The translations under genes and the position numbers were made by a program. A stretch of 64,000 nucleotides of DNA from an uncultured Opitutia bacterium (GTDB lineage: Bacteria > Verrucomicrobiota > Verrucomicrobiia > Opitutales > Opitutaceae), in contig CAIRCN010000004.1 of NCBI GenBank assembly GCA_903877135.1, positions 1 to 64,000 of the forward strand. Reading direction: 5' to 3'. The notes beneath the pieces are model-generated. The model searched no databases. It saw only the letters and a list, made by a program, of their open reading frames with translations, and had not been told where the DNA came from. Below, piece after piece: positions 1 through 64,000 of this stretch; within the stretch, counting starts at the first letter, position 1; each line of letters opens with the position of its first letter.

Positions 1-40
1 ACCGCCCGGGCCAACTCGACACGCGCTGACAGGGTGATTT

Positions 41-2740
41 TTGTTTCCATGGGATCCTCGATTGAGAGGCGACCATGGTAACAGTTACCGTGAGGCAACG
101 ACTAGCTCGGGTAACATTTCGGGTGAGGCAACGCGTGCGGTCACCGGTTCCCGCGTCAAGCGCCTAGACTTCGAGACCCCCGCCCCGGTCATCGCCTATT
201 CGATCGGCGACATCGAGGCGCGTGGTTATGCCAACATCGGCGACTTCATGCAGAGTCTGCCGTTCAACTCCAGTGCGGCCAATTCGATCTACCAGACGTC
301 GAGCTTCCTGCGCGGCGCCGCGACGATCAATCTCCGCGGCCTCGGTTCCCAGCGCGTCCTCACGCTGGTAAACGGCCGCCGTGCCGTCCCCTACGCCTTG
401 ACCAACAGCGGCAACCGCTCGGTCTTCGACTTCAACAGTCTCCCAGCCGCGGCGATCGACAGCGTCGAAATCCTGAAGGACGGCGCCTCCGCGATCTACG
501 GTTCCGATGCCATGGCGGGCGTGATCAACGTGAAGCTGAAGAAAAACTTCGTCGGCCTCTCGACCAGCCTCTACTATGGCAACACCGAAAAAGGTTCCGG
601 TGGTGACACTGGCACGAAGGAAATGTCCTTTGTTGCCGGTGCGATGACGGGCAAGACCAAGATTTTCACGGCGTTCGACGTGAAGATCGCCAACTCGAAT
701 TTCCTCGTTGATTACGGCGTCAAGACAACGGATTTCACCTCCCAAGGTGCGAACAAGGGCCTTAACGGCAATTCGACTTCCAACTTCCCGGCCAACCTCA
801 CGCTGACCCGCGCTCAGGCGACGGCGTTGGGCCTCACCATCCCGAGCGCGACGGCCTCAAGCTGGAGCTTTGTCGTCAATGGCGGCCAGCCCACTGCAAA
901 TCCGACGCTGGCCTCGTTCACGGCCGCTCCCTCCGATCCGGCCAACGCGAATGCCGTCCTCATCGGCAATCAGAACCGCTACAACTTCGCCCCGGTTTAT
1001 GCGATCTACCCGGCCTACGATTACATCAGCAACTACACTTCGATCGAGCATGAGTTCACTGACAATCTGAAAGGCTTTGCCGAGATGACTTACTCGAAGA
1101 ATTCGACCTACTACGCGTTCACGCCCGTCGTCATCGGCTTCTCCACCGAAGGCTTGGTTCTTCCCGTCAACAATCCCTACAACCCTTTCGGCCTCGCGCT
1201 GACCACCCTGTCGGCCCGTGCCCTCTTCGGCCCGGTGCGGAAATTTGACACCGAGTCCACGGCGGGCAACTTCCTCGGCGGCCTCCGCGGCACCATCATG
1301 AACAAGTGGGACTGGGAGTCTGCCGTCAGCTACGGCTATGATACCGTCACCACCGTCTCGCGCAACGCCATCCGGGCGACGACCTATCAGTCCGCGTTGA
1401 ACGGCACGCTCTCCGGGTTCACCGGCAAGTTCGCCAATCCGTTCGGCCCGTCGGACCCTGGCCTAACCGCTGCGTTGTTTACCAGTTCCACCGGCACGAA
1501 CAAGTCCTCGGCCCTGACCTACGACGCCAGCGCCTCGGGTAAGCTCTTCGAACTGCCCGCGGGCGATCTGAGTTTCGCCGCCGGGTTTGAGGCGCGCAAC
1601 GAGGCACTCACGACCAATCCCGACACGGCCGCCTACATCGGCTCCGGCGGCGGCAGCCCTCTCTCAGGCAAGCGCGTCGTCACCTCGGAATACGTCGAAC
1701 TCACCGCCCCGCTCTACAAGTCGGTGGACTTCGGTTCCGCCGAACTGCAGTTGGCGGGCCGCCATGAGCATTACAGTGACTTCGGCAATGCCTCCAAGCC
1801 GAAGGTCGGCCTGAAAGTGCACCTGCCCGACTCCAAGTTCGTCAACCTGGTGCTCCGCGCTTCCTACTCCGAGTCCTTCCAGGCGCCTGCGCTTGGCCTT
1901 CTCTACTCGTCGCAGACGGTCGGGTTTACCTCGAACCTCGTTGCTGATCCGCTGCGTCCGCAGGATCCACCATCCCAGTTGAAGGTCGTGACTGGCGGCA
2001 ACCCCGGCCTGCTTCCCGAGACGGCCAAGGCGCAATACGCCGGCGCCGTCATTGAGACTCCGCTGGTCAAGAACCTGTCGTTCAGCGTCGATTTCTTCGA
2101 CTTCCGCATTCACCAGGTCATTGTCACGCCTTCCTCCTCCTACCTGCTCTCGGCGGCCGGTATGGCTCAGTTCCCCAACGGCGTGGTCCGCGACACGACC
2201 CTCGGCAATCCGGGCCCGATCCTTTACCTCAAGTCCGTCCCGTCGAACAATCCGGACGCCTATCAGCTCTACCGCGGCTTCGACTACGGCGTGAAATACG
2301 CGCTGCGCAACACGCCCTACGGCCAGTTCACGTTCTCCGGCGAAGCGACTAACATCACCAAGACCGGGTCTGATTCGGGCTTGGGCGGCGGTTTCTTCAA
2401 CAACGTCGGCCGCTACTACAACCCGCGCTGGAAGATCCAGGCCGGCACCTCCTGGTCCTACAAGGACTACGGCGCGTCGGTCACTTCCGACTGGACCGGC
2501 CACTGGTTCAACGACGGCTACACCGTCGCTGGCTGGGGTGAGAATCCCATGACCATCATCGGCGCCCAGGCCAGCTACAAGGGATTCTGGAACAGCACCA
2601 TCACGGTCGGAGTGAGCAACCTGTTCAACAACCAGCCGCCGCCGAACGGTCGCGCGAGCTCGGCCGGTTACGATCAGGGCATCTACGGGGCCTCCGCCCT
2701 CGGCCGCTACTGGTCTGCCCGCATCCGCAAGGATTTCTAA
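41..2740 (+). CDS. TonB-dependent outer-membrane receptor, abnormal or truncated N-terminus
   Basis: This is an outer-membrane receptor for energised uptake of a bound ligand. From about residue 33 (VTGSRVKRLDF) it reads as a normal plug domain, including LRGLGSQRVLTLVNGRR and VEILKDGASAIYGSDAMAGV. A long run of beta strands follows, and the chain ends in Phe (ARIRKDF), as outer-membrane barrels do. The N-terminus is wrong for the family: there is no signal peptide or lipobox. The frame is closed by a TGA at 35-37, and the only upstream start is a TTG at 41. Residues 13-34 come from an imperfect 33-base tandem duplication (77-142). Either the true 5' end was lost by recombination or this is a sequence-join artefact. 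The ligand is unknown; the S9 peptidase that follows hints at peptides. Confidence 0.85.
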   Translation: MFPWDPRLRGDHGNSYREATTSSGNISGEATRAVTGSRVKRLDFETPAPVIAYSIGDIEARGYANIGDFMQSLPFNSSAANSIYQTSSFLRGAATINLRGLGSQRVLTLVNGRRAVPYALTNSGNRSVFDFNSLPAAAIDSVEILKDGASAIYGSDAMAGVINVKLKKNFVGLSTSLYYGNTEKGSGGDTGTKEMSFVAGAMTGKTKIFTAFDVKIANSNFLVDYGVKTTDFTSQGANKGLNGNSTSNFPANLTLTRAQATALGLTIPSATASSWSFVVNGGQPTANPTLASFTAAPSDPANANAVLIGNQNRYNFAPVYAIYPAYDYISNYTSIEHEFTDNLKGFAEMTYSKNSTYYAFTPVVIGFSTEGLVLPVNNPYNPFGLALTTLSARALFGPVRKFDTESTAGNFLGGLRGTIMNKWDWESAVSYGYDTVTTVSRNAIRATTYQSALNGTLSGFTGKFANPFGPSDPGLTAALFTSSTGTNKSSALTYDASASGKLFELPAGDLSFAAGFEARNEALTTNPDTAAYIGSGGGSPLSGKRVVTSEYVELTAPLYKSVDFGSAELQLAGRHEHYSDFGNASKPKVGLKVHLPDSKFVNLVLRASYSESFQAPALGLLYSSQTVGFTSNLVADPLRPQDPPSQLKVVTGGNPGLLPETAKAQYAGAVIETPLVKNLSFSVDFFDFRIHQVIVTPSSSYLLSAAGMAQFPNGVVRDTTLGNPGPILYLKSVPSNNPDAYQLYRGFDYGVKYALRNTPYGQFTFSGEATNITKTGSDSGLGGGFFNNVGRYYNPRWKIQAGTSWSYKDYGASVTSDWTGHWFNDGYTVAGWGENPMTIIGAQASYKGFWNSTITVGVSNLFNNQPPPNGRASSAGYDQGIYGASALGRYWSARIRKDF
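77..142. repeat. Two-copy imperfect 33-base tandem repeat
   Basis: Copy 1 (77-109) and copy 2 (110-142) both begin GGTAACA and share GTGAGGCAACG at the same offset, with differences between. The repeat encodes two 11-residue units starting GN and containing EAT. It lies exactly where the receptor's signal peptide and linker should be. Confidence 0.6.
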
Positions 2741-2770
2741 ACGCGGAAGCGTGACCGCTCTCTGACGACA

Positions 2771-2803
2771 AGCGTGCCCTCCCTTTGGGGGGCACGCTTT
2801 TTT
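2771..2803 (+). terminator. Rho-independent terminator of the TonB receptor gene
   Basis: A 12-bp stem (2771-2782 with 2787-2798, one G-T pair) carries a 4-base loop and is followed by six T (2798-2803). It starts 31 bases after the receptor stop codon and ends before the next start at 2839, so the receptor and the peptidase are probably separate transcripts. Confidence 0.9.
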
Positions 2804-2838
2804 CTTCTCTCCGCCCTGTCTCTATTCCTACCGCCCCC

Positions 2839-4860
2839 ATGAAACGTCTCCTGCTCTCCCTCCTTGTGGCCGCATCGCTGCCGGCCGCGACACCATCCGC
2901 GCTCCTAGCTGAGCCGCCGGTGCCGATTTTGCCCGTTGCCACCTTCTTTCAGGCGCCGGAGATCACCTCGCTCACCTTTTCGCCCAACGGCAAATGCATC
3001 GCCTGCCTCGTGCCCTACCAGCATCGCCTGAACCTCGCGGTGATCGACCTCGAGAAAGGCACGAAGAACCTGCTCACCAACTTCACCGACCGGCAGGTCA
3101 TCCGGCCGCGTTGGGCGACCGACGACCGCATCTTGTTCGAGGTTGATGACGCCGGGCAGGAGTCGTTTGCCCTCAACGCCGTCAACCGCGACGGCTCCGA
3201 CCCGGCGATGATTGCATCTGGTTATTCCAAGGCGGGCACGGTCAACGAGGTGAATGTCCGTTTCCGCAGCGTCCTCGGCAGCATTGAAGGCGACGCCAAG
3301 AACATTCTGGTGCTCGCCAATCTCACCTACTCGGATTGGTCCGACGTCGCCGTGATGAACCTCAAGACTGGCAACATGACGAAGCTGATCGAGGCGCCAG
3401 GCAATGTGGACTACTACATCCGCGACCGGGCCGGCCAGGTGCGGCTCGCGGTGGTGTCCGATCACGGGATTAGGCGCGTGCTGTCGCGCGATCCCAAGAC
3501 CAAGGAGTGGACCAAGCTGACCGAGCATCGCCGCGGCCAGCCAGGCTGGGAGCCTATCGCCTTCGACGGCGACAACCGCACCCTCTTCATTTTGTCCGGC
3601 ATCGGTAGAAAAACGTCTGCCGTCTGCCGCTACGACACGGTGATGCACCAAGAAATCGACGTCGTGCTTGCCGACGACACCTATGACGCGGTCGATGCGA
3701 ACGCCGCTGTTGCGACCAGCTTCTCACCCTCGACCATCTACGACCCGTCGAAGCACAAGGTGGTCGGCCTGTCCTACGCGGCTGATCGCACTCGTTTCCG
3801 CTGGCTCGACGCCGACATGCAGCGCCTGCAGGAAAAACTGGAGAAAGCCCTGCCCGACACGGTCCACCAGCCGCGCCAATTTACCGAAGATGGCTCGAAG
3901 ATCATTTATTTTTCGTTCAGCGACCGAGACCCCGGCGTCTATTACGTCTATGACCGCGCCCACCAAAAACTGAACGAACTCGCGGTCCTAAAACCCGCGA
4001 TTGATCCGGAAAAAATGGCAGCGGTGCAGCTGGTCACTTACACCGCCCGCGACGGTTTGGTTTTGCACGGTTATCTTGCGTTGCCGAAAGGCCGTGCAGC
4101 GAAAAATCTCCCACTGGTGCTGCACCCGCATGGCGGCCCGTATGGCATCCGCGACGAGTGGACCTACACCGACGAGGTCCAGTTTTATGCGAATCGCGGC
4201 TACGCTGTGCTTCAGGTTGATTACCGCGGCTCCGGCGGTTACGGCACCTGGTTCCAAGCGGCGGGTTACAAAAAATGGGGCCTGGAGATGCAGGACGATC
4301 TGACCGACGGCGTTAAATGGCTCATCGCCCAAGGTATCGTCGATCCAGGTCGTGTAGTCATCAGCGGCGCCAGTTACGGCGGCTACGCCACGATGGCCGG
4401 GCTCACGTTCACGCCTGAACTATACTGCGCCGGCGTCAACTACGTGGGTGTCACCAATCTCACCACGCAATGGGGCAAGTATCACGGCACTGAATCACAG
4501 TTGGGCGTCGTGCTGGAGTGGTTTGCCGACATGGACAAAGCGGCGGACCGGAAGCGGGCTTACGACACCTCGCCTTGCAATTTCGCCGACCGCATCCGGG
4601 TGCCTGTGCTCATGGCCTACGGCAAAAACGATCCGCGGGTGTACATCGATCAGGGTTACGACATGGAGGCTGCGCTCAAGAAGGCCGGCAAAACCTATGA
4701 GATGATCATCGAATCTGACGAAGGACACGGCTTTCGGATGGAGGAGCGCCGCATCGCCTTCTTCACCAAAGTGGATGAATTTCTGAAGAAAAACGTGCCA
4801 CCGCCGGGCGCTAGCGTGACGCTCGGGCCGACCAAGGTCATCGAACTGCCGGCCAAGTAA
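2839..4860 (+). CDS. Secreted S9 family (prolyl oligopeptidase-type) serine peptidase
   Basis: This 673-residue peptidase should hydrolyse short peptides in the periplasm. Residues 1-24 form a signal peptide (MKRLLLSLLVAASLP). The N-terminal 400 residues look like the beta-propeller cap of S9 enzymes. The C-terminal alpha/beta hydrolase carries the triad Ser512 in GASYGGYA, Asp598 in YGKNDPR and His630 in DEGHGF. The ATG at 2839 is preferred to a longer frame because it starts the signal peptide directly. It follows a TonB receptor, which suggests peptide scavenging. Its 3' end overlaps the convergent glycosidase gene by 23 bases. S9C (acylaminoacyl peptidase-like) is the nearest subgroup; exact specificity cannot be read. 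Confidence 0.92.
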   Translation: MKRLLLSLLVAASLPAATPSALLAEPPVPILPVATFFQAPEITSLTFSPNGKCIACLVPYQHRLNLAVIDLEKGTKNLLTNFTDRQVIRPRWATDDRILFEVDDAGQESFALNAVNRDGSDPAMIASGYSKAGTVNEVNVRFRSVLGSIEGDAKNILVLANLTYSDWSDVAVMNLKTGNMTKLIEAPGNVDYYIRDRAGQVRLAVVSDHGIRRVLSRDPKTKEWTKLTEHRRGQPGWEPIAFDGDNRTLFILSGIGRKTSAVCRYDTVMHQEIDVVLADDTYDAVDANAAVATSFSPSTIYDPSKHKVVGLSYAADRTRFRWLDADMQRLQEKLEKALPDTVHQPRQFTEDGSKIIYFSFSDRDPGVYYVYDRAHQKLNELAVLKPAIDPEKMAAVQLVTYTARDGLVLHGYLALPKGRAAKNLPLVLHPHGGPYGIRDEWTYTDEVQFYANRGYAVLQVDYRGSGGYGTWFQAAGYKKWGLEMQDDLTDGVKWLIAQGIVDPGRVVISGASYGGYATMAGLTFTPELYCAGVNYVGVTNLTTQWGKYHGTESQLGVVLEWFADMDKAADRKRAYDTSPCNFADRIRVPVLMAYGKNDPRVYIDQGYDMEAALKKAGKTYEMIIESDEGHGFRMEERRIAFFTKVDEFLKKNVPPPGASVTLGPTKVIELPAK

Positions 4861-6667
4861 GCGTCCAGGCGTCGAGGTTCTTGCCCCAGTCGAGCTCGGG
4901 CAAACCGGTTCGCGGTGCTGGTTGTCCGAGCTTTTTTCCGAGCGGTCGGCCGCGGAGTGTCGTGTGACCGTCGCTGAGTTCGACGCGCTCGACCTTCACC
5001 TGACCCAAACCGCGCAGCGCGAGCCGCAGCACGGGAAAATGGGTCGCATCGCCGTCCCAAGCGACTGGCGCGGCGTGCTCTCGCACAAACGGACCGCGCG
5101 GTTGCGCTGCGGCCGTCTGAAACTCGATGGTGTTGCACGACTGCACCGTTTGCCACGAGCCGTCGGGCTGCTGCTGCTCCACGGCGACGGCTTGCAGGCA
5201 GGGCGCGAAATTTCGCACGGTGTAGCAAAGCTGCCAGCGTCCGCCGAAAACCGGCTCGCCACGACGCCATGCGCGAAACCGCGCCGCGTCCTGCGCGAGG
5301 ATGCGCTCGTTGGCCCCGCGCACGCGTCGGTCGCGGGTGAACCGCCACATTGCGCGCACCGCGCGCTGACCGACAGCGAGCGCCTTCTCGTAACGACGGG
5401 CGGAAGTGCCTACACCTCGCGCTTCCTCGCGTAGGAATACATCGCGCACTGCCAGATAGTGCCGCAGTTCCACGCTCGCGCGCAGCGGCGCCGGCAGCCG
5501 TTTCGCGTCGCACACGAGTTTCGCGAAGTATTTCTCCTGCGTGCGATAGCCATGCAGCGGCTCACGGCGCGAAACGGTATCCCACCGCTCGTTCGCCTCC
5601 CAGAGCGGATAACCGCCAAAGGGACATTTGTCGCAGGCGAGCGCCACGCGTGCGGCCTTTTTCGCCGTCTTCGCGCCGAACACCCGCGCGAATCCGCGCG
5701 CCAGCATCTCGTGCGGCTCCATCACGCCGGGGTCGAGCCACAGGCAGGCCGCGGCGGCATCGACCACTGTTGTCATCTCCATCGCGAGCCGGAACGGCTC
5801 CCACGAGGTCACGAGCAAGCCTTCTGTGCCGATCTTGGCGCCGTGCCGCCACCACGAGAGGATGTTGTCGAGCCGGTCGGTGAAATGCGGCAGCGGTTCG
5901 TAGCGCGCCGAACCGTTCATCGGACAACCCCAGACGGCGAAGTTGCGCGCGCGGAGCTGTTCGCCGAGGTCGCTCTCGGAAAAATTGAACAATTCGACGC
6001 GCGGACGCCGCCGGAATCCGTAGTAATACCACTCGTAGATCGTCAGGTCCGCCGGCAGCAGGGGAATCGCCTCCGGCAGAAAATAGAGCATGTCGGCCCA
6101 CATGCCCATCGTCAGCCCGAGCTTCGTGGTGATCGCGTGCAGCCGGCCGACGTGGCCGGCGAAATGTCCGGCGAGCCCGATCTCCGCGACCTCCTGGCGG
6201 CTCAGCGGGTGCCGGCCAAGCTGAAACGACTCGTCGAGGCCGACGTGAACTTTTCCCGCGGTGCAGAACGGCGCCATGTCGCGCAGCAGTTTCTCGGCGA
6301 TCTCCAGCGTGCGCGGGTGCAGCGGGCAAATCTGACCTCCGGGAAAAGGCGAGCCGTCGGGGCCGACGAGCTCGTTGAGGTCGCGCAGCTCCGGCACCTT
6401 GATCAGATATTGCGTGTGACCGAGGAGATTGACGATGGGCACGACCTTGATGCCAACGCGCGTGGCGGCGGCGACGAGCCGGGTCATCTGTTTGTAGGAA
6501 TAGGCGTCGTGGCGTGCGACGCCTGGCACGCTGGGGAACTCGACGGCGTCCTCGAGGTGCAGGTAAAGCTCCTGATAGCCCCACTCGGAGTAGCGCGGCA
6601 GCTGTGCGAGCAGCCAGTCGAGGCGTTCAACCTGTCGGCCGATGTCCCATTGGAATGCACGGATCAT
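4838..6667 (-). CDS. Glycoside hydrolase family 20-like (beta-N-acetylhexosaminidase-related)
   Basis: This 609-residue protein has a TIM-barrel N-terminal part and a GH20-type catalytic signature HVGLDE, in which Asp145-Glu146 match the catalytic Asp-Glu pair. Most hexosaminidases have GGDE here, so this is the divergent GLDE branch. Earlier barrel motifs include WGYQELYLHLED and VPIVNLLGHTQYL. There is no signal peptide, so it probably acts in the cytoplasm on imported amino-sugar oligosaccharides. The C-terminal 250 residues are a poorly conserved extension. ATG at 6667 is chosen over a TTG two codons upstream. The gene is divergent from the MOSC gene, 56 bases away. Substrate specificity is inferred only from the family. 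Confidence 0.8.
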   Translation of the reverse strand: MIRAFQWDIGRQVERLDWLLAQLPRYSEWGYQELYLHLEDAVEFPSVPGVARHDAYSYKQMTRLVAAATRVGIKVVPIVNLLGHTQYLIKVPELRDLNELVGPDGSPFPGGQICPLHPRTLEIAEKLLRDMAPFCTAGKVHVGLDESFQLGRHPLSRQEVAEIGLAGHFAGHVGRLHAITTKLGLTMGMWADMLYFLPEAIPLLPADLTIYEWYYYGFRRRPRVELFNFSESDLGEQLRARNFAVWGCPMNGSARYEPLPHFTDRLDNILSWWRHGAKIGTEGLLVTSWEPFRLAMEMTTVVDAAAACLWLDPGVMEPHEMLARGFARVFGAKTAKKAARVALACDKCPFGGYPLWEANERWDTVSRREPLHGYRTQEKYFAKLVCDAKRLPAPLRASVELRHYLAVRDVFLREEARGVGTSARRYEKALAVGQRAVRAMWRFTRDRRVRGANERILAQDAARFRAWRRGEPVFGGRWQLCYTVRNFAPCLQAVAVEQQQPDGSWQTVQSCNTIEFQTAAAQPRGPFVREHAAPVAWDGDATHFPVLRLALRGLGQVKVERVELSDGHTTLRGRPLGKKLGQPAPRTGLPELDWGKNLDAWTLTWPAVR

Positions 6668-6723
6668 GGGCAATAACTATCCGTGCCTTGTGTTGCGCGT
6701 CGAGCCTGTGTAGCGTGCCGGCG

Positions 6724-7257
6724 ATGCAGGTCGCCATCCGCCACATTTTCCTTTCGCCCGGGCACAATTTCTTCGGACGCCACGGGCAGCTGGCCGGCCA
6801 GCACCAGATCGTCGGCGTGCCGGAAGTCGTTTGCCGGGCGGGCTGGGGGATCGAGGGCGACCGGTTTTACGGCTACCGGCCGGACTACAAGGGCCAAATT
6901 ACATTTTTCGCATGGGAAATCTACGAAGCCGCCAAGCGCGATCTCGCGGTGCCAGCGCTCGCGTCGGAAGCGTTTCGCCGCAACGTGGTCATCGAGGGCG
7001 CTGATTTGAACGCGCTCATCGGCCGGCGCTTCACCCTGGGCGGAGTGACTTTCGAGGGCACGGAGGAATCGCGGCCGTGCCACTGGATGAACGCGGTGAT
7101 CGCGCCCGGTGCGGAGGACTGGTTACGCGGGCGCGGCGGCCTGCGTGCGAAGATTGTCAGCGATGGCCGGTTGGCGGTCGGCGCCGCCGAGCTGACGGTG
7201 CTCGCGAACGCGCCGGCGCTCAGCCCCGTTTTTGGCGGATCAACTGCTCCAACTTGA
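6724..7257 (+). CDS. MOSC domain protein
   Basis: This 177-residue protein resembles the MOSC (molybdenum cofactor sulfurase C-terminal) fold. It has [17 protein letters not shown] at the start, the [12 protein letters not shown] segment, and an RRNVVIEG-type motif near residue 85. It also has a conserved cysteine in SRPCHWM near residue 120, as in MOSC proteins that carry sulfur or bind molybdenum-cofactor enzymes. It is a single-domain form with no attached reductase. ATG at 6724 starts at the homologous region. Its 3' end overlaps the convergent transaldolase gene by 38 bases. The biological partner is unknown. Confidence 0.85.
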
Positions 7258-8167
7258 CGATGTCCGCCGAGAATAGGCGGATGCCCTCGGCGGTTTTCTC
7301 GGTGGCCATTGCATCCTCGTTCAGCGCGAAGCGGAACGATTTTTCGTCGAAGGAAACTTTCTGCAGGTCCGCGGCGGCCGCTGCGGCCGGGTCGAGCTTG
7401 CGCACGATGGGGTCGGTCGAGGCCTTGAGCTCGGCGAGGAGCGCGGGCGCGATGGTCAGGAGATCGCAGCCTGCGAGTTCGAGGATCTCGCTCTTGTTGC
7501 GGAAACTCGCGCCCATGACCTCGGTCGCGTAGCCGAATTTCTTGTAGTAGGTGTAAATCTGGGTGACCGATTTCACGCCGGGGTCCTCGGCGCCGGCGAA
7601 GTCGCGGCCGGCGTTTTTCTTGTGCCAGTCGAGGATGCGGCCGACGAACGGTGAGATGAGCCGGATGCCGCCTTCGGCGCACGCGACGGCCTGCGCGAAC
7701 GAGAAGAGTAGTGTGAGGTTGCAGTTGATGCCGTCGCGGCGGAGCTGCTCGGCGGCCTTGATGCCCTCCCACGTCGAGGCGATCTTGATGAGGATGCGTT
7801 CGCGGCCGATGCCGGCCTGAGCGTAGAGCGCGATGATGTCGCGGGCCTTCGCGACGGTGGCGTCGCGGTCGAACGAGAGGCGGGCGTCCACTTCGGACGA
7901 GACGCGGCCGGGCACGATTTTGAGAATTTCGAGCCCGAAGACGACGAGCAGCCGGTCGATGACCTGGCCGAGCGGCGCGCCGGCGCCGGAATCGCGGATG
8001 GCCTGGTCCACGAGGTGCGCGTAGTCGGGCATCGCGGCGGCCTTCAGAATGAGGCTAGGGTTGGTGGTGGCGTCCTGCGGCGCGAATTCCTTCATGCTCG
8101 CAAAGTCGCCGGTATCGGCAACGACCTTCGTGAACTGCTTGAGCTGGTCGAGTTGGTTTGTGGGCAT
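7220..8167 (-). CDS. tal: Transaldolase
   Basis: Transaldolase moves a dihydroxyacetone unit between sedoheptulose 7-phosphate and glyceraldehyde 3-phosphate in the non-oxidative pentose phosphate pathway, in the cytoplasm. The 315-residue length fits the classical TalB type. Visible signatures are DATTNPSLI at residue 32 and the Schiff-base Lys128 in [15 protein letters not shown]. The [23 protein letters not shown] and VMGASFRN segments of the barrel are also present. It starts 3 bases after the stop of the upstream CCA-adding enzyme gene on the same strand, so the two are very likely cotranscribed. Confidence 0.97.
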
Positions 8168-8170
8168 GCC

Positions 8171-9580
8171 TTATGTTGCGCGGGATGTGTGGGTGCGCAA
8201 ATACTCTTCCAGCCACGCGACGCCGCCCGCCTCGTCGACGAACGCGCCGTCGAGCTGCGCCTCGAACGCGGTGTCGAGAATTGGGGTGAAGGCGCGACCG
8301 GGCCGGTGGCCGAGCGCGACGAGGTGGCGGCCGAGCACGAGGGGGCGCGGCGCGGCTTGCTCGAGCTCGAGGGCGTGGGCCTTGGCGATAAGTTCGTCGA
8401 TGCGGGCGTGCGTCTCGGGTGAGGCGAGAGGCGGACGGCCGTTGCTGTCGGCGCGCATGACGATCGCGAGTTCGTCGATTGTCGCGGGGGCGAGGCGGCG
8501 GGCGAGGCGGCGCACGCTCGTGTCGGTGAACTCGGTCCGACCGTGGTGATGTGCGAGGTGGTTGACGACGAGGGCGCGCACCGAGGCATCGAGTTCGAGC
8601 GGTGCGCCGATGCGCCGCAGAAACGCCTCCGCGAGCGGCCCGCCCGCCGGCTCGTGACCGGGGCTGATCCAGCGCAGGATACCTTTTTTCTCGGCATGCT
8701 GGGTGGTGGCCGACTTGCCGAAATCATGCGCGAGCACCGCCATCATCAGCAGCCGGCGGCGCGCCGGCACCGCTTCGCGCCACGCGGCTAGGGTCACGAG
8801 GGCGTCGAGGCAGCATTGCGTGTGCGTGAACACGTCGCCCTCGGGATGCCACAACGGCTCCTGCGGTGTGCCGCGCAGCGTGGCGACTTCGGGGAAGTGG
8901 CGCAGCCAGCCGCTCTCCTCAAGCACGGCGAGGCCGCGCGAGGGTTTGGACGATTTCATCGCCCACTTCTCCCATTCGCCCCAGACGCGTTCGACGGGCA
9001 GCTCGGCATAGTTGTCGGCGATGCTGCGACAGAGCGCAGCGGTTTCAGGCGCGAGGGTGAGGTCGAAGCGCGCGGCGAGCTGGAAGGCCCGCAGCACGCG
9101 CAGTGGATCCTCGTTGAACGCCGCGCTTGTGTGCCGCAGCACCCGGGCGCGCAGGTCGGCCTGACCGCCGTGCGGGTCGATGAGCGCGCCGCTGAATGGG
9201 TCGAGCGCGATGGCGTTGATCGTAAAATCGCGGCGCGCGGCGGCCTCGGCGTCGCTGAGCGCCGGGTCCGGTGCCACGGCGAAACCGCGGTGGCCGGCGC
9301 CGGTCTTGGATTCGCGGCGCGGCAGGCTGAAGTCATATTCCGCGCCGCTAACGGCGCTGCGGACCTTGATGACACCGAAACTCCGGCCGACGACGTCGGT
9401 GGCGCCGAAGGGCGCGAGGACACGGTGCAGCGTCTCGAAATCCACGCTGGCGACCTCGATATCGAAGTCCTTCGCCTCGAGCCCAAGCAATAGGTCGCGC
9501 ACGCCGCCGCCGACCAGCCGTGGCCGTCCGACGCGGCGCAGGGCGTCGAGCATGGACCGGAGTTCGGTGGGAATTTCCAT
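8171..9580 (-). CDS. cca: CCA-adding tRNA nucleotidyltransferase / poly(A) polymerase family with HD domain
   Basis: This class II nucleotidyltransferase should add or repair the CCA end of tRNA. The head has the LVGGGVRDLLLG motif and the catalytic carboxylates of KDFDIEVAS. It also has RRDFTINAIALDP and the base-reading region NEDPLRVLRAFQLAARF. A metal-dependent HD phosphohydrolase domain follows (LAHDFGK, near residue 267), as in the bacterial enzymes that also trim phosphates. At 469 residues it is longer than the E. coli enzyme. It could instead be a poly(A) polymerase, because sequence alone separates the two poorly. A single CCA enzyme in the genome would settle this. Confidence 0.9.
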   Translation of the reverse strand: MEIPTELRSMLDALRRVGRPRLVGGGVRDLLLGLEAKDFDIEVASVDFETLHRVLAPFGATDVVGRSFGVIKVRSAVSGAEYDFSLPRRESKTGAGHRGFAVAPDPALSDAEAAARRDFTINAIALDPFSGALIDPHGGQADLRARVLRHTSAAFNEDPLRVLRAFQLAARFDLTLAPETAALCRSIADNYAELPVERVWGEWEKWAMKSSKPSRGLAVLEESGWLRHFPEVATLRGTPQEPLWHPEGDVFTHTQCCLDALVTLAAWREAVPARRRLLMMAVLAHDFGKSATTQHAEKKGILRWISPGHEPAGGPLAEAFLRRIGAPLELDASVRALVVNHLAHHHGRTEFTDTSVRRLARRLAPATIDELAIVMRADSNGRPPLASPETHARIDELIAKAHALELEQAAPRPLVLGRHLVALGHRPGRAFTPILDTAFEAQLDGAFVDEAGGVAWLEEYLRTHTSRAT

Positions 9581-9592
9581 GCTAGGCGTCGG

Positions 9593-9985
9593 TCAGCGGT
9601 TGCCGCTGGCGGACTGGCGCCAGCCGTGTAGGGCGATGAGCATCCAGCCGGCGATGAACGCCACACCGCCGAGCGGGGTGATTGGTCCGAGCCAGCGCGG
9701 ACCTCCGAGTGCGAGTCCGTAAAGCGAGCCGGAGAAAAACACGATGCCAGCGACCCATGCCCGGCCGGCCCAAACTAGGGCGCGATCTTCCGGTCCGTGC
9801 ATCCACCCGGCGAGAGCCAGCAGCGCCAATGCGTGAATGAAGTGGTAGAGGACGGCGGTTTTCCACGTTTCGAGGGTGCCGAGTTTGGTCAGATGGCTGC
9901 GGAGAGCGTGGGCCCCAAAGGCGCCGCAGAGGACGGCAGTGGCACCGACGAGGCCGGCCGAGAGAATGAGTTGGCGTTGGTTCAT
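9593..9985 (-). CDS. DUF423 family small membrane protein
   Basis: This 130-residue integral membrane protein has four hydrophobic segments. They begin at QLILSAGLVGATAVLCGAFG, VLYHFIHALALLALAGW, WVAGIVFFSGSLYGLALG and GGVAFIAGWMLIALHGW. The GAFGAHAL motif and the YHFIHALALL segment are typical of the DUF423/YgdD family, whose function is unknown. ATG at 9985 gives the family's usual length; a longer frame to 10081 adds a non-homologous basic N-terminus. It lies 12 bases upstream of cca on the same strand and may share its transcript. Confidence 0.85.
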   Translation of the reverse strand: MNQRQLILSAGLVGATAVLCGAFGAHALRSHLTKLGTLETWKTAVLYHFIHALALLALAGWMHGPEDRALVWAGRAWVAGIVFFSGSLYGLALGGPRWLGPITPLGGVAFIAGWMLIALHGWRQSASGNR

Positions 9986-10111
9986 AAAAGGAAGAGGACG
10001 ATGGCGGACCGGAGGGGCAGTGTGCGAGCGGCGGAGCGTCCTGCAAACCGCAATCGTGGCGGGGCGTGGGTGCGGTTTCATCTTCGCTTGTGGGTCGATT
10101 GAAAACGGTGG

Positions 10112-10139
10112 TTGACACGCCTCCGCGAAACCCTAGCTC
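10112..10139 (+). promoter_or_regulatory. Likely sigma-70 promoter of rplM-rpsI
   Basis: A perfect -35 hexamer TTGACA (10112-10117) is followed after 16 bases by TAGCTC (10134-10139) as a weak -10 element. The rplM ATG is 15 bases further on, which would leave a very short leader. Confidence 0.45.
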
Positions 10140-10153
10140 TAGCCTCTTTTCCC

Positions 10154-10582
10154 ATGAAAACGTTCCTCGCCAAGAAGGAGACGGTGCAACCCAAGTGGCA
10201 TCTCATCGATGCCGAAGGGCAGGTGCTCGGTCGCCTCGCCGTCAAGGCCGCCAACCTCATCCGCGGCAGGCACAAAGCTACCTACACGCCAAGCGTCGAT
10301 ACCGGCGATTTCGTGGTGATCATCAACGCCGAGAAGATCGTGCTCACTGGTAAGAAGGAGGAGAAGAACAAGTATATGTTTTTCTCAGGTTTCGTTGGTG
10401 GCGAAAGCTACCGCAAGCTTTCCGAGCAACGTGCGCGGCACCCTGAGTTCATCATCGAGCACGCGGTCAAGGGTATGCTGCCAAAGAACCGCATTGCGGC
10501 CAAGATGTTGAGCAAGCTGCGGGTCTTTGCTGGCCCGACCCACACGCACGAGGCCCAGAATCCGGTTAAGATTTCTGTCTGA
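10154..10582 (+). CDS. rplM: Ribosomal protein L13 (uL13)
   Basis: L13 is an early assembly protein of the large ribosomal subunit. The 142-residue chain has the family opening KTFLAKKETVQPKWHLIDA and the LGRLAVKAANLIRGRHK segment. The core GDFVVIINAEKI and the end motif HPEFIIEHAVKGMLPKN are also present. ATG at 10154 gives the normal N-terminus. It is followed 7 bases later by rpsI, the usual bacterial pairing. The leader is pyrimidine-rich and has no Shine-Dalgarno sequence. Confidence 0.98.
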   Translation: MKTFLAKKETVQPKWHLIDAEGQVLGRLAVKAANLIRGRHKATYTPSVDTGDFVVIINAEKIVLTGKKEEKNKYMFFSGFVGGESYRKLSEQRARHPEFIIEHAVKGMLPKNRIAAKMLSKLRVFAGPTHTHEAQNPVKISV

Positions 10583-10589
10583 TCAGCCC

Positions 10590-10994
10590 ATGAGCACCGA
10601 TACCGTCACCAATATTTTCACCGGCACCGGCCGCCGCAAGACCTCAACCGCCCGCGTTCGCATCAGCGAAGGCACCGGCAAACTGACCTGCAACGGTCGC
10701 GATTTTGAGGACTATTTTTCCCACGAGAATTTTGCCAAGCAGGCCTATGCTCCCCTCCTCACGGTCGAATTGCGGGACAAGATCGATGTAACCGTCAACG
10801 TCGCCGGCGGCGGAGTTGCCGGTCAGGCTGGCGCGGTGGCGCATGGCATCGCCAGGGCACTGCAGAAGATGAACGCCGAGCTTCGCCCGGCCCTCAAGAA
10901 GGCCGGGCACATCACGCGCGATCCGCGCGAAAGGGAGCGCAAAAAGCCTGGACAGCCCGGTGCCCGCAAGCGTTTCCAGTTCTCGAAGCGTTGA
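10590..10994 (+). CDS. rpsI: Ribosomal protein S9 (uS9)
   Basis: S9 lies in the head of the small subunit, and its C-terminal tail reaches the P-site tRNA. The 134-residue chain has the signature GRRKTSTARVRI near residue 12, then GGGVAGQAGAVAHGIARAL. The basic tail ends KRFQFSKR, which keeps the universally conserved terminal KR. It follows rplM by 7 bases and is closed by a clear terminator, so rplM-rpsI forms a two-gene operon. Confidence 0.98.
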   Translation: MSTDTVTNIFTGTGRRKTSTARVRISEGTGKLTCNGRDFEDYFSHENFAKQAYAPLLTVELRDKIDVTVNVAGGGVAGQAGAVAHGIARALQKMNAELRPALKKAGHITRDPRERERKKPGQPGARKRFQFSKR

Positions 10995-11020
10995 TCGAAG
11001 CAACAGGTTTCGACCTTTCC

Positions 11021-11054
11021 AGCCGCCGTCGCACTATGTGCCGGCGGCTTTTTT
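11021..11054 (+). terminator. Rho-independent terminator of rplM-rpsI
   Basis: The outer stem AGCCGCCG/CGGCGGCT (11021-11028 with 11042-11049) is extended by an inner GCAC/GTGC pairing and followed by six T ending at 11054. It lies 27 bases after the rpsI stop. Confidence 0.88.
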
Positions 11055-11199
11055 GTTTAGGTTTCAGTGTCTTATGCCCTCCGCTTGGTGCGGCGATCCC
11101 TGCTTTATTGGTTCGGGACGACGATTGGCCCGCGGTCTGCTAGTGGGGAAATTGCACGTGGGCTCCCTGCGGGGTTCGCTGGCACACCTAACCAAAACT

Positions 11200-12018
11200 A
11201 TGAAACAGAAAATCAACGTTATCTCTGCCTGTGTCGCTCTCATTTCGGGAGCCCTCTCCGTCCACGCTCAAACCACTGCCACGGCTCCAGCCGTGGCCCC
11301 GGTCCCCGCCGCGGCGGCTCCCAGTTCGTCTTGGGTCATCACGCCCGCGGTTGCGTCGCAATATATGTTCCGTGGCGCGCGCCTCGGCGGCCCGGCCTTC
11401 GAACCGTCGGTCGAATTCGATTCTGGCAATCTTGCCATCGGGGTCTGGGCCAACACTCCAATTAGCGACAAAGTGCCGGGCCAGTCCGATCCCGAGGTCG
11501 ATCCCTACGGTTCCTATACCATCACGGTGAACGATGCCCTCAATGTGGCACCGGGGTTTACCTGGTATAACTACCCGCGAGCCACCACGAGCAACGGGTT
11601 CTACAAGGGCACCTTCGAGCCCAATCTGGCGGTCAACTACACGGTCGGCAGTGTGAAACTTACGCCGAAGCTCTACTACGATGTCGTGCTCAAGGGCCCC
11701 ACCTACGAGTTAACCGCGGCTTTTGCTGTGCCGCTGAAAGATGCGGGCACCGAACTGGATTTTACCGCGACGGGTGGCACCTTCAAACTGACCGACGCCG
11801 CAGCCGACACCACCCCCTCTGTCAAAAATTGGGGCAACTACTGGCTGGTGGGCGTATCGGCGCCTTTCACCGTCACGAAAGATTCCAAGATCATCCTTGG
11901 CTTCGCCTACACCGAGGGCAGTGGCAACTATACCAAGCAGGGCAGTGCGCCTAAGGTGCTGAACACTGCTGCAGTTGGCCGTGGCGTCGTCACCGTCAGC
12001 TACGCGATCACCTACTGA
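11200..12018 (+). CDS. Outer-membrane beta-barrel (TorF-like putative porin)
   Basis: This 272-residue exported protein has a signal peptide at 1-24 (MKQKINVISACVALISGAL, ending VHAQ) and then a short Ala/Pro-rich linker. The rest is regular amphipathic beta strands with aromatic girdles and ends in YAITY. The segment SQYMFRGARLGGPAFEPSVE resembles the start of the TorF/TIGR02001 putative porins, which are small barrels of unknown substrate. ATG at 11200 is chosen because the signal peptide starts there. The gene stands alone between two terminators. The 145 bases before it hold its promoter region but no clear hexamers. Confidence 0.75.
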   Translation: MKQKINVISACVALISGALSVHAQTTATAPAVAPVPAAAAPSSSWVITPAVASQYMFRGARLGGPAFEPSVEFDSGNLAIGVWANTPISDKVPGQSDPEVDPYGSYTITVNDALNVAPGFTWYNYPRATTSNGFYKGTFEPNLAVNYTVGSVKLTPKLYYDVVLKGPTYELTAAFAVPLKDAGTELDFTATGGTFKLTDAAADTTPSVKNWGNYWLVGVSAPFTVTKDSKIILGFAYTEGSGNYTKQGSAPKVLNTAAVGRGVVTVSYAITY

Positions 12019-12048
12019 GCGGGAACATCCGCTGTCAGGTTCTATTCT

Positions 12049-12077
12049 GCCCGCGTCTCAGAAGGCGTGGGCTTTTT
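12049..12077 (+). terminator. Rho-independent terminator of the porin-like gene
   Basis: A 9-bp stem (12049-12057 with 12064-12072, including two G-T pairs) has a 6-base loop and five T (12073-12077). It starts 30 bases after the porin stop codon. Confidence 0.8.
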
Positions 12078-12146
12078 CTTGCCCGTGTGGCAGGAGTGAA
12101 AAATCCGGCTGGATTCCTGCGCGTGCGTGTCTGAGTGTCGCCCATC

Positions 12147-13172
12147 ATGAAAGTCGGCATCATCGGCGCGTCCGGTTATTCGGGCGAAGTTCTCGTCAAA
12201 CTCCTCCTCGCTCACCCGGGCGTCGCGCTCGCGGCCGTCACTTCGCGCACCCACGCCGGCAAGCCGCTGTCACAGGTGATTCCCTCGGTGCGCGGCGCCG
12301 ACCGCGGTTTGAAGTTCACCGACTCCGACCCCGTCGCGCTCGCCGCGAGCGACATCGATCTTTTTTTTCTCGCGCTGCCGCATGGCGCGGCGGCCACCTA
12401 CGCTAAGGTCCTCGTGCCCACCGGCAAGCGTGTGATCGACCTCAGCGCGGACTTCCGCATCGCGGACCTGGCCACTTACCGGAAATACTACGGCGAGCAC
12501 CACGCGCCGGAGCTTTTGTCCAGCGCCCGCTTTGTGCTGCCGGAAATCACTCCCCCTGCGTGGAAAACCGAGGCGAAGCTGGTGGCCGCGCCCGGCTGTT
12601 ATCCGACCAGCATCCTTGTGCCTCTCGTGCCCCTACTGAAAGCCGGCGTCGTCACCCGCGACCACATTGTCGCCAATGCTTACAGCGGGATCAGCGGGGC
12701 TGGCAAGAAGGTTGAGGAAGCCTACCTTTTCTGCGAACGGGCCGAGAGCATCAAGGCCTACAGTCTCGTCAAACACCGGCACCTGGCCGAAATCGAGGAG
12801 CAGCTGGCGCTGCACACGGGTGCGCCCACGGTCATCCAGTTCAACCCGCACCTCGCGCCCATGCGGCGCGGCATTGCCACGACCATCACCGTTCCCGCCG
12901 CCTCTGGCGCCACCATCGAGTCGCTCTATGCCGCCTGGCGCGCCGCCTATGATGGCCGGCCATTCATCCAGATTCTGCAGAGCGGAGATACGCCTGACAC
13001 GGCCTGCACGTTCGGCACCAATCGCGTCGACATGTCCGCGGTCCACGACCCGCGCACCGGCAATTTCGTGATCACCTCGGCCGAAGACAACCTCGTGAAG
13101 GGCGCCAGCGGTCAGGCCGTGCAGATCATGAACCTCTGGTGCGGATTTGCGGAGACGGCGGGGCTCGTCTGA
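12147..13172 (+). CDS. argC: N-acetyl-gamma-glutamyl-phosphate reductase
   Basis: ArgC reduces N-acetylglutamyl phosphate to the semialdehyde with NADPH, the third step of arginine synthesis. The 341-residue chain opens with the dinucleotide-binding motif GIIGASGYSGEVL. It carries the catalytic cysteine in APGCYPTSILVPL near residue 154 and SGISGAGKK after it, then HRHLAEIEEQL. ATG at 12147 gives the family start. It is separated by more than 20 kb from argJ and argBDFG, and is followed by a polyamine operon after about 90 bases. A hairpin separates it from hss, so it may be a single-gene transcript. Confidence 0.96.
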   Translation: MKVGIIGASGYSGEVLVKLLLAHPGVALAAVTSRTHAGKPLSQVIPSVRGADRGLKFTDSDPVALAASDIDLFFLALPHGAAATYAKVLVPTGKRVIDLSADFRIADLATYRKYYGEHHAPELLSSARFVLPEITPPAWKTEAKLVAAPGCYPTSILVPLVPLLKAGVVTRDHIVANAYSGISGAGKKVEEAYLFCERAESIKAYSLVKHRHLAEIEEQLALHTGAPTVIQFNPHLAPMRRGIATTITVPAASGATIESLYAAWRAAYDGRPFIQILQSGDTPDTACTFGTNRVDMSAVHDPRTGNFVITSAEDNLVKGASGQAVQIMNLWCGFAETAGLV

Positions 13173-13211
13173 TCGCCCCGGTCCTTCGAAAAGGCACGGG
13201 AAAATTCTTGT

Positions 13212-13238
13212 CACTCTGCGCGCGGCTCGCGCACAGTG
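13212..13238. promoter_or_regulatory. Strong inverted repeat in the leader of hss
   Basis: Arms 13212-13222 and 13228-13238 pair over 11 positions with one mismatch around a 5-base loop. There is no T tract, and the repeat ends 24 bases before the hss ATG. A TTGTCA hexamer overlaps its left edge (13208-13213). It could be an operator or a leader hairpin that controls polyamine synthesis. Confidence 0.4.
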
Positions 13239-13262
13239 GCCGCTTCATTTCACAAAACCATT

Positions 13263-14720
13263 ATGATCGAATTCAATAAACGTATCCTCTTTGTCGGCTA
13301 TGGCGCCGTGGCCGAATGCACGCTGCCGATCGTGTTCAAGCACATCAAGGTGCCGGCGAAAAACGTCACAGTGATGGATTTCGAGGACCGGGCAGAAAAG
13401 CTGAAAAAGTGGACCGCCAAGGGCGTCCGCTTTGTGCGCGACCGCGTCACGCGTGAGAACATGGGCGCGCTGCTCGCGCAGCACGTCGGCGCCGGCGACC
13501 TGCTCATCGACCTCGCCTGGAATATCGATGCGCTCGAACTCCTCACCTGGTGCCGCGACCACGGAGTGCTCTACATCAACACCTCCACCGAGCTGTGGGA
13601 TCCTTACGCCAGCGGCCCGGACGCCCACCCGACGACGAAGACGCTTTACTACCGGCACATGAACCTACGCCGCATGATCGCCAAGTGGGACAGCAAGGGG
13701 GCTACCGCCGTCATTGAGCACGGCGCCAACCCCGGCCTGATTTCTCACTTCGTCAAGCAGGGCCTGATCGACATCGGTCAGAGCCTCATTGCCGACAAGA
13801 AGCTCAAGCCGAAAGCCTCCGAGAACGTCGCCGAGCTGATCCGCACCCGGCAGTTCAATCACCTCGCGCGCGCCGTCGGCGTCAAAGTCATCCACTGCTC
13901 GGAGCGTGACACGCAGATCACCGACCAGCCGAAGCAGGTCGACGAGTTTGTCAACACCTGGAGCATCGAGGGCTTCCGCGAGGAAGGCACTACCACCGCT
14001 GAGATGGGCTGGGGCACGCACGAAAAAACGCTCCCGAAAAACGCCTTCCAGCACAAGGAAGGCCCGAAGAACCAAATCTGCCTCGCGCAGATGGGCATCA
14101 ACACCTGGGTCCGCTCCTGGGTGCCCGACTACAACATCCTCGGCATGGTCGTCCGCCACGGCGAAGCCTTCACCATCTCTGACAAACTCACCGTTTGGGA
14201 AGGTAAGAAGGCCGTCTATCGCCCGACGATGCACTACGCCTACTGCCCCTGCGACGAGGCCATCTCCTCGCTCAACGAAATGCGCGGTTACAACTACAAG
14301 TTGAACGCCAATCAGCGCATCATGAACGACGAGATCACTGCCGGCGCCGACATTCTCGGCGCTCTCATCATGGGCCACGACTACAACTCATGGTGGGTCG
14401 GCTCCGACCTCACAATTGAGGAGTCCCGCCGCCTTGTGCCGCATCAGAACGCCACCACGATGCAGGTCGCGATCTCCGTTGTCGCCGCCTCGATGTGGAT
14501 GATGGAAAATCCCGCCGAAGGCATCCGCGTCCCCGACGAACTCCCGCACGACTACATCCTCGGCATCGCCAAGCCCTATCTCGGCCGCTGGATCTCCAAG
14601 GCCTCCGATTGGACGCCGTTCAAGGGTCGCGACACGACCTTCGACCGCTACAACAAGCCCGACCTCGACCGGAAGGATCCGTGGCAGTTCAAAAACTTCC
14701 TCGTCACGGACGCCGGCTAA
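13263..14720 (+). CDS. hss: Homospermidine synthase
   Basis: This 485-residue NAD-dependent enzyme of the saccharopine dehydrogenase-like fold should make sym-homospermidine by transferring an aminobutyl group from putrescine or spermidine. It opens with an NAD-binding FVGYGAVAECTLPIVFKHI. Family marks follow: LLIDLAWNIDALELLTWC, VLYINTSTELW and AVIEHGANPGLISHFVKQ. The length fits homospermidine synthase of the Blastochloris/Legionella type better than the shorter carboxynorspermidine dehydrogenase. It is followed after 12 bases by a PLP decarboxylase that can supply putrescine, so the two form a compact pathway. ATG at 13263 starts directly before the NAD motif. Confidence 0.88.
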   Translation: MIEFNKRILFVGYGAVAECTLPIVFKHIKVPAKNVTVMDFEDRAEKLKKWTAKGVRFVRDRVTRENMGALLAQHVGAGDLLIDLAWNIDALELLTWCRDHGVLYINTSTELWDPYASGPDAHPTTKTLYYRHMNLRRMIAKWDSKGATAVIEHGANPGLISHFVKQGLIDIGQSLIADKKLKPKASENVAELIRTRQFNHLARAVGVKVIHCSERDTQITDQPKQVDEFVNTWSIEGFREEGTTTAEMGWGTHEKTLPKNAFQHKEGPKNQICLAQMGINTWVRSWVPDYNILGMVVRHGEAFTISDKLTVWEGKKAVYRPTMHYAYCPCDEAISSLNEMRGYNYKLNANQRIMNDEITAGADILGALIMGHDYNSWWVGSDLTIEESRRLVPHQNATTMQVAISVVAASMWMMENPAEGIRVPDELPHDYILGIAKPYLGRWISKASDWTPFKGRDTTFDRYNKPDLDRKDPWQFKNFLVTDAG

Positions 14721-14732
14721 TCCCTCGCGCTC

Positions 14733-15872
14733 ATGATCACGCACTCCCGGATGCAGAAATTGGCCAAGCAACATGGCACGCCGTTGTTCGTGGTCGACCA
14801 CGACGCGCTGCGCAAAGCCTACCGGGAGTTTCGAAAATATCTGCCGCGCATCCAGGTCTACTACGCCGTCAAGGCCAACCCGGACCCGGAGATCGTGCGC
14901 ACTCTCTTCGCGGAGGGCGCAAGTTTCGATGTCGCCTCGATGCCGGAATTCATGATCGTCCACGAGAACATCAAGCACCTTCCCGCCAAGGAGCGGCAGG
15001 AGTGGATCTGGGACAAGATCATCTACGCCAACCCGACCAAGCCCACCGACACCCTCGAGGAGCTGAACCAATACAAGCCGCTTGTCACATTCGATAATCG
15101 CGAGGAAATCCATAAAATCAAAAAGCACGCGCCCAACGCGGGCCTCGCGCTGCGCCTCAAGGTGCCCAACACCGGCGCCATGGTGGAACTCTCCTCGAAG
15201 TTCGGCGCCTCACCCGGCGAGGCGGTCGATCTCATCCTCGAGGCCGACCGCGTCGGCCTCACCGTCGAGGGCATCAGTTTCCACGTCGGTAGCCAGACGA
15301 CGAATTTCGATAACTACGTCCAGGCGCTCAGCCTCACGGCCAACATCTTCCAGGAAGCCCGCGCCCGCGGCTACACGAAGATGAACCTGATCGACATCGG
15401 CGGCGGTTTCCCTGCGCCCTACGACGAGAGCGTGCGGCCGTTCCCCGAACTCGCCAAGGTCATCAACACCGAGCTCGACCGCCTATTTCCGAAGGACATC
15501 CAAGTTCTCGCTGAGCCCGGCCGGTTTCTCGCCGCCGTTTGCGGCACCTCGCTCGCTTCCGTCATCGGCAAGGCCGTGCGCGACGGCAAAACCTGCTACT
15601 ACATCAACGACGGCGTCTACCACACCTACTCGGGCGTCATCTTCGACCACTGCAAATACCCGGTGAAGGCGTTTAAGAAAGGCCCGACGAGTCTCAGCTG
15701 CGTCTTCGGCCCAACCTGCGACGCTTTAGACGTGGTCTCGATGGCGGAAAATCTGCCCGAGCTTGAGCGCGGCGACCTTGTTTACAGCGTCAACATCGGC
15801 GCCTACAGCTACGCGAGTGCAACCCATTTCAACGGCTTCCCACCGGCGAAGGTCGTGCACGAAAATCGATAG
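14733..15872 (+). CDS. Ornithine decarboxylase, alanine-racemase-fold (group IV)
   Basis: This PLP enzyme of 379 residues decarboxylates a basic amino acid, most likely ornithine to putrescine. Lys47 in YYAVKANPDP binds PLP, HVGSQ (His184) stacks on it, DIGGGFPAPY and EPGRFLAA hold the phosphate, and Cys329 in FGPTCDALD is the active-site cysteine. The size matches eukaryotic-type ODC. Lysine/ornithine, carboxynorspermidine and diaminopimelate decarboxylases share the fold. The upstream homospermidine synthase, 12 bases away, favours ornithine. It has no attached regulatory domain. Confidence 0.85.
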   Translation: MITHSRMQKLAKQHGTPLFVVDHDALRKAYREFRKYLPRIQVYYAVKANPDPEIVRTLFAEGASFDVASMPEFMIVHENIKHLPAKERQEWIWDKIIYANPTKPTDTLEELNQYKPLVTFDNREEIHKIKKHAPNAGLALRLKVPNTGAMVELSSKFGASPGEAVDLILEADRVGLTVEGISFHVGSQTTNFDNYVQALSLTANIFQEARARGYTKMNLIDIGGGFPAPYDESVRPFPELAKVINTELDRLFPKDIQVLAEPGRFLAAVCGTSLASVIGKAVRDGKTCYYINDGVYHTYSGVIFDHCKYPVKAFKKGPTSLSCVFGPTCDALDVVSMAENLPELERGDLVYSVNIGAYSYASATHFNGFPPAKVVHENR

Positions 15873-16020
15873 GTTCAGCCGCGCTGCTTTGAGCGGTGCT
15901 AACGCCAAACGCCAAGTTCCACGAAACAGCGATACCTTTGAGGGCCAATTGATTTGCTTTTTAAAAACTCCCGGGAGCTCGGGAATTTGCAGCATCGGTC
16001 AATTGCGGCCTAGCCGCACG
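15873..16020. other. Convergent intergenic region with nested inverted repeats
   Basis: This 148-base gap separates two convergent genes. It is more AT-rich than its surroundings in the middle (15930-15990). Arms GGCCAATTGA (15943-15952) and TCAATTGCGGCC (15999-16010) face each other, and a small GCGGC/GCCGC hairpin lies at 16006-16018. No T tract follows on either strand, so it is not a classical terminator. Confidence 0.35.
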
Positions 16021-17139
16021 TCACTCCGTTGGGACATCGAGCTGCATACCGGGCTTGAGCGGGCGACCGCCGCTGAGCAGGGCGTTATTTGCTGCGTAGA
16101 TTAACACCCAGCGGTCGGAGCGACCGTAGTATTCCTTGGCGATGCTTTCGAGCGTCTCACCATGCTTAACAGTGTGGAGACGGGTGGTGTGCGCCGGGGA
16201 CGCTTCAATGAGCGGAGGTGCCGGGCGTGCCGGAGTGGTGGTGGCAGGTGTGACGGGTGCGGCGGTTGTGGGCACTGGTTTGCCGGTGTTGTTCGCAACG
16301 GTGCGCAGGCGTTCCTGATTGGTGCGGAGTAGGGCGGTGGAGTTCTCGGTGTTTGGCAGATTGTCGATGCTGACATGCGCGGAAAGTTCGCGCGCGCCGG
16401 TGGCCGATGTCTCGCGCGCAGAGGCAAGTGAGGTGGTGGCGCCAATGGAGGGGCGGGCCATCACAGCCTGCAACTGGGCGCGGACGGCCTCGGCATCCTG
16501 CTCGGCTTGTGCGCGAGCCACCTTTTGGGCGAGAAACTCGGTATTGAGGTCGGCCAGCGCGGCTTGAGCCTCCTTGTATTGTGCCGTGATGTCCTTCACC
16601 TGCGTCGTCAAATGCTCGTTTTCGGTGTGGACGGTGTCGATCTCGGTGCGCAGGTGCGCGTTTTCCTCCTGTAACATCGTGTAGGTGCGGAGTGTGGCGG
16701 CGAGTTTCTCCTCGGTGTCGGCCAGCTTCAGTCTGACGTCGGCCACCTGTTCGAGCGCGGTGAGGGTGCTGTTGTCGCCGGGGCCGCGTGGGCTGGTTTT
16801 CAGCGTGGCGCGCTCGTCCTGCAGGCGGGTGTAGCTGACGCGCAGCGCGGCAAGTTCGCGAGTGGTTTCGTTGAGCTTGGCCGTGAGTTCCTCTGCTGCG
16901 GCTCCGGAGGGCGCGGCATGGTTTTCGAGCACGGCGCGAAGAGCGTCGCCTTCCTTGCGGGCGAGCGCGAGTTCCTGCTGCAGTATTTTTTTCTGAATGC
17001 GCAGGTCGGAGTTTTCGGCGGTGAGTTGCTGGTCGGTTACTGCCGGTTCGATTCGGCCAAAATGGACGTAGTTGCAGCCAGTCAGGGCGAGCAAAGGGAG
17101 GGTCAGCCAGGCGACAGTCCGGAAGCGAATGGAAAGCAT
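16021..17139 (-). CDS. Lipoprotein with coiled coil and C-terminal LysM domain
   Basis: This 372-residue envelope protein has a lipoprotein signal ending LLALTGC, with Cys22 as the lipidation site. A long charged coiled coil follows (about residues 35-230, heptad-rich with QLTAENSDLRIQKKILQQEL). A Ser/Pro/Thr-rich linker comes next, then a LysM peptidoglycan-binding domain (about 318-370, HTVKHGETLESIAKEYYG). ATG at 17139 is preferred because the lipobox then sits at the right place. The architecture suggests a tether between membrane and cell wall. It lies 51 bases after a gene of the same design and is probably cotranscribed with it. Confidence 0.8.
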   Translation of the reverse strand: MLSIRFRTVAWLTLPLLALTGCNYVHFGRIEPAVTDQQLTAENSDLRIQKKILQQELALARKEGDALRAVLENHAAPSGAAAEELTAKLNETTRELAALRVSYTRLQDERATLKTSPRGPGDNSTLTALEQVADVRLKLADTEEKLAATLRTYTMLQEENAHLRTEIDTVHTENEHLTTQVKDITAQYKEAQAALADLNTEFLAQKVARAQAEQDAEAVRAQLQAVMARPSIGATTSLASARETSATGARELSAHVSIDNLPNTENSTALLRTNQERLRTVANNTGKPVPTTAAPVTPATTTPARPAPPLIEASPAHTTRLHTVKHGETLESIAKEYYGRSDRWVLIYAANNALLSGGRPLKPGMQLDVPTE

Positions 17140-17190
17140 TTCGGGCGATGAAGGGGGAAAAAGTGCGCGTGGCAATCTCGGCGTTTGGGA

Positions 17191-17910
17191 TTAGGGAATG
17201 CGCAGGGTCGCGCCGAGCGGCAGATGATGCTGGTTTTTAATGATTCCTTGGTTTGCTTTGAGAATCTCTTCCCAGCGGTCGGGCGTGCCGTAATACTTGC
17301 GAGAGATCTTCGTGAGGCTGTCGCCGGCGATCACCGTGTGAGTGCGCGAGGCCGTGTCGGGGGTCATTTGCACCGGTTCGGGCTTGAGGGCACTGGCGGC
17401 GGAGTCGGGCCGGGTCGGGACGCCGAGCGTGCTGCCGGGCGGTGGTCCGGCTAGCGCGAGGCGGGTGCGTAGTTGGGCGTTCTCGCTGGCCAGGGCGGCG
17501 ACTTGGGCCTGCAACTGGCGGACTTCGTCATGAGCTGCAGCGGCCTGGCTCAGGGCATCGGAGGTGACCCGGCCCGCGGTGGTCTGGGCCTCGCTCACCG
17601 CTTTGTCGGCGGCAGCTTGCACGGCCGACTGCTCGTGCGCGGCGTTGGCTTTGAGCTGATCGTTCTCGGTTTGGATCAGGGTGTAACTGCGAAGCGCGGC
17701 GGCGAGTTTCTCCTCGGAAGCGGCGAGCTGTTTCGCGAGATCAGCAGAGGCTTCCGGGGCGGGTTCAGCTACGACAGATGTGGGAATGGCTGGTGGTGTG
17801 GCGGTGGGAACAGCTGGTGCCACCGGGGCCGGATCGCTGGAGCGTAGCGGGGCCGCAGGGGCGAGGGCCAACACTAGGAAAAAAACTAGGGAGGTAGTGG
17901 ACTTGGTCAT
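17191..17910 (-). CDS. Exported coiled-coil protein with C-terminal LysM domain
   Basis: This 239-residue paralogue-like partner of the next gene has an N-terminal signal sequence (TTSLVFFLVLALAPAAPL) without a clear lipobox. An Ala-rich coiled coil follows at about residues 50-150 (AEPAPEASADLAKQLAASEE). A LysM domain ends the chain (HTVIAGDSLTKISRKYYG). Both proteins share the phrase SEEKLAAALRSYTLIQTEN or a close variant, which points to an old duplication. It should bind peptidoglycan in the periplasm. It heads a two-gene transcript; the 69-base gap upstream should hold the promoter. Confidence 0.78.
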   Translation of the reverse strand: MTKSTTSLVFFLVLALAPAAPLRSSDPAPVAPAVPTATPPAIPTSVVAEPAPEASADLAKQLAASEEKLAAALRSYTLIQTENDQLKANAAHEQSAVQAAADKAVSEAQTTAGRVTSDALSQAAAAHDEVRQLQAQVAALASENAQLRTRLALAGPPPGSTLGVPTRPDSAASALKPEPVQMTPDTASRTHTVIAGDSLTKISRKYYGTPDRWEEILKANQGIIKNQHHLPLGATLRIP

Positions 17911-17979
17911 GGATATTGCGCGGATACCCTAGCGGGTTTCAGGCAGGACACAACCCGGGATTAGCCGTTTTCCGGTGGA

Positions 17980-18462
17980 TTACGGCTTGCTCGCGTTGTT
18001 CTGGGTCCCGGAGCGGATGAGGTGCTGGGCCACATGGGCGGTCAGGTCGCGTAGAGTCCGAATCCGGGCGGACTCGGCTTGGGTGATTTTCACGGAGAAC
18101 TCCTTTTCCACATCGAGGACGAACTCGCAGGTGGACATGGAATCGAGCGCGTCCATCCGCAGGTCTTCGACGAGGCAGTCGTCAGGATGCAGCCGGGCGA
18201 GGACGAGTGGTAGGTGCGGCACAAGGAGCTCGCGCAGGCGACGGGCGATGTCGACTTGATCCGCGGGGAAATAGGTCTGCGCGAAAGCAGCAGGGTCAAA
18301 CGGTGGATTTTTGGCGAGGTGGGCGAGGGCGCGGAACCGCTCACGCTCGTCCTGCCGCTTGCCATGCAGCCACGAGACGACGAATCCAACGGGCAGTGCG
18401 ATCGCGCCAAGAATCTTGGCCGCCGTGACGGCATAATCGAAAAACTGCGGAGTCAGGTTCAT
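17980..18462 (-). CDS. Membrane-anchored acyl carrier protein
   Basis: This 160-residue protein ends in an acyl carrier domain (about 75-152). The phosphopantetheine-attachment serine is Ser108 in [12 protein letters not shown], where Met replaces the usual Leu of DSL. The N-terminus has one membrane span (about residues 13-34, [18 protein letters not shown]) and a basic, charged link, so the carrier should sit on the inner face of the membrane. Its ATG overlaps the glpK stop codon by four bases (ATGA), so translation is coupled to glycerol kinase. A role in phospholipid or glycerol-lipid acylation is an inference from this pairing. A longer reading frame upstream is only the shadow of glpK. 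Confidence 0.75.
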
Positions 18463-19958
18463 AGGGCCCAGCCTTTCGACCGCGCGACGGCGCGGTGCCA
18501 GGTGGCGTGAAGTTTCTTCGTCGCCATGGCACGGTGGGCGGGGCGGAAGGTGTGGTCGGCGCGCCAGAGCGCGGCGATCTCGTCGCGGTTCTTCCAGAAA
18601 CCCACGGCGAGGCCGGCGAGGTAGGCGGCGCCGAGTGCGGTCGTCTCGGTCGTGCACGGGCGGACGACCGGGACGCGCAGGAGGTCGGACTGGAATTGCA
18701 GGAGGGCGTTGTTGACGGTCGCGCCGCCGTCCACGCGGAGTTCGCGCAGCCGGCGGCCGCAATCGGCTTCCATCGCGCGCAGCACATCGGCGCTTTGGTA
18801 GGCGATGCTTTCGAGCGCGGCGCGGGCGAGGTGACCGGCGGTCGTGCCGCGCGTTAGGCCGACGATGGCACCGCGGGCGGCGGCGTCCCAGTGCGGCGCG
18901 CCGAGTCCGGTGAACGCGGGCACGAGGTAAACGCCGCCGTTGTCGGGCACGCGGGCGGCGAGCGCCTCGATGTCGGCGGAATTCGCGATGAGGCCGAGGC
19001 CATCGCGCAGCCATTGCACGACGGCGCCGCCGATGAAGACGCTGCCTTCGAGCGCGTATTCGAGCAGGCCGGCCGCACCGAGCCGCCACGCGATGGTGGT
19101 GAGAAGTTGGTGCCGAGAAACGACTGGCTTTTTGCCGGTGTGCATCAGCAGAAAACATCCAGTGCCGTAGGTGTTCTTGGCCATGCCGGGAGTCCAGCAC
19201 GCCTGCCCGAATAGCGCCGCCTGCTGGTCGCCGGCGATGCCGGCGATAAGCACGCCGCGTAGCGCCGGCACGCTGGAGACTTCGCCGTAAACCTCGCTGC
19301 TCGCGCGGACGGCGGGCAGCACCTCGCGCGGGATGCGCAGGAGTTTCAGCAGCTCGTCGTCCCACGCGCCGGTGAGGAGGTTGAGGAGGAGGGTGCGGGA
19401 GGCGTTGGAGACGTCGGTGGCGTGAACGCGGCCGCCGGTGAGCTGCCAGAGCAGCCAGGTATCGACGGTGCCGAAGGCGAGTTCGCCGCGTTCGGCGCGG
19501 CGGTGCGCGCCGGGCACATGGTCGAGGAGCCAGCGGAGTTTCGTGCCGGAGAAATACGGGTCGAGCACCAGCCCGGTGCGCGCGCGAAAGAGCGGCTCCA
19601 AGCCGCGGCGCTGGAGCTGCGCGCACAGCGCCGCGGTGCGGCGGTCCTGCCAGACGATGGCGGGCGCGAGCGGCCGGCCGGTGGCGCGTTCCCAGAGGAG
19701 TGTGGTCTCACGCTGGTTGGTGAGACCGATGGCGGCGAGGTCGCGGCCGGTGAGATTGGCCTCGGCGATGGCGGCGAGGGCGGTGCGGCGGGTGGTTTCC
19801 CAAAGGTCGCATGGGTCGTGTTCGACCCAGCCCGGCTGTGGAAAATGCTGGGCAAACTCCTGCCGCGCCGTGGCCCGGGTGCGGCCGTGACGGTCGAAAA
19901 CGAGGGCGCGCGACGAGGTCGTGCCTTGGTCGAGAGCAAGTATATGGAGCCGGCTCAT
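18459..19958 (-). CDS. glpK: Glycerol kinase
   Basis: Glycerol kinase phosphorylates glycerol to sn-glycerol 3-phosphate with ATP in the cytoplasm. The 499-residue length is typical. Family marks are [16 protein letters not shown] at the start, [13 protein letters not shown] and WQDRRTA. Further on are TFGTVDTW-like [28 protein letters not shown] and the ATP site around [10 protein letters not shown], ending with [15 protein letters not shown]. The gene is coupled by a 4-base overlap to a membrane-bound acyl carrier protein. No glycerol facilitator or glycerol 3-phosphate dehydrogenase lies nearby. Confidence 0.96.
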
Positions 19959-20029
19959 GGGGTTGGCGGAGCTTCGCGCGGACGCCGCCGGGGGGCAAGC
20001 GCGCTGTCGGACGAAGTTTGTCCCGAGGC

Positions 20030-20058
20030 TTGCACCCGATTGTAAGCTAGCTTACTAG
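20030..20058 (+). promoter_or_regulatory. Putative promoter of the MarR-RND operon
   Basis: TTGCAC (20030-20035) and TACTAG (20053-20058) are 17 bases apart. The spacer contains most of a perfect 14-base palindrome, the expected geometry for repression by a regulator bound between the two elements. Confidence 0.5.
20042..20055. promoter_or_regulatory. Perfect 14-base palindrome, likely MarR operator
   Basis: GTAAGCTAGCTTAC reads the same on both strands. Its centre lies about 20 bases before the marR-type start codon at 20069. MarR regulators commonly bind such palindromes over their own promoter, so autoregulation of the efflux operon is likely. Confidence 0.65.
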
Positions 20059-20068
20059 TCTCGACCTC

Positions 20069-20542
20069 ATGGCGTCCCGTCCCGATCACTTTGACCGCAG
20101 CCTCGGCTTTATCCTGAGCGATATCAGCCGGCTGGCGCGCCGTGAATTCGACCGGCGGGTGCGCGGACTGGGCCTGACGCGGGCGCAGTGGTTGTTCCTC
20201 TACCATCTGGCGCGGCGGCCGGGTTCTTCTCAGAGCGAGCTGGCCGAGAGCCTGCAAATGGAGCGCATCTCCGTCAGCCGGCAGGCACAGCGGCTGGAGC
20301 GTGCCGGCTGGATCGAGCGAAGTGATCACCAGCATGATGCCCGTGCCTACCACCTGAATCCGACACGCAAGGCTGAGCGCATTGTGTCGCGCCTGGCGAC
20401 TGTGGCCGCGGAGCTGCGCGACGACTACTTGCAGGGGCTCCCCGCCGCGCGGCGCGAGTCGCTCGTTGACGACCTCTTGCTGATAAAAGCTAATCTGCTC
20501 CGCATGGAATCTCGGACCAACCACCGCACTCATGAAAACTGA
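20069..20542 (+). CDS. MarR family transcriptional regulator
   Basis: This 157-residue winged-helix regulator has the MarR core from about residue 30 to 130. It includes LTRAQWLFLYHLARRPGSSQ, the recognition helix region LAESLQMERISVSRQAQRLE, and the wing with RSDHQHDARAYHLNPT. It is the first gene of an operon with an RND adaptor and pump, and its end overlaps the adaptor gene by 11 bases. A perfect palindrome sits just upstream of its start. It most likely represses the pump until an effector such as a toxic aromatic compound binds. Confidence 0.93.
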   Translation: MASRPDHFDRSLGFILSDISRLARREFDRRVRGLGLTRAQWLFLYHLARRPGSSQSELAESLQMERISVSRQAQRLERAGWIERSDHQHDARAYHLNPTRKAERIVSRLATVAAELRDDYLQGLPAARRESLVDDLLLIKANLLRMESRTNHRTHEN

Positions 20543-21698
20543 ATACCCCCGCACCCACTTGAAACGCGCACTGTCGCCGCTGGCCGGCCTGGCCCTGCTG
20601 GCGCTCGCCGGCTGCGACCGCTCCTCCGGCGGGGCCGCGCTGGCACCGCCGGCCGTGCCAGTGCAGGTCGCGGTGGCCGTGCAACGCGATGTCCCGCGCC
20701 GCATCGAGTCGATCGGCACCGTGCAGGCAGTGCGCACCGTGGCGGTGAAGTCGCAGGTGGACGGCATCATTGCGGAGATCCGTTTCAAGGAAGGCGACGA
20801 CGTGAAGTCGGGCGACCTGCTCGTCGCGCTCGACCGTCGGCCGTTCGCCAACACCCTGCTCAGTGCGCGGGCCGACCTCGCCAACGCCCGCGCCCTGGCC
20901 ACGCAGGCGCAGGCGGACCTCGACCGTTACCAGCGGCTCGACCGGCAGGCCGCGATATCCAAGGAGGAGTATGTGCAGTATTTCACCAAGGCGGAGACGG
21001 CCAAGGCCCAGATGCAGGCCAAGGAGGCCGCCGTGGCCAACGCCGAGCTTCAGCTCGGCTACACCGAAATCCGCGCGCCGATCGCTGGCCGCACCGGCCA
21101 GCGCATGCTGCACGAGGGCGCGTTGGTGAAGGCCAACGACAACGGCTTCACGCTCGTCACCGTCAACCAGCTCGCGCCCGTCGCCGTGACCTATGCCGTG
21201 CCCGAGGGCGCGTTGGAGGAAATTCGCACCGCGCTGGCCGCCGGGCGCGTGAGAGTGACTGCCACCGACCGCTCCACGGGCAACACCCGCGACCAAGGCC
21301 GGCTCGAATTCATCGACAACACCGTCGATCCCACGACCGGCATGATCACGCTCAAGGCTATTTTCCCCAACGCCGATCAGGCGCTCTGGCCGGGCCGCTT
21401 CGTCTATGTGGTGACCCAGACCGGAGTCGATGCCGGCGCGCTCGTCGTGCCCTCGACCGCGGTGCAGACGAGCCAGAACGGCTCCACCGTTTACGTCGTG
21501 CTGCCCGACCGCACGGTCGAGCTGCGCACCGTGAAAGTGGTGCGCACCGTCGGCGACAATACCCTGCTGGCCGCGGGCATCCGCCCGGGCGAGACCGTCG
21601 TCACCGACGGCCAGCTGCGGCTGCTGCCCGGCATGAAGGCCGAGCCCCGCCCACTTGCGAGCGAAGCCTCGCCTGTGTCCGTCGACAAAAAATCCTGA
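20532..21698 (+). CDS. RND efflux periplasmic adaptor (membrane fusion protein)
   Basis: This 388-residue protein links an inner-membrane RND pump to an outer-membrane channel. It has a lipoprotein signal with lipobox LALAGC (Cys28). The lipoyl halves and hairpin follow, with VKSQVDGIIAEIRFKEGDDV near residue 72 and a coiled hairpin around 110-170. TEIRAPIAGRTGQRMLHEGA closes the second lipoyl half. The beta barrel and membrane-proximal domains fill the remainder. It overlaps marR and precedes the pump gene by 12 bases. No outer-membrane TolC-type gene lies in this operon. Confidence 0.94.
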   Translation: MKTEYPRTHLKRALSPLAGLALLALAGCDRSSGGAALAPPAVPVQVAVAVQRDVPRRIESIGTVQAVRTVAVKSQVDGIIAEIRFKEGDDVKSGDLLVALDRRPFANTLLSARADLANARALATQAQADLDRYQRLDRQAAISKEEYVQYFTKAETAKAQMQAKEAAVANAELQLGYTEIRAPIAGRTGQRMLHEGALVKANDNGFTLVTVNQLAPVAVTYAVPEGALEEIRTALAAGRVRVTATDRSTGNTRDQGRLEFIDNTVDPTTGMITLKAIFPNADQALWPGRFVYVVTQTGVDAGALVVPSTAVQTSQNGSTVYVVLPDRTVELRTVKVVRTVGDNTLLAAGIRPGETVVTDGQLRLLPGMKAEPRPLASEASPVSVDKKS

Positions 21699-21710
21699 GC
21701 GAGGCGCGCC

Positions 21711-24700
21711 ATGAATCTGCCCGAACTTTGCATCCGCCGGCCGGTGATGACTACGCTGCTAACCGCGGCGGTGGTCGTTTTCGGTTTGATGGCCTACCGG
21801 CTTCTGCCGGTGAGCGACCTGCCCACGGTCGATTTTCCCACTATCGTCGTCAACGCCAACCTCCCCGGCGCCACGCCTGAGACGATGGCCAGCGCGGTCG
21901 CCACCGTGCTTGAACAGCAGTTCTCCACCATTTCCGGCATCGACTCGATGGTGTCCACCAGCGGCACCGGCAGCACGCAGATCACCCTGCAGTTCACGCT
22001 CGACCGCAACATCGACGCCGCCGCGCAGGACGTGCAGGCCGCGATCGCCGCCGTGCAGCGCCGCCTGCCGTCAGATATGCCCGCGCCGCCCTCGCTGCGC
22101 AAAACCAACCCCGCCGACCAGCCCGTGCTCTACCTCGCGCTCAGCTCGCCCACGCTGCCGCTCTCCGTCGTCGACGAATACGCGGAGACGATGCTCTCGC
22201 AGCGCATCTCCACGATCGACGGTGTCTCGCAGGTGCAGGTTTACGGCGCGCAAAAATACGCCGTGCGCGTGCGACTCGACCCGCGGCTGCTCGCCAGTCG
22301 CGGCATCACGCTCAGCGAGGTGCAGGCCGCGCTCGCCGCGCACAACGTCAACCAGCCCACCGGCCTGCTCGACGGCTACCGCCAGTCGGTGCAGATACTC
22401 GCCAGCGGCCAGTTGGCCAACGCGGCGGAATTCAACCGCATCGTGGTCGCCTATCGCAACGGCGCCCCGGTGCGTCTCAGCGAACTCGCCCTGGTCATCG
22501 ACAGCGTGCAGGACTCGCGTGTCGCGAGCTGGTTCGGCACCCGTAGCGGCGACAAACTGGATCCGGCGCGCGCCATTGTGCTCGCCGTGCAGAAACAACC
22601 CGGAGTGAACACCGTTGAGGTCGTCGGCCGCGTGCGTTCGCTGCTGCCGATCTTCAAGCGGCAGCTGCCGGAATCGGTCAACCTCGACGTGCTGCGCGAC
22701 AATTCCGAGGCGGTGCGCGAATCGGTGCACGATGTGCAAACCTCGCTCATCCTCTCGGTCTGCCTCGTCGTGCTCGTGATCTTTGTCTTCCTGCGCAGCG
22801 TCGCCGCCACGCTAATTCCAAGCATCGCGATCCCGCTGGCGCTGCTCGGCACGTTTGTGGTGATGTATTTCTGCGGCTACTCGCTCGACAATCTCTCGCT
22901 ACTCGCGCTCACGCTCTCGGTGGGCTTCGTGGTGGACGACGCGATTGTCATGCTGGAAAATATCGTGCGCTACACCGAGCAGGGCATGCCGGTGCGCGAG
23001 GCAGCGTTCCGCGGCTCGCGGGAAATCGGCTTCACGATCCTCTCGATGACGCTGTCGCTCGTGGCGGTGTTCATCCCGCTCATGTTCATGGGCGGCATCC
23101 TGGGGCGGTTGCTGCATGAGTTCGCCGTCACCATCACCGGGGCGATTTTGGTTTCCGGCATCGTGTCGCTCACGCTCACGCCCATGCTCTGCAGCCGGTT
23201 CCTGCATCCGCACAACGGCAGCGCTCACACGGGCGGCGCCCTGCACGGTAAAATCTACCAGTGGAGCGAGCGCGTGTTTGCGGGCATGCTGCGGTTTTAC
23301 GAGCGGACGCTGCTAATCGGCCTCCGGCACCGGTTGAAGGTCATCGGCGTGGCGGTCTTGATGGCGTTCCTCACCGTCGGTCTCGTGAAAGTGCTGCCGC
23401 TGGGCTTCATCCCGACCGACGACACGGGCATGGTGCTCGTGTTCACCGAGGCGGCGCAGGACATTTCGTTTGAGGAAATGGTCCGCCACCAGAAGGCCGC
23501 CGCGGCGATTGTGGCCCAGCAGCCCTACGTGGCCGCCATGATGTCGTCGATGGGCTCGGGCGGTGCGGTCAACGCCACGCCCAACCAGGGCCGCGTCTTC
23601 ATGCGGCTGAAGCCGCGCGACCAGCGGCCGAAGATCGACGTCATCCTGGCCGACCTACGCACGAAACTCTCGGCTATTCCAGGCCTGCGCGCCTATCCGC
23701 AGATCCCGCCAACGATCCGCATCGGTGGCCAACTGACGAAGGCGCTCTACCAATTTACGCTCTTTGGCAGCGACCTCGGCGAGCTCTACACCGTCTCGGA
23801 CAAGCTGGAGAAGCAGTTCCGCGCCCTGCCCCAGTTGGTGGACGTCAACTCCGACCTCCTGATCACCAGCCCGCAGTTGCGCGTCGACATCCAGCGCGAT
23901 CGCGCCGCCACGCTTGGCATCACGCCGGCGGAGATTGAGGACGCCCTCTATTGCGCGTTCGGCACGCGGCAGGTCTCGACGATTTACACGCCCACCAACC
24001 AATACTTCGTCATCATGGAAGTGGCGCCGGAGTTTCAGCGCGAGGCCTCGGCACTTTCGCTGATCTACCTCCGCAGCCGCGGCGGAAAGCTCGTGTCGCT
24101 CGACACCGTGGCCTCGCTGCGTCGTACGGTGGGCCCGCTCACGGTCAACCACCTCGGCCAGCTGCCGGCCGTCACCATCTCGTTCAACCTCAAGCCCGGC
24201 ATTTCGCTGGGCGACGCGACCACGGCGATCCAGGAACTGGCGCGCCGCGAACTGCCGCCGACCGTGAGTTACAGCTTCGTGGGCTCGGCGCAGGCCTTCG
24301 CCTCGTCGCTGACGGGCATGGGCCTGCTGCTCGCCATGGCCGTGCTCGTGATCTACATCGTGCTCGGCATCCTCTATGAGGATTTCATCCATCCGCTCAC
24401 CATTCTCTCCGGCCTCCCGGCGGCGAGCTTTGGCGCGCTGGTTACGCTCTGGGCGTTTCGCGAAGAGCTCAACATCATGGGCTACGTCGGCGTCATTCTG
24501 TTGATCGGCATCGTCAAGAAAAACGCCATCATGATGATCGACTTTGCTCTCGCCAAGGAGCGCGAGGCGGACTGCGCGTTCAACGCCGAGCAGGCCATTG
24601 TCGAGGCCTGCCTCGTGCGCTTCAGGCCGATCATGATGACGACGTTTGCGGCGCTGGCGGGCGCGTTCCCGATCGCGCTCGGCCTCGGCGCGGGTGCGGA

Positions 24701-24878
24701 TTCGCGCCGTCCGCTCGGACTCGCGGTGGTCGGCGGTCTCGTCGTCTCGCAGATGCTCACGCTCTACATTACGCCGGTGATCTACATTTACATGGACCGC
24801 TTCACCGCGTGGCTGAGGCAGCGGCGCGGTGCGGCGGCGCATACCGTCGCCGATCCGGAGCCCGCACCGGCCAAGTAA
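21711..24878 (+). CDS. RND multidrug efflux permease (AcrB/MdtB type)
   Basis: This 1055-residue proton-driven pump has the classic duplicated RND layout. There is one N-terminal span, a large periplasmic loop, spans 2-7, a second loop and spans 8-12. The proton-relay aspartate pair lies in VGFVVDDAIVMLENIVR (span 4). The family motif GIVKKNAIMMIDFALAKERE and the late RFRPIMMTTFAALAGAFPIALG are also present. The second loop begins after VKVLPLGFIPTDDTGMVLVF. The best match is the MdtB/MdtC-like drug branch rather than heavy-metal pumps. It is cotranscribed with marR and the adaptor. Confidence 0.95.
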   Translation: MNLPELCIRRPVMTTLLTAAVVVFGLMAYRLLPVSDLPTVDFPTIVVNANLPGATPETMASAVATVLEQQFSTISGIDSMVSTSGTGSTQITLQFTLDRNIDAAAQDVQAAIAAVQRRLPSDMPAPPSLRKTNPADQPVLYLALSSPTLPLSVVDEYAETMLSQRISTIDGVSQVQVYGAQKYAVRVRLDPRLLASRGITLSEVQAALAAHNVNQPTGLLDGYRQSVQILASGQLANAAEFNRIVVAYRNGAPVRLSELALVIDSVQDSRVASWFGTRSGDKLDPARAIVLAVQKQPGVNTVEVVGRVRSLLPIFKRQLPESVNLDVLRDNSEAVRESVHDVQTSLILSVCLVVLVIFVFLRSVAATLIPSIAIPLALLGTFVVMYFCGYSLDNLSLLALTLSVGFVVDDAIVMLENIVRYTEQGMPVREAAFRGSREIGFTILSMTLSLVAVFIPLMFMGGILGRLLHEFAVTITGAILVSGIVSLTLTPMLCSRFLHPHNGSAHTGGALHGKIYQWSERVFAGMLRFYERTLLIGLRHRLKVIGVAVLMAFLTVGLVKVLPLGFIPTDDTGMVLVFTEAAQDISFEEMVRHQKAAAAIVAQQPYVAAMMSSMGSGGAVNATPNQGRVFMRLKPRDQRPKIDVILADLRTKLSAIPGLRAYPQIPPTIRIGGQLTKALYQFTLFGSDLGELYTVSDKLEKQFRALPQLVDVNSDLLITSPQLRVDIQRDRAATLGITPAEIEDALYCAFGTRQVSTIYTPTNQYFVIMEVAPEFQREASALSLIYLRSRGGKLVSLDTVASLRRTVGPLTVNHLGQLPAVTISFNLKPGISLGDATTAIQELARRELPPTVSYSFVGSAQAFASSLTGMGLLLAMAVLVIYIVLGILYEDFIHPLTILSGLPAASFGALVTLWAFREELNIMGYVGVILLIGIVKKNAIMMIDFALAKEREADCAFNAEQAIVEACLVRFRPIMMTTFAALAGAFPIALGLGAGADSRRPLGLAVVGGLVVSQMLTLYITPVIYIYMDRFTAWLRQRRGAAAHTVADPEPAPAK

Positions 24879-24931
24879 GCGCCTGGGCGTAATGTCGCCG
24901 GCCGTTTGGCGGAAAACCGTTTCCCCCTTTA

Positions 24932-24958
24932 AAAGTGTCACCCATTAGGTGACACTTT
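24932..24958. terminator. Perfect 11-bp inverted repeat after the RND operon
   Basis: AAAGTGTCACC (24932-24942) and GGTGACACTTT (24948-24958) pair perfectly round a 5-base loop. The repeat lies 53 bases after the pump stop codon and 110 bases before the MATE start. Only a short T run closes it, so it may act as a terminator, or as an operator of the MATE gene. Confidence 0.55.
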
Positions 24959-25068
24959 CCGGGCCGCCAAGATCTCATGCGAAGTGCCCCGGGCGCACGT
25001 CAATCGTGCCGATTGCGGACCGTTTACGCGTGAATTCGCGGGATTCGCAGGCAACCTCCATTTTCTCC

Positions 25069-26418
25069 ATGCAGCGTTTTCTCCGCGAAGTCCGTCCCAC
25101 GCTCGCGCTGGCCGTGCCGATCATCGTCGGCCAGGTCAGCCAGATGCTCATGGGCATCACCGACAGCGTGATGATCGGGCACACGGGCACGGTGCCGCTG
25201 GCCGCGTCGTCGTTCGGCGGCAACGTCTTTGGCGTGTTCTACCTGCTCGGCATCGGGCTGATGCTGCCAGTGGCTGTGTTCGTCGCCCGGGCGCGCGGCG
25301 CGGCGAAGTCCGCGGAGTGCGGCGAATACCTCCGGCACGGCGTGGCGCTGGCGCTAAGTTTCGGCGCGTTGGAAACGCTGCTGCTGGCCGCGCTCGGCAC
25401 GCAACTGCACCGGTTCGGCCAGCCGCCGGAGGTGGAGGCGATCGTGTTGCCGTTTTACCTGCTGATCGGCGCCTCGCTCACGCCGGTGCTGGTCTATCTG
25501 GTGCTGCGGCAGTTCGCCGAGGCGATGGGCCGGCCCTGGGTGCCGATGCTCATCATGTTGGGCGGTGTGGGGCTCAACATCGTGCTCAACTGGATTTTCA
25601 TCTACGGGCATCTCGGTGCGCCGGCGCTGGGGCTCACGGGGGCGGGTATCTCGACGCTGGTTTCGCGCACGCTCGGCACCGCGGTGATCTTTTTGTGGCT
25701 GCGGCGCGATCCGGCGTTTCGCGCGGCGTGGCCGCAGCGGTGGTTTGGCGGCTGGTCGGTCGCACGGTTTTGGGAGATGCTGCACCTCGGGCTGCCGGCG
25801 GCGGGGATGCTGCTGTTCGAGAGCGGCGCGTTTGCGGCGGCGGCCATCATGATGGGCTGGCTGGGCGCGGTGCCGCTGGCGGCGCACCAGATCGCGATTT
25901 CCTGCGCCGCGACGACGTTCATGGTTTCGCTCGGGCTATCGATGGCGACGGGCATGCGCCTCAGCGCGGTGGTCGGCGCCGGCGAACACGCGCGGCTGCG
26001 GCCGATCGGCTACGGCGCCCTCGGGCTCGGTGGTGGCATCGCGGCGGCGTTCACAGTGATCTACCTCGTGGCCGGGCCCGCGGTGGCGGGCTGGTTTGTC
26101 AACGACGTCGCGGTGGTGAAGCTTGCGGCGCAACTGCTCGTGGTGGCGGCGTTGTTTCAGTTTTTCGACGGTGGTCAGGTTATCATGGCAGCGGCGCTGC
26201 GCGGGCTGACCGATGCAAAGGTGCCGGCGCTGATCACGTTCGTCGCCTACTGGGTGCTCGCACTGCCGGCGGGCTACTGGCTGGGCGTGCGCGGCAGTTT
26301 CGGCGGCGTAGGTGTGTGGACGGGGCTGGCCGCCGGGCTGGCTTTTGCGGCGGTTTTCCTGACGTGGCGCTTCACCCGGCTGACGCGCCCCCAGGTCGGT
26401 GGGTCACGCACTACCTGA
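25069..26418 (+). CDS. MATE family efflux transporter
   Basis: This 449-residue inner-membrane exporter of the NorM type has twelve predicted spans. Its marks are LALAVPIIVGQVSQMLMGIT, DSVMIGHTGTVPLAASSFGG, GGVGLNIVLNWIFIYGHLG and GAVPLAAHQIAISCAATTF. It probably expels cationic drugs against sodium or protons. ATG at 25069 is chosen over an upstream in-frame start at 24949, which would add a polar, non-homologous 40-residue tail. Its last 15 bases overlap the convergent dehydratase gene. Confidence 0.94.
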   Translation: MQRFLREVRPTLALAVPIIVGQVSQMLMGITDSVMIGHTGTVPLAASSFGGNVFGVFYLLGIGLMLPVAVFVARARGAAKSAECGEYLRHGVALALSFGALETLLLAALGTQLHRFGQPPEVEAIVLPFYLLIGASLTPVLVYLVLRQFAEAMGRPWVPMLIMLGGVGLNIVLNWIFIYGHLGAPALGLTGAGISTLVSRTLGTAVIFLWLRRDPAFRAAWPQRWFGGWSVARFWEMLHLGLPAAGMLLFESGAFAAAAIMMGWLGAVPLAAHQIAISCAATTFMVSLGLSMATGMRLSAVVGAGEHARLRPIGYGALGLGGGIAAAFTVIYLVAGPAVAGWFVNDVAVVKLAAQLLVVAALFQFFDGGQVIMAAALRGLTDAKVPALITFVAYWVLALPAGYWLGVRGSFGGVGVWTGLAAGLAFAAVFLTWRFTRLTRPQVGGSRTT

Positions 26419-27363
26419 CAAGCCCCATGGCAGGGCGTCGAGATCGACGTTGCCGCCGCTGAAAATGACGCCGATGCGTCGGTCCCGGACATCGACTTTG
26501 CTCTCCATGATGGCCGCGTAGGGCACGGCGGCGGAGGGCTCGATGATGATTTTCATCGTTTCCCAAATCGTCCGCATGGCGGCGACGATGCCTTCCTCAG
26601 AAACCGTGACGACGTCGTCGACGTGCCGACGGATGAGTTCGAAGTTTGGCTCTCCGATGCTCGTGCGCAGGCCGTCTGCAATCGTGTGAGGGTGATCGAC
26701 GGGGATGCGGTGGCCGGCGTGGAAGGATTCGGCGGCGTCGCCGGCGCCCGTTGGTTCGGCGGCGATGACGCGGATGCCGGGCTGGAGCGTCTTGGCGGCG
26801 ACCGCGGTGCCGCAGAGCAGGCCGCCGCCGCCGACCGGGCAGAGGATTGTGTCGAGGCTGGGCACATCCTCCAGCAGTTCGATGACGGCGGTGCCCTGGC
26901 CGGCCATCACGCGAAAGTCGGTGAACGGATGGATCATCGCGGCGCCGGTGTCGGCCACGATCCGCGCGCAGGTTTCCTCGCGCGCGGCGGCGGTGGGCTC
27001 GCAAAAGGTGATGCGGCCGCCGTAGCCCTCGACGGCGCGGATTTTTGTTTTCGAGGAGTTGGCGGGCATGACGATGTAGGCGGGGATGCCGCGGAGGCGC
27101 GCGGCGCGGGCGAGCGCGGCGGCGTGGTTGCCGGAGGAGTGGGTCGCGACGCCGCGCGCGGCCTCGGCGGCGGTGAGCGAGAAAACGGCGTTGGTGGCGC
27201 CGCGGGCCTTGAAGGCGCCGACTTTTTGGAAGTTCTCGCACTTGAAGAACAGCGCGCCCCCGGCAGCGGCATCGAGCCGCGCGCTGGTGAGGACGGGCGT
27301 GCAGTGGATGTGGGGGCGGATGCGGTCGTGGGCGGTGCGAATGGCAGCGAGGTCGAGCGACAT
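26404..27363 (-). CDS. Threonine/serine dehydratase family (PLP fold type II)
   Basis: This 319-residue PLP enzyme resembles catabolic threonine dehydratase, serine racemase and hydroxyaspartate ammonia-lyase. Lys52 in KVGAFKARGA forms the Schiff base, SSGNHAAALA is the asparagine loop, and GGGGLLCG binds phosphate. There is no C-terminal ACT regulatory domain, so it is not the biosynthetic IlvA form. The exact substrate cannot be told. ATG at 27363 is preferred to a GTG 18 bases upstream. It is divergent from a GH20 gene, with 160 bases between them. Confidence 0.87.
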   Translation of the reverse strand: MSLDLAAIRTAHDRIRPHIHCTPVLTSARLDAAAGGALFFKCENFQKVGAFKARGATNAVFSLTAAEAARGVATHSSGNHAAALARAARLRGIPAYIVMPANSSKTKIRAVEGYGGRITFCEPTAAAREETCARIVADTGAAMIHPFTDFRVMAGQGTAVIELLEDVPSLDTILCPVGGGGLLCGTAVAAKTLQPGIRVIAAEPTGAGDAAESFHAGHRIPVDHPHTIADGLRTSIGEPNFELIRRHVDDVVTVSEEGIVAAMRTIWETMKIIIEPSAAVPYAAIMESKVDVRDRRIGVIFSGGNVDLDALPWGLSGSA

Positions 27364-27523
27364 GGAGCACGCAACTACCACGGATCGACCGGAGGGGCAC
27401 GGATTTTTGCGCGCCGCGATTTTCCGCGGCAGACGAGCGGTTTCTGCGGAGCGCGAATATACACGGCGGCGAGGCCGTTTTTCCGTGTCGCGTCGCGAAA
27501 TCTATGGTCCATTCCGGCGCCTC
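27364..27523. other. Divergent intergenic region with a degenerate repeat-like segment
   Basis: This gap separates the divergent dehydratase and GH20 genes and must hold both promoters. Near 27371-27405 it contains CCACGGAT and GGCACGGATTTTT. These resemble worn copies of the CACGGAT-type short dispersed repeats known from several bacteria. No convincing sigma-70 hexamer pair was found. Confidence 0.3.
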
Positions 27524-29059
27524 ATGAATCACTCGATCATCCCTGCCCCCGTTTCGTGCCGGCCGACTGGCGGCGCGCCTTTTGTGCTCACACCCGCCAC
27601 GCGGGTCCGCCACGACGCGGCTTCCGCCGGAGTCGCGGCGTGGTTTGCGCGCTGGCTGGGACTCGAGGTGGCCGCTGCGGGGACGGGCGCAGACATCGTG
27701 CTCGCAGTTGAGCCGGCGCTGGCGGGCGAGTTGGGTAGGGAAGGTTACCGGCTGACGTGCGGCGCGGGCGGCGTGACGATTCGCGGCGCGACGGCAGCGG
27801 GGGTGTTTTACGGCGTGCAGTCGATGCGGCAGTTGCTGCCGACGGATGTAGAGCAGAGCGGACTGCGGACAAACAACGGCCGGCTCGAGGCGCCGGCGGC
27901 GGAGATTTTAGACAAGCCGCGTTTCGGCTGGCGCGGCGCGCTGCTCGACGTGTCGCGGCATTTCGCATCGGTCGCGGAGGTGAAGCGGTTCATCGAACTG
28001 CTGGCGCTGCACAAGCTGAACGTGTTTCACTGGCACCTCGTTGATGACCACGGCTGGCGCATCGAGATCAAGAAATACCCACGGCTCACCGAGGTGGGTG
28101 CATGGCGGGCAGGGACGGTGATCCATTTTCGCGAGCCGGCACTCGACGGCATCCCGCACGGCGGGTTCTACACGCAGGAGGAGATCCGCGACGTCGTGGC
28201 CTACGCGGCGGAGAGGTTCATCACGGTGATGCCAGAGATCGAGGTGCCGGGCCACAGCTCAGCGGCGCTGGCGGCCTACCCGGAATTCGGCAACACCGAC
28301 GCGCCGGGCTACGCGCCGCGCGTGCAGGAGAAGTGGGCGATTTTTCCCGAGACCTACGCGCCGAAGGCGGCGACGCTACAGTTTCTCGACGACGTGTTCA
28401 CCGAGGTGCTGGCGCTGTTCCCGAGCAAGTTCATCCATGTCGGCGGCGACGAGGCGATGAAGGAACAATGGGAGACGTCGCCGACCGGGCAGGCGTTCAT
28501 GCGGGCGAATGGGCTCAAGGACGGGCACGAGCTGCAGAGCTGGTTCATCCGGCGCACGGAAAACTTCCTCGCGGCACGCGGCCGGCGGCTGATCGGCTGG
28601 GATGAGATCCAGGAGGGCGGGCTGGCGCCGGGCGCGGCGATGATGGCTTGGCGCGACGTGAAATGGGCGATCGAGGCGGCGCGGCTGGGGCACGACGTGG
28701 TGCTGGCGCCGACGTCGCACACCTATCTCGACTACACCGAGGGCAGCGCTGAGGAGGAGGGTGGCGCGATCGGGGCGCAGACGACGCTGGAGAAAGTTTA
28801 CTCGTTCGAGCCGATCCCGGCCGAACTCGATCCGGCGCACCATGGGCGCGTGCTCGGGGCGCAGGGGCAGCTTTGGCGCGAGCGGATGCCGAGCATGGCG
28901 CGGACGGAGTATCGGGCGTTTCCGCGGCTCAGCGCGCTGGCCGAGGTGGTGTGGTCGCCCCGCGAGCGGCGCGACTACGCGGATTTTCGCTCGCGACTGC
29001 CGTGGCTGCTGGCGCGGTTGAGCCGGCTCGATGTGAACTACCGCCGGCCGCGGGACTGA
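27524..29059 (+). CDS. Beta-N-acetylhexosaminidase, GH20
   Basis: This 511-residue enzyme should remove terminal N-acetylhexosamine from chitin-like or glycan fragments. It has the N-terminal GH20b alpha/beta domain (about 1-130), ending in GVFYGVQSMRQLL. The TIM barrel follows, with GALLDVSRHF, NVFHWHLVDDHGWRIEIKKY and MPEIEVPGHSSAALAAYPE. The catalytic pair is Asp309-Glu310 in HVGGDEAMKEQW. No signal peptide is visible, which suggests cytoplasmic action on imported oligosaccharides or a missed upstream start. ATG at 27524 gives the domain start. It is the second GH20-like gene in the window and is far more canonical than the first. Confidence 0.93.
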   Translation: MNHSIIPAPVSCRPTGGAPFVLTPATRVRHDAASAGVAAWFARWLGLEVAAAGTGADIVLAVEPALAGELGREGYRLTCGAGGVTIRGATAAGVFYGVQSMRQLLPTDVEQSGLRTNNGRLEAPAAEILDKPRFGWRGALLDVSRHFASVAEVKRFIELLALHKLNVFHWHLVDDHGWRIEIKKYPRLTEVGAWRAGTVIHFREPALDGIPHGGFYTQEEIRDVVAYAAERFITVMPEIEVPGHSSAALAAYPEFGNTDAPGYAPRVQEKWAIFPETYAPKAATLQFLDDVFTEVLALFPSKFIHVGGDEAMKEQWETSPTGQAFMRANGLKDGHELQSWFIRRTENFLAARGRRLIGWDEIQEGGLAPGAAMMAWRDVKWAIEAARLGHDVVLAPTSHTYLDYTEGSAEEEGGAIGAQTTLEKVYSFEPIPAELDPAHHGRVLGAQGQLWRERMPSMARTEYRAFPRLSALAEVVWSPRERRDYADFRSRLPWLLARLSRLDVNYRRPRD

Positions 29060-29070
29060 GGCGCGCGGTT

Positions 29071-29604
29071 TTAGCGGAAATCGATCAGCTCCACCTCGAA
29101 CACGAGGGTGGCCTGCGGCGGAATGGTCGGGGGCCGGCCCTTGACGCCATAGGCGAGCCAGTAGGGGATGATGAGCGTGCGTTTCTCGCCCCGGTGCATG
29201 CCGAGGAAGGCCTGGTCCCAGCCTTTGATGACGGCGCCCGTGCCGACTCGAAAGGTGATGGGCGTCCCGCGCTCGTAGGAGCTGTCAAACGGCGTGCCGT
29301 CGAGCAGGCGGCCGTCGTAGTGGGTGATGACTTCCTGGCCCTCGCGCGGCACCTCGTGGCCGGAGCCCGGGGCGCGCTCGACGTAGAGCAGGCCGGAGGT
29401 GAGGCGGTGGGCGTTGGGGTATTTTTGACGGATCAGGTTGGCGTCGGCCTCGCTGAGCTGGGGCGATTCCTCGGCGAGCGCTTCGCGCATGGTGCTGTTG
29501 ATGGGGCGGCCGGGGTTCTTGCGGGCCAGCATGCCGGAACGCACGACGAGGGCGATGGTGGCGAGGATAACACCGAGGAGGGCGAGATAGAGAAAGCTTC
29601 GCAT
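29071..29604 (-). CDS. Membrane-anchored FKBP-type peptidyl-prolyl isomerase
   Basis: This 177-residue protein has an N-terminal membrane anchor (LYLALLGVILATIALVV) and a periplasmic FKBP domain from about residue 75. The domain shows GQEVITHYDGRLLDGTPFDS, VIKGWDQAFLGMHRGEKRTL, IPYWLAYGVKG and ATLVFEVELIDF. It should speed prolyl isomerisation of exported proteins at the membrane. ATG at 29604 starts the anchor directly. Its stop lies 11 bases from the end of the convergent GH20 gene. Confidence 0.93.
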   Translation of the reverse strand: MRSFLYLALLGVILATIALVVRSGMLARKNPGRPINSTMREALAEESPQLSEADANLIRQKYPNAHRLTSGLLYVERAPGSGHEVPREGQEVITHYDGRLLDGTPFDSSYERGTPITFRVGTGAVIKGWDQAFLGMHRGEKRTLIIPYWLAYGVKGRPPTIPPQATLVFEVELIDFR

Positions 29605-29691
29605 GGCGCCCAGACGAAACGTCGCCGGAGATTTTTGCAAACCCGGAGGCGCGGGCGCGCGGCGAAGATGCGGGCGAGGGCCGCCGGCGGA

Positions 29692-30039
29692 TCAGAGGCC
29701 GTAGGTGAGTGTGCGGGCGCCGGAGATGCCCAACACCGTGATCGCCATGCCCTGAGTGTAACCGCTGGGGTAGGTTTCGTTGGCGACGAGGCTAAATACC
29801 TTCACGTAATTGGTCGGGCCGACGAGATTGTCGAAAGAGACGTAGGATACGCCGTTTTCCAGGAAGTATTGGTCAGCGGCGCTGGCGAGTTGGCGGGCGT
29901 TGTTGAGGACGGCCTTGTCCTGCGAGGCGTTGCGGACTTTCTGGAACCCGGGGATCGCCAGTGCGGCCAGCATGCCGATGATGACGACGACGATCATGAT
30001 TTCGACGAGGGTAAAGCCGGATGCGGGATATTTTTTCAT
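29692..30039 (-). CDS. Orphan type IV pilin / type II secretion pseudopilin
   Basis: This 115-residue protein has a perfect type III signal: a short basic leader, then the prepilin peptidase site before FTLVEIMIVVVIIGMLAALA. Gly8 is the cut residue, Phe9 becomes the N-terminus and Glu13 is the conserved glutamate. The C-terminal part (residues 45-115) is short and lacks the calcium loop of GspG. No assembly ATPase, platform or peptidase gene lies nearby, so it must use machinery encoded elsewhere. Such scattered pseudopilin genes are frequent in the PVC bacteria. Confidence 0.88.
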   Translation of the reverse strand: MKKYPASGFTLVEIMIVVVIIGMLAALAIPGFQKVRNASQDKAVLNNARQLASAADQYFLENGVSYVSFDNLVGPTNYVKVFSLVANETYPSGYTQGMAITVLGISGARTLTYGL

Positions 30040-30155
30040 AGGAAAAACCGGTCTGGGTGCGACGAATCCAGCCAGATTTACCGTGAAACGTCGCGCACAT
30101 AATAGGCGCGCAAGGGTAATTTTTAGCTAAAGTCGTGGCGGATGTCGGTGGTGGG

Positions 30156-31493
30156 TTATTTTTTCGCCAGCAATTCGAGCACCGCGGCGGTCATGGCGGT
30201 GATACCGGTTTTGATCGTGGGCTCGGGCACGGGGGCAAATTTGCTCGAGTGCAGCGAGGGCAGCGGCACGCCCGTGCGCTCGCTTTCGGTGACTTTGTCG
30301 GGCGCCATCGCGCCGACGCGGAAGAGGCACAGCGGCACTTTTTCCAGCGTGCGGCCGAACTGGCTAAAATCCTCGCCGCCCATCTCAGGATCTATGGTTC
30401 GCACGTTGTCGGCCCCAAGCCACCTGGTGAGTGCGTCGCGGACATGGTGGGTGAGCGCCGGGTCGTTGTAGGTGGCGGGGGTGAACTCTTCCTCCTTGAT
30501 CGTCACGATAGGCATCAGGTCTTCGGGGATTCCCGCGGCGATGGCTTCGCCACGGCAAATGCGCCGGATGGCCTCGATCGTGTGCTGCCGGACGTGGTCG
30601 GAGTAGGAGCGGAGGGTAAGTTGTAGTTTCACCTCGTTGGGAATGATGTTGGACTTCGTGCCACCGTGGATGGAGCCGACGGTGACGACGGCGGGCTCGA
30701 TCGGGCGCGTCTCGCGGCTCACGATGGTTTGCAGCGCCATGACGATGCGCGCAGCGAGGACGACGGGATCTTTCGTGTCTTGCGGGTAGGCGCCGTGGCC
30801 CCCGAGGCCGCGCACGGTGATTTCGGCGGTGTCGACATTGGCCATGACGTAGCCTTCGACCGTGCCGACTATGCCGGCGGGCAGCGTGGCGCTGTCGTGC
30901 AGGGCGATGGCGTAGTCGGGCTTGGGAAACTGCCGGTAGAGTCCGGCGGTGAGTATGGCGCGCGCGCCGACGCCGATCTCTTCGGCGGGCTGACCGATCA
31001 ACACGAGAGTGCCGGACCAACGGTCGCGATGCGCCGCAAGGATCCGGGCGACGCCAACGAGGCAGGTCATGTGAATGTCGTGGCCGCAAGCGTGCATGAC
31101 GGGGGAGTTTTGGCCGGAAAGGTTGGTGACGCGCACCGTGCTGGCGTAAGGCAGACCGGTCTCTTCGGTTACGGGCAGCGCGTCGAGATCGGTGCGGATG
31201 AGCAGGGTGGGGCCGGAGCCGTTTTTCAACACGGCCACGACGCCAGTGCCGCCGAATTTTTCTGTGACAGCATAGCCTGCCGCACGGAGTTCGGCGGCGA
31301 CTTTGACGGCGGTCTGCACCTCCATAAGCGAGAGCTCGGGATGAGAGTGGAGGTCCTTGTAGAAAGCCTCAAGCGACGGGTAGGCAGCGTCGAGTTGGGT
31401 GGCGATGGTGGCTTTGAGCGAAGACTCCGGCGCGCCGGAAACGGCAAGGGTGAGCGTGGTCAGTGCAAGCAGGACGGCGAGGCGGAGTTTCAT
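30156..31493 (-). CDS. Secreted M20D amidohydrolase (hippurate hydrolase/IAA-amino acid hydrolase type)
   Basis: This 445-residue zinc-dependent amidohydrolase has a signal peptide (MKLRLAVLLALTTLTLAVSG), so it should act outside the cytoplasm. Metal and active-site motifs are RTDLDALPVTEETGLPYAS, HACGHDIHMTCLVG and GQPAEEIGVGARAIL near residue 165. EMGGEDFSQFG follows near residue 377. The dimerisation domain shows GGHGAYPQDTKDPVVLAA. The substrate is probably an N-acyl amino acid. The gene starts inside the stop codon of the upstream cyclophilin (4-base overlap), so the two are translationally coupled. Confidence 0.93.
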   Translation of the reverse strand: MKLRLAVLLALTTLTLAVSGAPESSLKATIATQLDAAYPSLEAFYKDLHSHPELSLMEVQTAVKVAAELRAAGYAVTEKFGGTGVVAVLKNGSGPTLLIRTDLDALPVTEETGLPYASTVRVTNLSGQNSPVMHACGHDIHMTCLVGVARILAAHRDRWSGTLVLIGQPAEEIGVGARAILTAGLYRQFPKPDYAIALHDSATLPAGIVGTVEGYVMANVDTAEITVRGLGGHGAYPQDTKDPVVLAARIVMALQTIVSRETRPIEPAVVTVGSIHGGTKSNIIPNEVKLQLTLRSYSDHVRQHTIEAIRRICRGEAIAAGIPEDLMPIVTIKEEEFTPATYNDPALTHHVRDALTRWLGADNVRTIDPEMGGEDFSQFGRTLEKVPLCLFRVGAMAPDKVTESERTGVPLPSLHSSKFAPVPEPTIKTGITAMTAAVLELLAKK

Positions 31494-32632
31494 TTGGGTT
31501 CGAGCTTGAGGATGAGGCCGTCGAGGAGGGCGTCGGTGCGGAGCTTGAGGCGTTGGGCGGGTGGCGGCTGTTTGTCGGGAGGGGCGGCTTTTTGCTGCGC
31601 GGCGTAGTCAAGGTCGCCGGCTTCGGCGGCGGCGTTGATGAATGCGTCTTTCACTTGGTGAAACGCGCCTTCGGGCGCGAGGTCGGCGGGCGTGGTGGAG
31701 TGACCGAGGAACGCGGCGGTGGACGCTTTGCCGATCCACACTCGCCAGTCGTCTTCGTCGGCAAAATAGGCGACGAGCGCGCCGCGCTGGGCGGTGCCGA
31801 GTTTAGCAGCGAGCGCACTCATAAATGCGCCGGGGACCTTGTCTTCGTCGGCGGAGGGCGATTTGGCGAAAAGGCGGGCGACGATGCGCACGCCGGTGAC
31901 GCGTTCGAAGTTCGCGAGTTTGTAGTTGAAGTTTTTCGCCCGCGGCGGGTCGGTGGGCAGGAGATTGAAGGGATCGTCAAAATTGGCGGTGGGGCCGGGC
32001 TCGGTGGTGCCGGTGTATTTTTTCGCTGTGGTGGCGAGAGTCTTGAAGGCGAGTGCGTCGGCCTTGAAGGCTTTGGCGGCGGCGCCAATGCGGAGAATTT
32101 TTATCGTGACGGCGTCGTTTTGTTTGATCGTAGGCAGCACGTCGTGACCGCTGACGACGCGGCCGAAAACACTGTGCAGGTAATTCAGGCGGTTGGTGTC
32201 GCGCAGGGTGATGAAGAATTCGCAGCTGTTGGAGTCGGGGCCGGCGTTGGCCATCGAGAGTGTGCCGGTGGCGTCGTGGCGCAGGCCCGGGACGAACTCG
32301 TCGGCGAAGCGGTGCGGGTGGGCCTCCTTGTCATCGTCGGTGTCCTTGAGGCCGGGGTTGCCGCTCTGGATGACGAAACCGGGGACGACGCGATACCACT
32401 TGAGACCGGTGTAAAACGGCCGGCCGTTCTGCGGCGCGAGCGTGCCCTCGGCGAGGCCGGTGAAGTTGGCGCACATCAGCGGCGCCTTTTGAAAATAGAG
32501 CTCGGCCGTGACGACGCCGCATGGCGTGGTGAACTCGGCGTAGAGGCCGGCGGGGAGCGGTGCGGGGGCGGCTGCGCGCAGGGCGACAACACCAGTTGTG
32601 ACGAGGGCGAGGAGGGTGAACAGGAACCTCAT
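31490..32632 (-). CDS. Secreted cyclophilin-type peptidyl-prolyl isomerase with long C-terminal extension
   Basis: This 380-residue protein has a signal peptide (MRFLFTLLALVTTGVVALRA) and a bacterial cyclophilin domain at about residues 28-185. The domain shows TTPCGVVTAELYFQKAPL, FYTGLKWYRVVPGFVIQSG, GTLSMANAGPDSNSCEFFI and HSVFGRVVSGHDVL. About 190 further residues have no family I recognise. A segment ending DWRVWIGKAST could be part of a small alpha/beta domain. ATG at 32632 is chosen because the signal peptide begins there. It is coupled to the M20 peptidase by a 4-base overlap. Confidence 0.88.
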   Translation of the reverse strand: MRFLFTLLALVTTGVVALRAAAPAPLPAGLYAEFTTPCGVVTAELYFQKAPLMCANFTGLAEGTLAPQNGRPFYTGLKWYRVVPGFVIQSGNPGLKDTDDDKEAHPHRFADEFVPGLRHDATGTLSMANAGPDSNSCEFFITLRDTNRLNYLHSVFGRVVSGHDVLPTIKQNDAVTIKILRIGAAAKAFKADALAFKTLATTAKKYTGTTEPGPTANFDDPFNLLPTDPPRAKNFNYKLANFERVTGVRIVARLFAKSPSADEDKVPGAFMSALAAKLGTAQRGALVAYFADEDDWRVWIGKASTAAFLGHSTTPADLAPEGAFHQVKDAFINAAAEAGDLDYAAQQKAAPPDKQPPPAQRLKLRTDALLDGLILKLEPK

Positions 32633-32735
32633 GCCGGGAGCGTGAGCGGTTCGGGGCGGCCCGACAATGAAACTTGTGCGGTCAGGGCGCAGATTGTGAT
32701 TTTCAATTCCGGTGGGAGTGTGCACCGTCCCGCGG

Positions 32736-33479
32736 ATGAAACGATCCCCCGCCGCCGCCCTGGTTTTTGCTTTCGCTGCCGCGCTTATGGTTGCGTCCGG
32801 CGCGCCCGGGCAGGACACGATGATGAGCGCTGCCGCGGTGGCGAAAGGCGGGCACTTCGTGAAGCCGGGAATGTTCGACATCGCGAAGGTGCTACCTGAG
32901 CCCCCCGCGCCCGGCTCGCTCGCGGCCCAGGCCGATCTCGAGGCGGTGTTGCAGGCACAGGTGGGGCGCACGCCGGAGCAGGTGGCCTGGGTGAAGCTCA
33001 TCGACAAGGACAACGCCTTCAGCCACGCGAGTGTGATCGGCCCGTGGTGCACGAAGGAGAACCTGCCCGCGACCGCGGCCTTGCTCAAGGATGTGACCGA
33101 GGATGTGAACGCCGTTGGTGCGCTGACGAAAAAACTGCACGCGCGTCCGCGGCCGCCGCTGGTGGACCCGCGGGTGCAGCCGTGCGTGCCGCTGCCGACG
33201 ACGGCGTCCTACCCGAGCGGACACTCCACCCGGACTTTCATTTGGGCCTTGGTGCTGGCGGAGATTTTCCCCGAACAGCGTGACGCATTGCTGGCGCGCG
33301 CGCACCGCGTGGCGTGGAGCCGCGTGCTGGCAGGAGTGCATTTTCCGAGCGACACGGTGGGTGGGCGGTTGCTGGCCGAGGCAGTGGTGGCGGAATTGAA
33401 CAAGAGCGCGGCGTTTCGCGCCGAAGTCGAGAAGTGCCGCGCCGAGGCGCAGCCGTTTCGGCTGAAGAAGGCGGCGTAG
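32736..33479 (+). CDS. PAP2-family acid phosphatase, secreted
   Basis: This 247-residue enzyme resembles class A non-specific acid phosphatases of the PAP2 superfamily. A signal peptide covers about residues 1-27. The three catalytic motifs are all visible: KLHARPRPP (KX6RP type), YPSGHSTRTF (PSGH) and SRVLAGVHFPSDTVGG (SRX5HX3D). It should free phosphate from organic esters in the periplasm. ATG at 32736 starts the signal peptide. It is divergent from the cyclophilin-M20 operon. Confidence 0.92.
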   Translation: MKRSPAAALVFAFAAALMVASGAPGQDTMMSAAAVAKGGHFVKPGMFDIAKVLPEPPAPGSLAAQADLEAVLQAQVGRTPEQVAWVKLIDKDNAFSHASVIGPWCTKENLPATAALLKDVTEDVNAVGALTKKLHARPRPPLVDPRVQPCVPLPTTASYPSGHSTRTFIWALVLAEIFPEQRDALLARAHRVAWSRVLAGVHFPSDTVGGRLLAEAVVAELNKSAAFRAEVEKCRAEAQPFRLKKAA

Positions 33480-33537
33480 GCGGCGCGGGCGGTTTTCCGA
33501 GTGGACGGGCGGTCGCCCACCGCTGACACTCGGTGGC

Positions 33538-34470
33538 GTGCTCATCCTTAACACGCTCGCCCCGGTTTTCCTGCTGATCGGGATTGGCGCGTTCATGCAA
33601 CGCAGCGAGTTTGTCTCGGCGAATTTTCTGCGCGAGGCGAACCGCGTGACCTATTGGCTCGGCCTGCCGGCGCTGCTGTTCTCGCAACTGGCGGGCTCGT
33701 TTCACGGGGGCGGAGGCGCGGAGCTCCTGCTTGGCGCGATGTTTGCCGCCACGCTGCTGTCGGTCGGAGTGGGTTACCTCGTGGCGTGGGCGATACGCGT
33801 GCCGGCGGGTGCAACGGGGACGTTCGTGCAGGGGGCGTTTCGCGGCAACCTCGCCTTTGTGGGCCTGCCGATCATCTACGCGATGCCCGACACGCCGTTG
33901 GCGGGCGGGCTCACCGCGCGCACAGCCGCAATCATCACGGTCGCGCCGATGATGGTGGCCTACAATATCGGCGGAGTGACGGTGCTGCTGCTAAGCCAGC
34001 ACACGCTGGGCTGGAGCATGGTGAAGCCGTTCTTGAAACAGTTACTCACCACGCCGCCGCTGGTGGCGACAGTCGCGGGCATCGGGTTTGCGCTGGCGGG
34101 CTGGCAGCTGCCGGCCGCAGTGGACAAGACGTTCTCGGCCCTCGGCGAGATGGCGCTGCCGCTGGGCCTGCTCGGTGTGGGCGGCTCGCTGGTCACCGTG
34201 AAGTTCGGCGGGGCGTGGCGTTCGCCGCTGGCCGCGGCGCTGGTCAAGACCGCCGTCTCACCCGCGCTCGGATGGGCTGTCGGGCACTGGCTGGGTCTCG
34301 GCCCGCTTGAACTCAGGATGCTGTTGATCCTGATGGCGACACCGACGGCAGTTGTTTCCTACACGGTGGCACTGGAGCTGAAGGGCGATGAGCCGCTGGC
34401 TTCCGGCGCGATTGTGCTGAGTGTGCTCACCTCGATCGTCACGCTCGCGGTTATTGTGGGCGCGTTTTGA
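33538..34470 (+). CDS. AEC family transporter (auxin efflux carrier type)
   Basis: This 310-residue inner-membrane protein has about ten hydrophobic spans in two similar halves. The opening MLILNTLAPVFLLIGIGAFM, the GLPALLFSQLAGSF segment and FRGNLAFVGLPIIYAMP are typical of the AEC family. Bacterial members export or exchange small organic acids or amino acids, and the substrate here is unknown. It starts with GTG at 33538, 58 bases after the phosphatase stop. Confidence 0.85.
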   Translation: MLILNTLAPVFLLIGIGAFMQRSEFVSANFLREANRVTYWLGLPALLFSQLAGSFHGGGGAELLLGAMFAATLLSVGVGYLVAWAIRVPAGATGTFVQGAFRGNLAFVGLPIIYAMPDTPLAGGLTARTAAIITVAPMMVAYNIGGVTVLLLSQHTLGWSMVKPFLKQLLTTPPLVATVAGIGFALAGWQLPAAVDKTFSALGEMALPLGLLGVGGSLVTVKFGGAWRSPLAAALVKTAVSPALGWAVGHWLGLGPLELRMLLILMATPTAVVSYTVALELKGDEPLASGAIVLSVLTSIVTLAVIVGAF

Positions 34471-34544
34471 CGCCGACGAAAATCCGTTCGCTGGACGAAA
34501 TGCCTGGGGCGTCGCGTCATCTCGGAAAAACTCCCGCTGTGACG

Positions 34545-35867
34545 CTAGCTCCGGTAGTCTGCGTTTTCGCTCACGTATTCGTGCGTAAGATCGGCACCCA
34601 AGACGGTTGCGCTCGCCGGCCCATTGCCGAGATCGACCGTGATTTCCACGCAGCGTTCGTGAGGCGGATAGTCGATTGCGGCGGTGAACACGCCATCCTT
34701 TGGTGGTGCACTTTCGTAGAGTTGGGCACTGCGCAAATGTGCAACCAGCGCCACCTCTTTCTCCGGATTCAGCTGAAACGCACCGCCTGCGAAAATCTCA
34801 ATGCCACCCATCGTAGCGCGCAGCCGCGACAGGTCCGCGCCGGGCTCGTGCGCGCCGACGTGCTTGCCGATCGCCTGCACGAGCCGACCTACATTCGGAT
34901 CGTTGCCTGCGACCGCGCACTTGAAGAGCGGCGCGTTGATCACGGCCTTGCCGAGCGCTCGGGCGAGCGCAGGAGTGGCGGCGTTCTTCACGGTGAGGCG
35001 GATGACGTGCCGCACGCCCTCGCCATTGCGCACGACGTCCTCCGCAAGGTCACGGCACACAGTCGTGAGCGCCGCCTCGAACGCTGCGAAATCGGCGCAC
35101 GGCACGCGGCCCGATGAGACGAGCGCCACGGTGTCGGAAGTGCTAGTGTCGCTGTCGACCGAGATGCAGTTGAACGAGGTATCGGTCGCGCGCGCGAGCA
35201 TCGCGCGCAGCTCAGTGCGAGGCACGGCTAGGTCAGTGAGAAGGTAGACCAGCATGGTCGCCATGTTCGGCTCGATCATGCCCGCCCCTTTGGCTATGCC
35301 CACGATGCTGCCGCCGCCTATCGCGGCCCGCCGCACCTTCGGATAAAGATCGGTCGTCACGATGCCCTCGGCCGCCGGAATGACCGACGGGCCGGCGAGC
35401 GCTGCCACCGCATCTGGTAACGCGCCGAGCATGGCTTCGACCGGCAGACTCCAGCCGATTACACCCGTCGAGCTCGGTAAAATTTCTGTCGGTTCCATGC
35501 CGAGCAAGCGCGCCGTCTCCGCGCAAATGCGCTCCGATCCCTTGACACCGCCGGGGGCGCAGACGTTGGAAATCTTGTTGTTCACGATGATGCCGCCGAG
35601 CGCCGGCTCGCCGAGCCGGGCGCGGCCGACGATCACCGGTGCGCCAGGAAAGGCGTTCTTGGTGAACACCGCGGCAAAGTCCGCTGTGGGCCGGTCGAGC
35701 GCGATCAGGGTCAGCGTCATCTTCGCTGGTTTCGGCGCCTCGCGCGGCGTGAAATCGAAGCGTGCCGTGCCCACACGGAAACCCGCGGGTAGTGCCGCCT
35801 GCGTGGCGAGCCACGCGCGGTGTGAGTTTCGGTCGGGAAACGAGAGGTTCGTGCTGGGCACGACCAA
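34545..35867 (-). CDS. argJ: Bifunctional ornithine acetyltransferase / N-acetylglutamate synthase
   Basis: ArgJ recycles the acetyl group from N-acetylornithine to glutamate. It thereby removes the need for argA and argE, neither of which is in the window. The protein of about 440 residues cleaves itself before Thr204 in GMIEPNMATML to form two chains. Other marks are SSTGVIGWSLP, the oxyanion-hole pair in SSTG, and NVCAPGGVKGSERICAETA. The N-terminal 30 residues are not conserved. The start is TTG at 35867, with GTG at 35861 as an alternative; no ATG fits the frame. It is transcribed away from argBDFG across a 199-base gap. Confidence 0.95.
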   Translation of the reverse strand: MVVPSTNLSFPDRNSHRAWLATQAALPAGFRVGTARFDFTPREAPKPAKMTLTLIALDRPTADFAAVFTKNAFPGAPVIVGRARLGEPALGGIIVNNKISNVCAPGGVKGSERICAETARLLGMEPTEILPSSTGVIGWSLPVEAMLGALPDAVAALAGPSVIPAAEGIVTTDLYPKVRRAAIGGGSIVGIAKGAGMIEPNMATMLVYLLTDLAVPRTELRAMLARATDTSFNCISVDSDTSTSDTVALVSSGRVPCADFAAFEAALTTVCRDLAEDVVRNGEGVRHVIRLTVKNAATPALARALGKAVINAPLFKCAVAGNDPNVGRLVQAIGKHVGAHEPGADLSRLRATMGGIEIFAGGAFQLNPEKEVALVAHLRSAQLYESAPPKDGVFTAAIDYPPHERCVEITVDLGNGPASATVLGADLTHEYVSENADYRS

Positions 35868-36066
35868 GAAGTGGCATACGGCGCCGCGGAGTGAAGCCGA
35901 TTTATTGCGACGCGCGAAAACGTCTGGTTGTCCGCCGCGATGAAAATTATTGTGGAAATGCGCGGAGCGTGTGCCTAATTCCCTCTCTCACTTCGCCAAT
36001 CCTTTGAACGCTCACTCCTGTCTCCACCATCAATTCACCGCCGCCGGCCGTGTGTCCTGACCGCAG

Positions 36067-36948
36067 ATGAACGTCGCCGAAGTCACCGCCAAGGCGCGGG
36101 TTCTCCTCGAGGCTCTGCCCTACATCCAGGATTTTCGCGGCTCCATTTTCGTCGTCAAATACGGCGGGAGCTTCATGGATGATCCCGATCCGGCTGCCCG
36201 TACCCGCGTCGCCTTCGACATCGCGTTCCTGGCTGCGGTCGGTATCAATGTCGTTGTGGTGCATGGTGGCGGCAAAGCCATCACACGCGCGATGGAGACC
36301 TCCGGCCTCAAGGCTAATTTCGTCAACGGCCTGCGTGTGACCGACGAGGCGACGATCGCCGTTGTGAAAAAAACCCTCGACGAAATCGTCAACAAGGACG
36401 TGTGCGACGCCATCACCACCGCCAAGGGCCGCCCCCGCGGACTCCCCGGCGATAGCGTGATCGTCTGCCAGAAACTGACCACCGATGACGACGGCAATCC
36501 AGTCGATCTCGGCTACGTCGGCGACGTCACCGAGGTGAAGGTGAAGCTCATCAAGAAGGAGATCGCGGACGGTTTCGTGCCAGTCATCTCGCCGGTGGCC
36601 GAGGGCTATGACGGGAAACCCTACAACGTGAACGCCGACGTTGTCGCCGGCCGGGTCGCCAGCGCGCTGCGCGCCCGGCGGCTGGTTTACATGAGCGACG
36701 TGCCGGGGCTGCTCGCGAATCCCGCCGACCCCACGTCGCTGATTTCCACGCTCAAGATCAGTCAGGTCGACGACCTGAAGAAGAAAGGCGTGATCGACCA
36801 GGGTATGCGCCCCAAGGTGCAGAGCGCCATTCGCGCGCTGCAGGAAGGCGTGCAGCGCGTGCACTTCATCGACGGCCGCCTGCCGCACTCGCTGCTGCTC
36901 GAGATTTTCACCGAAAAAGGCATCGGCACGGAGATCGAGCACGGCTGA
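36067..36948 (+). CDS. argB: Acetylglutamate kinase
   Basis: ArgB phosphorylates N-acetylglutamate and is usually the arginine-inhibited step. The 293-residue chain has [11 protein letters not shown] for phosphate binding and [16 protein letters not shown] for the substrate loop. [28 protein letters not shown] is the late family segment, here spread over about residues 193-220. [13 protein letters not shown] follows. The N-terminal helix before the first strand is present, as in arginine-sensitive hexameric enzymes. It is first in the argB-argD-argF-argG run and is followed by an AT-rich inverted repeat. Confidence 0.97.
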
Positions 36949-36960
36949 ACCCATTTGGGA

Positions 36961-37026
36961 TTTTGAGTTTCGGATTTTGGACTGCGCACCTTCTGCGGTT
37001 CCGGAGTCCAAAGTGAAAATCCAAAA
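36961..37026. repeat. AT-rich imperfect inverted repeat between argB and argD
   Basis: The left arm (36961-36983, ending CGGATTTTGGACT) and right arm (37005-37026, starting AGTCCAAAGTG) are near-complements around a 21-base loop. The arms are much richer in A and T than the region. They resemble the AT-rich segment found inside purD at 56005-56046. The hairpin ends 10 bases before the argD start and could affect its translation. Confidence 0.6.
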
Positions 37027-37036
37027 CCAGAAAACC

Positions 37037-38257
37037 ATGAACTCGCCCTCCATCGTCCGCACTAACACCGCTGAGCTCTACGACGCCCATGTAATGAAGA
37101 ATTACGCGCGCGCCGCCGTCACGCTTGTGCGCGGTCGCGGCACGCTGGTCTGGGACGACGCGGGCAACCGCTACCTCGATTTCACCTCGGGAATCGCCGT
37201 CAGCGCGCTGGGCCACTGCCATCCCCATTGGGTCGCGGCCGTTCAGCGGCAGGCGGCCGAGCTCATCCACGTCAGCAATCTTTTCCGTAATCCGAACCAG
37301 GGCGAACTCGCCCGGCGACTCGTTGGCTATGCGGGACCCGGCCGAGTCTTCTTCTGCAACAGCGGTGCCGAAGCCGACGAAGGTATGATCAAGCTCGCGC
37401 GGCTGCACGGCGTGAAGAAGGCCGGCGGCGAGGAGGGTCGTTGCTTCAAGATCGTCGGCGCCAAAAACGCCTTCCACGGCCGGATGTTTGGCGGCATGAG
37501 CGCGACGCCGCAGGAAAAAATCCAAAAAGGCTTCCGGCCGCTCGTGCCGGGTTTCGCCTTTGGCGAACTCAACAACCTCGAGTCGTTCGCCGCGCTCGTG
37601 GACGACCAGACGGCGGCGATCCTAGTTGAGACGATCCAGGGTGAAAGCGGCATTAACCCCTGCACGCCGGAGTTTCTGCGCGGGTTGCGGCGGCTGTGCG
37701 ACGAGCGGAACCTGTTGTTTCTCCTCGACGAGGTGCAGTGCGGCCTCGGGCGCACAGGCAAATTCTACGCGTTCGAGCACGCCGGAGTCCGCCCCGATGT
37801 CATCGCGATGGCGAAGGGCCTCGGCGGCGGCATGCCGATCGGTGCGGTGTGGGCCGGCGAAAAGGCGGCGGAGCTTTTTCAGCCCGGCAGCCATGGCACG
37901 ACGTTTGGCGGCACGCCGCTCGCCTGCGCGGCGGCGCTCGCGACGCTCGATGTGATCGAGCGTGAGCAACTGCTGGCGCACGTCACGCAGACCAGCGTGG
38001 TGTGGCACGAGGCGCTCTGCCGGTTGGCGGCGGATTTTTCGCGACATATTGTGGCGGTGCGCGGCCGGGGTTTTCTGGTGGGCGTGCAGATGAAGGACGA
38101 CACGGCGTCGTGGCTGGCGGCGTTGCGGGAGCGCGGCCTTCTGGCCGTCGGTTCGGGCAACAACGTCATCCGCCTCCTGCCACCGCTCATCGCCACGACG
38201 GACGAACTGGCTAAATCGGTCGAAATCTTCCGCGCGACGCTTGTGGCGAAAGCCTGA
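37037..38257 (+). CDS. argD: Acetylornithine aminotransferase
   Basis: ArgD transfers an amino group from glutamate to N-acetylglutamate semialdehyde with PLP. The 406-residue class III aminotransferase shows YLDFTSGIAVSALGHCHP, FFCNSGAEADEGMIKLAR and NAFHGRMFGGMSAT. LLDEVQCGLGRTGKFYAFEH leads to the PLP lysine in IAMAKGLGGGMPIGAV, and TTFGGTPLACAAAL follows. ATG at 37037 is chosen. The frame stays open upstream only through an AT-rich repeat that reads as Lys/Gln/Asn-rich peptide. Confidence 0.95.
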   Translation: MNSPSIVRTNTAELYDAHVMKNYARAAVTLVRGRGTLVWDDAGNRYLDFTSGIAVSALGHCHPHWVAAVQRQAAELIHVSNLFRNPNQGELARRLVGYAGPGRVFFCNSGAEADEGMIKLARLHGVKKAGGEEGRCFKIVGAKNAFHGRMFGGMSATPQEKIQKGFRPLVPGFAFGELNNLESFAALVDDQTAAILVETIQGESGINPCTPEFLRGLRRLCDERNLLFLLDEVQCGLGRTGKFYAFEHAGVRPDVIAMAKGLGGGMPIGAVWAGEKAAELFQPGSHGTTFGGTPLACAAALATLDVIEREQLLAHVTQTSVVWHEALCRLAADFSRHIVAVRGRGFLVGVQMKDDTASWLAALRERGLLAVGSGNNVIRLLPPLIATTDELAKSVEIFRATLVAKA

Positions 38258-38280
38258 GCCGGGTGCGATTTTTCACTCGT

Positions 38281-38299
38281 GGGAGGGCGGGTCCCTCCC
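38281..38299. promoter_or_regulatory. GC-rich hairpin in the argD-argF gap
   Basis: GGGAGGG (38281-38287) and CCCTCCC (38293-38299) pair perfectly round a 5-base loop. The hairpin ends 17 bases before the argF ATG and has no T tract, so it looks like a leader structure or dispersed palindrome, not a terminator. Confidence 0.45.
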
Positions 38300-38316
38300 T
38301 ATATCTGACCGCTCGC

Positions 38317-39258
38317 ATGAAGCATTTTCTCAAGGAAACCGACTTTCAGCCATCCGAATTGGACACGCTGTTTGGACTCGCACGCGAGTTCAAGTCGAAC
38401 CGCGGCCACCACGCGACCCCGCTCGCGGGTCAGACGTGGGCGATGATTTTCTCCAAGTCGTCGACACGCACCCGCGTCTCCTTCGAGGTCGGTATCCACG
38501 AGCTCGGCGGCAATCCGATGTTTCTGAATCGCAACGATATCCAGCTCGGGCGCGGCGAGACCATCGCCGACACCGCCCGCGTGTTGTCGCGTTTCGTGCA
38601 TGGCCTAGTGGTGCGGACGTTCGATCACGCCGAGGTCCAGCAGCTCGCGGACATGGGCGCGATCCCGGTGATCAACGCCCTGACGGACCTGCTCCATCCC
38701 TGCCAGATCTTCTCGGACGCCTTCACGCTGGCCGAGCGGTGGGGACGGGGGGGCGATCTCGTGGGTTCATTGCGTGGGCGCAAGATCGCCTTCATCGGCG
38801 ACCGCGGGTGCAACGTGGCCAACTCGTGGATTCTCGGCGCCAATCTCCTCGGTATGAAAATTTCTCTCGCCGGTCCGCCGGGCTTTGACGCCGCACCAGA
38901 GTTCGATCAACTGCTGGTGCGCGAGGGTTTTTCTGGCGGCTACGAATTTACGACCGATGCGGCCGAGGCCGTGCGTAATGCGGATGTCGTTTACACCGAC
39001 GTGTGGGTTAGCATGGGCAAGGAGGAGGAAACCGCCGAGCGCATCCGGGTGATGTCGCCCTTCCAGGTGACCCCCGCGCTCATGGCCGCGGCCAAGCCGG
39101 ACGCGCTTTTTATGCACTGCCTGCCGGCGCATGCTGGACAGGAAGTGACGCAGGAGGTGTTGGACGGTCCGCGCTCGATTATTTTCGACCAGGCGGAGAA
39201 CCGCCTGCACATGCAAAAGGCCATCCTGGCCACGCTGGCGCAGCAACGCGGCCCCTGA
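38317..39258 (+). CDS. argF: Ornithine carbamoyltransferase
   Basis: ArgF joins carbamoyl phosphate to ornithine to give citrulline. The 313-residue chain has the carbamoyl phosphate loop FSKSSTRTRVSFE and VNALTD with HPCQIFSDAFTLAE. DVWVSMGKEEE near residue 230 and the ornithine-side FMHCLPAHAGQEV are also present. The SMG motif with ornithine as substrate separates it from aspartate and acetylornithine transcarbamylases. A clear GC-rich hairpin lies just upstream, within the run of arg genes. Confidence 0.96.
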   Translation: MKHFLKETDFQPSELDTLFGLAREFKSNRGHHATPLAGQTWAMIFSKSSTRTRVSFEVGIHELGGNPMFLNRNDIQLGRGETIADTARVLSRFVHGLVVRTFDHAEVQQLADMGAIPVINALTDLLHPCQIFSDAFTLAERWGRGGDLVGSLRGRKIAFIGDRGCNVANSWILGANLLGMKISLAGPPGFDAAPEFDQLLVREGFSGGYEFTTDAAEAVRNADVVYTDVWVSMGKEEETAERIRVMSPFQVTPALMAAAKPDALFMHCLPAHAGQEVTQEVLDGPRSIIFDQAENRLHMQKAILATLAQQRGP

Positions 39259-39284
39259 CCTGAAACCGCCACATTTTTCCCGCC

Positions 39285-40511
39285 ATGAAAATCGTCCTCG
39301 CATATTCCGGGGGTCTCGACACCTCGGTCATCCTCAAATGGCTCCGCGAAACTTACGACGCGGACATCGTCACCTTCGCCGCCGACATCGGCCAGGAGGA
39401 GGAGCTGAAAGGCCTGCCCGCCAAGGCGCGCAAAACCGGCGCTTCCAAGCACTTCACGCTCGACCTCGTGGAGGAATTCGCGCGCGACTTCATTTATCCG
39501 ATGATCCGCGCCAACGCGGTTTACGAAGGGCAGTATTATCTCGGCACCTCGATTGCGCGGCCGCTTATCGCGAAGGCCCAGGTCGAGATCGCGAGGAAGG
39601 AAAAGGCTGACACCGTCTCGCACGGCGCCACCGGCAAGGGCAACGACCAGTGCCGCTTCGAGATGACTTATATGGCGCTGAATCCGCGCCTCGCTATCAT
39701 CTCGCCGTGGAAGATCGACGCCTTCCGGGAGAAATTTCCCGGCCGCGCCGAGATGATCGCCTATTGCGTTGCGAACAAAATTCCCGTCGAGGCCTCACTC
39801 AAGAAGCCCTATTCGATGGACCGCAACCTCCTCCACATTTCCTATGAGGCGGGAATCCTCGAGGACCCCTGGTTCGACCCAACGACCAAGGAAAACAAGG
39901 GCATGTTCAAGCTCTCCGTCTCGCCCGAGGACGCGCCGAACAAGGCGGAATACGTCGAACTCGATTTCGTGAAGGGCGATTGTGTCGCCGTGAACGGCAA
40001 GCTGCTCACGCCCGCGGGCGTGTTGAAGGTCCTGAACAAACTCGGCGGCAAGCACGGCATCGGTCGCGTCGACCTCGTCGAAAATCGCTTCGTCGGTATG
40101 AAGTCACGCGGCGTCTATGAGACGCCCGGTGGCACGATCCTCATGCAGGGCCACCGGCAGGTGGAGTCGCTCACGATGGACCGAGAGGTTATGCATTTGC
40201 GCGACTCACTTATTCCGAAATACGCTGAGCTTGTTTACTATGGATTCTGGTTCGCCCCCGAGCGCGAAGCATTGCAAGCGCTGGTGGACAAGAGCCAGGA
40301 GCGTGTGACCGGCACCGTGCGGCTCAAGCTTTACAAGGGCAACATCATCACGTGTGGCCGCAAGTCGAAGTATTCGCTCTACGACATGAAGATCGCGTCG
40401 ATGGAGGGTGTGAAGAGCTGGTATAACCAGACCGACGCCACTGGCTTCATCCGCTTGAATGGCCTCCGGCTCCGCGCCCGCTACTTCGCCCAAGGCGGGC
40501 CTAAGGTCTAA
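39285..40511 (+). CDS. argG: Argininosuccinate synthase
   Basis: ArgG condenses citrulline with aspartate using ATP. The 408-residue type I enzyme starts with the PP-loop [16 protein letters not shown]. It carries [32 protein letters not shown] and [16 protein letters not shown]. It is the last gene of the argB-argD-argF-argG run, 26 bases after argF. argH, the final step, is not in the window. No T-rich terminator follows; a weak GCCAGC/GCTGGC hairpin at 40553-40572 is the only candidate. Confidence 0.98.
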
Positions 40512-40634
40512 GCCGCTCAAGCCGGTATCAGCGACAGGTTGCTAGCGCCATTGCCAGCGGTCCACTGCTGGCGGGAGTAACTTGACTCAAACCATTGCCA
40601 CGCGGCCGATTCGTCTTAAGGTCCCGGCGAATCC

Positions 40635-41450
40635 ATGGCGAAGACAGTAAACGATTTTCCGGCGGTGGCGGTAAACCCAAGCCGGCCCTACGACAGCATC
40701 CGGGAACTTTACCTCTGCGAGGAGCCGGCGCTGCTCGCCTCGCTCCACCGCGGCGACCGCCGGGAAGCCACGAGGATAATCAACTTGGTTCTGGTTCACA
40801 TCTACAGCGCCGGGCAGGAACGGAGCGAAATGCTCAAGATCCTGCTGCTGGAGTTGGTGGTCATGATGTCGCGGGCGGCGGTCGAGGCTGGTGCGCCGCA
40901 AGCCGAGGTCATCGGTTTCTGTTACCGCCACCTCACCGAGCTGACGTCTGTGACCGACGACGAACAACTATCCCTCTGGCTGCGGGAAGCAATTCTGCGT
41001 ATCTTTGACGCCGTCGAGCGGGTTCGCGCCGCGCAGGTGCCTCCGCTCGTCAGGAAGGCGCTAGAGGCTCTCCGTACCCATGCGAGTGGCACGAGTGTCG
41101 CCCAAATTCGCGAAAAAGTTGCCCGTCAGGTAGCAGTCTCCCCCCGGCAACTTACCCAACTCCTAAAGGAACGCACGGGCCGCACGTTTGCCGATCTGCT
41201 GCGCGAGACGCGGGTCGAACGCGCTTGCGAAATGCTGATCGAAACGGATCTGACCGTCGCTGCGATCGCCCTGGACTCGGGTTTTTGCGATCAGAGTTAT
41301 TTTACGCACGTCTTCCAAAAGATTAAGAAGACCACCCCGAAACAATATCGTGACGCTGCCAGAGGCCAGCCGACCTTCTCCGCGCCCGTCAGCCCGAAAA
41401 TAGCCAAGCCGTTGCCCCGGAAGACCAAGCTCGGTAAAACAGGCGTTTAA
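40635..41450 (+). CDS. AraC family transcriptional regulator
   Basis: This 271-residue regulator has a C-terminal pair of helix-turn-helix motifs (about 145-245). They include SPRQLTQLLKERTGRTFADL, AIALDSGFCDQSYFTHVFQK and the closing TTPKQYRDAA. The N-terminal 120 residues (LLASLHRGDRREATRIINLV) resemble the helical linker found after the PocR sensor domain in related regulators, but no sensor domain is present. It sits 60 bases upstream of the one-carbon genes on the same strand and is the best local candidate for their regulator. Its effector is unknown. Confidence 0.87.
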   Translation: MAKTVNDFPAVAVNPSRPYDSIRELYLCEEPALLASLHRGDRREATRIINLVLVHIYSAGQERSEMLKILLLELVVMMSRAAVEAGAPQAEVIGFCYRHLTELTSVTDDEQLSLWLREAILRIFDAVERVRAAQVPPLVRKALEALRTHASGTSVAQIREKVARQVAVSPRQLTQLLKERTGRTFADLLRETRVERACEMLIETDLTVAAIALDSGFCDQSYFTHVFQKIKKTTPKQYRDAARGQPTFSAPVSPKIAKPLPRKTKLGKTGV

Positions 41451-41510
41451 TCACAAAAGATACGTCCCAGAACACAAGACCCGCGGGCTGCTGTCGTGTA
41501 AGGTTGGATC

Positions 41511-43109
41511 GTGCCTACGAACCCCACTCCCACTTTCCGCGAGCGCTTGAACGCCGGGCAGTTCATATACGGAGCCGAGCTAGTCACAACGCGCGGCATG
41601 CCCGAACCCGATCAACCATCCAAGATCGTCGAACTGGGCGAGGCGTTGGCGGCGGACAACCGGATCGCGTGGGTGTCCATCACCGACAACCCCGGCGGCA
41701 ATCCGATGATTCCGGCGGACTGGGTCGCCAATGTTTTGAAGCCCAGTGACAAGCAACTGGTCATCCACCTCACCTGCAAAGACCTCAACCGAAATGGCCT
41801 TGAGTCGGCCGCGTGGCGCTATGCTGCCGAGGGTTTTGCCAACATCCTCGCGCTGACGGGCGACTTTCCAACGGCGGGTTTTCGCGGCACGGCGCTGCCG
41901 GTCTTCGATTTGGATTCGGTGAGCTTGATCTCGATGCTTCGCGCGATGAACGAGGGACTGGAGGTCACCAAGCCCAATGGCAAAACCGAGCGGTTGACCA
42001 AAACGAATTTCTTCATCGGCTGCGCTGTGTCGCCGTTCAAGCGGCAAGAGCGCGAACTGATGCCACAGTATTTCAAGCTGGCCCGCAAAATCCAGAGCGG
42101 CGCGCAGTGGGTCATCCCGCAGCTCGGTTACGACATGCGGAAATTCCACGAAATTAAGCTGTTTCTCGAGTGGGCCAATCTCGCCGCGCCTGTCATTGGC
42201 AACGTCTATGTGCTGAACAAGACGGTGGCACGGATGTTCAACCAGAACAAGATTCCCGGCTGCGTAGTGAGCGATGCGCTCTACGCGCAGGTGGAGAAAT
42301 ACGCTGCTGGTCCGGACAAAGGTAAGGCGTTTTTCACAGAGCTCGCCGCGAAGCAACTCGCGGTCTTCAAGGGGCTCGGCTTTGCCGCCGGCTATCTCGG
42401 TGGCGTGCACAAGGCCGAGTCGTTCGCGCAGACCATCGACCTGGCCGAGAGCTACGGCGCGAACGATTGGAAGGAGTTTGCCAAAGAGATCCAATACCCG
42501 AAGTCCGACGAGTTTTACCTCTTCGAGAAAGACGAACAGACCGGCCTCGGCAACAGCGCGCAGGTCAACCGTGCCTATCTGCAATCGCTCGAAGCCCCGC
42601 TCGTGGCGCCTGACGTGACGTGGAACTACCGGCTGTCGCGCTTCGTGCACGGGCTGGCGTTCACTCCTGGAAAAAAACTGTTTCCGACTCTTCAGAAGAT
42701 CTACACCCGGCTGGAGCACGGCAAACACGGGACGAGCCTGCGCGCCCTGCACAGCGTAGAGCACACATCGAAAGCCGCGATGTATGGGTGCTATGATTGT
42801 GGTGATTGCTCGCTGCCTGAGACGGGTTACCTTTGCCCGCGGTCGTCGTGTTCAAAGAATGAGCGCAACGGTCCCTGCGGCGGCTCCGCCGACGGCCGCT
42901 GCGAGCTTAACGACAAGGACTGCATGTGGGCGCGCGCCTACGACCGACTAAAATATTACGGGGAATCGAAGGATATGCTCGACGGCCCGGCCGTCTTCCC
43001 CAATCCCGCGCTCGGCGGCACTTCGGCGTGGGCGAACAATTTCCTCGGCCGCGACCACCAGCGGGTGACTGCGCCTGCTCAACCAACTCCAGCCACCAAA
43101 GAAAAATAG
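41511..43109 (+). CDS. Methylenetetrahydrofolate reductase with fused MetV-like Cys-rich C-terminal domain
   Basis: This 532-residue protein joins two parts. Residues 15-330 look like a MetF-type flavin barrel that converts methylene-THF and methyl-THF (AELVTTRGMPEPDQPSK, HLTCKDLNRNGLESAAWRY, NILALTGDFP, VIPQLGYD). Residues about 345-470 match the MTHFR C-terminal/MetV family and hold a cysteine cluster: CYDCGDCSLPETGYLCPRSS followed by CGGSADGRCE. MetV proteins bind metal or iron-sulfur and in acetogens are separate subunits. The start is GTG at 41511 after AAGGTTG. It leads the run of three one-carbon genes. The electron donor cannot be read. Confidence 0.87.
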   Translation: MPTNPTPTFRERLNAGQFIYGAELVTTRGMPEPDQPSKIVELGEALAADNRIAWVSITDNPGGNPMIPADWVANVLKPSDKQLVIHLTCKDLNRNGLESAAWRYAAEGFANILALTGDFPTAGFRGTALPVFDLDSVSLISMLRAMNEGLEVTKPNGKTERLTKTNFFIGCAVSPFKRQERELMPQYFKLARKIQSGAQWVIPQLGYDMRKFHEIKLFLEWANLAAPVIGNVYVLNKTVARMFNQNKIPGCVVSDALYAQVEKYAAGPDKGKAFFTELAAKQLAVFKGLGFAAGYLGGVHKAESFAQTIDLAESYGANDWKEFAKEIQYPKSDEFYLFEKDEQTGLGNSAQVNRAYLQSLEAPLVAPDVTWNYRLSRFVHGLAFTPGKKLFPTLQKIYTRLEHGKHGTSLRALHSVEHTSKAAMYGCYDCGDCSLPETGYLCPRSSCSKNERNGPCGGSADGRCELNDKDCMWARAYDRLKYYGESKDMLDGPAVFPNPALGGTSAWANNFLGRDHQRVTAPAQPTPATKEK

Positions 43110-43150
43110 CGCGCTACCCCAACCTTTTCACTTCAACTAATCCTCCTCTC

Positions 43151-44014
43151 ATGCCCATCCCCAACCTCACGATCATCGGCGAATCCATCAACGATTCGGT
43201 CCCGTCCACCAATAAACTTTTCGCGGCGAATGACATTGCCGGCCTGAAGGAACTCGCCGCCTCGCAGGACACCGGCGGCGCCGGCTACATCGATGTCAAC
43301 GTCGGTCCCCGTTCCGCCAATTTTCTGGCCGAGATGATGCGGCACGTTCAGGGCGTTACCGCCAAGCCGCTTTCCATCGACACGCCCGATCCCGTCATGG
43401 CCGAGGCCGGGCTCAAGGCCTATGACCGTGTCCGCGCCGGTGGGAGAATTCCCGTGCTGAACTCCATCGCCCAGACGCGGCTCGAGATGTTCCAGCTTAC
43501 GCGCATCATGCCGTTCATGCCGATTCTGCTCGCCTCCGAGCGCGTGGAAAACGGCGTCGGCCAGCCCAACCACACCGCCGCCGAGGTCCACGCGACCGCG
43601 CGCCAGCTCGTGGCCGAGGCCGCCAAACACGGCATCCCGGTGGACCAGTGCATCATCGATCCCGCCATCTCGCCCATCGGCGCCGACTCCGAGGGCCGTT
43701 TCCACTGCCTCATGGGCGCCATCAACCTCATCCATGCCGACCCCGCCCTCAAGGGCGTGCACATGTCGGTCGGTCTGAGTAATTTTAGCGTCATGCTCCC
43801 GCCCAAGCGCGCCGATGGCTCGCCGACGAAGGGCCCGCTCGAAAGCGCCTTCCTCACGCTCGCCGTCCCGCTCGGCATGGACCACGTCATCGGCTCGGTG
43901 AAGCGCAAATACGAACTGCTGTCGCCCGATCATCCTGCGATGCAGTGCCTGAACGACTGCCTGAAACTCGAGGGCTTCGACGTCATCATGCGCGTGCAGG
44001 AATACTACACCTAA
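43151..44014 (+). CDS. Methyltetrahydrofolate methyltransferase (AcsE/MtgA-like, pterin-binding)
   Basis: This 287-residue protein has the dihydropteroate synthase-like barrel of methyl-THF:corrinoid methyltransferases. It shows TIIGESINDSVPSTNK, GAGYIDVNVGPRSANF, KPLSIDTPDPVMAEAGLKAY, CIIDPAISPIGADSEG and VGLSNFSVMLPPKRADG. It should move the methyl group of methyl-THF to a corrinoid protein. No corrinoid protein, activator or CO dehydrogenase subunit is in the window. It lies between the MetF-MetV fusion and formate-THF ligase. Its acceptor is the main open question. Confidence 0.82.
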   Translation: MPIPNLTIIGESINDSVPSTNKLFAANDIAGLKELAASQDTGGAGYIDVNVGPRSANFLAEMMRHVQGVTAKPLSIDTPDPVMAEAGLKAYDRVRAGGRIPVLNSIAQTRLEMFQLTRIMPFMPILLASERVENGVGQPNHTAAEVHATARQLVAEAAKHGIPVDQCIIDPAISPIGADSEGRFHCLMGAINLIHADPALKGVHMSVGLSNFSVMLPPKRADGSPTKGPLESAFLTLAVPLGMDHVIGSVKRKYELLSPDHPAMQCLNDCLKLEGFDVIMRVQEYYT

Positions 44015-44050
44015 CACTCTCTCCTAATCCTTCCCTAAGAAAGCACTACC

Positions 44051-45736
44051 ATGGCTGAAAAAATCGTCCCCTCCGACATCGATATCGCCCATCAGGCGAA
44101 AATGCTGCCGATTGACCAAGTCGCCGCCCGGCTCAATATTCCTGCCGACGCGCTCGAGCACTACGGCAAATTCAAGGCCAAGGTCGGCCTCGATTTCTAC
44201 CAGAAGCAATTGGCCCGGCCCCAAGGCCGGCTCGTGCTCGTCACCGCCATCTCGCCGACGCCCGCCGGCGAGGGCAAGACCACGACCACCGTCGGTCTCG
44301 GCGATGCGCTGAACCGCATCGGCAAGCGCGCCACGATCTGTCTGCGCGAGCCCTCGCTCGGGCCGAGCTTCGGCGTCAAGGGCGGCGCGGCCGGCGGCGG
44401 TTACGCGCAGGTCATGCCGATGGAGGACATCAACCTCCATTTCACCGGCGATTTCCACGCCATCACTTCCGCGCACAACCTCCTCTCTGCAGTCCTCGAC
44501 AACCACCTTACGCACGGCAACGCCCTCGGCCTCGACCCGAACCGCATCGTCTGGAAACGCGTCATGGACATGAACGACCGCGCCCTGCGCGAGATTGTTG
44601 TCGGCATGGGCGGCGTGGCCAACGGTGTCTGCCGCCAGTCCGGTTTCGACATCACCGTCGCCTCCGAGGTCATGGCGATCTTCTGCCTCTCGCAGAACCT
44701 CAAGGAGCTCCGCGAGCGCCTCGGCCGCATCGTCGTCGGCTACACGCGCGAGAAGAAGCCCGTCACCGCTGCCGACCTCAAGGCCCACGGTGCCATGGCC
44801 GTGCTCCTGCGCGACGCCCTCGCACCCAACCTCGTGCAGACGCTGGAGAACAACCCCGCGTTCGTGCACGGCGGCCCCTTCGCCAACATCGCCCACGGCT
44901 GCAACAGCGTGCTCGCCACCAAGCTCGCCCTCAGCCTCAGCGAATACACCGTCACCGAGGCCGGCTTCGGCGCCGACCTCGGCGCGGAAAAATTCCTCGA
45001 CATCAAGTGCCGCTTCGCCGGCCTCAAGCCCGACGCCGTCGTCATCGTCGCCACCGTTCGCGCGCTCAAGATGCACGGCGGCGTGGACAAGAAGGACCTC
45101 AAGGCCCCTAACGTCGCTGCCGTCGAGAAGGGCCTCGCCAATCTGGAAAAGCACCTAGAGAACATTGCCGGCTTCGGCCTACCCGCGGTGGTATCCGTCA
45201 ACCGCTTTACTACTGACACCGACGAGGAATTCCGCGTCATCGAAGCGCGCTGCGCCGCGCTGGGCGTGAAGGCCGTCCTCGCGACGCACTGGGCCGACGG
45301 CAGCGCCGGCGCTGAGACGCTCGCCCGCGCCGTGGTCGCAGTTGCAGAGAAAGGCGCCAACCACTTCAAACACCTTTACCCTGACGACATGCCTCTATGG
45401 GAAAAAGTCCGCACTATCGCGCAGAAAATATACGGTGCGAAGGACATCACCGCCAGTGCCCGCGTGAAGACGAAGTTTGAGGACCTGAAGAAGGCCGGCT
45501 ACGGGCACTTCCCCGTGTGCATGGCCAAGACGCAATACTCGTTCTCTACCGATCCCAACCTGCGCGGCCGGCCCACCGGTTTCGAAGTGGAGATCCGCGA
45601 GGTCAACGTCTCCGCCGGCGCAGGCTTCATCGTCTGCCTCACCGGCGAGATCATGACCATGCCCGGCCTCCCGAAAGTCCCCGCCGCCGAGGTCATCGAC
45701 CTCGACTCCGCCGGCCAGATCGTCGGGTTGTTCTGA
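44051..45736 (+). CDS. fhs: Formate-tetrahydrofolate ligase
   Basis: This enzyme activates formate to 10-formyl-THF with ATP. The 561-residue chain has the P-loop [38 protein letters not shown] and [31 protein letters not shown] and [12 protein letters not shown] follow. It is third in the one-carbon run, 36 bases after the methyltransferase. With the upstream reductase it provides the entry and exit of a methyl branch; the folD-type dehydrogenase/cyclohydrolase between them is not in this window. Confidence 0.97.
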
Positions 45737-45745
45737 GAAGAGGAA

Positions 45746-45768
45746 TCCCGGTCCCTTCAGTGCCGGGA
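45746..45768. terminator. Possible shared hairpin between convergent fhs and the ArsR-methyltransferase gene
   Basis: TCCCGG (45746-45751) and CCGGGA (45763-45768) pair over 6 bases round an 11-base loop in the 37-base convergent gap. There is no T tract on either side, so function as a terminator is weakly supported. Confidence 0.35.
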
Positions 45769-45773
45769 GATGT

Positions 45774-46712
45774 TCAACGTTCCGACTTCATACCGCTGGC
45801 GAGGAGGGTTTCAAAGCGGGGCTCTTCGCTCTCGCGTGCGACGGTGTTGACTTCGACTTTCTGGAAACCGGCTTTTTTCAAAAACGCGTGGAGAGCGCTC
45901 TCCTTGAAGCCGAGCCAGACATCGGCATAGAGATCACGGGCTTTTTCGAAGGTGTGTTCATTGAGGTCGAGGACGAGGAGCTGGCCGCCGGGGCGGAGGA
46001 TGCGGTGGGCCTCGTTGACGGCGGTCTGCGGGTGCTGGGCATGGTGCAGCGCCTGGCTGAGGATCGCGAGGTCGACGGAGCGGTCGGCGAGGGGGACGTT
46101 CTCGATGTCGCCGAGCTTGTAGGCGAGGTTGGCGAGGCCGTTTTTGCGCGCAAGCTCGGTGCCGACCTCGACCATCTTGATGGAGTTGTCGATGCACCAG
46201 ACCTGGCGGGCGCGGTGGGCGAGGAGCTGCGAGACGAGGCCTTCGCCGGCGCCGAGGTCGGCGATGTCGATCGCAGGCGTGAGGCGGAGCGCGAGGTGGC
46301 CGATGGCTTCCCAGGAGCGGCCGGGGCAGTAGTTTTTGCCGAGGCGGCCGGCGATGAGGTTGAAATACTGTTCTTGCGTGCGGCGGCGTTTTTGGAGGAT
46401 GCGGTCGAGGTTGGCGCGGTCTTCGGCGAGGATGGGCAACTCGGCAACAGACTCGGCGGCGGCGCGAAGCAGGGCGAGGGTTTTGGTGGGCAGGCCGGGG
46501 CGGAGCGAGTAGAACGCCTTTTTGCCGTCGCGGCGGTCCGAGACGAGATTGGCCTGGCGGAGCAGGGCGAGTTGCGAGGAGGTGCGCGACTGGCCGAGGC
46601 CGAGGATTTCCTGTAGCTCGGCAACGGCGAGCTCTTCGCGCATCAGGAGCGTGAGGAGGCGCAGGCGGGTGGGATCGGAGAGAATTTTGAGGAGGTCCCA
46701 AGAGGCGTTCAC
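45774..46712 (-). CDS. ArsR-type winged-helix regulator fused to SAM-dependent methyltransferase
   Basis: This 312-residue protein has an ArsR DNA-binding domain (residues 1-75: LKILSDPTRLRLLTLLMREE, LGQSRTSSQLALLRQANLVS). A class I methyltransferase domain follows at about 120-280. It has IADLGAGEGLVSQLLA for SAM binding, the acidic loop VWCIDNS, and LSQALHHAQHPQTAVNEAHR. ArsR regulators of this kind (SahR group) sense S-adenosylhomocysteine or SAM and control the methyl cycle. The neighbouring one-carbon genes fit that role, but the effector is inferred. GTG at 46712 gives the usual start; a longer frame adds basic non-homologous residues. Confidence 0.85.
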   Translation of the reverse strand: MNASWDLLKILSDPTRLRLLTLLMREELAVAELQEILGLGQSRTSSQLALLRQANLVSDRRDGKKAFYSLRPGLPTKTLALLRAAAESVAELPILAEDRANLDRILQKRRRTQEQYFNLIAGRLGKNYCPGRSWEAIGHLALRLTPAIDIADLGAGEGLVSQLLAHRARQVWCIDNSIKMVEVGTELARKNGLANLAYKLGDIENVPLADRSVDLAILSQALHHAQHPQTAVNEAHRILRPGGQLLVLDLNEHTFEKARDLYADVWLGFKESALHAFLKKAGFQKVEVNTVARESEEPRFETLLASGMKSER

Positions 46713-46766
46713 GCGAGAGCAGATTGAGCGACTGCGCGGCGGATGGCAATGCTGGGAGACGGGCGC

Positions 46767-46798
46767 AAAAAAACGCCGCCCGGGTTGGGGCGGCGTTT
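46767..46798 (-). terminator. Rho-independent terminator of the extended GreA gene
   Basis: On the minus strand a perfect 11-bp stem (46788-46798 with 46771-46781) has a 6-base loop and leads into a run of seven T (A on the plus strand at 46767-46773). It starts 17 bases after the gene's stop codon. Confidence 0.92.
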
Positions 46799-46814
46799 GG
46801 GAGAACAAAGAAGC

Positions 46815-48668
46815 TCAGGCCTTTAGCGTATCGACATAGCGGGCGATGCTGATGATGGTGTAGTCTTCCTCGGAGGCGCCAGTCTTCACTTTGACGGTGT
46901 CGCCGACTTTCTTGCCGAGGAGGGCGGTGCCAAGTGGCGTCTTGTAGGAGACGATATGAATGTCGGGATCGCCGTCCCAAGCGCCGAGGATGGTGTAGCG
47001 GGTAGTGTGCCCTGAGGCGGCGCTGCGGACTTCGACAAGGGTGCCCACGCTGACTTGGTCGACGGTGGCTTCCTTGAAATCGGTGACGCGGGCGCGGCCG
47101 AGGTCGCGCTCGAGGTTGGTCTTGCGGGCCATGAGGACCTGCTGGTCCTGCTTGGCCATCTTGTATTCGGAGTTTTCCTTGAGGTCGCCGTGCTCGCGGG
47201 CGGAGGCGATAGCCTTGGAGTTTTCCGGGATCTTCTTTGAGACGATGGTCTCGTATTCCTCGCGTTTGCGCTCGAAGCTGCCCTTGGAAACGAGCAGTTG
47301 CTCCTCCTTGCTCTCGGCATCGACGGCGACGAGGGACTGGATCTTCGGGAAGATTTTGATGAAGCGGGCGAGGAGTGACTTCTTGGTGAGTTCCTCGAAG
47401 CCCTGGTTGAGCATGAGAGTGTTGGCGAGGTCGCGCGCGGTCTCGGGATCAGCGGTCGATAGGAGGTCGGCGACGAGGTCGGTGTCCTCGCTCAGGATGT
47501 CGGCGAGCGGGATGCGGCGGGCGCTGGAGGCTTGGAGGGCCTCATAGTCGATGGCGAAGAAGATGGCGCCGAGGAGGCGGGGGGTGATGAGGTCGTTGAG
47601 TAGCTTCGCAAATTTCTTCGAGTGGCGGTTCTTAACGATCCAGAGGAGGACGGGGGCGCGGAGATTTTGCTCGGTTTGCCAGCGCTTGAGGGCGGTGGCG
47701 AGTTCCTCGGCGTGGCCCTGCTCGACGAGGAAGTTGATGCACTCGGTGGTGAACTTGCCCTGCGAGGTCTTGAGGAGCGTGAAAAGCAGGTCGCGGCTCT
47801 CAATTGGGTGAGTGGCGTGGACCAGCTCGAGAAAGGTGGACTGGAAATGCACCGGGATCTTCTCCGCGATGCCGGCAAGGTCGCGGATGTTGGCGACCAG
47901 CGAGGCTTGCGAAGGTTCGAACGTGGCGGGATCGGCGCCGATGTGGCGGGCGAGGTTGTCGCGCACGGCCGCGCCGTAGAGGCGCTCGGCGGCGCCGAGT
48001 TGGTTACTGTCCTTCACACCATCGGCGACGATTTTAAGAATAGGCGCGAGGTCGGTCTTGACCTCTTTCCGGTCGACGGCGTTGACGAGTTCCTCGGCGA
48101 GAGCGATGCGGCGGCGGGCTGAGCGGGTGGAGTTAAACTGCTCGAGGATCTCATCCTCTGGCGAGACGGGAATTTCGCGCAGGATGTAGCACTCGGTCTT
48201 TTTCTCGGGCACCGCGACGCGGGGGTCCTTGGCCAGCGCCTTTTTGGCGACCGACCACCATTTCTTAAACTTTTCCTCACCGACGACCTGGGCGAGGGTG
48301 ATCTCAAGGTCGATGACGGTGGTGGCATGGTTGGGGTAGGACTGGAGGGCCTCGACGACGAGCTGGGCGGGGTTTTCGGCGATCAGCTCGGCAATTTTCT
48401 TCGCCTCGGTTTCCTTGCGGACAAGGAGGTGGTTGGCGGGGAGGACCTCCATGGTGTTCACGCAGAATACGGGATCCATGGGGTGGGCTTTCTTGTCCTT
48501 GAAGTTGATGATCAGGCGCTGTGCGGCTTCGTCGTAACTCTTGATCTGGCCGAAACCCCAGCTGCGATGAACGACATACGCGCCTGGCGCCATGGCCTCG
48601 AACTTGGCTTTGGCCGCCTTGAGGGACGGGTTTTTGGTGATGAGCGCGGAAACGGTCTCGGAATTCAT
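46815..48668 (-). CDS. GreA/GreB-type transcript cleavage factor with long N-terminal extension
   Basis: This 617-residue protein ends in a GreA/GreB domain. The coiled-coil finger is at about 472-535, with tip acids Asp495 and Glu498 in HGDLKENSEYKMAK. The C-terminal globe (545-617) includes YTILGAWDGDPD, ISYKTPLGTALLGKK-like text and VGDTVKVKTG. It should rescue backtracked RNA polymerase. Ahead lie about 470 residues: a small Tudor/CarD-like patch near 28-85 (GAYVVHRSWGFGQIKSYDE) and then a helical repeat-like stretch. Chlamydial GreA has a comparable long extension, so this is a PVC-group trait. ATG at 48668 is used. It is divergent from the RsmB gene. Confidence 0.88.
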   Translation of the reverse strand: MNSETVSALITKNPSLKAAKAKFEAMAPGAYVVHRSWGFGQIKSYDEAAQRLIINFKDKKAHPMDPVFCVNTMEVLPANHLLVRKETEAKKIAELIAENPAQLVVEALQSYPNHATTVIDLEITLAQVVGEEKFKKWWSVAKKALAKDPRVAVPEKKTECYILREIPVSPEDEILEQFNSTRSARRRIALAEELVNAVDRKEVKTDLAPILKIVADGVKDSNQLGAAERLYGAAVRDNLARHIGADPATFEPSQASLVANIRDLAGIAEKIPVHFQSTFLELVHATHPIESRDLLFTLLKTSQGKFTTECINFLVEQGHAEELATALKRWQTEQNLRAPVLLWIVKNRHSKKFAKLLNDLITPRLLGAIFFAIDYEALQASSARRIPLADILSEDTDLVADLLSTADPETARDLANTLMLNQGFEELTKKSLLARFIKIFPKIQSLVAVDAESKEEQLLVSKGSFERKREEYETIVSKKIPENSKAIASAREHGDLKENSEYKMAKQDQQVLMARKTNLERDLGRARVTDFKEATVDQVSVGTLVEVRSAASGHTTRYTILGAWDGDPDIHIVSYKTPLGTALLGKKVGDTVKVKTGASEEDYTIISIARYVDTLKA

Positions 48669-48720
48669 ATGTGCGAAAGTGATGGCCTGAACGGGATAGT
48701 TGAGGGCATAATGACTAACC

Positions 48721-50049
48721 TTGTCAAACAGTGTGTCGAAATCACCTTCCCCGGGCGCAGCAGTCGATGTGCCCCGTTCCAACGCGTGGCAGTCGGCCGC
48801 CCGCCTGATCGCCCGCTGGCTGGACCGCCGCGAACGCGTCGATGAGCTGCTCGAATCGCTCGGCCGCGCGCTCACTGGCGTCGAGCGGGCGCGCTGCCAG
48901 CATCTGGTTTTCGGTGTCGTGCGCCACTTTGGCCGGCTGGAGGCGGAGCTGGGCCGGCTGGTGGCCCATCCGCCGCGGCTGGCGACGCAGGGTGTGCTGC
49001 TGGTGGCGGGTTTCGAGCTGATCGAGGCCGCGGCCAAGCCCGGCGAGGCGGGGCTGGTCGCGAAAATTGGACATCATGCCGTGGAGCAAACCAAGCTGCT
49101 GGCCAGTCCTGCCGAGGCGCGGTTGGTCAACGCCGTGGTCCGTAAACTCGCGGTGGACCTGGCGGCGCCGCCGCCCGCAGCGGTGGCAATGGCGGAGGAG
49201 TTGGCGGAGTATTTTTCGCATCCAGTATGGCTTGTGCGGAGCTGGCTGGCGCAGTTTGGCGCGGAGCCGACGCGGAAGTTGCTCGAGTGGAACCAGCAGC
49301 CGGCGACGGTTTATGCGCGTTGGCGGGCGACCGAAGCACCGCCGCCCGACTGGTTGAAGCCGACGGCGTGGCTGGGCTTTTTTGAAATCGCCTCGGGCCG
49401 GTGGAGCGAGGTAGAGCCGCTGCTGAAGAGCGGGGCGATTTACCTGCAGGACCCGGGGACGCGTTTCGCGGTCGAGTTGCTGGCACCGCAGGAAACCGAG
49501 ACGGTGCTCGACGCCTGCGCCGCGCCCGGCGGCAAGAGTCTATTGATCGCCGACACGATGAAGGTGGGCAAGGTTATCGCGCTCGATCTGCCGGGGCCGC
49601 GCATCGAGCGGCTGAAGGAAAATCTTTCGCGCCTGCCGCCCACTGTTGGCGTGGCGCTGGTGCAGGGCGATCTGCTGCAGGGCCTGTCTGCGGAGCTCAA
49701 GGAACACGGCCTGCCGCGGTTGTTCACGGCGGTGCTGCTAGACGTGCCCTGTTCCAACACCGGCGTGATGCGCCACCGTGTGGATGTGAAGTGGCGGTTG
49801 CAGGAGTGCGATTTCAAGAAACACCCCAAGCAGCAACTCGCACTCTTGGCGGCGGCGGCGAAGCTGGTCGCGCCGGCGGGGAGGCTGGTTTACTCGACGT
49901 GCAGCCTCGACACCAAGGAGAACGAGCATGTTGTGCGCGAATTTCTCGCCGACCGGCACGGGCAGTGGACGCTGGAGAAATCCGTCACGAGCCGGCCGTG
50001 GGAAAGCGGACACGACGGCGCTGGGGCGTTTCTGCTTCGGCGCGTATAG
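48721..50049 (+). CDS. rsmB: RsmB/Nop2-family rRNA (cytosine-C5) methyltransferase
   Basis: This enzyme of about 442 residues should methylate a cytosine of 16S rRNA using SAM. The N-terminal 130 residues have the NusB-like fold of RsmB (RLIARWLDRRERVDELLESL, LVNAVVRKLA). The methyltransferase domain has LDACAAPGGKSLLIADTM for SAM. The two conserved cysteines lie in DVPCSNTGVMRHRVDVKWR and VYSTCSLDTKENE. The start is uncertain: TTG at 48721 opens the frame, and GTG at 48733 or 48769 fit equally well. It is divergent from the GreA-type gene by 52 bases or more. Confidence 0.9.
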   Translation: MSNSVSKSPSPGAAVDVPRSNAWQSAARLIARWLDRRERVDELLESLGRALTGVERARCQHLVFGVVRHFGRLEAELGRLVAHPPRLATQGVLLVAGFELIEAAAKPGEAGLVAKIGHHAVEQTKLLASPAEARLVNAVVRKLAVDLAAPPPAAVAMAEELAEYFSHPVWLVRSWLAQFGAEPTRKLLEWNQQPATVYARWRATEAPPPDWLKPTAWLGFFEIASGRWSEVEPLLKSGAIYLQDPGTRFAVELLAPQETETVLDACAAPGGKSLLIADTMKVGKVIALDLPGPRIERLKENLSRLPPTVGVALVQGDLLQGLSAELKEHGLPRLFTAVLLDVPCSNTGVMRHRVDVKWRLQECDFKKHPKQQLALLAAAAKLVAPAGRLVYSTCSLDTKENEHVVREFLADRHGQWTLEKSVTSRPWESGHDGAGAFLLRRV

Positions 50050-50065
50050 GTGATATCTGGGCTGG

Positions 50066-51289
50066 CTATGGGACGAGTTCGAAGACTTTCAGGGGTTGCT
50101 CGGTCTCGCGGGTGCCGTAGAGGAAGGTAAAACGGATTTCGTCTGCCGAGGCGACGAGTTGCTCGTAGCGGCGCAGGTCCCATCGGGCGACAGGTTCGCC
50201 GTTGATGCGCGTGACAAGGTCGCCGGGTTGCACGCTGGCGGTGGCCGCGGGCGAACCGGGCACAACGCCGGCGACGCGCCAGTAGGCGGGCGTCTTGCTG
50301 AAACTCAGCCCCGAACTGCGACGCGGCTCAGGTGCGATCGGTTGCAACGATTCGCGGTAGAAAGTCACCTGGCTGCGTTCCTGGTCGAAGGTGACTGCGA
50401 AATATTTCAGCACGCCGCTGCCGAGCGAGGAGAGTTCGTCGGTGAGGTCGGCGACGGGGCATTCGAGAGCATAGATGCCGAGGGCGAGCGGTCTGGCGAG
50501 TCGGCCGACGCGTTGCTCGCGGTCGCCGCTGAGCGTGGCGACGGTCGCGCCGGCGCGCGGGGCGACGGTAAATTTGGGCTGCAGGCCGGCGGGGTTGAGG
50601 GAGAGAGCGGCGTCGCTGCCCGAGTCGATGAGAGCGGCGAAGGTCTGGTCGCCGAGGCGCACGGACACGATCGGCGTCTTGCGGTCGTTGTTAAATGGGA
50701 GCGTCGTGCCAGGGAGTAATGGCGCTGGGTTGTAGGGTTCGAGCAGCACGCGCGAACGCGGGTAATCGAGCGTCAGCAGCGTCTCGCGGAAGAACGGGAA
50801 GCCGAGGATGCCGTCGATCTTGAGGCCGAAGTGGGCGGAGAGCTGGGCGCAGTCGTAGATGAGGGCGGGGACGTTGTCGAAGCGCGCCTCGCCGAGTTCG
50901 ATCCGGCGAAGGGTGGTGGCGGTGAGCAGGGCGGTTTCGCCTTCGGCGGAGCGGACACGCACGAGCGGGATTTCGGCGGGCGGGGCGTTTTTCGCGAAGT
51001 AGCGCGCGGCGAGTTCGGGCGAGACGAGCGTGACGGAGCCGCCGGTGTCGATAAGGAAGTGGTAGGGGCCGTGCTTGTCCCACTTGGCCTCGATGACGAG
51101 GTAGTTCGACATCGTGGTGGCGGGCAAAATGACGAGGGGGGATTCGAGCGTGGTGCGGCCGGGGCGCGGGGGTTCGCGACGGAAGCCGACGCAGCCCGCC
51201 AGCAGCATCAGGCCCGCGACGGCGAGCAGCCAGCAGGTGGCGCGGCGGGGGTGCCGGTCGGTCTGCGACAATCGGCGGGCGGAGATCAT
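50066..51289 (-). CDS. Lipoprotein with two retropepsin-like aspartic protease motifs and a PDZ domain
   Basis: This 407-residue protein has a lipoprotein signal with LMLLAGC near residue 30. Two aspartyl protease half-sites follow, FLIDTGGSVTLVS (about residue 78) and ALIDSGSDAALSL (about 215). A C-terminal PDZ domain ends the chain (about 315-395, GVVPGSPAATASVQPGDLVT). Each half-site has the D-T/S-G triad, so one chain could form a two-lobed active site without dimerising. It should act in the periplasm. Its start overlaps the stop of the MFS gene by 4 bases, so the two are coupled. Targets are unknown. Confidence 0.82.
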   Translation of the reverse strand: MISARRLSQTDRHPRRATCWLLAVAGLMLLAGCVGFRREPPRPGRTTLESPLVILPATTMSNYLVIEAKWDKHGPYHFLIDTGGSVTLVSPELAARYFAKNAPPAEIPLVRVRSAEGETALLTATTLRRIELGEARFDNVPALIYDCAQLSAHFGLKIDGILGFPFFRETLLTLDYPRSRVLLEPYNPAPLLPGTTLPFNNDRKTPIVSVRLGDQTFAALIDSGSDAALSLNPAGLQPKFTVAPRAGATVATLSGDREQRVGRLARPLALGIYALECPVADLTDELSSLGSGVLKYFAVTFDQERSQVTFYRESLQPIAPEPRRSSGLSFSKTPAYWRVAGVVPGSPAATASVQPGDLVTRINGEPVARWDLRRYEQLVASADEIRFTFLYGTRETEQPLKVFELVP

Positions 51290-52614
51290 TTGGCGGGTTT
51301 TGGGAGCGGTAAGGCCATGAGCCATGGCGCCAGCAGCACGGCGGCGGCGAGGAGATAGGTAGTCGTGGCGCCGAGCCACCAGTAAAGCCCGCAGGCGACG
51401 ATCGGACCTACGGCGCGGGCCAGCGAACCGAGCGAGCGGAAGACGCCCAGCATCCGGCCCTGCTGCGACGGCGGGCTGTAGAGCGAGACTAGCGCGGACA
51501 CGGCCGGATTAGTCAGACCGCTGCCAATACCGATCCCCGCGAGGCCGGCGTAGAGCAAGATGCTCGACTGCGAGAGGCCGACGAGGGCGATACCGAGCAT
51601 CACGCTGAACAGGCCGGCGAGCAGCACGCGTCTTTCGCCGTAGCGCGGGACGGCGCGGCGCACGATGCCGCCCTGCGTGGCAATCAGCACTAGCCCGAGG
51701 AAGATGAAAATCTTATACATGTCCGTCGGCCGGTAATGGAAGCGCTCGGCAGCGAGAAACGGGAGCGAGAACTCCATGCCGCTGAACGAAAGGACGAAGA
51801 TGAAATAGAGCCAGTTGGTGCGGCGTGCCGGGCCGGCCTCGGCGACGATCAACTCGTGAAGCGGGTGCCGAATGCGGATGTGCTCGGCTGCATCGCGATG
51901 GGCGGGGTCAAGCGTCTCCCGGAAGCGGAACCAGACCCAAAACAGATTGAGCAGGCTGAACGCGAACGACAGCAGCGCGGGAAGCGAGAAGGGGTTGACG
52001 CCGAGGTGCGCGAGGCGTGGGTGGTGCGCGCTCAGGTCATGAAAGGCTGCGATGCTGCCGATGGCTGGACCGAAGAGGAAGCCGAGGCCGAAGGCGACGC
52101 CGACGATGCCCATGCCCTTTGCGCGGTTTTCTCGGGTGGTGACGTCGGCGACGGCGGCGGTGGCGACGGAGAGGTTGCCGGCGAAGGCGCCGCCGATCAG
52201 CCGGGCGACGATGAAGAGCAGAAACGAGCCGCTGAAGAACCAGAGCACGTAGCTGAGGGCTGTGCCCGCGACGGTGATGAGGAGCACGGGCCGGCGGCCG
52301 TGGCGGTCGGAGAGGGCGCCCCAGATCGGCGCGAAGAGAAATTGCAACACTCCGTAGAGCGAGCCGAGAACGCCGCCGAAGAGCACGACTCGGTAGTTGC
52401 TGTGTGAGCCGGCGAGCCGCGCGAAGGCGTCGATCTGCGCGAGCAGCCAGCCCAGGCCGCCACCTGTGCCGTCAACCCGCAGGTAGTAATCGAGCATCGC
52501 CGGGAACAGCGGGAAGATGATCGTGAACCCGAGCAGGTCGATGAAGATGGTGAGGAAGACGACGCCGATCGAGAGCGGGCGGTGGGCGGCGGGCGATGAA
52601 GTGGCGGTGGACAC
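51286..52614 (-). CDS. MFS transporter, TetA-like drug:H+ antiporter
   Basis: This 442-residue inner-membrane protein has twelve spans. The opening FLTIFIDLLGFTIIFPLFPA and GALSDRHGRRPVLL are motif A of the major facilitator family. RENRAKGMGIVGVAFGLGF matches the tetracycline exporter branch. An unusual hydrophilic insertion lies between spans 1 and 2 (around 30-60). The start used is GTG at 52614; a longer frame to 52701 would add a basic 29-residue tail. It is coupled to the aspartic protease lipoprotein gene downstream. Substrate unknown. Confidence 0.87.
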   Translation of the reverse strand: MSTATSSPAAHRPLSIGVVFLTIFIDLLGFTIIFPLFPAMLDYYLRVDGTGGGLGWLLAQIDAFARLAGSHSNYRVVLFGGVLGSLYGVLQFLFAPIWGALSDRHGRRPVLLITVAGTALSYVLWFFSGSFLLFIVARLIGGAFAGNLSVATAAVADVTTRENRAKGMGIVGVAFGLGFLFGPAIGSIAAFHDLSAHHPRLAHLGVNPFSLPALLSFAFSLLNLFWVWFRFRETLDPAHRDAAEHIRIRHPLHELIVAEAGPARRTNWLYFIFVLSFSGMEFSLPFLAAERFHYRPTDMYKIFIFLGLVLIATQGGIVRRAVPRYGERRVLLAGLFSVMLGIALVGLSQSSILLYAGLAGIGIGSGLTNPAVSALVSLYSPPSQQGRMLGVFRSLGSLARAVGPIVACGLYWWLGATTTYLLAAAVLLAPWLMALPLPKPAK

Positions 52615-52771
52615 GGTGGGCGAGTAGAGAAAACGGTTACGGCACCGACGCCAAGGAGCAAACAGCCATGGGAAAACATGGCTGGGCTTACTGTTCTGCA
52701 ACCGTGTGGCCGTTAACGGCCGAGATACGGCGAGCGCAAGCGCTCTGGCCTGCGGACTGCGCTCTGGTGCG
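52615..52771. other. Gap upstream of the MFS gene with a perfect 14-base palindrome
   Basis: This 157-base gap between glyA and the MFS gene holds GGCCGTTAACGGCC (52708-52721), which is identical on both strands. A short GAGCGC/GCGCTC hairpin lies at 52732-52745. The palindrome could be an operator for the exporter. No T-rich terminator for glyA is visible. Confidence 0.4.
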
Positions 52772-54043
52772 TCAAGCGTGCCGATAGGGCAGCGGGTGTC
52801 GCGCCATCAGCGTGATGATGCGCGCTTTCACGCCAGCTAGGGCGCCGGCTTGGGCGGGCGTGCCGATGGCGGCGAGCACGGTGTCGATGCAGTCGGCGAC
52901 CTCCTCCATGTCGGCCTCGACGAGGCCGCGCGTGGTGGCCGCCGGAGTGCCGAGGCGGATACCGGAGGCCTGGAAGGGATTGCGCGTCTCGAACGGCACG
53001 GTGTTCTTGTTGCAGGTGATGTTGGCGAGATCGAGCGTCTCCTGCGCGACCTTGCCGGTGAGTTCCGGAAACTTGGCGCGCAGATCGACGAGCATGAGGT
53101 GGTTGTCGGTGCCACCGGAGACGAGGCGGTAGCCTTGCGCGACCAGGACGGCGGCGAGTGCTTGGGCGTTTTTGACGATCTGCGCGGCGTAGGTCTTGAA
53201 CTCGGGCTTGAGCGCCTCGCCGAAGCAGACGGCCTTGGCGGCGATGACGTGCATGAGCGGGCCGCCCTGCGTGCCGGGGAAGACGGCAGAGTCGAGGGCC
53301 TTGGCGTGCGCGGCGCGGCAGAGGATGAGGCCGCCGCGCGGACCGCGGAGGGTCTTGTGCGTGGTGGTGGTGACGAAGTCGGCGTGGGGTACGGGCGACG
53401 GGTGGACGCCGCCGGCGACGAGGCCGGCGATGTGCGCGATGTCGGCGAAGAGATAGGCCCCGACGCTGCGGGCGATCTCGCCCATGCGGGCGAAGTCAAT
53501 GGTGCGGGCGTAGGCGCTGGCGCCGACGGTGATCATCTTCGGCTGCTCGCGCAGGGCGACGGCGGCGAGCTCGTCGTAGTCGATGCGGCCGTTGTCCTCG
53601 CGGACGCCATATTGGCAGAACTTATAGAGTTTACCGGAGAAGTTGGCGGGGTTGCCGTGCGTGAGGTGGCCGCCGTGGCTGAGGTTCATGCCGAGGACCT
53701 TGTCGCCGGGCTGGAGCACGGCTGCGTAGACGGCGCAGTTGGCCTGGGCACCGGAGTGGGGCTGGACGTTGGCGTGTTCGGCACCGAAAAGTTTTTTCGC
53801 GCGCTCGATGGCGAGGGCCTCGACCTTGTCCACTTGTTCGCAGCCGCCATACCAGCGGCGGGCGGGGTAGCCCTCGGCATACTTGTTGGTGAGGACGCTG
53901 CCCTGTGCCTCCAGCACCGCGGGATAGGTGAAGTTCTCCGAGGCGATGAGCTCGAGGTGGCTCTGCTGGCGGGAGAGCTCGGCGGCGATGGCCGAGGCGA
54001 TTTCAGGATCGAGGGTGGAGAGCGGCGCGGCGTTGAGGGACAT
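52772..54043 (-). CDS. glyA: Serine hydroxymethyltransferase
   Basis: GlyA interconverts serine and glycine and loads methylene-THF, the main one-carbon source. The 423-residue PLP enzyme shows [40 protein letters not shown] and [17 protein letters not shown]. The PLP lysine lies in [14 protein letters not shown]. It lies 7 kb from the fhs cluster, which uses the same folate pool, but is not adjacent to it. The leader on its strand is a run of CTC/TTCTC repeats with no Shine-Dalgarno sequence. Confidence 0.97.
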
Positions 54044-54080
54044 GAGGAGAACGAGGAAGAGAAGGAGAACGAGAACGAGT

Positions 54081-54560
54081 TTATTTTGCGGGAACGAGGG
54101 TCTTAAGGTGGGTTAGCAGCGAGGGGATGGCCTCGACCATCTCGTCACGGCAGGCCTCGTAGAGCTTGAGCGGGCCGCCGAACGGATCGGGGATTTCCTT
54201 GTCGCCGCGCTGCGGCATGAACTCGCGGAAGAGAAAGAGGTTTTTCGGAGGCAGCTCGGACTGGAGCTGGATCATCGCGCGGTGCGATTCGGTCATGCAG
54301 AGGACGGCGAGAGCCACGTCGAGCATCGGCTGCGTGAGCGGCTGGCTGACGTGGCCGGAGATATTGAGGCCGACTTTTTTCAGCGCGGTGACGGAATTTT
54401 CTGAGATGGGTTCACCGTGCCGCCCGGCCACGCCGGCGGAGATGACCTGCAGCGAGTGCAGCGGTTCCGGCTGGCCTGCGAGGGCGTGCTGCAGCAGGGC
54501 CGCGGCCATCGGGCTGCGGCAGATGTTGGCGGTGCAAACGACGACGATGGTGGCAGGCAT
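54081..54560 (-). CDS. Low-molecular-weight protein tyrosine phosphatase
   Basis: This 159-residue phosphatase has the CX5R active-site loop at its start, [15 protein letters not shown] (Cys9, Arg15), and the late catalytic aspartate in [14 protein letters not shown]. These marks fit low-molecular-weight tyrosine phosphatases more closely than arsenate reductases. Bacterial relatives dephosphorylate tyrosine kinases of polysaccharide export or protein arginine phosphates. No kinase or exporter gene lies next to it. ATG at 54560 puts the loop in the usual place. It is 37 bases upstream-distal of glyA on the same strand. Confidence 0.92.
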
Positions 54561-54623
54561 CGGACGAGAGAGGCGAATGGACACTAAACCGGCCGGTTTG
54601 CAAAGCGCGAGTTGCGGCGGGCA

Positions 54624-55277
54624 TCAGCCCGGCGGCAGCTTGCGGAGCGCGAGCAGAGCGCGGTGCAGGTGCACGGCGCGCTGGAGCGCGCGGTCCGTCA
54701 CCGGTGGAGGCGGAGCCGGTTTTTGCGCGGTCGGGGCGGGTTCGGGGTCGTCGGATTCGTCGAGACCGGGAGCGGGGGTGCGGTGCTGTTGGGCGAGTTC
54801 GGCCTCGTCGTGGCGGGGTTTTTGGGGAATGTCGGAAATCAGGGCGTCCACGGGCGTGCCGTGCTCAAGCGCGTCGTAGGCGGTGCGCTCGGCTTCCGGC
54901 GCGGAGGCGACGGCGATGTCGGGGGTGAACTCGTCCGCGGTGGCGCCGATCGCCACCAGGCCGGCGGCGGATTCGCGGTCGGCGAGCATCGCGGTGAGCG
55001 CCGGGGCGGTGGCGCGGTTGACGAGCAGGAGCACGGGGCTGGTCGCGCTGGCGCGGAATTTCAGCCAAGCGTCGAGTGCGGTGACGCCGGCGGCGTCGCT
55101 CGCGGCAAAGCGCAGGTCGAGCACAACGGCGCGGGATTTTTTATTCGCGGGGCCGGGCAGATCGGCGGGCAGGCGATGGACGCGGCAGTAGGCCAGACCC
55201 TGGCCGAGGTCGCGCTCGAGCGGCGCGGCGGCGGCGGTCAGCGCGGAGAGGAGCAGGAGGCAGAGGGAAAATTTCAT
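54624..55277 (-). CDS. Secreted protein of unknown function, coupled to purD
   Basis: I do not recognise this 217-residue protein. A signal peptide (MKFSLCLLLLSALTAAAAPL) leads into an alpha/beta segment at about 20-110. It has strand-like VVLDLRFAASDAAG and PVLLLVNRATAPAL, faintly like the crotonase-like folds of S41/ClpP-type peptidases but without catalytic residues I can name. A Pro/Ala-rich, acidic region follows (150-190), then a basic helical tail. Its ATG overlaps the purD stop by four bases, so translation is coupled to a purine gene with no obvious link. Confidence 0.7.
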   Translation of the reverse strand: MKFSLCLLLLSALTAAAAPLERDLGQGLAYCRVHRLPADLPGPANKKSRAVVLDLRFAASDAAGVTALDAWLKFRASATSPVLLLVNRATAPALTAMLADRESAAGLVAIGATADEFTPDIAVASAPEAERTAYDALEHGTPVDALISDIPQKPRHDEAELAQQHRTPAPGLDESDDPEPAPTAQKPAPPPPVTDRALQRAVHLHRALLALRKLPPG

Positions 55278-56578
55278 GAGCGGCGGAGCTGGCGGGCGCC
55301 GATGTCACGGCGGAAATATTTGCTGGCGCACCGGATCGAGTCGCACGCGGCGTAGGCGGCGTCGGCGGCGGCGCGGAGCGTGGGCGCGAGCGCAGTCACG
55401 CCGAGGACGCGGCCGCCGGCGGTGACGAGCTGGCCGGCGGCGTTTTTCGCCGTGCCGGCGTGGTAGATGACGGTGGAAGGAGGCAGGTCGGAGGGAACAG
55501 GGAGAAGGATGGTGTCGCCCTTCGGGTAGGCCTCGGGATAGCCGTGGGCGGCGACGACGACACAGAGAGCGTGGGCGGGTTTGACCTCAAGCTGGTAGCC
55601 GGCGAGAGTGCCGCGCGCGGCGGCCCAGAGGAGTTCGAGCAGGTCGGAGGCGAGGCGCGGCAGCACGGCCTGCGTCTCGGGATCGCCGAAGCGGGTGTTG
55701 TATTCGAGGACGCTCGGGCCGTCGGGCGTGAGCATGATGCCGATGAAGAGTGTGCCGCGAAAATCGATACCCTCGCCGGCGATGGCTTCGACGGAGGGGC
55801 GGACGATCTCGCGCTCGATACGGGCGAGCAGCTCCGGCGTGACGATCTCGGCGGGCGAGTAGGCGCCCATGCCGCCGGTGTTGGGGCCGGTGTCGCCGTC
55901 GCCGATGCGTTTGTGGTCCTGCGAGGTGGGAAGGATCACGTAGTCGCGGCCCGAGACGACGACGAGCAGCGAGGTTTCCTCGCCGACGAGGCAGTCCTCG
56001 AGGAGGATTTTCGACTTTTGATTCTCGAATTTCGATTGGGATTTCAACGCGATGAGGGCGCGGACGGCGGCCTCGGCTTCGGCGTGCGTCTGGGCGACGA
56101 CGACGCCTTTGCCGGCGGCGAGGCCGTCAGCTTTCACGACGATCGGCATGCGGCGGGCCCAGATGTAGTCGATGGCGGCCTCGGCGTCGTCGAAGAAGGC
56201 GGCGGGCGCGGTGGGGATGTTGTGCTTGAGGAGGAGTTTTTTGGTGTAGATTTTCGAGGCTTCGAGGCGGGCACCGTCGGCGGTGGGGCCGTAAACGGGG
56301 AGGCCGATTTTGCCCAGCTCGTCGGCGAGGCCGAGCGAAAGCGGCACCTCGGGGCCGACGACGACGAACTCGACGTTTTCCCTCTGGGCGAGGACGACGA
56401 GCCCGGGGATGTCGTCGGCGGCGACGGGGAAACAGGCCGCGATTTCCGCAATGCCGGCGTTGCCGGGGGCGCATAGGATGCGGGGGCCGGCGGGGGAGGC
56501 GCCCAGAGCGAGGACGAGCGCATGCTCGCGCCCGCCGGAACCGACGACGAGAACGGAGGAGGGAAGGGCAGTGGCCAC
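55274..56578 (-). CDS. purD: Phosphoribosylamine-glycine ligase with an AT-rich in-frame segment
   Basis: PurD joins glycine to phosphoribosylamine in purine synthesis. The 434-residue ATP-grasp enzyme shows VVGSGGREHALVLALG, PVYGPTADGARLEASK, VVKADGLAAGKGVVVAQT, DGDTGPNTGGMGAYSP and EYNTRFGDPETQAVLPRL. It starts with GTG at 56578. Residues about 178-192 read KSQSKFENQKSKI, a Lys/Gln/Asn-rich stretch from AT-rich DNA that looks like a dispersed repeat. It sits just before LLEDCLVGEETSLLVV, where homologues have an ordinary helix. Confidence 0.95.
   Translation of the reverse strand: MATALPSSVLVVGSGGREHALVLALGASPAGPRILCAPGNAGIAEIAACFPVAADDIPGLVVLAQRENVEFVVVGPEVPLSLGLADELGKIGLPVYGPTADGARLEASKIYTKKLLLKHNIPTAPAAFFDDAEAAIDYIWARRMPIVVKADGLAAGKGVVVAQTHAEAEAAVRALIALKSQSKFENQKSKILLEDCLVGEETSLLVVVSGRDYVILPTSQDHKRIGDGDTGPNTGGMGAYSPAEIVTPELLARIEREIVRPSVEAIAGEGIDFRGTLFIGIMLTPDGPSVLEYNTRFGDPETQAVLPRLASDLLELLWAAARGTLAGYQLEVKPAHALCVVVAAHGYPEAYPKGDTILLPVPSDLPPSTVIYHAGTAKNAAGQLVTAGGRVLGVTALAPTLRAAADAAYAACDSIRCASKYFRRDIGARQLRRS
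56005..56046 (-). repeat. AT-rich repeat-like segment inside purD
   Basis: On the minus strand the segment is a chain of AAATCC, AATCG, AAATTCG and AAAGTCG words. It is strikingly A-rich against high-GC surroundings. It resembles the arms of the argB-argD inverted repeat at 36961-37026. It is read in frame as KSQSKFENQKSKI. Confidence 0.55.
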
Positions 56579-56597
56579 AGGGCGTGCTTAGCAGTTG

Positions 56598-58505
56598 TTA
56601 GAGCACCTGCAATTTTTTCCGGTAGAAGGCGACGACCTCGTCGGGGTCGTCGGTGAAGAGGATATAGTCGAGCATCCAGGCGGGGGCGCGTTTGGTGCGG
56701 ATCATCTCGCGGATCTGGCGGCGGAGGTCGCCCCAGAACTTGGCGTTGAAAAACACGTAGGGCACGCGGGGCCGGATGCCGAGCTTGAGGTTGCAAAGCT
56801 CGATGCCGATCTCTTCGAGCGTGCCCACGCCGCCGACGTTGAAGATGCAAAAATCCGCCGCCTCGAACCATTTTTGGCGGAAGTGGCGCGAGGTTTCCTG
56901 GAAGGTGTTGAAGAAGTCCACTCCTAGCTCGGGAGGCTGGGCCTCGAGTTCGAGGAAGCAGGCGCCGGTGAGGGCACCCTTGGTGCGCGCCTGATCGGTG
57001 GCGAGGCGCATGACACCGCCGCCGCCGCCGGTGAGGACGCCGAGGTTGGGACCGATGAAGGTGGTGAGTTTGTCCACGAGCGAGGAGATGCGGTCGGTGT
57101 CGGCCTGCTCAAGACCCACGGCGGAGCCGTAGAAGGCGAGGATGGTGGTCTCCTGGAATTGGCGCGCCATCTCCTCGCGCACGAAGAAGCCGTGCTCCTT
57201 CTTATAGGTGTGCATGTAGAGATCCTTGGTAAGCTCGTCATACCAATAGACCTTCACACCGATGGCATCGAAGGTGTCGAGACGCGCATGGGCGTTGCTG
57301 GAGAGAAAATAGCCGTGGGTGCGCGAGGCATGGCGGAAGATGATGCGCTTGAGCCGGGCGTCGGTGATACGGGTGAGCAGCTCGATGTGCTCGATCAGGT
57401 CGGGGAAGTAATCGAGGATCAGGGTGTCGGCGTCGTCGGTGGAGGCGTCGAGTGCCTGGATCATGGTGCGGCTGCCCACAGGACAGGCGGCACCGTCGAG
57501 GATTTTACGGAGTTCATCGTTGGCGCGCACGAAGACGGCGCGGTTCTCCATCGTGGCGGTCTGGCCGCGGACGGTGATGCGGGTCTTGGGGCGGGCCTCG
57601 CCGCTGTCACGCGGCGGGTTTTCATCGAGGCATTTGTAGAGATCGGTGGCGGTGCTCAACAGGCGCTGGCGTTTCTTGGTGAGGGTCTTGATCTCCGGGT
57701 CGGTGACGACCGGGGCATGGAAAACCTCGACTGAGACCATGGGGTTCACGACGGGCTGGTCGCCGGTGTTGTAGATCTCCAGCATGATGTTCGTGCCGAA
57801 GGTCTTGATCGGGTCGAGCAGGACGGCGCTGGTGTGGATGCCAAAGTTACCCTCGCCCTGGTTGAGGACGACAAAATGCTCCTTCAGATACATGGAACAG
57901 CTGGTGAGGATGCCGGAGCGGGGCGGAATGGAGAGAGGGGAGGCGTCGTGGCGGATCTGAATCTGGTCGAGGTATCCGCGGCCGGCGTTGCCGCTGACCA
58001 CACGCTCGAAGTTGATGCGCTGGAGTTTAGGGTTGAGCGTGTAGGAGACTTGGTGCGGGGTCAGGAAAACGTGACCCAAGCGATCGATGCTGATTGTGTT
58101 GGGAAGTTTGAGGCGATTTTCCTTGAGCGCCTCCCAGATCTCTCCGGTGGAGAGCTTTGCGGCGGTGGGCGCGTAGAAGAGGCGACCTACGGGTGCGCCC
58201 GAGCGGAGGATTTTCTTCCAATAGGGCGTGTTGGGGAAACTGGTGTCGAAGATGAAGGCGTTGGCGTCGAGTTCGAGGCGATTGCCTTCCACTCGCGGTG
58301 CGCCGTGGATGTGCATCTCGATGCCGATGCGGGCGAGGGAGCTGCGCTCGGTGAACTTGAGGTCGGCGAGGCGGTCCTTGAGGAAGTCGAACTCGGCCGG
58401 GTGGCGGGGCCAGAAGGCGAGGGTGAGCGAGACGATGAGCTCGTCCTTGCTGCGGATGGTGAGGATTTGACCGTCTAGGCTGGTCCAAAATTGATCAGGG
58501 CTCAT
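56598..58505 (-). CDS. Large protein with C-terminal LOG-like (lysine decarboxylase family) domain
   Basis: This 635-residue protein ends in a Rossmann-like LOG domain (about 445-630). It has FYGSAVGLEQADTDRISSLV, GVLTGGGGGVMRLATDQART near residue 491 and FNVGGVGTLEEIGIE near 557. LOG enzymes release free cytokinin-type bases from nucleotides and use GGGPG and PGGxGTxxE. Here the prolines are lost (GGGGG, VGGVGT) while Gly and Glu remain. The N-terminal 440 residues match no family I know. They hold a beta-rich first half and a segment LILDYFPDLIEHIELLTRI that may be another alpha/beta unit. ATG at 58505 follows a pyrimidine leader. It is upstream of purD on the same strand. Confidence 0.75.
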   Translation of the reverse strand: MSPDQFWTSLDGQILTIRSKDELIVSLTLAFWPRHPAEFDFLKDRLADLKFTERSSLARIGIEMHIHGAPRVEGNRLELDANAFIFDTSFPNTPYWKKILRSGAPVGRLFYAPTAAKLSTGEIWEALKENRLKLPNTISIDRLGHVFLTPHQVSYTLNPKLQRINFERVVSGNAGRGYLDQIQIRHDASPLSIPPRSGILTSCSMYLKEHFVVLNQGEGNFGIHTSAVLLDPIKTFGTNIMLEIYNTGDQPVVNPMVSVEVFHAPVVTDPEIKTLTKKRQRLLSTATDLYKCLDENPPRDSGEARPKTRITVRGQTATMENRAVFVRANDELRKILDGAACPVGSRTMIQALDASTDDADTLILDYFPDLIEHIELLTRITDARLKRIIFRHASRTHGYFLSSNAHARLDTFDAIGVKVYWYDELTKDLYMHTYKKEHGFFVREEMARQFQETTILAFYGSAVGLEQADTDRISSLVDKLTTFIGPNLGVLTGGGGGVMRLATDQARTKGALTGACFLELEAQPPELGVDFFNTFQETSRHFRQKWFEAADFCIFNVGGVGTLEEIGIELCNLKLGIRPRVPYVFFNAKFWGDLRRQIREMIRTKRAPAWMLDYILFTDDPDEVVAFYRKKLQVL

Positions 58506-58653
58506 GGGAAAAGGGGCGAGTGATGGCTGAACCCCAGCCGGACACAAGCGGGGAGTAAATGGTTGCTTTTCGCCAGTCCGGCTGGCACACCCGAAAACTT
58601 TATGGCACAAAACCGTGCCATTCGTTTCCATACCGCTTCCTTCTAAAACACGC

Positions 58654-59457
58654 ATGAAATTCCAGTCCACCCTCACTGCCTGCCTTCTGGCCTTTGGCGT
58701 TTCTCTCGCGACGCACGCGCAGGAAATCAAACTAAACCTGCCCGGCAAGACCGATGCCGCGGCCCCGGCGACCGCACCCGCCACAACGCCCGCTGCACCC
58801 ACTTACACCGAGGCCCAGCTCGTCGAGGAGTGGGGCTGGTTCATGGCCAAACGCATCGGCATTGCCGAACTCCAGTTCACCAAGGATCAGATCGACGCCC
58901 TGTCGCGGGGCGTGGCCGCCGCCGCCGCAGGGAAAGATGCGCCCTATGACCTGCCCAAGATCGGGCCGATCATGGACGACTTCATGAAGAAAAAGCAGGA
59001 GACCTACGTCACCAAGCTCCGGCAACAGGGCATGGCCGAAACGGCGGCGTTCATGGTGGAAATTAAGAAGAAGGCCGGGGTGGTCACGACCCCGAGCGGA
59101 TTGTGCTACGAAATTCTCAAGCCGGGCGATGGTTCGGCGCCGAAACCCACCGACACCGTCAAGGTCCATTACACGGGTTCGCTCATCAGTGGCACGGTGT
59201 TCGACAGCTCGGTGCAGCGCGGCACACCCATCGACATCCCGCTCGATCAGGTGATTCCGGGTTGGACTGAGGGGCTCCAGAAAATTTCCAAGGGCGGGAA
59301 AATCAAACTCTACATCCCGCCGCACCTCGCCTACGGCGACGATGGCAAGGGCGGTATCCCGCCGGACTCGACGCTCATCTTCGAGATTGAGCTGATCGAC
59401 TTCAAGCCCACGCCGCCCCAGGCCGAGACGCCTGCGCCTGCTCCGGCTGGCAAGTAA
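58654..59457 (+). CDS. Secreted FKBP-type peptidyl-prolyl isomerase (FkpA/Mip-like)
   Basis: This 267-residue protein has a signal peptide (MKFQSTLTACLLAFGVSLAT, then HAQ) and an Ala/Pro/Thr-rich linker. A helical dimerisation region of the FkpA/Mip type follows at about 48-135. The C-terminal FKBP domain (about 145-250) has VKVHYTGSLISGTVFDSS, VIPGWTEGLQKISKGGKIKL, IPPHLAYGDDGKGGIPPDS and LIFEIELIDF. It should assist folding of exported proteins. It is divergent from the LOG-like gene and ends with a clear terminator. Confidence 0.95.
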   Translation: MKFQSTLTACLLAFGVSLATHAQEIKLNLPGKTDAAAPATAPATTPAAPTYTEAQLVEEWGWFMAKRIGIAELQFTKDQIDALSRGVAAAAAGKDAPYDLPKIGPIMDDFMKKKQETYVTKLRQQGMAETAAFMVEIKKKAGVVTTPSGLCYEILKPGDGSAPKPTDTVKVHYTGSLISGTVFDSSVQRGTPIDIPLDQVIPGWTEGLQKISKGGKIKLYIPPHLAYGDDGKGGIPPDSTLIFEIELIDFKPTPPQAETPAPAPAGK

Positions 59458-59487
59458 TCTTCCGTCCGTCGCAACGGGCCAATCCAG

Positions 59488-59515
59488 AACCCCCGGTTAA
59501 TCGCCGGGGGTTTTT
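59488..59515 (+). terminator. Rho-independent terminator of the FKBP gene
   Basis: AACCCCCGG (59488-59496) and CCGGGGGTT (59504-59512) form a 9-bp stem with a 7-base loop followed by T to 59515, 31 bases after the stop. Confidence 0.9.
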
Positions 59516-59561
59516 GCGGTCGAAAACTGCGGCCAGCGGCACAGAAGGGGAGCGGCCCGCC

Positions 59562-60626
59562 TCACGCCAGCGCGGTCTTAAGGTCGGCGACAAACGCCGC
59601 GATGTCGGCATCCTGCGTCTCCCATGAGCACATCAGCCGGTAGCCGTGTTCGCCGATGAAGCGGTAAAAATGCCAGCCGCGCGCCTCAAGCGCGTGGTAG
59701 ACGGCGGATGGCATTTCGACAAAAATGCCGTTGACCTCGGGCTCCATGATGAGCCGCACGCCTGGCAGCCGCCGAAGCTCGTCGGCGAGCCGGCGGGCCT
59801 GTGCGTTGGCGTAGGCGCCATGCCGCAGCCATGCCCCATCACGCAGCATGGCGACCCACTGGGCGGCGGAGAAGCGCATCTTCGAGGCGAGCTGACCGCC
59901 CTGTTTCACCCGGTAGTCGAACTCGCGGGCGAGGTCGTGGTTGAAAAAGACCACCGCCTCAGTCGTGAGCATGCCGTTTTTCGTGCCGCCGAAACAAAGG
60001 GCGTCGACGCCGACGCGCCAGGTGAAGTCGGCCGGGGAAAATCCGCGTGTGCCCAGCGCCGCGGCGGCGTTGGCGAAACGTGAGCCGTCCATGTGCACCG
60101 CGAGCCCGCGTGCGTGCGCCAGCGTGGTGAGGGCACGCACCTCGTCGGGTGTATAGAGCGTGCCGAGCTCGGTGGATTGGGTGAGCGAGAGCGCCCCGGG
60201 CTTGGGGTAATGGACACCGTGGCCGCGGAGCAGCGCGCGCTCGATGTCGGCGGGCAGGAGTTTGCCGCGGGGTCCGGCGAGCGGAATGACCTTGGCGCCG
60301 CCGGTGAAAAACTCGGGCGCGCCGCACTCGTCGTTGTCGACGTGTGAGGCCTCGTGGCAGAGGATCTGCGTGTGCGGGCTGCGGCAGAGCGCGGCGAGGG
60401 CGAGGGCGTTGGCGGCCGTGCCGTTGAAGACAAGGAAAACCTCGCAGTCCGTCTCGAACGTTGCGCAGAAGAGCGCTTTCGCCTGCGTGGTCCAGGCATC
60501 GTAGCCGTAACTGGGCGCGCGGCCGGTGTTGGCCTCCACGAGGCCGATCCACCCCTCGGGGCAGAGGCCGGCGGTGTTGTCGCTGGCGAATGAATAGTTG
60601 GGGGCGGGGAGAGACGGTGCGGCCAT
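59562..60626 (-). CDS. Low-specificity L-threonine aldolase
   Basis: This 354-residue PLP enzyme cleaves threonine or allo-threonine to glycine and acetaldehyde. It shows FASDNTAGLCPEGWIGLVEA, VFLVFNGTAANALALAAL, CHEASHVDNDECGAPEFFTG and HMDGSRFANAAAALG. The PLP lysine is in LCFGGTKNGMLTTEAVVFF. ATG at 60626 is used; the longer frame adds six residues. It gives glycine and could feed glyA and the one-carbon pool. Its end faces the FKBP terminator. Confidence 0.93.
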   Translation of the reverse strand: MAAPSLPAPNYSFASDNTAGLCPEGWIGLVEANTGRAPSYGYDAWTTQAKALFCATFETDCEVFLVFNGTAANALALAALCRSPHTQILCHEASHVDNDECGAPEFFTGGAKVIPLAGPRGKLLPADIERALLRGHGVHYPKPGALSLTQSTELGTLYTPDEVRALTTLAHARGLAVHMDGSRFANAAAALGTRGFSPADFTWRVGVDALCFGGTKNGMLTTEAVVFFNHDLAREFDYRVKQGGQLASKMRFSAAQWVAMLRDGAWLRHGAYANAQARRLADELRRLPGVRLIMEPEVNGIFVEMPSAVYHALEARGWHFYRFIGEHGYRLMCSWETQDADIAAFVADLKTALA

Positions 60627-60721
60627 GGCAGAGGAGTTGAGCAGCAAACCGCGGCGGAAGCTAAGTTTTTTTCGCGGTTGGCAAGACGCATAGGAGGGCG
60701 TTCCCTCGCGGGCGCAGACGT

Positions 60722-61276
60722 ATGAACACAGCGGACGTCAATCTCTACCTCGTCGGTTTCATGGGCACCGGCAAAACCACCATTGGACGGGTGGTGGCGC
60801 AGAAGCTCGGCTTTGCCCTGCTCGACAGCGACCACGAGATCGAGCGACAGCAGGGGCGCACGATCGCGGACATTTTTGCGGGCGACGGCGAGACGGCGTT
60901 CCGGGCGCTGGAGCGGCAGTTTGTCGAGGGTGGCCATCCCACGCAGCGGATGGTCGTGTCCTGCGGCGGCGGGCTGGTGGTGCAGCCGGGCATGCTGGAG
61001 CGGCTGCAGGCGCACGGGGTGGTCGTTTGCCTCCACGCCTCGATCGAAACGATTCTCGCCCGCACGCTGCGTCACCGTCATCGGCCGCTGCTCAACGTCG
61101 AGGATCCCGAGGTGCAGGTGCGAGCGCTCTTTGCCGAACGCGAACCGGTTTACCGGCGCGCCGGCACGGTGATCCTCACCGACGCGCGCCCGGTCAACGA
61201 TGTGGCCGCGCATGTCGTCCGCACCTGGCGACGCGAGGCGGGGGAATTTGCGCGGGCGGCGCGGTCACCGGCCTGA
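60722..61276 (+). CDS. aroK: Shikimate kinase
   Basis: Shikimate kinase phosphorylates shikimate at O3 in aromatic amino acid synthesis. The 184-residue chain has the P-loop LVGFMGTGKTTIGRVVAQ, DSDHEIERQQGRTIADIF for shikimate, FRALERQFVE and SCGGGLVVQPGML. RHRHRPLLN lies in the lid. Its stop is 2 bases from the queG start, so the two are cotranscribed. Confidence 0.96.
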   Translation: MNTADVNLYLVGFMGTGKTTIGRVVAQKLGFALLDSDHEIERQQGRTIADIFAGDGETAFRALERQFVEGGHPTQRMVVSCGGGLVVQPGMLERLQAHGVVVCLHASIETILARTLRHRHRPLLNVEDPEVQVRALFAEREPVYRRAGTVILTDARPVNDVAAHVVRTWRREAGEFARAARSPA

Positions 61277-61278
61277 CG

Positions 61279-62403
61279 ATGGACACGCGTCAGGAGGAAT
61301 TGCGGCGGCGGCTGACGGCGCTGGGTTTCGACGACGTGCGGTTTGCCGCGCTTGCCACGCTGCCACCGGAAACGCTGCGGCCCTGGCTCGCGGCGGGCAT
61401 GCACAGCGACATGGCTTGGTTGGAGCGCACGGCGGACAAGCGCCTCGATCCTGCTCTCGTGCTTCCGGGCGTGAGGTCGGTTATCATACTGGGCGTCAGC
61501 TATTGGAGTGATAAGTGGCGAGTGAGTAGTGACGAGAAAAGGCCGACGTGGGCACGTTATGCCTTGCACGAGGATTATCACGACACGATCAAACCGGCCC
61601 TGGTGGCGGCGGGCCGCGCGATCGAGTCTCTCTTCGATGCCGCGGAGACCGACTACCGCTACTATGTCGACACGGGGCCGGTGCTCGAGCGGAGTTGGGC
61701 GGCACAAGCCGGGCTCGGCTTTGTAGGGAAGAACGCTATGCTCATTTCGCGGCGCGACGGCAACTGGCTCCTGCTCGCGGCCATCTTCACGCGGATTGAG
61801 TTCGCGGCCGACGAGCCGATCAGGAAAAAAGCGGAGGCCGCTTCCATCGGGCTGCTCTGCGGCAAGTGCACGCGCTGCCTCGAGGCGTGCCCGACGCAGG
61901 CCTTTTCCGCGCCCGGCGTCGTCGACGCGCGGCGGTGTATTTCCTATCAGACGATCGAGAACAAGGGCGTCATTCCTCGGGAGCTGCGCGCGGGGATCGG
62001 ATCGCGGATTTATGGCTGTGACGTGTGCCTCGAGGTGTGCCCGTGGAACCGGTTCGCTCACGCCGGACGTCGGCTGTTGCTGGTGGCGCGGCACGATCTC
62101 GCTGAGCTGACGTTGCGGGACATTCTGGACCTGACGCGGGAAAGGTATGCCGAGGTGTTTCGCCGCACGTCGATCAAGCGTCTGAAGCTGACCGGTCTGC
62201 TCCGCAACGCGTGCGTCGTCGCAGGAAATTCAGGTGACTTGACGCTGCTGCCCCGGCTCTTCCTGCTGGCGGCGCACGAATCGGTGTTGGTGCGGGCGCA
62301 CGCGGTGTGGGCCGTGCGCCGGCTCGGGGGCGGGGCGGCGCTGACGGCGGCGCGCGCCGTCGAAACGGATGCGGCCGTGCTCGCGGAATATTCCGCCGAG
62401 TGA
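61279..62403 (+). CDS. queG: Epoxyqueuosine reductase
   Basis: QueG reduces epoxyqueuosine to queuosine in tRNA with cobalamin and two 4Fe-4S clusters. The 374-residue chain has GMHSDMAWLER, VDTGPVLERSWAAQAGLGFVGK and LLLAAIFTRIEF, with cluster cysteines in CGKCTRCLEACPTQA and CDVCLEVCPWN. HEAT-like helices end the chain. Residues 75-88 (SDKWRVSSDEKR) come from a less GC-rich segment placed between LGVSYW and the family's ARYALHEDYHD. They look like an in-frame insert. It starts 2 bases after aroK. Confidence 0.95.
   Translation: MDTRQEELRRRLTALGFDDVRFAALATLPPETLRPWLAAGMHSDMAWLERTADKRLDPALVLPGVRSVIILGVSYWSDKWRVSSDEKRPTWARYALHEDYHDTIKPALVAAGRAIESLFDAAETDYRYYVDTGPVLERSWAAQAGLGFVGKNAMLISRRDGNWLLLAAIFTRIEFAADEPIRKKAEAASIGLLCGKCTRCLEACPTQAFSAPGVVDARRCISYQTIENKGVIPRELRAGIGSRIYGCDVCLEVCPWNRFAHAGRRLLLVARHDLAELTLRDILDLTRERYAEVFRRTSIKRLKLTGLLRNACVVAGNSGDLTLLPRLFLLAAHESVLVRAHAVWAVRRLGGGAALTAARAVETDAAVLAEYSAE
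61502..61541 (+). repeat. Repeat-like insert inside queG
   Basis: The segment contains GTGATAAGTGGCGAGTGAGT and is built from GTGA/AGTG words. It is less GC-rich than its flanks. It encodes SDKWRVSSDEKR, which interrupts an otherwise standard family segment and resembles translated short dispersed repeats. Confidence 0.45.
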
Positions 62404-62411
62404 CGGCGCGC

Positions 62412-62813
62412 TCAGCGGAAGGCCACCCGCATGTGCTCGGCGAAAGCCACCGGCGGGCGGGTGGGGCGGCCCTGCAGGTCGCAAAACGCGTGCACGGTGT
62501 GGCCGGTGACGAGCAACTCCTCCCCGCGCCGGATCTCATACTCGATCCGGATGCGCACGAGTGGTTTTTCCTTCATCATGGCGGTGACCGTGAGGTTGTC
62601 GTCGTAGGTCGCGGGCCGGATGAATTTCGCCGCCACTTCGAGGACGGGGATGCGGTAGCCGTCGGCTTCGAGCTGGCGATAGGGAAAGCCTTGTTCGCGC
62701 AGCAACTGCGTGCGGGCCACCTCGAACCACGGCAGGTAGTTCGCGTGATAGACGATGCCCATCATATCGGTCTCGGCGTAGCGAACGGTGACGTGCGCCT
62801 TCGTCTGGATCAT
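62412..62813 (-). CDS. Acyl-CoA thioesterase (YbgC/4HBT hot-dog fold)
   Basis: This 133-residue hot-dog thioesterase has the family opening TVRYAETDMMGIVYHANYLP, with the catalytic aspartate in ETDMMG, then WFEVARTQLL. It also has IRIEYEIRRGEELLVTGHTV near residue 90. It should hydrolyse an acyl-CoA or acyl-ACP in the cytoplasm. Its ATG overlaps the upstream glycosyltransferase stop by four bases. No Tol-Pal genes, the usual partners of YbgC, are seen here. Confidence 0.93.
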   Translation of the reverse strand: MIQTKAHVTVRYAETDMMGIVYHANYLPWFEVARTQLLREQGFPYRQLEADGYRIPVLEVAAKFIRPATYDDNLTVTAMMKEKPLVRIRIEYEIRRGEELLVTGHTVHAFCDLQGRPTRPPVAFAEHMRVAFR

Positions 62814-63970
62814 GGGGCGGTGGCGGCTGGGTTGAACAGGGTGGTGGCGGAATTTTTCCAGCAATTGCGCGCAGCCCAGACGCGACCGCCGTCGCCGAGT
62901 TGGCGGCGCAACTTGTCGTCGAAAATGAGCCGCTCGAATGCCGCGGCGAGCTGGGCAGGCCGGTCTGGGGGCACGAGCAGGCCCGTAACACCATCGATCA
63001 CTGTCTCGGGCACACCGCCGACATTGTGCGCAACGATGGGCAGCCCGTGGCTGGAAGCTTCGAGGTAGACTAGTCCGAAGCCCTCGAGGCTGCGGCCATG
63101 GTCAACACTCGTCATGGCGAAGATGTCGGCCCGCGCATAAATGTCGGCCAATTCATTGTCGGCCAAGTCACCGAAAAACCGCACCGTCAGGTCGGGCTGC
63201 GCGGTCGCCTCAGCGCGGAGGGTCTGCTCGTAGTTGGCTTTGCTCTGTCTGCCGACAATCCAGTATTCGAGACGCGAGCGCACCTCCGGGGCGAGGGTTT
63301 GCAGCGCCTTCAGGGTGTGTATCTGGCCTTTGCGCGGATGGAGGCGGCCGACCGTCAACACGATGATCTTATCTTTCAGCTTGGCGGGTCTGGGCGGGAC
63401 CACAGCAAAATCGGTGCGCAGCGCGCCAGGCGTCAGGAGTGTTTTTCCCGCGGCGCCGGGGAAATGCGTGAGTAGCAGTTTCTGCGTGTAGTGCGAGAGC
63501 GTGCTGATCCGGGTGGCGCGGCCGATCAGCCGCCGGGCCAGCCAGCGGTTGAGGAGGGTTTGGGCGAACTTGAGGATTTCCGAGCCATGGAAAGTCAGGA
63601 TCAGGCGCTGCGGGCGAAACGCAGGGATGAACTGTAGCAGCATCATCGTCATAATCGGCCCCGGCTCGGGTAGATAGACGGTGGCGTGACGAAGCTGCCG
63701 CCGATGCCGGATCAGCTGGCCGGCCAAACGGACCTGACACATGAAACCGTGCGAACCCTTGAGCGGCATCCGGCGCAGGCGGAAGGGCCAGTCGGTTTTC
63801 CTGGCGGTAAGCGGGGCGGATTGCGCCCAGACCTCAATATGGAAGCCCAGATTGGCCGTGGCGCGCGCGATCTCCTCGGTGAACGTGGCAATGCCACCTC
63901 GCACGGGATAAAATTCGTGCGTGATTAGGAAGATTGGCGGGCTGGAAGCGGCAAAAGAAGTGACACTCAT
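62810..63970 (-). CDS. Glycosyltransferase family 4
   Basis: This 386-residue GT-B enzyme should transfer a sugar from a nucleotide donor in surface polysaccharide or glycolipid synthesis. The N-terminal half has FLITHEFYPVRGGIATFTEE, LTFHGSEILKFAQTLL and TRISTLSHYTQKLL. The donor half has LTVGRLHPRKGQIHTLKAL and FFGDLADNELADIYARADIF. The EX7E-type GRSLEGFGLVYLEASSHGLP, GGVPETVIDG and GLLVPPDRPAQLAAA close it. It is coupled to the thioesterase gene by a 4-base overlap. The window ends 30 bases upstream of its start. Confidence 0.93.
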   Translation of the reverse strand: MSVTSFAASSPPIFLITHEFYPVRGGIATFTEEIARATANLGFHIEVWAQSAPLTARKTDWPFRLRRMPLKGSHGFMCQVRLAGQLIRHRRQLRHATVYLPEPGPIMTMMLLQFIPAFRPQRLILTFHGSEILKFAQTLLNRWLARRLIGRATRISTLSHYTQKLLLTHFPGAAGKTLLTPGALRTDFAVVPPRPAKLKDKIIVLTVGRLHPRKGQIHTLKALQTLAPEVRSRLEYWIVGRQSKANYEQTLRAEATAQPDLTVRFFGDLADNELADIYARADIFAMTSVDHGRSLEGFGLVYLEASSHGLPIVAHNVGGVPETVIDGVTGLLVPPDRPAQLAAAFERLIFDDKLRRQLGDGGRVWAARNCWKNSATTLFNPAATAP

Positions 63971-64000
63971 GCGCAGTGGTTGGAGAAGGCGGCGGACGTG

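Follow-up and report, generated by a model that had tools for sequence, protein, structure and literature searches.

Background

Active sites in the dCTP deaminase/dUTPase superfamily lie between subunits, and a chain that carries the fold twice in tandem can therefore divide one site between its repeats. Alphaproteobacteria have such tandem dCTP deaminases, and the Agrobacterium enzyme (2r9q) is the closest solved relative of the one from Sinorhizobium, in which KSSxGR is confined to repeat 1 and H..A...DPG...LEV lies in repeat 2. Across the superfamily Asp128 is kept, while Arg126 blocks dUTP hydrolysis in the monofunctional deaminases (PMC3360063). LOG proteins form a second type of nucleotide enzyme; in the type-II LOG of C. 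glutamicum, mutation showed Arg155, Lys156, Thr175 and Glu178 to be essential and Asp177 nearly so, and the catalytic Arg and Glu are conserved in all LOG subgroups (PMC5379747). E. coli PpnN (YgdH) is a LOG-fold NMP nucleosidase controlled by unrelated flanking PAG domains which respond to (p)ppGpp (PMC6717881).

Here we describe a gene, labelled LOGX as a whole, in a window of 64,000 nucleotides (the whole stretch of DNA analysed) from an Opitutaceae bacterium. It joins two nucleotide enzyme types in one gene that almost all Opitutaceae carry, and to our knowledge a dCTP deaminase-like pair and a LOG domain in one chain have not been described earlier. What we report on its domain layout, conservation, gene order and kept catalytic residues was established by computation.

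Results and discussion

The LOGX reading frame

LOGX occupies 56598..58505 on the minus strand of the window, with 635 codons at 56601-58505 and the stop codon at 56598-56600. The preliminary description had the content of the gene right and its strand wrong. The N-terminus reads MSPDQFWTSLDG, and the MSPDQFW start is backed by the aligned homologues; a longer reading of 734 residues from a GTG at 58802 is unsupported, as MSPDQFW is the common start of the homologues. An artefact, whether by chance, by frameshift or by assembly fusion of two genes, is ruled out, because an equally continuous chain is found in the 142 homologues aligned over their full length, none of which has an internal stop. 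The frameshift fusion, one of two facts that the preliminary description had named as able to overturn its reading, was thus not found.

The LOG domain

A divergent LOG domain (residues 453-635, 56601..57149, minus strand) closes the chain, as first described. PF03641 (Lysine_decarbox) matched residues 470-635 with an E-value of 5.3e-9 and 36.8 bits (gathering cut-off 27), and was matched at E <= 0.1 by all 29 family members of set A1. With TIGR00730 (LOG), LOGX scored 31.7 bits and did not reach the curated NCBIfam cut-off of 96.35. The best PDB sequence matches of LOGX were LOG proteins, hhalign of the domain against the canonical LOG proteins of the order gave a probability of 98.1 and an E-value of 1.2e-13, and the structural comparison (VIA) reached a Z of 18.1 with LOG structures.

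Three motifs were located in the domain, all on the minus strand: GGGGG (GGG-x-G in the family; residues 493-497, 57015..57029), RQKWF (residues 543-547, 56865..56879) and VGGVGTLEE, the counterpart of PGGxGTxxE (residues 557-565, 56811..56837). GGGGG and VGGVGTLEE are present as first reported, and both had been described as having lost their proline. For PGG this holds for the whole family, the proline being replaced by V, L, M, T or I in 142 of 142 sequences while GGxGTxEE is kept. The fourth position of GGGPG is G in 125 sequences, E in 13, P in two and D in two, and since it varies within the family the loss of this proline is not a family trait.

R543, Q544, T562, E564 and E565 are invariant in the 142 sequences, and correspond to Arg155, Lys156, Thr175, Asp177 and Glu178 of the C. 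glutamicum enzyme, whose roles are taken from PMC5379747. It should be noted that the profile alignment places R543 on the catalytic Arg, and Q544 on the following Lys, by opening a gap of one residue between helix and strand; if the alignment is left ungapped, the variable F542 falls at the Arg position. We prefer the gapped alignment because it is supported by hhalign and by the R-x-x-W/Y-F pattern of type-II LOGs. With these proteins (C. glutamicum Cg1261, 5wq3; T. thermophilus TT1465, 1wek) LOGX thus shares the fold, the catalytic Arg, Thr and Glu, the R-x-x-W/Y-F helix start and the GGG-x-G loop; it differs by a V in place of the PGG proline, a Q in place of the essential K and a long N-terminal fusion, and has no direct link to them in the LOG tree. 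The phylogenetic placement proposed in the preliminary description gave the LOGX family a long branch of its own, neither type I nor type II, with an unsure position.

The lost PGG proline, the change of Lys to Gln beside the catalytic residue and the long branch are what one might expect if the LOG part had turned into a non-catalytic binder like the molybdenum cofactor carrier proteins. However, those proteins have Ala for the Arg and have lost the motif (PMC5379747), and this signature is absent from LOGX, which keeps R543 and GGxGTxEE. T562, E564 and E565 are likewise invariant, with the caveat of F542 in the ungapped reading, and this part of the chain matches LOG structures (Z 17-18) better than the carrier proteins (Z 14-15). 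Of the catalytic signature, the PGG proline and the Lys following the Arg alone differ throughout the family. We consider such a binder improbable, and the earlier suggestion that activity had changed to binding is not favoured. Q544, standing where C. glutamicum LOG-II has an essential Lys, would nevertheless count against LOG activity, and with this Gln kept throughout the family the substrate may have changed.

Elsewhere in the genome, on a different contig, there is a canonical type-I LOG (201 residues). Two genomes of a divergent clade have a third LOG-fold protein, about 355-370 residues long (L154, G009:C327, which has the motif PGGAGTVQE; and G020:C5:441965).

A tandem dCTP deaminase-like N-terminus

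A first AlphaFold model, built from 29 sequences, left residues 190-260 unresolved; the model of residues 1-452 from an alignment of 72 sequences resolved them, with a mean pLDDT of 85.9. The best Foldseek match to the predicted N-terminus was the Agrobacterium enzyme 2r9q (E 1.3e-7). In VIA, residues 2-269 matched 2r9q with a Z of 15.7 over 234 residues (rmsd 3.5), well above the usual background Z of 7-8, and the remaining matches listed were single-domain dCTP deaminases and dUTPases with Z 9.5-13.2, mostly over residues 116-267. The match to 2r9q covers both repeats, the first at residues 1-113 (58167..58505, minus strand) and the second at residues 116-267 (57705..58160, minus strand).

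As an independent check, pairwise comparison with E. coli dCTP deaminase gave z 5.3 for repeat 1 (reached by 2 of 2000 shuffles) and z 4.2 for repeat 2 (4 of 2000), while the middle and LOG parts of LOGX gave z -0.8 and -0.4. RSSLARLGL of repeat 1 is aligned with RSSLARIGI of the E. coli enzyme, and HVTAHRIDP..IVLEFYNSG of repeat 2 with HTSAVLLDP..IMLEIYNTG. Profiles gave nothing significant. PF22769, PF00692 and PF06559 did not match LOGX, and among 72 members a single one matched at E 0.25; hhalign of the N-terminus, whose family profile is of low diversity (Neff about 2), against alignments of dCTP deaminases, dUTPases and tandem dCTP deaminases was equally silent. A HMMER dCTP deaminase model in maximum-sensitivity mode scored LOGX weakly, barely above shuffles. 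As the profile methods are blind here and most Opitutales dCTP deaminases show no pairwise signal with the LOGX N-terminus, the assignment is built on structure and motifs, and on this footing we take the predicted fold of residues 2-269 to be that of a tandem dCTP deaminase/dUTPase. Of the two kinds of search proposed for the N-terminus in the preliminary description, the structural one hence gave a match.

That description had found no nameable family in the N-terminal 440 or so residues, which now applies only to residues 268-452 (57150..57704, minus strand). These form a long helix and an alpha/beta domain according to the AlphaFold secondary structure, are the least conserved region of LOGX in the 142 sequences, and had no match identified in PDB searches, in which they were included as part of a longer chain. 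Matches of residues 131-152 to NHL repeats ("Pizza" proteins) were rejected, as they involve a single 21-residue hairpin with a score inflated by repeated targets.

Two adjacent dCTP deaminase genes on the same strand were seen in one Opitutales genome (L158 and L173, G036:C20:18101-19044). L158 has the strongest pairwise similarity to repeat 2 among the dCTP deaminases of the order (z 5.1).

A probable active site divided between two repeats

The phosphate-binding motif RSSLAR lies in repeat 1 (residues 54-59, 58329..58346, minus strand), and the base-binding and catalytic motif HTSAVLLDPIKTFGTNIMLEIYN in repeat 2 (residues 224-246, 57768..57836, minus strand). Invariant in the 142 sequences are R54, S55, A58 and R59 of RSSxAR, and H224, A227, D231, P232, E243, Y245 and N246 of H-x2-A-x3-DP...LExYN. 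By sequence alignment rather than superposed coordinates, with the E. coli numbering checked on its sequence, the former four correspond to R110, S111, A114 and R115 of E. coli dCTP deaminase, and H224, A227, D231 and E243 to its H121, A124, D128 and E138. E138 has no conserved equivalent in repeat 1, and the RSS motif is absent from repeat 2. Both repeats thus resemble the single-domain E. coli enzyme in sequence and fold and hold the same active-site residues, whereas the E. coli chain carries the full set and LOGX divides it, with Arg126 replaced by L229.

The division is similar in the alphaproteobacterial tandem enzymes, which also have two dCTP deaminase folds per chain, with KSS or RSS in repeat 1 only and H..A...DP...LE in repeat 2. 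In contrast to these, LOGX has a LOG domain, its repeats are shorter (267 residues, theirs about 365), their C-terminal stretch SNYQxQGLxLSK was not seen in it, and sequence profiles do not connect the two. LOGX seems a clear case of a tandem repeat whose two copies have divided a trimer-type active site between them.

Proposed function

LOGX very likely handles nucleotides, and we suggest that it is a conserved nucleotide-pool enzyme of Opitutaceae, usually encoded upstream of purD. The chain begins with tandem dCTP deaminase/dUTPase folds (1-267), continues with a connector of alpha/beta type (268-452) and ends in a phosphoribohydrolase domain of the LOG type (453-635). Phosphate binding would fall to the motif in repeat 1, base binding and catalysis to that in repeat 2, so that each chain probably has one composite site for a (deoxy)nucleoside triphosphate. 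Cleavage of a nucleoside 5'-monophosphate, with release of the base and of (deoxy)ribose 5-phosphate, is the most likely reaction of the LOG domain. The N-terminal site more probably than not still does chemistry, in the form of deamination and/or loss of pyrophosphate, and the resulting monophosphate might then be removed by the LOG domain. We infer the substrates, both activities and their coupling from these features. A composite triphosphate site together with LOG-type nucleotide cleavage is our best explanation of the gene as a whole, and we put it forward tentatively, with somewhat less than even confidence. The stricter proposal of two coupled sites, in which a triphosphate is turned into a monophosphate and then into base and sugar phosphate as a route common to the family, is rather unlikely to hold in full. 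If both sites work, LOGX would represent a new route for removing nucleotides.

Against the best explanation, the N-terminal chemistry could be lost and ligand binding kept. The tandem part would then be a dead nucleotide sensor gating the LOG enzyme, in the way that the PAG domains gate PpnN, and LOGX would be a second regulated LOG nucleosidase beside PpnN. PpnN is a precedent for such gating (PMC6717881) and matches the LOG part at a Z of about 15, and dCTP deaminases bind dTTP as a regulator (PMC4827122). On the other hand, sensing alone would not call for the invariance of H224, D231 and E243 across the 142 sequences, and neither PAG1 (DUF4478) nor PAG2 (DUF3412), which flank the LOG part of PpnN, had a Pfam match in LOGX. 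A sensor of this kind is a serious alternative to the nucleotide-pool enzyme, to which we give perhaps one chance in three.

dUMP supply in Opitutaceae

LOGX might instead be the missing dCTP deaminase/dUTPase of the family, supplying dUMP for thymidylate. Canonical dCTP deaminase (PF22769) is absent from 204 of 252 Opitutaceae genomes and trimeric dUTPase (PF00692) from 222, and the sole genus in which decay of LOGX was seen (g46) has a canonical dCTP deaminase. However, ComEB-type dCMP deaminase is present in most genomes that have no dCTP deaminase (218 of all 252 carry it), all 12 genomes checked have a dUTPase, either the dimeric PF08761 (ten genomes) or the trimeric PF00692 (the other two), and related genera carry both canonical dCTP deaminase and LOGX. 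The dCMP deaminase and the dUTPases thus explain the dUMP supply, and LOGX is not needed for it. The counts of these enzymes, with the two dUTPase families taken together, led us to reject LOGX as a substitute, a role that now seems very unlikely.

ComEB-type dCMP deaminase was not found in the listed genomes of g9, g13 and g20, which are genera with canonical dCTP deaminase, nor in the three genomes of g46 in which the wider deaminase family was looked for. The two deaminases were largely mutually exclusive by genus (g9, g13, g20 and g46 versus most others), and a few other Opitutaceae genera showed a PF22769 match alongside dCMP deaminase. The pattern of dimeric and trimeric dUTPases across the 12 genomes suggests a swap.

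Distribution, neighbourhood and decay

LOGX is single-copy and full-length across Opitutaceae. A full-length match was found in 23 of the first 25 genomes, and a match at E <= 0.001 in 240 of 252 genomes and 163 of the 165 good ones, the latter two counts taking in copies that are partial or broken. When 387 genomes of the phylum were searched by profile, only LOG domains and no full-length relative turned up beyond Opitutaceae. Scanning 84,980 species genomes by pattern, which reaches close relatives only, returned 197 relatives, and the 80 that were kept are Opitutae or Verrucomicrobia records. No phage or viral relative was found, and plasmids gave weak matches to the LOG part only. A defence role was rejected, as PADLOC gave no match, the gene is core and syntenic, and phage or viral homologues were lacking.

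The next gene downstream is purD (55274..56578, minus strand; Pfam GARS_A/N/C), 19 bases past the LOGX stop, and the divergent upstream neighbour encodes an FKBP-type isomerase (58615..59457, plus strand; Pfam FKBP_C). In 62 of the 66 loci with enough downstream sequence, purD follows LOGX on the same strand, with a gap below 600 bases in 48, and the FKBP gene is divergent in all 76 loci with enough upstream sequence. Beyond purD, glyA is near LOGX in 46 of 54 loci. The synteny with purD may be a matter of operon convenience only. No RNA family was found near LOGX.

Decay was seen in one genus, g46, where LOGX is broken in place in five searched genomes and intact in four others; the gene can therefore be lost. 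Two species (G253 and G337) have a common large internal deletion of about residues 107-603, and G563, G564 and G569 have frameshifts or stops. Sequencing errors may account for some frameshifts in the draft and long-read genomes, but hardly for the large deletions. All five broken loci (L207-L211, in G253, G337, G569, G564 and G563, respectively) keep the FKBP gene, and also purD where the contig reaches it.

A conserved protein of 217 residues with a signal-like start and no Pfam match is encoded at 54624-55277 on the minus strand of the window; it is kept in most relatives and sits between purD and a low-molecular-weight phosphatase.
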